A DNA stretch of 20,569 nucleotides from a virus: positions 1 through 20,569 of IMG/VR virus record IMGVR_UViG_3300020214_000154. One strand, 5' to 3'. The translations under genes and the position numbers were made by a program. This document shows, one piece after another, positions 1-20,569 of this stretch (position 1 is its first letter; every line of letters starts with the position of its first letter). The notes under the pieces were generated by a model, which saw only the letters and a list, made by a program, of their open reading frames with translations, was not told the DNA's origin and searched no databases.

Positions 1-89
1 CGCTCGCTGCCCTGATCGCTCAACAGCAGGAAGGTGCGGGTGCATACGTCAATCACAATACCTTGAACGGTTTCTTGTGCGGTGGTCAT
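1..89 (-). CDS. Partial 5' end of a small unidentified phage gene
   Basis: An ATG at 89-87 opens a frame that stays open to the window edge and begins MTTAQETVQGIVIDVCTRTF, 29 codons in all. No family is recognised. The codons are GC-rich compared with the structural genes to the right. It lies just downstream of a perfect consensus sigma-70 promoter (115-143), so I infer an early gene expressed by host RNA polymerase. No clear Shine-Dalgarno precedes the ATG (the leader ends in CCCCCA). Function cannot be assigned from the fragment. Confidence 0.65.
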   Translation of the reverse strand, partial: MTTAQETVQGIVIDVCTRTFLLLSDQGSE

Positions 90-113
90 TGGGGGTTTTC
101 TTGATTACCCCCA
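90..113. repeat. Inverted repeat over the predicted start site
   Basis: TGGGGGT (90-96) and ACCCCCA (107-113) form a perfect 7-bp inverted repeat with a 10-nt spacer. It spans roughly -5 to +19 of the sigma-70 promoter and ends one base before the start codon. Because the predicted start (about 108) falls inside one arm, an operator read as DNA is more natural than an mRNA hairpin, unless transcription starts a few bases earlier. Confidence 0.5.
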
Positions 114-114
114 T

Positions 115-143
115 ATTATAGGGTGTCCTAGGGCGGGTGTCAA
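115..143 (-). promoter_or_regulatory. Perfect sigma-70 consensus promoter
   Basis: On the minus strand TTGACA (143-138) is followed by exactly 17 nt and TATAAT (120-115). Both hexamers are exact consensus. Transcription would start near 108 and give a leader of about 19 nt before the ATG at 89. The T4-like late promoters in this window look quite different, so this is most likely an early promoter read by the unmodified host polymerase. Confidence 0.85.
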
Positions 144-164
144 GTGTGCCAGTTCAACAAGTGG

Positions 165-719
165 TTACAGATCCAGAAGAATTCTTAGATCCTCCACAGA
201 AAGTCCAAGATTGTTTAATTTCTCTTGAGGGGTGGGTAAATTTATTTGAACAACAGACCAACCAGTCTCCGAATCTTTTACTGATGATGTAGAGTTACTA
301 TCCGCAGTTGTATTATCACCATTCCAAACAAAAGCGTAACCATTTTCACAAAATGGAGGTGGAGTTCTAGTTGCGTTTTCTGGAGCAACTACAGGATTTG
401 GGTTATCAATAACTACTCCTAAAGTATCTGGATTTGTTGAGTAATACATTCCACTGAGGTCATCAACTTGATTCCAGATTTGATTTTCTATGTCAAAAAC
501 TCTAACTTTACCTAATTCTCTTTCAGGAACTTCAATACATGTAGAATGTGCTGGAGCAAGATACATATTATGCTCTAGCGGATCTTTTTTAGCTTCTTTT
601 TTTGATGTAAAAAACTTAAAGTCAGGATGATAATTATAAATTGGGCAACTATTTGCATAGGGCAAATCAAAAATATGTTCAATACCATCTGCAGTTCTAC
701 ATGTAACAGTGTAAGACAT
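165..719 (-). CDS. Unidentified 184-aa protein downstream of the fibre gene
   Basis: No family is recognised with confidence. The protein is soluble-looking, without signal peptide or membrane segment, and has five Cys. Residues 120-135 contain the aromatic patch CENGYAFVWNGDN, and the C-terminus (LNNLGLSVEDLRILLDL) looks like a short amphipathic helix. It is the last gene of the late minus-strand array, 31 nt downstream of the collagen/collar fibre gene. It could therefore be a small virion protein or a fibre-assembly factor, but this is inferred from position only. A late-promoter-like box (CATAAATA) lies 29 nt upstream of its ATG, with a weak AAAG before the start. Confidence 0.75.
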   Translation of the reverse strand: MSYTVTCRTADGIEHIFDLPYANSCPIYNYHPDFKFFTSKKEAKKDPLEHNMYLAPAHSTCIEVPERELGKVRVFDIENQIWNQVDDLSGMYYSTNPDTLGVVIDNPNPVVAPENATRTPPPFCENGYAFVWNGDNTTADSNSTSSVKDSETGWSVVQINLPTPQEKLNNLGLSVEDLRILLDL

Positions 720-747
720 CTTTAATATAAAATACTAATTTTACAGA

Positions 748-755
748 TATTTATG
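748..755 (-). promoter_or_regulatory. Candidate late promoter CATAAATA
   Basis: CATAAATA on the minus strand differs at one base from the T4 late box TATAAATA. It overlaps the TAA of the collagen/collar gene and lies upstream of the 184-aa gene (ATG at 719), the normal distance for a late promoter. AT-rich 8-mers arise by chance in this sequence, so only the position supports it. Confidence 0.4.
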
Positions 756-3369
756 TTTTTATGCAAGCTAACATCGCATAGTTTCTTGGACGAGTTTCAT
801 TGCCAAAGTTACCACCATTAGTAGTGTTTGGACTTCCACCCTCAATATTAGACAAAGTTCCTGTAAGATTAGCAGTTCTAGGAATAGCATTACTGCCAGC
901 AGTACTATAAGTTGGAATATTATGTGTGTGAGTTTGGTACTGATGATCTTGGAAACTGGCAAATGCTCGACCACTATCCACTGACGCAGTGTTTGCCCAA
1001 CCTCTAATAAAGTTTCCTCTCAAATCTGGAACATTGAAGCTAGTAGAACCATTTCCTGATCCCCAAGTGGTTCCTATCTCATTAAAGAGCACACTGTAAA
1101 GTCCCCTACTAACAGCCGCACCATCACATTCTAGATATCCAGATGGAGCAGTGTTTTTTGCAAACCAAACAACAACTCCAGCAGCAACTGTTCCAGATCC
1201 AGCTTCAGTACCTTGAATACCTTGCAGACCTTGGATACCTTGCAGACCTTGACCACCAACAAATCCTGCAATACCTTGAATACCTTGCTGACCTTGTATT
1301 CCTTGTGGTCCAATATTACCTTGAATACCTTGATTCCCAGTTCCATTAATACCTTGAATACCTTGCTCACCTTGGATACCTTGAATACCCTGAATACCTT
1401 GAGAACCTAGATCACCTTTAATCCCCTGAATACCTTGGCGACCTTGAATGCCCTGAGTTCCTTGAGAACCTACACCATTATCTCCTTGAATGCCCTGTCG
1501 ACCTTGGAGACCTTGGAAACCTTGGAAACCTTGAGCTCCTTGCGGTCCATTATTACCTTGAATGCCCTGTCGACCTTGGAGACCCTGAACCCCTTGAATT
1601 CCTTGAAATCCCTGAACTCCTTGAAGACCTTGTTCACCCTGAACTCCTTGAAGACCTTGATTACCCTGTGGTCCAAAGTCTCCTTGAATACCCTGCAGAC
1701 CCTGACCACCAGCTCCACCAGTTGCACCTCCTGTTCCCTGAACACCTTGAATACCCTGCCTCCCTTGATTTCCCTGTGCTCCAGTCTCACCTTGAAGACC
1801 TTGACGACCTTGAATTCCTTGCTCACCCTGAATACCTTGAATACCCTGAAGACCTTGACGACCTTGAATTCCCTGAGATCCTTGAATACCTTGATTACCT
1901 TGAAGACCCTGAATACCTTGACTACCAGCTCCACCTATCAATCCACTAATACCCTGAATGCCTTGAGCTCCTTGTGGTCCATCATTACCCTGAATACCCT
2001 GTCGGCCTTGAATACCTTGATTACCTTGATTGCCTTGATTACCCTGAACACCTTGCTGACCTTGAATACCTTGAGCACCCTGAGATCCTGGGCCACCACC
2101 AATACCTTGAATACCTTGGCGTCCTTGGAAACCTTGAAAACCCTGTGGTCCTGATGTTCCTTGAACACCTTGACGACCCTGGGAACCCTGAACACCCTGA
2201 TTTCCCTGGATACCCTGAACTCCTTGGAATGATGCATCATTGATACTAATTTTTTTTACATCATCCGCAGAATAATCATAGACTAATAGTAAATCTTGAA
2301 GTCCATCAGCACCAGTAATTAATGATTGTTCAGTGATCGCTTTTTTACTTACTTTTCCATCAAATAAAGTCGCTGTAATAATACCAGAAGAAAATGTATT
2401 TCCATAGATAGAAAAGTCTGCACTAACTCCCAAAGTTGAAGTTCCGATGCCAACTTTCCTGAAGGTAGAAATCCCAAGAAATGTTGAAATACCTGTTACT
2501 AATAAACTATTAATTGTAACTGGTCCAGCAAAACCAGAACTGCCCACAACATCAAAAATGAATCTTGGAGTTGTTGAACCTATACCAATTCTTTGGTTCG
2601 TATAATCATACCAAAAATTACTTGCACCATCAACAAGTCCTGCTGTGCCATGAAATTGAATTTGACCAATCGTACCACCAGCACCAGATATTGTCGCAGA
2701 TTGGGATTGCCACTCCATCCCCCCAGAAGAAGTTTTAATCAAAACGTCGCCAGGATCTCCAGGATAATTGGTAGAGTCATAAATTGTTCCAGCAATTCTT
2801 ACATCCCCTTGAACATGTAACTCTTGTGATGGATCAATAGTATTAATCCCAACATAACCATCTGTTGTTGTTTTAAAAACTGTACCACCAAAACCAACAT
2901 GAAGGTAATGTGCAACAGACATAATTCCTGTTACATTATCAAATAATAAGTACGGTGAAGCACTAAAAGTTCCATTATTATTAAAAATTATCTCATTATC
3001 ATTTCCTGGAGGGCTAATCGTAATTGTTGAGATAGTTCCAAAATTATTTGCTGTTACGGTGATAATATTTCCAACAAAATTTAACTTATTGATACTATTT
3101 CCTGTACCAACAATAGATCCTTCCTCAAAAACAGAAATACCTGTAATAATACCAGCGGGAGGAACTTGCCAATATCTATCATATTGACCACCATTTTCAA
3201 AAGTTACAAGATTATAATAAAAGTCTTTTACTGGTAGTGATCTTTCGCCTGGATATCCAAGATTGGGTTCTGTTTCTTGCGGACTAAGAAACACATGTCT
3301 ATCTGTGCTTAATCCAGACAGAGGAGTTAATTTTTGTTTTCCACTTAGATATCTTTGCTTATTCGCCAT
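751..3369 (-). CDS. Collagen-like fibre with C-terminal tail collar domain
   Basis: An 872-aa trimeric-fibre-type protein. Residues 1-100 are an attachment region. Residues 100-380 hold beta-rich repeats with VGIGT..P...LDV.G-type motifs near 171, 260 and 306. Residues about 383-720 form a long Gly-X-Y stalk, mostly Gly-X-Gln. The last 140 residues are a phage tail collar domain as in T4 gp12, with PSGYLECDGAAVSRGLYSVL, then FNVPDLRGNFIRGW, then HTHNI (an HxH like the zinc site of T4 gp12), ending ETRPRNYAMLACIKT. It probably serves as a receptor-binding fibre or short tail fibre on the virion. Its ATG follows the 220-aa structural gene by 2 nt, so translation is likely coupled. No S74 chaperone domain is present. 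Confidence 0.85.
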   Translation of the reverse strand: MANKQRYLSGKQKLTPLSGLSTDRHVFLSPQETEPNLGYPGERSLPVKDFYYNLVTFENGGQYDRYWQVPPAGIITGISVFEEGSIVGTGNSINKLNFVGNIITVTANNFGTISTITISPPGNDNEIIFNNNGTFSASPYLLFDNVTGIMSVAHYLHVGFGGTVFKTTTDGYVGINTIDPSQELHVQGDVRIAGTIYDSTNYPGDPGDVLIKTSSGGMEWQSQSATISGAGGTIGQIQFHGTAGLVDGASNFWYDYTNQRIGIGSTTPRFIFDVVGSSGFAGPVTINSLLVTGISTFLGISTFRKVGIGTSTLGVSADFSIYGNTFSSGIITATLFDGKVSKKAITEQSLITGADGLQDLLLVYDYSADDVKKISINDASFQGVQGIQGNQGVQGSQGRQGVQGTSGPQGFQGFQGRQGIQGIGGGPGSQGAQGIQGQQGVQGNQGNQGNQGIQGRQGIQGNDGPQGAQGIQGISGLIGGAGSQGIQGLQGNQGIQGSQGIQGRQGLQGIQGIQGEQGIQGRQGLQGETGAQGNQGRQGIQGVQGTGGATGGAGGQGLQGIQGDFGPQGNQGLQGVQGEQGLQGVQGFQGIQGVQGLQGRQGIQGNNGPQGAQGFQGFQGLQGRQGIQGDNGVGSQGTQGIQGRQGIQGIKGDLGSQGIQGIQGIQGEQGIQGINGTGNQGIQGNIGPQGIQGQQGIQGIAGFVGGQGLQGIQGLQGIQGTEAGSGTVAAGVVVWFAKNTAPSGYLECDGAAVSRGLYSVLFNEIGTTWGSGNGSTSFNVPDLRGNFIRGWANTASVDSGRAFASFQDHQYQTHTHNIPTYSTAGSNAIPRTANLTGTLSNIEGGSPNTTNGGNFGNETRPRNYAMLACIKT
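1205..2226 (-). repeat. Gly-X-Gln collagen-like repeat tract
   Basis: About 1 kb of imperfect 9-bp periodic DNA (CCTTGAATA-like on the plus strand) encodes about 112 Gly-X-Y triplets in the fibre gene. Gln fills the third position in most triplets, and X is often Ile, Val, Leu, Asn, Arg or Ser. The tract is interrupted in several places by Gly-rich breaks such as GGGPGSQG, GLIGGAGSQG and GTGGATGGAGGQG. Such DNA is prone to length change by slippage or recombination. Confidence 0.9.
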
Positions 3370-3371
3370 AA

Positions 3372-4034
3372 TTATGATGTACTATTTTCCAGAATACTTC
3401 CAATGAATTCCATCTGGAGAGGAGCAACTAATCCCCCACTAACATATGTGTGTTGAATTCCATTAGAGCTTCCAACTGTTGTAGTAAATGTCTTAGAAAC
3501 TCCAACACTATCAACTATGCTATCCACAACATAAGATGACTGAGGAGATGGAAAAATTGTTGTGGTGATTCCAGATCCTGGGGGACATGTCATGGCAATA
3601 CCTGACATTGTAATAGGAGTATTTGCTGAAAGACCATGGGGAGTTAGTGTGGTAATTGTAGCAATCCCTGTTGGTTCGTAATATACAACGTTTGTAATTG
3701 TTGTAACTCCTGTTTGAATCGCACTAATGAAAATTGAATCTAGTTTGATTGCATCTTTCTCTAAAACTAAACGACCATCAACCAATACAACTGCATCATT
3801 TGGTGGGACTTGAATGTCTTTTATAATACGAATGTCTCTTGTATTTCCAGTGCTTCTTGTCTCTCTACGATGTATCAAAGTTACTGTTGGATATGTTACC
3901 GCAATACCAACATTTGAAACTTGAGCAAATAGTAAAATAGAAGAAACTCCAGTTGGGACTTCATACAACTTTTGTTGTCCAGGGGCAACAGGGACTGCAA
4001 TTGTTAAAAACTTATTGACTGGTGCGACTGCCAT
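3372..4034 (-). CDS. Virion structural protein, 220 aa
   Basis: Beta-rich and without signal peptide or membrane segment. The N-terminal half has a sandwich-like pattern (FLTIAVPVAPGQQKLYEVPT, then VPPNDAVVLVDGRLVLEKD). Residues about 118-150 carry an ATITTLTPHGLSANTPITMS segment of a type seen in phage fibre proteins. It lies between two fibre-type genes, with 1-2 nt gaps on both sides. I infer a small virion component, perhaps an adaptor at the base of a fibre. The exact role is unknown. Confidence 0.7.
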   Translation of the reverse strand: MAVAPVNKFLTIAVPVAPGQQKLYEVPTGVSSILLFAQVSNVGIAVTYPTVTLIHRRETRSTGNTRDIRIIKDIQVPPNDAVVLVDGRLVLEKDAIKLDSIFISAIQTGVTTITNVVYYEPTGIATITTLTPHGLSANTPITMSGIAMTCPPGSGITTTIFPSPQSSYVVDSIVDSVGVSKTFTTTVGSSNGIQHTYVSGGLVAPLQMEFIGSILENSTS

Positions 4035-4035
4035 T

Positions 4036-7000
4036 TTATCTTAATGCTAGAATAAGTGGGGTAACTTCTGCTTGAATTGCTCTACTGAAATCTCGACCTC
4101 TAATAGTAGAAGTTGTTTGATCAATGATAATACCGTTACCAATTTTAAAGTTTCCTGCTTGATCAGTGCTTGTGAATGGTATTCTTGCACCATTAATAGC
4201 TACGACTTCATTTTCGGGTATTGGAATTCCACCTTGGAATGGATTCGCTCTATTTATATTGACACCAGTGCCAATATATTCAAAAGAGTGACCACTAGTT
4301 AAGATTCTACTGATTCTAAAAGTTTCAATTGAAGTTCCAGCACCAATACTATAAGGAACAAACTGACTTAGGGTAATTGTTGTAATCCCAGTAACTGGTA
4401 TTGGTTCTGTAGCTTCAGCAACATCATAGAAAATTGGCTCACCAAATGCAGTTGCAATTGCTCCTCCTCCGCCAGCGATTGTAATGACAATTTGTTGATC
4501 TGGTAAATAATTTCTACCGTTATTTGTAACATCAATTGAAGTTATTGTACCAGCGGCGCTCACATTTGCACTTCCCTCAGCAGTAATCCCTTCTGGACCA
4601 AGAGGTGAAGAAATAGTAATCGCTGGAGGAGCAGCCTGACTGTATCCAGATCCTCCATTAAGAATGCCAATACGAGAAAGAAATCTCAATGGTGCAGTGA
4701 TAATTCCAGATGCGGGAGTATCATTATAATCATCAAGATTGATTTTAAAGTAGATTGCTTGACCATTATAAGGTCTCCTTGTGTTTCCAAGAGTATCGGC
4801 AACTCCTGCAATAACAAATTGATCCGTATCACCACCAATGGTTGATACCGTGGTTACGCCAACAAAGTCAAGTGGTCCAACTCCATCGGCAACAAGTCCA
4901 AAATTTCCAAATGAAGAGTTAGAATTTGTTAAATCACATGATCCACCAGAAGCACAGAAGATAGCAATATCACAATTAATTGTGAAAATAGATACTAACT
5001 GTGCGTATCCATTATTGGTAATTGATACTCCAATACCATTTTCATTATATTGAGTGAATGAATCACAAACCATAGATTTTAAATCCTGTCCTGGATTAAT
5101 CGCACCAGTAAATGAAGATCCAACATGATTTCCGTTAATCCTCATACCAATACTATCAGTCATGAAATTTGTACAATTTCTAATATATGGACTTCTCCAC
5201 CTACCACTTGGTCCTTCATTAGCAGGACCTGTGTCTAGACAACCAGACCTTGCACTTCCAACACCTGCAGGAGGTGGAAAAGCAACAGCAGCTCCTCTGA
5301 TTGTTAACGGTGCATTATCATCAAATGGATCTGGAGCAAATGCAAAATTTAAATTCTCTATTAAGCATCCTCTTCTGACATAAAAGACATCATCATCGTG
5401 TTGAGGATACACTGTTACAAGACGTAAATCTTGTCCCGTAATACTCACATCTGTTCTAAGTCCAATAGGATTATTTTCAGCATACACACCAGATCGAACG
5501 TAAATTGTATCTCCTTGTTGTGCGACTGCTGCGGCTCCACCAATTGTCAATTTTGCGTCACCTTCAGTTCTTCCACTATTTTCATCATTTCCATACTTAG
5601 AAACATATATGATATTTTTCGAATCTGCACCTCTAGGAGCCCAGAAAACTCTACCATCTGGATAAGTAATTGGTGGTGTAACACCAGGACCACTGTTAAT
5701 AATGTTTGTAATAATACCAGCACAAACATTAATTGCCGAAACAACATTTACACATCCATTAGGATCATTATTACTACCTGTTTGAGCATCAGGTAGGACA
5801 GTTAAATCTCTAATTTGTGGGAAAGGTATTTCATAAGAAAGAGTTCTTGTTGCTGGTAATTGATTATTAGCGATACCAGTTGTAACAATTCCAATAAATG
5901 ACTCAATGGCAGCCGCCTGATTTACACAAGTTGGAGATCCTGGATCTGGAGTAACACTAGAATCAATATATTGAGTGAATGTATTTCTTATTCCAGATAT
6001 TTTGGTAACGACCTGATTTCTCATTACCTGGATAGCAACAATTGCCGCTTGTTGATAAGCATAAACAGACTGTACTTCTTCACCCGCTAAAAATGATGTA
6101 TTTTCAACATAAAATTTTGTAGCATCATAAACTCTTTCATTACCACCATATGAAAGATTGTATATAACAGCATCTAAAACTACTTTGATATCATCAATAC
6201 AACTTTGATTACTATTTGGTATTGAAAATCCTGGAAAATTATCTAAAACTCTATCAACTGCCTCTGCTGCAATAAAATTTTCATTCAGAAAAATCAAACG
6301 AGTTGCATCCGCATACAAATTATCAATTGCTTGCATCTGATAAGATATAGGATACAAAGCATTATTAATAACATATCTAGAAATTTCGACTGCTTTTTGA
6401 ACTGCGACAATTGATGCTTCTTTAATCGAATATCCATTTGGATCAGTCCCAGTAATATGAACTAATGTACTACCATTGTAGTATGACAGAGCTGCACCAA
6501 CAGATCCAGAATTACCTCCTTTGGTGATATCAAAACAAATTGATCTTAAAATGTCTTTAACATCATCTCGACATGCACTATAATTAGAAGTTGATAGTGA
6601 AAATGGAGGTTCTTTATATGCATAACTGGTTATAAATCCAACTGCCTCTCCAGCTAGATACTCTAGATTCAAACGAATTAAATTAGCAGCATCGAAAAAT
6701 CTTGGTGGAATGACTTGCCCTGTCGTGCCAACACCCACTTGTGTTAATACACTTCTAAAAACTCTAAATCTATCAGAAGTATTAAATGATGTAAATCCTA
6801 CTTGATTGTTAGCGTCATATATTGCACCTTGATTGAAGTATACACTTTTTCTAAAAAAGTCAATATCACGTGATGGATCTGCGGTTCCAATGCCGATTGA
6901 ACCAATACCAGTCGTTGTGAATACTGTTCCACCAGCTCCGACACCTAATGTTGTTTGTAAAGTTGTTGCATCATCAACATTTAGAGTTGAGTCGAATTGA

Positions 7001-8259
7001 ACTGCATCAATAACATCTAAAGTAGATTGTAATTCTGTTGCACCAACTACTTCTAAAGTATCTAATAAATTAGTAGCACCAGTTACTTCTAAGGTATCAA
7101 AGAATTCAACAGAATCAATTACGTCTAATGTGCTAAGAAGAGTCGCTGCTGCACCAACTTGCAAAGTTCCAAACAAAGTTGTACCAGCACCAACAAATAA
7201 GAATTTTTGTATGGATACCCCAGCTCCAACAAAAACGTTATTTTGGAAAGTTGAAACTCCAATAACTCTAAAACTACCTGCCATCGTAGAGGCAGAGCCA
7301 ACATATAATTGTTTATCTACTTCTAAATTTAGATCTATGAAAACATTTTGTTCAAAAGTTACATCTTCTTTAAATGTAACAATTTCCTCAAATGTTGAAA
7401 TTCCAACCACTCTCAATGGAGATGAGATTGTAGATCCTGAACCTATAACATCAAATCCATCATAAAATGAAGACCTATCAGTAAAAGTAGAGACTCCAAT
7501 TACCGTTAGATTGCCATTTAACTTTGTATTACCAGTGACTTCAAATTGATTTTGTGGATTTGTGAGACCGATGCCAACATATGCTGAAGTATTGAGTCCA
7601 GCAGGTCTTTTCTCCCAAAAATCCTTAATAATAATATCAGCAATATTAGGATTACCTGGATTAGTTTTTCCCTCTACTAGTTCTAGAAGATTTCCACCAG
7701 AATTGGTAATAAGATTTAATCCACGGAATGATGATGGTCCAACTAGAACACCTTCATTATATACAAAAATACCTTCAGTAAAAGAAGGTGGGAATTCAAC
7801 CCATTTAATTCCTTCAGCATCTTTTGATAAGAATGCACCAATGACTCCAGGATTTTGACCAGCATCATAAAGTTGGCCATCAATCCCTACATTACCATAA
7901 ACATCTAGATTTCGTTGTGGAGCTGTCGTGCCTATACCCACCCAGCCAGCATATGGTCCATAAGTTACAACATTAAAAACGTTGTCTGATGGATTATTTC
8001 CAATGTAAAATTCTTTTGTTACTGTTAAAATTCCAACTTGTAAAAATTCAAGTTCTTTTTGAATCTCTACTGGACCAATAAAAGTCGTAATTCCACTAAA
8101 AACTGCATTTCCAGTAATTTCAATGTCACCAAAAGTTTCTGTCGCCCCTGCTTCAAAATCATAATAAATTTTGCCATAGACATACAAGTCTTTGTACATC
8201 TTGACATCTTCATTAAAAATAGATGGTTTCCCGATGATTGAAAAATCTTCTCCCTCCAT
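4036..8259 (-). CDS. Large fibre-like structural protein, 1407 aa
   Basis: A mosaic virion protein. Residues 1-340 are beta-rich with VGIGTTAPQRNLDV near 106 and a related motif near 227; another lies near 454. Residues 360-434 are a ladder of short repeats (LDVIDSVEF, LEVTGATNL, LEVVGATEL). Residues about 520-735 contain two copies of a helical domain, each with a conserved Cys (C563, C687) followed by DD.K. A shorter CVN...AI repeat follows at C778 and C836. Residues about 880-1125 look like a right-handed beta-helix (YVSKYGNDENSGRT, DTIYVRSGVYAENNP). Near 1194-1260 is a GSGY domain also present in gp5, and the end contains FTSTDQAGNFKIG. GAGG at 9 nt before the ATG is a good ribosome site. 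It is probably a tail fibre or baseplate-peripheral protein; which T4 part it replaces is unclear. Confidence 0.8.
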   Translation of the reverse strand: MEGEDFSIIGKPSIFNEDVKMYKDLYVYGKIYYDFEAGATETFGDIEITGNAVFSGITTFIGPVEIQKELEFLQVGILTVTKEFYIGNNPSDNVFNVVTYGPYAGWVGIGTTAPQRNLDVYGNVGIDGQLYDAGQNPGVIGAFLSKDAEGIKWVEFPPSFTEGIFVYNEGVLVGPSSFRGLNLITNSGGNLLELVEGKTNPGNPNIADIIIKDFWEKRPAGLNTSAYVGIGLTNPQNQFEVTGNTKLNGNLTVIGVSTFTDRSSFYDGFDVIGSGSTISSPLRVVGISTFEEIVTFKEDVTFEQNVFIDLNLEVDKQLYVGSASTMAGSFRVIGVSTFQNNVFVGAGVSIQKFLFVGAGTTLFGTLQVGAAATLLSTLDVIDSVEFFDTLEVTGATNLLDTLEVVGATELQSTLDVIDAVQFDSTLNVDDATTLQTTLGVGAGGTVFTTTGIGSIGIGTADPSRDIDFFRKSVYFNQGAIYDANNQVGFTSFNTSDRFRVFRSVLTQVGVGTTGQVIPPRFFDAANLIRLNLEYLAGEAVGFITSYAYKEPPFSLSTSNYSACRDDVKDILRSICFDITKGGNSGSVGAALSYYNGSTLVHITGTDPNGYSIKEASIVAVQKAVEISRYVINNALYPISYQMQAIDNLYADATRLIFLNENFIAAEAVDRVLDNFPGFSIPNSNQSCIDDIKVVLDAVIYNLSYGGNERVYDATKFYVENTSFLAGEEVQSVYAYQQAAIVAIQVMRNQVVTKISGIRNTFTQYIDSSVTPDPGSPTCVNQAAAIESFIGIVTTGIANNQLPATRTLSYEIPFPQIRDLTVLPDAQTGSNNDPNGCVNVVSAINVCAGIITNIINSGPGVTPPITYPDGRVFWAPRGADSKNIIYVSKYGNDENSGRTEGDAKLTIGGAAAVAQQGDTIYVRSGVYAENNPIGLRTDVSITGQDLRLVTVYPQHDDDVFYVRRGCLIENLNFAFAPDPFDDNAPLTIRGAAVAFPPPAGVGSARSGCLDTGPANEGPSGRWRSPYIRNCTNFMTDSIGMRINGNHVGSSFTGAINPGQDLKSMVCDSFTQYNENGIGVSITNNGYAQLVSIFTINCDIAIFCASGGSCDLTNSNSSFGNFGLVADGVGPLDFVGVTTVSTIGGDTDQFVIAGVADTLGNTRRPYNGQAIYFKINLDDYNDTPASGIITAPLRFLSRIGILNGGSGYSQAAPPAITISSPLGPEGITAEGSANVSAAGTITSIDVTNNGRNYLPDQQIVITIAGGGGAIATAFGEPIFYDVAEATEPIPVTGITTITLSQFVPYSIGAGTSIETFRISRILTSGHSFEYIGTGVNINRANPFQGGIPIPENEVVAINGARIPFTSTDQAGNFKIGNGIIIDQTTSTIRGRDFSRAIQAEVTPLILALR
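4251..4258 (-). promoter_or_regulatory. Exact TATAAATA inside the 1407-aa gene
   Basis: An exact T4 late-promoter box on the minus strand, about 217 nt upstream of the start of the 220-aa gene. It encodes I-N of an Asn-Ile-Asn-Arg stretch. Several such AT-only 8-mers are expected by chance in 20 kb of this composition, so it is only a weak candidate for an internal late promoter. Confidence 0.2.
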
Positions 8260-8269
8260 CTAACTTACC

Positions 8270-8869
8270 TCAATTCCCATTAAAAGAGTCTTTTAAAGCA
8301 TTAAATGCAAATACGCTTGCTCCTCCAAGAATTCCTGCTAAGATATCTGCACCGACAAAACTACCCGAAAAAACTTGATTCACAAGATCAAGTTTTAATC
8401 CTTCGGCAATATTTCCCTGTTTTGCATTCAGATTAACTTCATTACCATCAAGTAAAGTTTGACCACCAACTGATTTGAGTGTTAAATTTCTCCCTGCTTT
8501 AATATCGATATCTTCCGTTGCTTCCAGAACTATGTTAGTTGCTTTAATTCTTACAGAACCACTACCATCTGCTTGGATGACAACTTCACCTGTCTTAGAA
8601 CAAATTAAAATATCTTGACCCTTAGGACTTTCATTACTTTCCCCACCAATGATTTCAATCGTTCTGTCATTATAGATTGCAAATTTACCATCTTGTGCAA
8701 GAGAAATAGAAGACTTATCTTTATTGTCCGTCGTAGAGTAGATTAGATAACTTAAATTTCCACTATTCCCCATTCTAGGATTGTTTGCGTCAATTCTAAA
8801 CTTTGGTCCAAGACTAATATGCCTTCTTGCATCCCAGTTACACTTGTCAGCAGGTCTCTCTTTAGTCAT
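8270..8869 (-). CDS. Separate beta-helical tail spike (needle), gp5 C-terminal-like
   Basis: A 199-aa protein. Residues about 80-155 show the alternating V.I.A...I.I.A...L.L..G pattern of the triple-stranded beta-helix needle in T4 gp5 and VgrG (for example GEVVIQADGSGSVRIKATNI, then DIDIKAGRNLTLKSVGG). The N-terminal 40 residues (KCNWDARRHISLGPKFRID) are a different domain, perhaps docking. The last 40 residues are hydrophobic and Gly/Ala-rich (GADILAGILGGASVFAFNAL). It directly follows the gp5 OB-fold gene (1-nt gap). I infer that it trimerises under the hub as the membrane-piercing needle, a job done in T4 by the gp5 C-terminus. Confidence 0.75.
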   Translation of the reverse strand: MTKERPADKCNWDARRHISLGPKFRIDANNPRMGNSGNLSYLIYSTTDNKDKSSISLAQDGKFAIYNDRTIEIIGGESNESPKGQDILICSKTGEVVIQADGSGSVRIKATNIVLEATEDIDIKAGRNLTLKSVGGQTLLDGNEVNLNAKQGNIAEGLKLDLVNQVFSGSFVGADILAGILGGASVFAFNALKDSFNGN

Positions 8870-8870
8870 T

Positions 8871-10850
8871 TTATTTTGTGATACAATCTATTTGCTGTGT
8901 GACTTCATCTTGATACTCAGGAGTTTCTAAAATTGGTCTTATGATCGCTCCTGTTCCAGTATCACTAATAACTCTTATAAATGGTAAATCGGTAGATATA
9001 TTAATATTTATTGGATTAGCTTTAACAATTCCTCCCTTATCAATTACAAGATCATATTCTGTGCCAAAATTATCTTTTGCCTTATCACCAACTTTATATC
9101 CAGTTCCAGGATTATCAACAATTGTTCTAGTAACTGCAAAATTTTGAACCTCGCCAACAGGATAGTTTTCACCCTCAGATACAATATAAATTGCACTAAT
9201 TTGACCAGCATCGTCAATTAATGCCCTAGCAACTGCACCATATCCTTGATTACAATTATCTTGGATGGTAACAAACGGAGGAAATTCATATCCCGATCCA
9301 GGATTGGTAACTTGAACCCCGATAACACTTCCTACTGCCTCTGCACCAAGCCCAACAATTGTTCCCATGAGTGCTTTTGCAGCTCCACCAGTTCCTCCGC
9401 CACCAAAAATATTAATAGTAGGAGCACCACAAACTAATGGTGGTCCAGTATAACATCCACCTAAAGCACTTAGAGGATTACTTACAGCATTAATAACTTG
9501 ACCCGTAGTCGACTTAAAGATATCATATGCATCTGTAAAACTACCTTTTACATCTTGTACTGTTGAAGCAGCGGTGTTCATTATATTAGAAATTTGCCCA
9601 AATGGATCTGCTCCAGGCATCATTGCACCACCACCAATTGTGTATGTCGTTGCAAGACTTGTGCATTTATCTTTGTTTTGATTACATGAAAAAATAGATC
9701 CTATTCCTTTAATTGCATCAATTGAACTTCGAATTAAATTAGCAATATTAAGACCAGCACTTAGAATTTTAGTAACTCCACCAAGAGCTGAACTTAATGC
9801 ATCTGCAATACCATCAACAATATTATTTAAAAGTGCTCCAGCGAATTGGTTAGCAGCACAAGAAACAAAACTTTTGACATTTTCTACCACAGAATTAATC
9901 ATTTTTTCAATAACACCTTTCAAACCATCAATTACTTTTCCAACAACACATCCCATTGCTTTTTGAAAAGCTTTAACTGGTTTTACCATTGCGGTTTGAG
10001 CTGCAACCCCACCCAAGTGAGCCGCTACAGGATTACCACTTATTGCTAGGATTTTAGCAAATACATCCTTATATAAGAAATCCAATCCTTTCTTCATTAA
10101 TTTAACCATCTCATCACCTAACCATTTGACTGCATTGCCAATCATTTCATTGCAGTCTTTTAGGATGTTATTAATTGCTTCTTTAATTTTTGCTTTTTTC
10201 TTTTGTATATTATTTTGTAACTTTCTAATTTTTTTAAGTAGATTTTCAATTCTGGCAGTTATTTTATCCACCGTAGTATTCTTACAGGGATTTGCCATAA
10301 CTACCTTGTCGCCAATGACAGAACTTACCGAAACATCTCCACTTGAACTAGCGGTGTCATCGGTGCGGGCAACAGGAGAAACTTGAGATTTGGGATTACC
10401 AGATTCATTTGATTCATTCGGAACAAGAGTTCCATCTGGTTTAGGGATGCTATCTGTGTATCCTGTAAATGGTTGAAATGGACCCTTAAAATCTTTACTT
10501 ACTACATCAGATGTTTTACCAAAGGTTGCTAATATTACAGGAATTTGTGCGTTATCTCCATCCATAAAGAACCCAAAAACAACATCGCTAGGTTGAAGTG
10601 CAACATCCGTAGATTGATTCGCTGCACCACTTCCAGATGTGGTTGGTATTAAAACTTGAGCCCATGGAAGATCTTCATTTTTTAATTCAGATTCATAAAA
10701 TGGGTGATATCCCATAATACGGACACGATATCTATTACCCCAACCTTCTGCACCTTGCCTATGGTAAGGGGCTGGAGGAATTTGACCGATCCACCAACGA
10801 AATCCGTCTCTACCTAAAAAATTACTTTTAAGTAATGATTCATCTATCAT
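8871..10850 (-). CDS. gp5: Baseplate hub gp5-like OB-fold protein without lysozyme
   Basis: 659 aa. Residues 1-115 match the OB-fold start of T4 gp5: WWIGQIPP, then NRYRVRIMGYHPFYE, LPWAQVLIPTTSGSG, and VVFGFFMDGDNAQIPVILAT. From there it diverges. Residues 190-260 are a Lys-rich coiled coil (IENLLKKIRKLQNNIQKKK), and 270-470 are Ala/Gly-rich helices. Residues 509-568 form a GSGY beta domain that also occurs in the 1407-aa protein, with a second NPGTGY near 584. No lysozyme catalytic motif and no needle repeats are present. Its ATG overlaps the stop of the gp27-like gene as ATGA, so the two hub partners are translationally coupled. It probably sits under the gp27-like ring in the hub. Confidence 0.85.
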   Translation of the reverse strand: MIDESLLKSNFLGRDGFRWWIGQIPPAPYHRQGAEGWGNRYRVRIMGYHPFYESELKNEDLPWAQVLIPTTSGSGAANQSTDVALQPSDVVFGFFMDGDNAQIPVILATFGKTSDVVSKDFKGPFQPFTGYTDSIPKPDGTLVPNESNESGNPKSQVSPVARTDDTASSSGDVSVSSVIGDKVVMANPCKNTTVDKITARIENLLKKIRKLQNNIQKKKAKIKEAINNILKDCNEMIGNAVKWLGDEMVKLMKKGLDFLYKDVFAKILAISGNPVAAHLGGVAAQTAMVKPVKAFQKAMGCVVGKVIDGLKGVIEKMINSVVENVKSFVSCAANQFAGALLNNIVDGIADALSSALGGVTKILSAGLNIANLIRSSIDAIKGIGSIFSCNQNKDKCTSLATTYTIGGGAMMPGADPFGQISNIMNTAASTVQDVKGSFTDAYDIFKSTTGQVINAVSNPLSALGGCYTGPPLVCGAPTINIFGGGGTGGAAKALMGTIVGLGAEAVGSVIGVQVTNPGSGYEFPPFVTIQDNCNQGYGAVARALIDDAGQISAIYIVSEGENYPVGEVQNFAVTRTIVDNPGTGYKVGDKAKDNFGTEYDLVIDKGGIVKANPININISTDLPFIRVISDTGTGAIIRPILETPEYQDEVTQQIDCITK

Positions 10851-12217
10851 GGTTTATTAGCCTCTGGATTTACCCCAAATGTATCTCTGACTAGTTTCAT
10901 AGAAGTATAAGATGATTCTGTATCAAAGTGGTGACACAACTCTTTAATCATATATAGACCGCTTGTTTCTTCATCCAATTCCTTCCCATCTTTAGATGAT
11001 ATTTTTGGAAAATTACATTTGATAACATCACCAGCATTTAAATTTGTATTTAAAGGAACAATCATGCTTAGAGTTTGAGTGAAAAGTATATTGTATCTCA
11101 TAATGGATTGAGATTGATATTTTTCTGGGCTCGCATTAATTTCTTTTGATGGTTCTTTATTAAGAGTACCAATGTCAAGGCACATTGTGAAGATTCTAGT
11201 AGGAGTTTCACCAAGATCCTTTGTATTTCCAGATGATATTTTAGGAAGTTTTAATTTATCACCAAGATTACTTGTTTTATTAACATAATCACTTAATTTG
11301 AATAATCCTTTTTCAGGGTTTGTGAATTCAAAAGTTAATGGATTAAAAAATATTCTGTAACTTGAGTATGTACCCAATTTAAGTTTCTCAATTAAATTTT
11401 GATTTTTTTGTGTTGTATAATTCAAAATTTTAAAATCATTTTTTACAGAATCACCTTTTTCATCATAAGTTTCAACACTTTCACTATAGAGATAAACTGC
11501 TTTTGGTTTTTGTTTAATTAAATTATCAATTGATCTAAAATTAAATCCATTTTTGGTTTGATAAAATACAAATCCAGCAGTAGCATCGCCTGAAGTAGAA
11601 GGAACACCTTTTGATGCCAACCAAATCAAAACTGTAAATGGTTTACGCATATTACCAATGAATCCATACTTATTTGTCGTTCTTTCTATAGAATCATCAG
11701 TAAATTTATCAGTTTTAAGAGTATTTTTAAGTATTTGTTTTACTGAAGTATCAATACTATTGTCTGGAGCAAACTTTTTTCCTACTCTTACTGTTTCATT
11801 AGTAATTGCTTCTCTTGAAGTAAGGTGTAAGGTGAAAGATTCTCTTTGAGATTCTGCAATCACATCTGTGATGCTCGATACATACAAATAATCTTTTGAT
11901 GATTTAGAAAAATCAATAGGAATATTGGAATCAGTATTTGGAGCGATTTTTAATCTGAATCTCTCTCCACCTCTCAGAGGAAGTCCATTATAAACGGATT
12001 GTTTATTCTTATCTGTGCTTCCATCAGCATTAGCTGGGGCTATGCTATCTCCAGTATTAATCATTCTCAACGTTGCTGTAATAGTTGGAGAAAAAATGTC
12101 TTCATAATAATCAAGAGACACTATCGAAATTCCAATATCAACAGTTCTTTTTTGATCGTTTGATTCTAAAATTGCCTCTTCAATTTTACACGCTGATTGT
12201 GCTGCTACTTTTGCCAT
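10847..12217 (-). CDS. gp27: Baseplate hub gp27-like protein
   Basis: 456 aa, compared with 391 in T4 gp27. Features typical of gp27/gpD/VgrG hub proteins are visible: an N-terminal beta domain with YYEDIFSPTITATLRMI and PLRGGERFRLKI; a central part with SREAITNETVRVGKKF and the helix KPFTVLIWLASKGVP; and a C-terminal half with LNAGDVIKCNFPKIS followed by SGLYMIKELCHHFDTESSYT. Such proteins form the trimeric ring that joins the tail tube to the spike. The start ATG shares its A with the TAA of the 656-aa gene (TAATG), and the stop overlaps the gp5 start, so the 656-aa protein, gp27 and gp5 are made together. Assignment rests on fold-type motifs and position rather than strong identity. Confidence 0.7.
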   Translation of the reverse strand: MAKVAAQSACKIEEAILESNDQKRTVDIGISIVSLDYYEDIFSPTITATLRMINTGDSIAPANADGSTDKNKQSVYNGLPLRGGERFRLKIAPNTDSNIPIDFSKSSKDYLYVSSITDVIAESQRESFTLHLTSREAITNETVRVGKKFAPDNSIDTSVKQILKNTLKTDKFTDDSIERTTNKYGFIGNMRKPFTVLIWLASKGVPSTSGDATAGFVFYQTKNGFNFRSIDNLIKQKPKAVYLYSESVETYDEKGDSVKNDFKILNYTTQKNQNLIEKLKLGTYSSYRIFFNPLTFEFTNPEKGLFKLSDYVNKTSNLGDKLKLPKISSGNTKDLGETPTRIFTMCLDIGTLNKEPSKEINASPEKYQSQSIMRYNILFTQTLSMIVPLNTNLNAGDVIKCNFPKISSKDGKELDEETSGLYMIKELCHHFDTESSYTSMKLVRDTFGVNPEANKP

Positions 12218-14187
12218 TATAGATACGCTAAATCAGTTAGAAACTTTTGTTTGATGAAATTATTTAACATGTTAAATTCAGAAGTTTGTGGGGTTTGATC
12301 TATTTGACTCATACCAGAAGAATTAAAAGAAGCCGCTGTGGCATTTAACAGTTGAGATAATGCCTGCATATCTATAGCTGGTCGAGTATCAACAACGCTC
12401 ACAACATCACCAGATGTATTTGGCGTGATAGTTGATATGTCCATGGATTGAGATCCAGTAAATGAATCTGACTTGGAACCCATAGCTCCATGTCCAACAA
12501 ATACATTAGTTCCAGCGACTGTTCCAGATACACCAAATCCATCATCTCTAAATTTGACATCAGCAACAGAAAGAGGCATTCTTACAGTTTCAGCAAACGC
12601 CATATCAATTCCACCATCACTACCATTTCTAGTATGCACCTTTTGTTCATTTAGTAATGCGTTTTGTAAATCATTGTCACTGATACCAGGGGAGATATTT
12701 CGATTACTTCTTGTTAGTGAGAATGATTTTTTCTGACTTAAAAAGTGCTTTGCAACAGTAAAAGCAACTGCCCTAACATCGCTATAGTATGTTCCAGGGA
12801 ATTTATCTCCTTGTTGTGCCAACTTAGAATCTGCTGTTCCTGGTCCAAAGTGGAAGTGTGGTCCAGTGCTCTTTCCTGTAGATCCTTGAATGAAATTTCC
12901 TTTGGAAGTTGAAGAAACGTTTAGATTTGTAGGTGATGATTGTTGTGAAGAAGAGACTTGTGCTTGTGAGGATGATGAACTTGCTTTCTGATATTCTTTC
13001 CAAATTTTATTACCATGCATTGCACCTGTTGTTCCAAGAGCATCTGGACTAGTTAAATCCTCAAAACTTCCAGATATGTGTGCGGCACCAAATCTTTTAA
13101 CTAAAAATTCAACAGAAGCATCGCGATATTTTCTTTTAATTTGTGTTAAAGTATTGGTTGCGTGTTCTGAAAACAGAGAATCCTGATCTTTTGCGGGAAA
13201 ATATTTTAATAACTTTCTTGCTGCATTTCTATCAGATCCATTAGCTCTTTTTAAAAGATCCTCTGCTATTGCCTCCTCACCCATTGCTTTTGCATTTTTG
13301 CGAATAATTGCTGTAGTATCAGATCTATAAGTCATAAATTGGTATCTTCCTAAACCATGACCTCCACCACGAACAGTAACGCCAACAGAATCATAATTGC
13401 CTTCAGCTGCTCCTGTTGCAGTTGCTAATGCTTTTAAATTTACACCGTAAGCAGTTCCGTTTAATCCCGTCCCGCTAGAAGTAGAAGGTTGACTTTCTGG
13501 GAACTGGGATGGTCCTTCTGAACCCAATGGCGGTGCATCTTGACCACTTGCAATCCCCTCACTAAGTGATGTTGTCATTAATTTCAAAGCATCATCTATT
13601 GACGATGACATATCAGAAAGATTTTGATTTAGTTGTCCAAATGTATCTTTTACTCTATTAGAAGTATCAAAAAAATCAAACGACGCTATGTTTTGAGCAA
13701 CTGAACTAAGAAGATTGAACATGTTACCAACAAATCCAATTGCACCTTTGACAAAGGTAGCAACAATTGAAACTCCCTTATAAATTCTAGCAACAAATTC
13801 TTTTGCCATCCCAATCCAAGTTGGTAAGTTTTTAAGTAACCAACCAACTCCTAGATATGCAATAGCAGATAAAATTCTACCCAAAAATCCTTTACCAGCG
13901 TTAAGAATAGACTTTTCAGTAGCAAATCCTGGAGAAAGAACAGATGCCAAATTAGATGCTTCGAGTTGATCTTCTGCTTCTTTTTTTATTATAGCGTCTC
14001 TTCTTTTTTGAAAAAGACTTTTACTAGTAAATACTGCTTGAGTTTTTATTTTAGTTCTATTTAAAATAATTTTTTTAGTATCACTAATTACTGTCCTCGT
14101 ATTGGACAGACTTCTTTTCATATTTAAAACTGTAGAAGAAATACTATTAATTGATTTCGTGCTAGGAGATAAACTTAAGAGTGCCAT
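12217..14187 (-). CDS. Hub/tape-measure-like protein with lysozyme-like and M23-like domains
   Basis: 656 aa. Residues 30-80 are a basic helical region (SLFQKRRDAIIKKEAEDQLE). Residues 105-165 are strongly hydrophobic (ILSAIAYLGVGWLLKNLP). A lysozyme or transglycosylase-like domain spans about 250-400, with candidate catalytic Glu at about 262 (TGAAEGNYDS) and GLGRYQFM at about 283. A Ser/Gln linker follows. Near 435-450 is QGSTGKSTGPHFHFG, the C-terminal signature of M23 metallopeptidases. Later come SDGGIDMAFAETV (about 526) and TNVFVGHGAMG (about 566), which resemble the N-terminal M23 strands, so the order looks permuted. It probably cuts peptidoglycan during DNA injection. Hydrophobic stretches plus wall-lytic domains are known in tape-measure proteins, but a separate hub enzyme is equally possible. 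Confidence 0.7.
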   Translation of the reverse strand: MALLSLSPSTKSINSISSTVLNMKRSLSNTRTVISDTKKIILNRTKIKTQAVFTSKSLFQKRRDAIIKKEAEDQLEASNLASVLSPGFATEKSILNAGKGFLGRILSAIAYLGVGWLLKNLPTWIGMAKEFVARIYKGVSIVATFVKGAIGFVGNMFNLLSSVAQNIASFDFFDTSNRVKDTFGQLNQNLSDMSSSIDDALKLMTTSLSEGIASGQDAPPLGSEGPSQFPESQPSTSSGTGLNGTAYGVNLKALATATGAAEGNYDSVGVTVRGGGHGLGRYQFMTYRSDTTAIIRKNAKAMGEEAIAEDLLKRANGSDRNAARKLLKYFPAKDQDSLFSEHATNTLTQIKRKYRDASVEFLVKRFGAAHISGSFEDLTSPDALGTTGAMHGNKIWKEYQKASSSSSQAQVSSSQQSSPTNLNVSSTSKGNFIQGSTGKSTGPHFHFGPGTADSKLAQQGDKFPGTYYSDVRAVAFTVAKHFLSQKKSFSLTRSNRNISPGISDNDLQNALLNEQKVHTRNGSDGGIDMAFAETVRMPLSVADVKFRDDGFGVSGTVAGTNVFVGHGAMGSKSDSFTGSQSMDISTITPNTSGDVVSVVDTRPAIDMQALSQLLNATAASFNSSGMSQIDQTPQTSEFNMLNNFIKQKFLTDLAYL

Positions 14188-14188
14188 T

Positions 14189-15778
14189 CTACATCACCAC
14201 ATTATAACTTAACTGAGAATACATGATGTAAAAATTATTAGGATTACTTGAAGATATATCTGGTGCATTATTTGTCATCCCTGGAGCTTGAGATGGTGTC
14301 GGTGGAGATTGTTCAGGTTTCGGTTGTGTTAAAACAACTTGTGGTGCTGGTTTAGAGATAGGACCTAGAGAACTCTCAGATTGTTTCGATTGCACGTTTG
14401 ACTCTATTGTCGCACTTACCAAATCTCGTTCTGATTTTTGATCAGCAGATCTTTCCATCTGCACTTGTGAAGACGACGACTGAGCAGTCCCCATAGATGT
14501 CGCTTCATCTGTAGATGTCGTCCCATCTGTCCCCGTGATATTCATCACGGCGTTGGGTGTCACAGGAGTTATTTCAGCGGCTGGTGTTGATGAACTTGGT
14601 GTTGATGAACTTGGTGGTGATGAACTTGGTGTTGATGAACTTGGTGTTGGTGCTGGTTTAGGTGTTGGTTTAGGTGTTGGTTTTGATGCTGGTTTTTGTT
14701 CCCCACCTAAAATTCTAGATGCTTCAAGACCCACTCTTCCAAGAGCTGCAAATCCACCAACTATAGGCAGCATTGATAAAGCACTTAAAGCTGCTCCTGG
14801 CAAATCTCTTTGACTCAAATCATAAACAGTTGAAGCTCCACCAAGAAACGTCCCAAGACCAGGAGTAAATCCACCAGCAATTCTTCCCCCTCCTCTAGCA
14901 GCCGCTGCACCACCGCCGCCTCTCATAAAATTAAAGAACTTAGTCATTAAGTTCGTACTACCTGTCACAACAGGTCTTGCACCTCTAGCAGCAGCGGCGG
15001 CAGCAGGAGCTCCTCTACCCAAAGCCAAAGCTCCTCTACCCAAAGCACCTAGACCTCTGAACGGTAGTAAAATTAGTTTAGCAATTAAACCACCGACTTT
15101 GAAAACTACACCGCTCAGTAGTCTTAAAAAGACAGCAAATCCAACATTAATTGCTAGTAAACCAGCACCAGCATATAATAAGTTCTTAAGAATACTATTT
15201 TTAATTTCATCAAATACTTTAAAGTTTTTGTCCTTGAATGCCTTTAGTAGTTCAATTCCTTGAAGGGTGAACCACCCACCAAGAAGATAAAATAATGCCC
15301 TTTTAATCCTATCAAATATTCCTTCAGTCTTCTCAATAACTTTTCTTACTGGACTAACTAAGGCATTTTGTATTTTCTTTTCTAATTCATTCTCACGACC
15401 TCTTTTTATGTCCCTATCAATTATTTGCCTCTCATTACTTTGCTCTGTTTCAATTCTTCTTTGTTCGGAAATAGACTCTCCTCTAAGAAGTTTAGCAATA
15501 TCTCGAACACCATTTGTTAAACTAAGAACTTCTACACGAACAAACTCAATCTGTTTGGAGATTGTTCCAAGAGAAGATTGATTTGCCTTTACAATTGCTA
15601 AACTTTGGGAACTTGCTAATTCGTTGCTATCTTGCCTAACTAAGGCACCACCACGACCACGAAATACTGAACTAGAAACCGACGCTCTACGAAATAATGC
15701 TTTCCTGGCTTCAGCAGACAAATAAGATCCCGTTCTAGGATCTACACCTGTTTGTGCTATGGTTATTGCATCAGCCAT
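14189..15778 (-). CDS. Tape-measure or hub-like virion protein with Pro/Ser linker
   Basis: 529 aa. Residues 60-150 are charged and helical (SEQRRIETEQSNERQIIDRD). Residues 155-260 are hydrophobic with LFYLLGGWFTLQGIELLKAF and LLYAGAGLLAINVGFAVFL. Residues 255-300 are Ala/Gly/Arg-rich. A low-complexity linker at about 363-400 is made of TPKP and SSSTP repeats, and the C-terminus is Gln/Ser/Pro-rich. The layout matches the N-terminal third of the neighbouring 656-aa protein. It starts within the last codons of the 58-aa ORF (8-nt overlap), right after the gp26 chaperone-position genes, the classic place of a tape measure. A gp29-like role is inferred; direct similarity to T4 gp29 is not obvious by eye. 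Confidence 0.6.
   Translation of the reverse strand: MADAITIAQTGVDPRTGSYLSAEARKALFRRASVSSSVFRGRGGALVRQDSNELASSQSLAIVKANQSSLGTISKQIEFVRVEVLSLTNGVRDIAKLLRGESISEQRRIETEQSNERQIIDRDIKRGRENELEKKIQNALVSPVRKVIEKTEGIFDRIKRALFYLLGGWFTLQGIELLKAFKDKNFKVFDEIKNSILKNLLYAGAGLLAINVGFAVFLRLLSGVVFKVGGLIAKLILLPFRGLGALGRGALALGRGAPAAAAAARGARPVVTGSTNLMTKFFNFMRGGGGAAAARGGGRIAGGFTPGLGTFLGGASTVYDLSQRDLPGAALSALSMLPIVGGFAALGRVGLEASRILGGEQKPASKPTPKPTPKPAPTPSSSTPSSSPPSSSTPSSSTPAAEITPVTPNAVMNITGTDGTTSTDEATSMGTAQSSSSQVQMERSADQKSERDLVSATIESNVQSKQSESSLGPISKPAPQVVLTQPKPEQSPPTPSQAPGMTNNAPDISSSNPNNFYIMYSQLSYNVVM
14586..14645 (-). repeat. Four 15-bp tandem repeats encoding Ser/Thr/Pro
   Basis: The unit GTTGATGAACTTGGT (plus strand) occurs four times in a row, the third copy with one change, followed by related 12-bp GGTGTTGGTTTA units to about 14695. 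On the minus strand they encode repeats of SSSTP and then TPKP, the flexible linker of the 529-aa protein. The copy number probably varies between relatives. Confidence 0.9.
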
Positions 15779-15947
15779 TCGTTATGCCGTTTTTAAGATT
15801 TTCTTCTTCTATGAACTGCTGAAGAAGAGAGATATAAATTTCTCTCTCCCAAGGTATCATATTTTCTAATTCTGTTAATGAATATTTATGATGCTGCATG
15901 AGGGCAAAGTTTGTTTTGTAGTATGACTCAAGAGAATCATGAGCCAT
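15771..15947 (-). CDS. 58-aa ORF at the gp51 position; possible -1 frameshift extension of gp26
   Basis: The frame begins MAHDSLESYYKTNFALMQHH, continues LTELENMIPWEREIYISLL and ends at a TGA overlapping the next gene by 8 nt. It is acidic and helical. It starts 2 nt after the gp26 stop, with only GTAGGG before the ATG. In T4, gene 51 (hub assembly catalyst) follows gene 26, so position suggests a gp51-like role, though this protein is much shorter. Its frame is -1 to gp26 and in register with a TTTTTTC slippery heptamer at the gp26 end, so it may be made as a gp26 extension of about 298 aa in total, as well as or instead of on its own. Confidence 0.75.
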   Translation of the reverse strand: MAHDSLESYYKTNFALMQHHKYSLTELENMIPWEREIYISLLQQFIEEENLKNGITNG

Positions 15948-15949
15948 CC

Positions 15950-16666
15950 CTACGCGAAAAAACTTGTTAGACCCTCTAGAACAACTTCACTTTCAACTTC
16001 AGTTTTTGGATTCTTAACTTTAATCGTATGAGAAAGTTTTGGCATCGTTTCAAAGAACTTTTCAATCTCTTTAAATTGTTTTGAACTTAATTGATCAACA
16101 AAATCAAATAATTCTTTTTTTGTACAATCAGATGCTGACCAAGTTTCGTCTTCAGAATAAACTTGCTCAATACATCCACTAATCAGATCAAAAGTATCAT
16201 CAACTGTCACATCATTAAGATTAAAATTATTTTTAATAAACTGACTCAATGAAGGATATCTCATTCTCATTGTCAGATTAGAATCTAACCTAATATCTCT
16301 AGTATGACTTGAATTAGTTTGAACCTGAATCTCATCTAAATTAATGGATACTGGAACTTGAGTAATCTCATCATCAGGGCAAGTGACTAAAACATCTACT
16401 GTTTCACCTACAGACTTTCCTCTGATGTTAAGGAATAGATACTCAATATCAAAAGTAGCTAAGTTTTCTACTTTGACTCCCTTTGTTAGAATACAATTTG
16501 AAATAACTGTTTTGATTGCGTTTGTAATTTGCTTATCATCTTGACTTTCCATTGCGATGATAAGAATTTTTTCTTCTTTAACTAGAAATGGTCTGTACTT
16601 TATTGACTTTCCTGTCGATGGTAGTTGCAACTCATAGGTTGGTGTTGCAATTGTTGGTAAAGGCAT
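15950..16666 (-). CDS. gp26: Baseplate hub assembly protein gp26-like
   Basis: 238 aa, compared with 208 in T4 gp26. The N-terminus (YELQLPSTGKSIKYRPFLVKEEKILIIA, given here as two blocks around KYRPF) and the pattern FDIEYLFLNIRGKSVGE, then MRMRYPSLSQFI, are those of the T4-type baseplate hub protein family. gp26 is needed to assemble the T4 hub. The gene follows gp54 and precedes the tape-measure-like genes, a tail-chaperone position. An exact TATAAATA lies just upstream and AGG is 6 nt before the ATG, so it probably starts a late transcript. Its last codons contain a slippery heptamer leading into the next ORF. Confidence 0.85.
   Translation of the reverse strand: MPLPTIATPTYELQLPSTGKSIKYRPFLVKEEKILIIAMESQDDKQITNAIKTVISNCILTKGVKVENLATFDIEYLFLNIRGKSVGETVDVLVTCPDDEITQVPVSINLDEIQVQTNSSHTRDIRLDSNLTMRMRYPSLSQFIKNNFNLNDVTVDDTFDLISGCIEQVYSEDETWSASDCTKKELFDFVDQLSSKQFKEIEKFFETMPKLSHTIKVKNPKTEVESEVVLEGLTSFFA
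15956..15962 (-). promoter_or_regulatory. -1 ribosomal frameshift heptamer TTTTTTC
   Basis: In the gp26 reading frame the sequence is AGT TTT TTC GCG TAG, which gives X XXY YYZ as T TTT TTC, two codons before the gp26 stop. A -1 slip reads CGC GTA GGG ATG and enters the 58-aa ORF at its ATG without a stop between. A 6-bp stem (GGCTCA 15945-15940 with TGAGTC 15930-15925, one G-T pair, 9-nt loop) begins 10 nt downstream and could stimulate it weakly. Confidence 0.6.
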
Positions 16667-16692
16667 AATAACCTATAATATTATCAGTAATT

Positions 16693-16700
16693 TATTTATA
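16693..16700 (-). promoter_or_regulatory. T4-type late promoter TATAAATA upstream of gp26
   Basis: An exact T4 late-promoter box in the 42-nt gap between the gp54 stop (16709) and the gp26 ATG (16666). The predicted start is near 16686, which gives a leader of about 20 nt containing the AGG ribosome site. Its intergenic position makes chance less likely than for the copy inside the 1407-aa gene. Confidence 0.7.
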
Positions 16701-16708
16701 CCCCAATA

Positions 16709-17575
16709 TTAAGGTTTAAATCCTGTTTCACCAGCAACGAATTTGTTGCTAGTAAATCTTGACGTATCACTAAGTCCCCCAGTTCCTACATTAAAATCAG
16801 GTTTTTCACCATAAGTCCAAGATTGTGGATAAGTTCCACTGGTAAGTGGGGTTAAATCTTCAGTATTCAAAGGACCACCTTTGTATCCAGCATAGTCTAA
16901 AGTAGATTGACCATCTTTATTATTATCAATACCTCTTTTCTGATCGATTGAAGAGATTGGCCCACAAACATAGCGAGTAAATTCAAAAGTTCCAGATACT
17001 GTTAAAATTCTAGAACTATCATAAGAAACATTGACATTGCCAACATTAGAAGGAAACATTCCAAAAAATGTATATTCAATATTTTTACCGTAATCTCTAT
17101 CAAACTTAACAATTTTAGTTGATTCCATCTTATAATATTCTGGATATTGCATTCTGATAAAATAGTTTTTTCTACCCTGACTTACAGAATCAGATTCAGT
17201 TCCTATTGGATTATGAGATCCACTTGCAATAAATTCTGCCCAGTGCTCTAAAAACTTTAATACTTTATAATCACGATCAACATAAAATCCTAAACTGACT
17301 TGTCCGTAAATTCTACTATGAGCAATCTTTTCTTGAATACCCATGTAGTTTCCTGCAATATTTGCAGTTGCTAAACTCCCGTAGGGCAATTCTGCAGAAT
17401 TGCATAGTAGTCCAACGTCACCAGTTATAAATCTAGAATCAATACCTCTACTAGACAGATAAGATGATAATTGAGGTGGAGGTGCTCCAAACTTGACTTC
17501 ATAATGTGAGGTTTGAGCTAAATTTGTTAGTACTCTTTTAAATTCTGATATTTTTCTTGGTCTTGGTGCTGGCAC
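16709..17575 (-). CDS. gp54: Baseplate tail tube initiator gp54
   Basis: 288 aa, near the 320 of T4 gp54. The protein has the tail-tube-like fold pattern: an N-terminal helix (ISEFKRVLTNLAQTSHYEVK), LLCNSAELPYGSLAT, then QVSLGFYVDRDYKVLKFLEH with EFI after it, matching the tube family signature of a beta hairpin followed by the helix of the inner ring, and ILTVSGTFEFTRYVCGP. gp54 sits on the hub and starts tube polymerisation with gp48. The start is GTG (17575-17573), chosen because no in-frame ATG lies near and AGG is about 9 nt upstream. A TCTAAATA box at 17613-17606 probably drives it. Confidence 0.85.
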   Translation of the reverse strand: MPAPRPRKISEFKRVLTNLAQTSHYEVKFGAPPPQLSSYLSSRGIDSRFITGDVGLLCNSAELPYGSLATANIAGNYMGIQEKIAHSRIYGQVSLGFYVDRDYKVLKFLEHWAEFIASGSHNPIGTESDSVSQGRKNYFIRMQYPEYYKMESTKIVKFDRDYGKNIEYTFFGMFPSNVGNVNVSYDSSRILTVSGTFEFTRYVCGPISSIDQKRGIDNNKDGQSTLDYAGYKGGPLNTEDLTPLTSGTYPQSWTYGEKPDFNVGTGGLSDTSRFTSNKFVAGETGFKP

Positions 17576-17583
17576 TCTAAATA
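17576..17583 (+). promoter_or_regulatory. Late-promoter-like TCTAAATA for the gp4 operon
   Basis: One mismatch from the T4 late box. The predicted start is near 17589, which gives a leader of about 24 nt before the gp4 ATG at 17613. It lies just outside the gp54 start codon on the other strand. Confidence 0.5.
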
Positions 17584-17605
17584 CCTGTATTATGAGTCTT
17601 TTAGT

Positions 17606-17613
17606 TATTTAGA
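17606..17613 (-). promoter_or_regulatory. Late-promoter-like TCTAAATA for gp54
   Basis: The same octamer as at 17576-17583 but on the minus strand. It overlaps the first base of the gp4 ATG. The predicted start near 17600 leaves about 25 nt before the gp54 GTG, with AGG in between. Confidence 0.5.
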
Positions 17614-18050
17614 TGTCCTATAAGGGAAAATATCAACCATCATACCCCCAAAAATATAAAGGTGACCCCACAAATATAATTTATCGTTCTTTATGGGAGC
17701 GTAAATTCATGAAATATTGTGACCTTAATGAAAGTATTTTAGAATGGGGCAGTGAGGAGATTGCACTACCCTATCGTTCTCCAATTGATCGTCGTATTCA
17801 TAGGTATTTCCCAGACTTTTATATTAAAGTAAAAGAATCGAATAATATCATTAAAAAATATTTGATTGAGATAAAACCCAAAAGACAAACTGTTCCTCCA
17901 CAAAATCCAGGCAGACAAACTAAAACATATATTCGTGAAGCATATGAATATGCAAAAAATCAATCGAAGTGGGCTGCTGCAAAAGAATTTTGTGCTGATC
18001 GTGGGTGGAGTTTTAAAGTTATAACAGAAGATGAGTTAGGTATTAAGTGA
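17613..18050 (+). CDS. gp4: Head completion protein gp4
   Basis: 145 aa, close to the 150 of T4 gp4. The start (MSYKGKYQPSYPQKYKGDP) and the body (IIYRSLWERKFMKYCDLNE, then RYFPDFYIK and KYLIEIKPKRQT) match the T4 gp4 family, which completes filled heads before tail joining. The PDF...EIK pattern (P-D, then E-x-K) is that of PD-(D/E)XK nucleases, so a nuclease fold is likely and DNA-end trimming is possible. No Shine-Dalgarno is seen before the ATG. It heads the rightward late operon and its stop overlaps the next gene as TGATG. Confidence 0.9.
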   Translation: MSYKGKYQPSYPQKYKGDPTNIIYRSLWERKFMKYCDLNESILEWGSEEIALPYRSPIDRRIHRYFPDFYIKVKESNNIIKKYLIEIKPKRQTVPPQNPGRQTKTYIREAYEYAKNQSKWAAAKEFCADRGWSFKVITEDELGIK

Positions 18051-18463
18051 TGCCAAGAAAAACTCTTAAAGACAAACAAGATAAACAACAAAAACTTCAA
18101 CAAAGCAAAGCAATTAAAAATAGGGTTCTACCACTTGTAGAAAGTATAAATGGAACTGAAGATGCTGATGATTTAATGGGAGAATTATTAGGTCTTTTAT
18201 CTGAATCAGGAAGTTCTACAGTTGAAGCTGGTAAATATTATACTTTTGTCTATTCACCAAAAACATCTGGAATTAGTTATGATGAATATCCTTTAGTTGC
18301 AGTAACTGAAGTTTTACAATGGGGATTCAAAGGATTTAACTTTCATTGGAATGATGGTAGGCAATATACATGGACCGAAATCGTCGGTGGAGTATATAAC
18401 ATTTTAGATCAAGAAATTACAGACGTAAGAAAGATACCTTTTGGAAAAATACGTTCTAAATAG
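18050..18463 (+). CDS. Unidentified 137-aa protein between gp4 and gp48
   Basis: I choose the ATG at 18050, which overlaps the gp4 TGA by one base, over a GTG one codon earlier. The N-terminus is Lys/Gln-rich and helical (KDKQDKQQKLQQSKAIKNRV). An acidic stretch around 30-50 (NGTEDADDLMGELLG) follows. Residues 60-115 are aromatic and beta-rich (YYTFVYSPKTSGISYDEYPL, then GFKGFNFHWNDGRQYTW). The last residues are basic. No family is recognised with confidence. A small virion or assembly protein is likely from its place among gp4, gp48 and gp53. Confidence 0.8.
   Translation: MPRKTLKDKQDKQQKLQQSKAIKNRVLPLVESINGTEDADDLMGELLGLLSESGSSTVEAGKYYTFVYSPKTSGISYDEYPLVAVTEVLQWGFKGFNFHWNDGRQYTWTEIVGGVYNILDQEITDVRKIPFGKIRSK
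18455..18462 (+). promoter_or_regulatory. Late-promoter-like TCTAAATA before gp48
   Basis: The same octamer as in the gp54/gp4 gap, here overlapping the stop of the 137-aa gene. The predicted start is near 18468, 10 nt before the gp48 ATG, so the leader would be very short. It may give gp48 and gp53 an extra late transcript. Confidence 0.35.
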
Positions 18464-18477
18464 TTAGAAAAAAATAA

Positions 18478-19491
18478 ATGGTAGTTAAGCCTTGGGAACA
18501 AAGATCATCATCATCAAAAAGTAATCCCCCATCTTCTTCTGCTGGGACTTCTGCTCCAGCTAAACCACCTGCTAAAAAATCAAACACAAAAAAAATATAT
18601 AGATATCCATTCGACAGAATTGATGAGGGAGACGATTATTTAAAAATAGATATTATTGATTATGTTGGTGGGGGATTAAACGCTGTCAGTGCCCAGTCTT
18701 TTGCATTAATGACTACAGATCAAACATTAGCAAGAGAAAAACAAGTTGTAAGAGAAACAATTATTCTTCCTATTTGTGAAAGTATAGGAGATACAAATAA
18801 TGCAGACTGGCAAAATAGTGATATGGGCGCTCTAACAGCGGGTTTAGCTGGTTCGTTTAATAACTTTTTAAGCCAAGCTGGTAGCGGTGATCTCCTCGGT
18901 GCGGCTGGGGTGGCGGTAAAGGACATTGTGGCAAAGGCTGAAAATTTAGCCACTAGTAAAGAAGGGGGGAGAGCCATTCAAACTGGGGCGGCTTCTGCGG
19001 CTGCCGCAGCCCTTACTGGTGAAGGAAATTTAACTACGGCAATTAATAGAGCTACTGGTTTAACAATCAACCCTAATAGTCAAATGTTGTTTAATGGAGT
19101 GTCTCAGAGAAGTTTCCAATTTAGTTGGGATTTAGTTCCAAGATCAAAAAAAGAGTCTGATGAGATAAAATCGATAATAAGACTATTTAAATATTACATG
19201 GCTGCTGGCAAAGGTAATCAATCTCAAGCTGGTGGAGGATTTTTTATTAAATCCCCCAATGTATTCCAACTTACATATATGACTGGTCAACGACCACACG
19301 CATTTTTGAATCAATTCAAACCAATGGCTTTGACAGGTATGAGTATTAACTATACTGGATCTGGAACTTACGCCACATATAGTGACTCAACCCCAGTTCA
19401 TATGCAATTAACTTTAAACTTATCAGAACTAACACCTATTTACAGAGAAGATTATGATACAAAATTTGGAAAACAAGGAGTAGGATACTAA
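18478..19491 (+). CDS. gp48: Baseplate tail tube cap gp48
   Basis: 337 aa, compared with 364 in T4 gp48. The key match is SFQFSWDLVPRSKKESDEI followed by IRLFKYYMAA, which parallels the FTWDLTPRS...IINIYQYF block of T4 gp48. The C-terminus (FKPMALTGMSINYTGSGTY, then MQLTLNLSELTPIYRED) also fits. The N-terminal 40 residues are a Ser/Pro/Lys-rich flexible arm. gp48 binds the gp54 ring and caps or starts the tail tube. Residues about 137-180 are Ala/Gly-rich and encoded by an unusually GC-rich patch. gp53 follows after 1 nt. Confidence 0.85.
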   Translation: MVVKPWEQRSSSSKSNPPSSSAGTSAPAKPPAKKSNTKKIYRYPFDRIDEGDDYLKIDIIDYVGGGLNAVSAQSFALMTTDQTLAREKQVVRETIILPICESIGDTNNADWQNSDMGALTAGLAGSFNNFLSQAGSGDLLGAAGVAVKDIVAKAENLATSKEGGRAIQTGAASAAAAALTGEGNLTTAINRATGLTINPNSQMLFNGVSQRSFQFSWDLVPRSKKESDEIKSIIRLFKYYMAAGKGNQSQAGGGFFIKSPNVFQLTYMTGQRPHAFLNQFKPMALTGMSINYTGSGTYATYSDSTPVHMQLTLNLSELTPIYREDYDTKFGKQGVGY

Positions 19492-19492
19492 G

Positions 19493-20149
19493 ATGGCATA
19501 CTTTAGAGAACTACCAGATTTAGAGTATCAATCACCATTACCTGGCAGAAATTCTTCACTAGATTATGTTAGAGCAAAAAATCTTTTTAAAAGAGTAAAA
19601 ATTAGAGACGACTTACAGAAAATTTTCACAATATTCAACAAATATACCATTTTTGATGGAGCAAGACCTGATACAGTAGCAGAGGCATTATATGAAAATG
19701 CAGAATTTGATTGGGTTGTGCTGATTAGTGCTGGAATACTTAATGTAAGAGATGAATGGCCACTTTCAAACTACGATTTATATAATTACAGTTATGAAAA
19801 ATATGGAGACGATCTTAATTCTACTAGATTTTATGAAACCATAGAAGTCAGAGATATTGATGGCAGATTAATTCTTCCTGCTGGAAAAGTTGTTGATGCT
19901 AATTTTACAATTCCAGATCCAATCAATAAATCTCAAAATCTACAACAATCTAAAGTTATTGTAGCAATTAATAATTATGAATATGAAGTTCGTAAGAACG
20001 AAGCAAAAAGAAACATTTATGTATTAAAACCAGAGTACTTGCCAAGTTTATTAACTGATATTAGAAAAATTATGGTCTATACAGAATCATCTCAATATGT
20101 TGATTCTAAGTTAATCAAGACTTCTAACACTAGAGTCAAATCTCCATAA
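19493..20149 (+). CDS. gp53: Baseplate wedge subunit gp53
   Basis: 218 aa, near the 196 of T4 gp53. Typical parts are YFRELPDLEYQSPLPGRNSS, FTIFNKYTIFDGARPDTVAE, then the strongly conserved ALYENAEFDWVVLISAGILN with RDEWPLSNYDL after it, and a late beta part (VRKNEAKRNIYVLKPEYLP). gp53 joins the wedge arms around the hub. AGGAG lies within the gp48 end shortly before the ATG. It is the last gene of the rightward operon and ends 2 nt before a hairpin terminator. Confidence 0.9.
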   Translation: MAYFRELPDLEYQSPLPGRNSSLDYVRAKNLFKRVKIRDDLQKIFTIFNKYTIFDGARPDTVAEALYENAEFDWVVLISAGILNVRDEWPLSNYDLYNYSYEKYGDDLNSTRFYETIEVRDIDGRLILPAGKVVDANFTIPDPINKSQNLQQSKVIVAINNYEYEVRKNEAKRNIYVLKPEYLPSLLTDIRKIMVYTESSQYVDSKLIKTSNTRVKSP

Positions 20150-20151
20150 AA

Positions 20152-20170
20152 GGGGGGCACATGGCCCCCC
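20152..20170. terminator. Hairpin terminator between convergent gp53 and gp32
   Basis: GGGGGGC (20152-20158) pairs with GCCCCCC (20164-20170) around an ACATG loop. On the minus strand the stem is followed by TTTTA, a usable U-tract for the gp32 transcript. On the plus strand it is followed by CGTTTATC, a weaker tract, for the gp53 transcript. The whole gap between the two stop codons is 27 nt, so the hairpin probably serves both directions. Confidence 0.75.
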
Positions 20171-20176
20171 CGTTTA

Positions 20177-20569
20177 TCAGTCTTCGGCAAGACGGGCGAA
20201 GTAAGACAGAGCATCGTCGTCTTCATCCTCCACAGGTGCAGCAGCACGACGGGTGGGTTTCAGACTAGACAGTTCCTCACGAAGATCATCGTCCAGTTCC
20301 TTCACAGAACCACGAGTGTTGTCTTCATCGAGATCTTCAGGATCTTGATAGCGGGGAGTGCCTTTGGTGCCGAGCACATATTCCAGACGCTTCTTCAGTT
20401 CATCATAAGACTTGAACTGATCGGCGGCAGTCAGTTCAGCAAGGGAGAACTGCTTCTTCCACACTGCTTCCATTGCATCATCATCGTCCAGAAGAGGAGC
20501 AGATTTTGCAAACTCACTGGAGTCATAGTTGCGATAACCAGCGACGTTCTTTGCCTTCAGTTTGAAGTT
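20177..20569 (-). CDS. gp32: Single-strand DNA-binding protein gp32, C-terminal part
   Basis: The frame is open from the window edge to a TGA at 20179-20177, giving 130 residues without the start. It begins NFKLKAKNVAGYRNYDSSEF, which lines up with [20 protein letters not shown] of T4 gp32, and continues AVWKKQFSLAELTAADQFKS, like the T4 LSEMTSKDKFKSFEEL block. The end is acidic (EDEDDDALSYFARLAED), like the acidic tail of gp32 that recruits replication proteins. An internal Met at 20473 is not the true start. The codons are clearly richer in G+C than those of gp53 next door. Confidence 0.9.
   Translation of the reverse strand, partial: NFKLKAKNVAGYRNYDSSEFAKSAPLLDDDDAMEAVWKKQFSLAELTAADQFKSYDELKKRLEYVLGTKGTPRYQDPEDLDEDNTRGSVKELDDDLREELSSLKPTRRAAAPVEDEDDDALSYFARLAED

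Follow-up and report, generated by a model that had tools for sequence, protein, structure and literature searches.

A probable circularly permuted M23 endopeptidase domain encoded next to the baseplate hub genes of T4-like cyanophages

Introduction

Peptidases of the M23 family, such as LytM and lysostaphin (PF01551), present their active site in a linear order of H(x)nD zinc motif, catalytic histidine and HxH motif. The zinc ligands of LytM are H210, D214 and H293, and its catalytic histidines are H260 and H291 (PMC4594094). A displaced first histidine is normal in M23, as illustrated by LasA, with H(x)12D, and by phi29 gp13, a known tail-tip M23 example with H(x)7D (PMC9662197); in Blp, H22 and D36 serve as ligands (PMC9783410). 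LasA and Blp (both M23A) as well as phi29 gp13 are all of canonical order. In phi29 gp13, a lysozyme domain is coupled to the M23 domain at the tail tip.

Circular permutation of a cell-wall-enzyme fold occurs in nature among NlpC/P60 families (YaeF/G6R, LRAT-like; PMC6403190), which, unlike the domain described here, are cysteine enzymes of another fold and hence provide a precedent only. For M23, we found no published description of a permuted form in the open-access literature, to which the search was confined, and the main text of a review of the family (PMC9662197) contains no word beginning with "permut". Here we analyse a viral protein in which the M23 motifs occur in reversed order. 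We put at roughly 0.74 the probability that its residues 425 to 575 (approximate limits) form one zinc-peptidase domain that derives from M23 (lysostaphin/LytM) by circular permutation and cuts peptidoglycan at the baseplate.

Results

Gene, domains and neighbours

The window, that is, the whole stretch of DNA analysed, is the entire record IMGVR_UViG_3300020214_000154 (20,569 bases). An uninterrupted open reading frame on its minus strand encodes a protein of 656 aa with an N-terminal coiled/hydrophobic scaffold, a glycosidase-like domain, the putative permuted M23-like domain and a C-terminal tail. The features are as follows.

12217-14187, minus strand: whole gene, for a 656-aa protein of the tail/baseplate operon (open reading frame, translation, domain comparisons)
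13498-14187, minus strand: residues 1-230, conserved scaffold (82% identical in locus L002; weak phrog_37890 match)
12979-13458, minus strand: residues 244-403, lysozyme-like domain (AAEG...GRYQF), almost unchanged in locus L010
12463-12915, minus strand: residues 425-575, putative permuted M23-like domain (profile, alignment, AlphaFold model)
12844-12900, minus strand: residues 430-448 (GNFIQGSTGKSTGPHFHFG), counterpart of the M23 C-terminal strand with HxH (profile match and conservation)
12643-12843, minus strand: residues 449-515, putative linker from old C terminus to old N terminus (AlphaFold)
12463-12645, minus strand: residues 515-575, equivalent to the N-terminal part of M23, with motif 1, GYG strand and catalytic-His strand (profile alignment)
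12634-12636, minus strand: H518, proposed first zinc ligand (LytM H210), invariant
12604-12606, minus strand: D528, proposed zinc ligand (LytM D214), invariant
12490-12492, minus strand: H566, proposed catalytic histidine (LytM H260), invariant
12616-12618, minus strand: D524, variable position, non-ligand (40-row alignment)
10847-12217, minus strand: next gene, phrog_350 tail protein in gp27-like position (PHROG match)
8871-10850, minus strand: gp5-like baseplate hub and tail lysozyme, phrog_1922 (PHROG match)
15950-16666, minus strand: gp26-like baseplate hub protein, phrog_150 (PHROG match)

The gp27/gp5 hub genes follow directly downstream of this gene, and the order gp26-like, phrog_350, gp5-like is that of T4-like cyanophages, e.g., P-SSM2; phage-collection matches to the 656-aa protein come from Synechococcus and Prochlorococcus phages and one marine virus. 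The name "hub protein", used in the earlier note, is a positional label only, justified by the adjoining gp27-like and gp5-like genes. The lysozyme-like domain has no Pfam or PDB match, and its putative function is read from position and motif only; it is near-identical in L010 and L013 and also occurs in the upstream gene of S-8S55. Elsewhere in the window, an 872-aa protein (751-3369, minus strand) matches many collagen-like phage tail fibre PHROG families.

Order of the motifs and distribution of the domain

The motifs were indeed found between positions 12490 and 12900, where the earlier note had placed them, and its observation that an M23 C-terminal signature comes before N-terminal-type elements held, as residues 430-448, which include GSTGKSTGPHFHFG (residues 435-448), precede residues 515-567 in one open reading frame, with the two segments 70 to 120 residues apart (DGGID from residue 524, position 12618; GHG from residue 565, position 12495). 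A profile was built from three relatives and then from 19, and a second scan brought the collection to 60 viral loci, which hold 38 distinct aligned domains; addition of locus L055 and of the S-T4 protein gave a conservation alignment of 40 rows (19.7 effective). In every one of these approximately 40 sequences, the order is HxH, helical linker, H(x)nD, G-x-G strand and catalytic-type histidine; the canonical M23 linear order was absent, since HxH comes first in every member. Because this order is common to some 40 distinct sequences, whose pairwise identities fall as low as 23% (median 35%), it reflects neither chance nor an assembly error.

PHROG 11440, which carries no function label or M23 link, contains the domain; 18 of its 19 tested members match (best E 2.8e-51), and the window's sequence matches at E 1.7e-8. 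With the domain queries used, S-CAM3 and S-T4 were the only named isolates found to carry it. In both, it lies beside hub genes and is unrecognised in the annotation, as the S-CAM3 gene (L018:1823-4807, S250808_009) is annotated as "hypothetical protein" and the S-T4 gene (L253:1944-4109) as "putative muramidase". Among the fetched loci, each had one copy, with no tandem, intermediate or extra-half forms. Bacterial copies were found neither with an FIQG pattern in 85k genomes nor in 194 genomes of the phylum of genome G007, both scans being weak as they had no positive control.

Conserved residues and the M23 active site

The polar residues that are invariant across the 40 rows are H444, H446, H518, H566, D528, Q434 and Q515; histidine is invariant only at the four positions named and aspartate only at D528. 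Rotated profile alignments map D528, H446 and H444 to LytM, with H444 corresponding to H291 and H446 to the zinc ligand H293, and H566 was mapped through an alignment with PDB M23 peptidases; H518 was assigned as the first ligand because it is the sole invariant histidine upstream of D528. The four histidines and the aspartate correspond to the M23 zinc ligands and catalytic histidines. With regard to individual M23 features, the H(x)nD zinc motif is present and invariant in the 40 rows, HxH is present in a G-rich strand, and H566, on the strand that follows GYGN, aligns to YAH in rotated order.

The earlier note had selected D524, which lies four residues before D528 like the histidine of HxxxD, as an aspartate that replaces the first ligand of HxGxD, and had considered that the domain may be inactive. 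Neither proposal is supported. We rejected D524 as a replacement ligand as its column contains mostly Gln or Ser (21 Q, 9 S, 3 A, 2 P, one each of D, W and T, and two gaps in 40 rows), with Asp in the window alone, and the likely ligand is instead the invariant H518, ten residues before D528 (H518-x9-D528), supplied through a longer H(x)nD loop (n = 5 to 12 across the family). Canonical-order phage M23 domains from the same gene slot likewise show long H(x)nD spacings.

Profile and structure comparisons with M23

For profile comparisons, the family was cut into half 1, the counterpart of the M23 N part, and half 2, the HxH piece, and the main reference profile was built from 47 diverse M23 sequences of canonical order. 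Half 2 aligned with the M23 C part at an hhalign E of 1.9e-8. Half 1 scored 17.8 against the M23 N part, a score that none of 300 column shuffles attained, nor any of 177 windows drawn from phage tail proteins encoded nearby (maximum 14.4). When the family profile was compared in both orders, as the earlier note had proposed, the alignment of the rotated profile to M23 crossed the junction and covered 80 columns (score 40.4, prob 91, E 1.1e-6), while in natural order the HxH piece alone aligned (18 columns, score 36.7); in global alignment, the rotated profile exceeded 298 of 300 shuffles. With a narrower M23 profile of 80 sequences, the half-1 score was borderline (reached by 10/300 shuffles), and in local mode the rotated score was no better than with a shuffled half 1. 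One of our alignments, the A3 seed alignment, holds an author-composed generic M23 consensus and was used for searching and two side comparisons only; the main half-1 and rotation tests (47-sequence profile, 177 windows) were free of it.

Searched against all of PDB, the rotated-family HMM ranked the M23 peptidases 3slu and 6muk second and third, with alignments that span the GYG strand, the catalytic histidine and HxH; at E values of about 0.3, these matches are suggestive rather than proof. The natural-order HMM retrieved zero M23 peptidases from PDB. Among single sequences compared with an M23 HMM, half 1 contributed more than its shuffled versions in 11 of the 38 members, the clearest case being that of locus L025, which scored 25.0 bits when rotated (best of 200 shuffles, 18.9); in the other 27, including the window's sequence, half 1 alone showed no clear gain over shuffles. 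None of the sequences tested had a Pfam M23 match, whether in natural or in rotated order.

In the AlphaFold model (173 aa), both segments belong to one compact domain (mean pLDDT 81.5, pTM 0.79). Most blocks of the core have a pLDDT near or above 90, strands fall where M23 strands are expected, and the linker (449-515) is predicted as helix-strands-helix, with helices at 465-484 and 504-520. No M23 structure was listed when the full model was compared with PDB by Foldseek and VIA-align; this silence says little about a permuted fold, since both methods compare in chain order. Against BFVD, the full model likewise yielded no M23 match, and its sole match at E below 0.001 was the S-T4 homologue. 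Half 1 folded alone gave a poor model (pLDDT 67.6), with one LytM row at E 9.7.

The gene slot

We fetched 78 partly redundant loci with the domain. The domain gene lies directly upstream of the gp27-like gene in 60 of these; in 17, the gp27-like gene was undetected, these being cut contigs or loci of the S-CAM3 type with an early-ending flank. In S-CAM3 itself, one gene intervenes between the two.

The contents of this slot vary in the manner of a cassette. The L002 protein matches that of the window over its N-terminal 233 residues (82%) and in its C-terminal tail, but another glycosidase precedes its permuted domain, while in L010 the window's lysozyme-like domain, almost unchanged, is followed by a canonical M23 domain (Pfam E 1.2e-17). 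Canonical-order M23 domains occupy the same slot in L010, L016 and L019 by Pfam and in L020 by annotation, and S-SRM01 likewise has a canonical M23. The permuted domain in most cases has a glycan-cutting neighbour, and the domains that adjoin it include SLT_3, Phage_lysozyme2 and Hydrolase_2. By eye, and with no Pfam hit, an SGNH-type-looking stretch lies upstream of the permuted domain in L041:703-3789 and downstream of it in L025:2128-4197. The S-CAM7 slot (L022:3977-5875) appears, also by eye, to have an NlpC/P60- or CHAP-type end (NGCVFAVNQAY...WVHIGIV).

Discussion

The best reading of these data is that the domain is a circularly permuted M23 endopeptidase that is used in infection and is probably active. 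The earlier note's proposal of a circular permutation is supported by profile alignment, synteny and the invariance of five M23 active-site residues; its Asp ligand and the inactivity that it considered found no support. The domain resembles M23 in these five residues, the HxH signature, the GYG strand, the catalytic-His strand and the rotated profile match, and differs in its reversed halves, in a two-helix linker some 70 residues long and in scoring below Pfam detection; given its linear order and Pfam score, we do not file it as a standard M23 member. Its H518-x9-D528 spacing falls in line with the long H(x)nD of M23A enzymes and phi29 gp13 (n = 9, compared with 12 in LasA and 7 in gp13). 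As judged from sequence, it most likely works as M23 enzymes do, in a permuted variant.

The new chain would begin within the loop that joins the catalytic-His strand to the HxH strand, pass through the HxH strand and then connect, by way of the two-helix linker, the former C terminus with the former N terminus, where the H(x)nD, GYG and catalytic-His strands would complete the sheet. H446, H518 and D528 would bind the zinc ion, and H444 and H566 would activate water. At the baseplate, the enzyme may cleave the peptide cross-links or stems of peptidoglycan while the genome is injected, alongside the putative glycan-cutting domain of the same protein. A glycan cutter and a peptide cutter beside hub genes are what a tail-tip wall-opening protein needs, and the gene position suggests that the protein is part of the virion.

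An unlikely alternative is that the domain has only the HxH strand in common with M23 and represents either a new fold or a separate lineage of HxH-first zinc peptidases within the wider LAS type (lysostaphin, D-Ala-D-Ala peptidase, hedgehog). In that case, the helix-strand-helix ahead of H518 would have belonged to the fold from the outset rather than being a linker acquired after permutation. This would fit with the lack of M23 structures among the matches of the full-domain model, with the weakness of half 1 in single sequences and with a second, sequence-unrelated HxH-first family that occupies the same slot in other loci and also occurs in S-CBP3. It is opposed by the alignment of the half-1 profile to the M23 N part, by the match of the HxH strand signature itself to M23 and by the absence of an M15 profile match; nor do the two HxH-first families genuinely match each other (score 19, 19 columns). 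Identity as an M15 D-Ala-D-Ala peptidase (VanY, PF02557) was itself rejected, as the S-x-H-x-x-G-x-A-x-D and E-x-W-H motifs are both missing and hhalign scores were 7.6 (rotated) and 10.8 (natural order).

Most of the recognisable similarity resides in the HxH piece, as would be seen if this piece alone came from M23 and had been fused to an unrelated domain with no rebuilt active site. We regard such a fusion as very improbable: H518, D528 and H566 of the second piece are invariant down to 23% identity, no fetched locus has the pieces apart or in duplicate, and AlphaFold models them as one compact domain. Loss of catalysis in a permuted M23 domain that now serves as a binding or structural module would parallel the non-catalytic, canonical LytM factors EnvC and NlpD (PMC9662197) but has hardly any likelihood here, with all five catalytic residues invariant, whereas some of them are lost from degenerate LytM factors.

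If permutation of M23 is the right explanation, this would be, within the literature covered, the first case of a naturally permuted M23/lysostaphin fold, and it would offer a ready way to test which loops of M23 accept new termini. It would also put a name to a probable wall-cutting enzyme of T4-like cyanophages, encoded by hub-operon genes now annotated as hypothetical. Annotation by sequence order (Pfam) and sequential fold searches can miss permuted enzymes.

The second HxH-first domain is found in L014:2968-4731, L183-L189 and L024:3971-5368 (S-SKS1), in the same gene slot, and in L182 (S-CBP3), and combines NYHxH, a helix, a strand and S-x-H-x6-D, an M15-like motif; the L014 copy has zero Pfam, PHROG or PDB matches. 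From these motifs, it is possibly a permuted M15-like enzyme. That the two families are unrelated HxH-first zinc peptidases, in which case the LAS fold would have been permuted at least twice for the same baseplate slot or both families would go back to an HxH-first LAS branch that has escaped recognition, is a tentative idea, to which we give about one chance in four.
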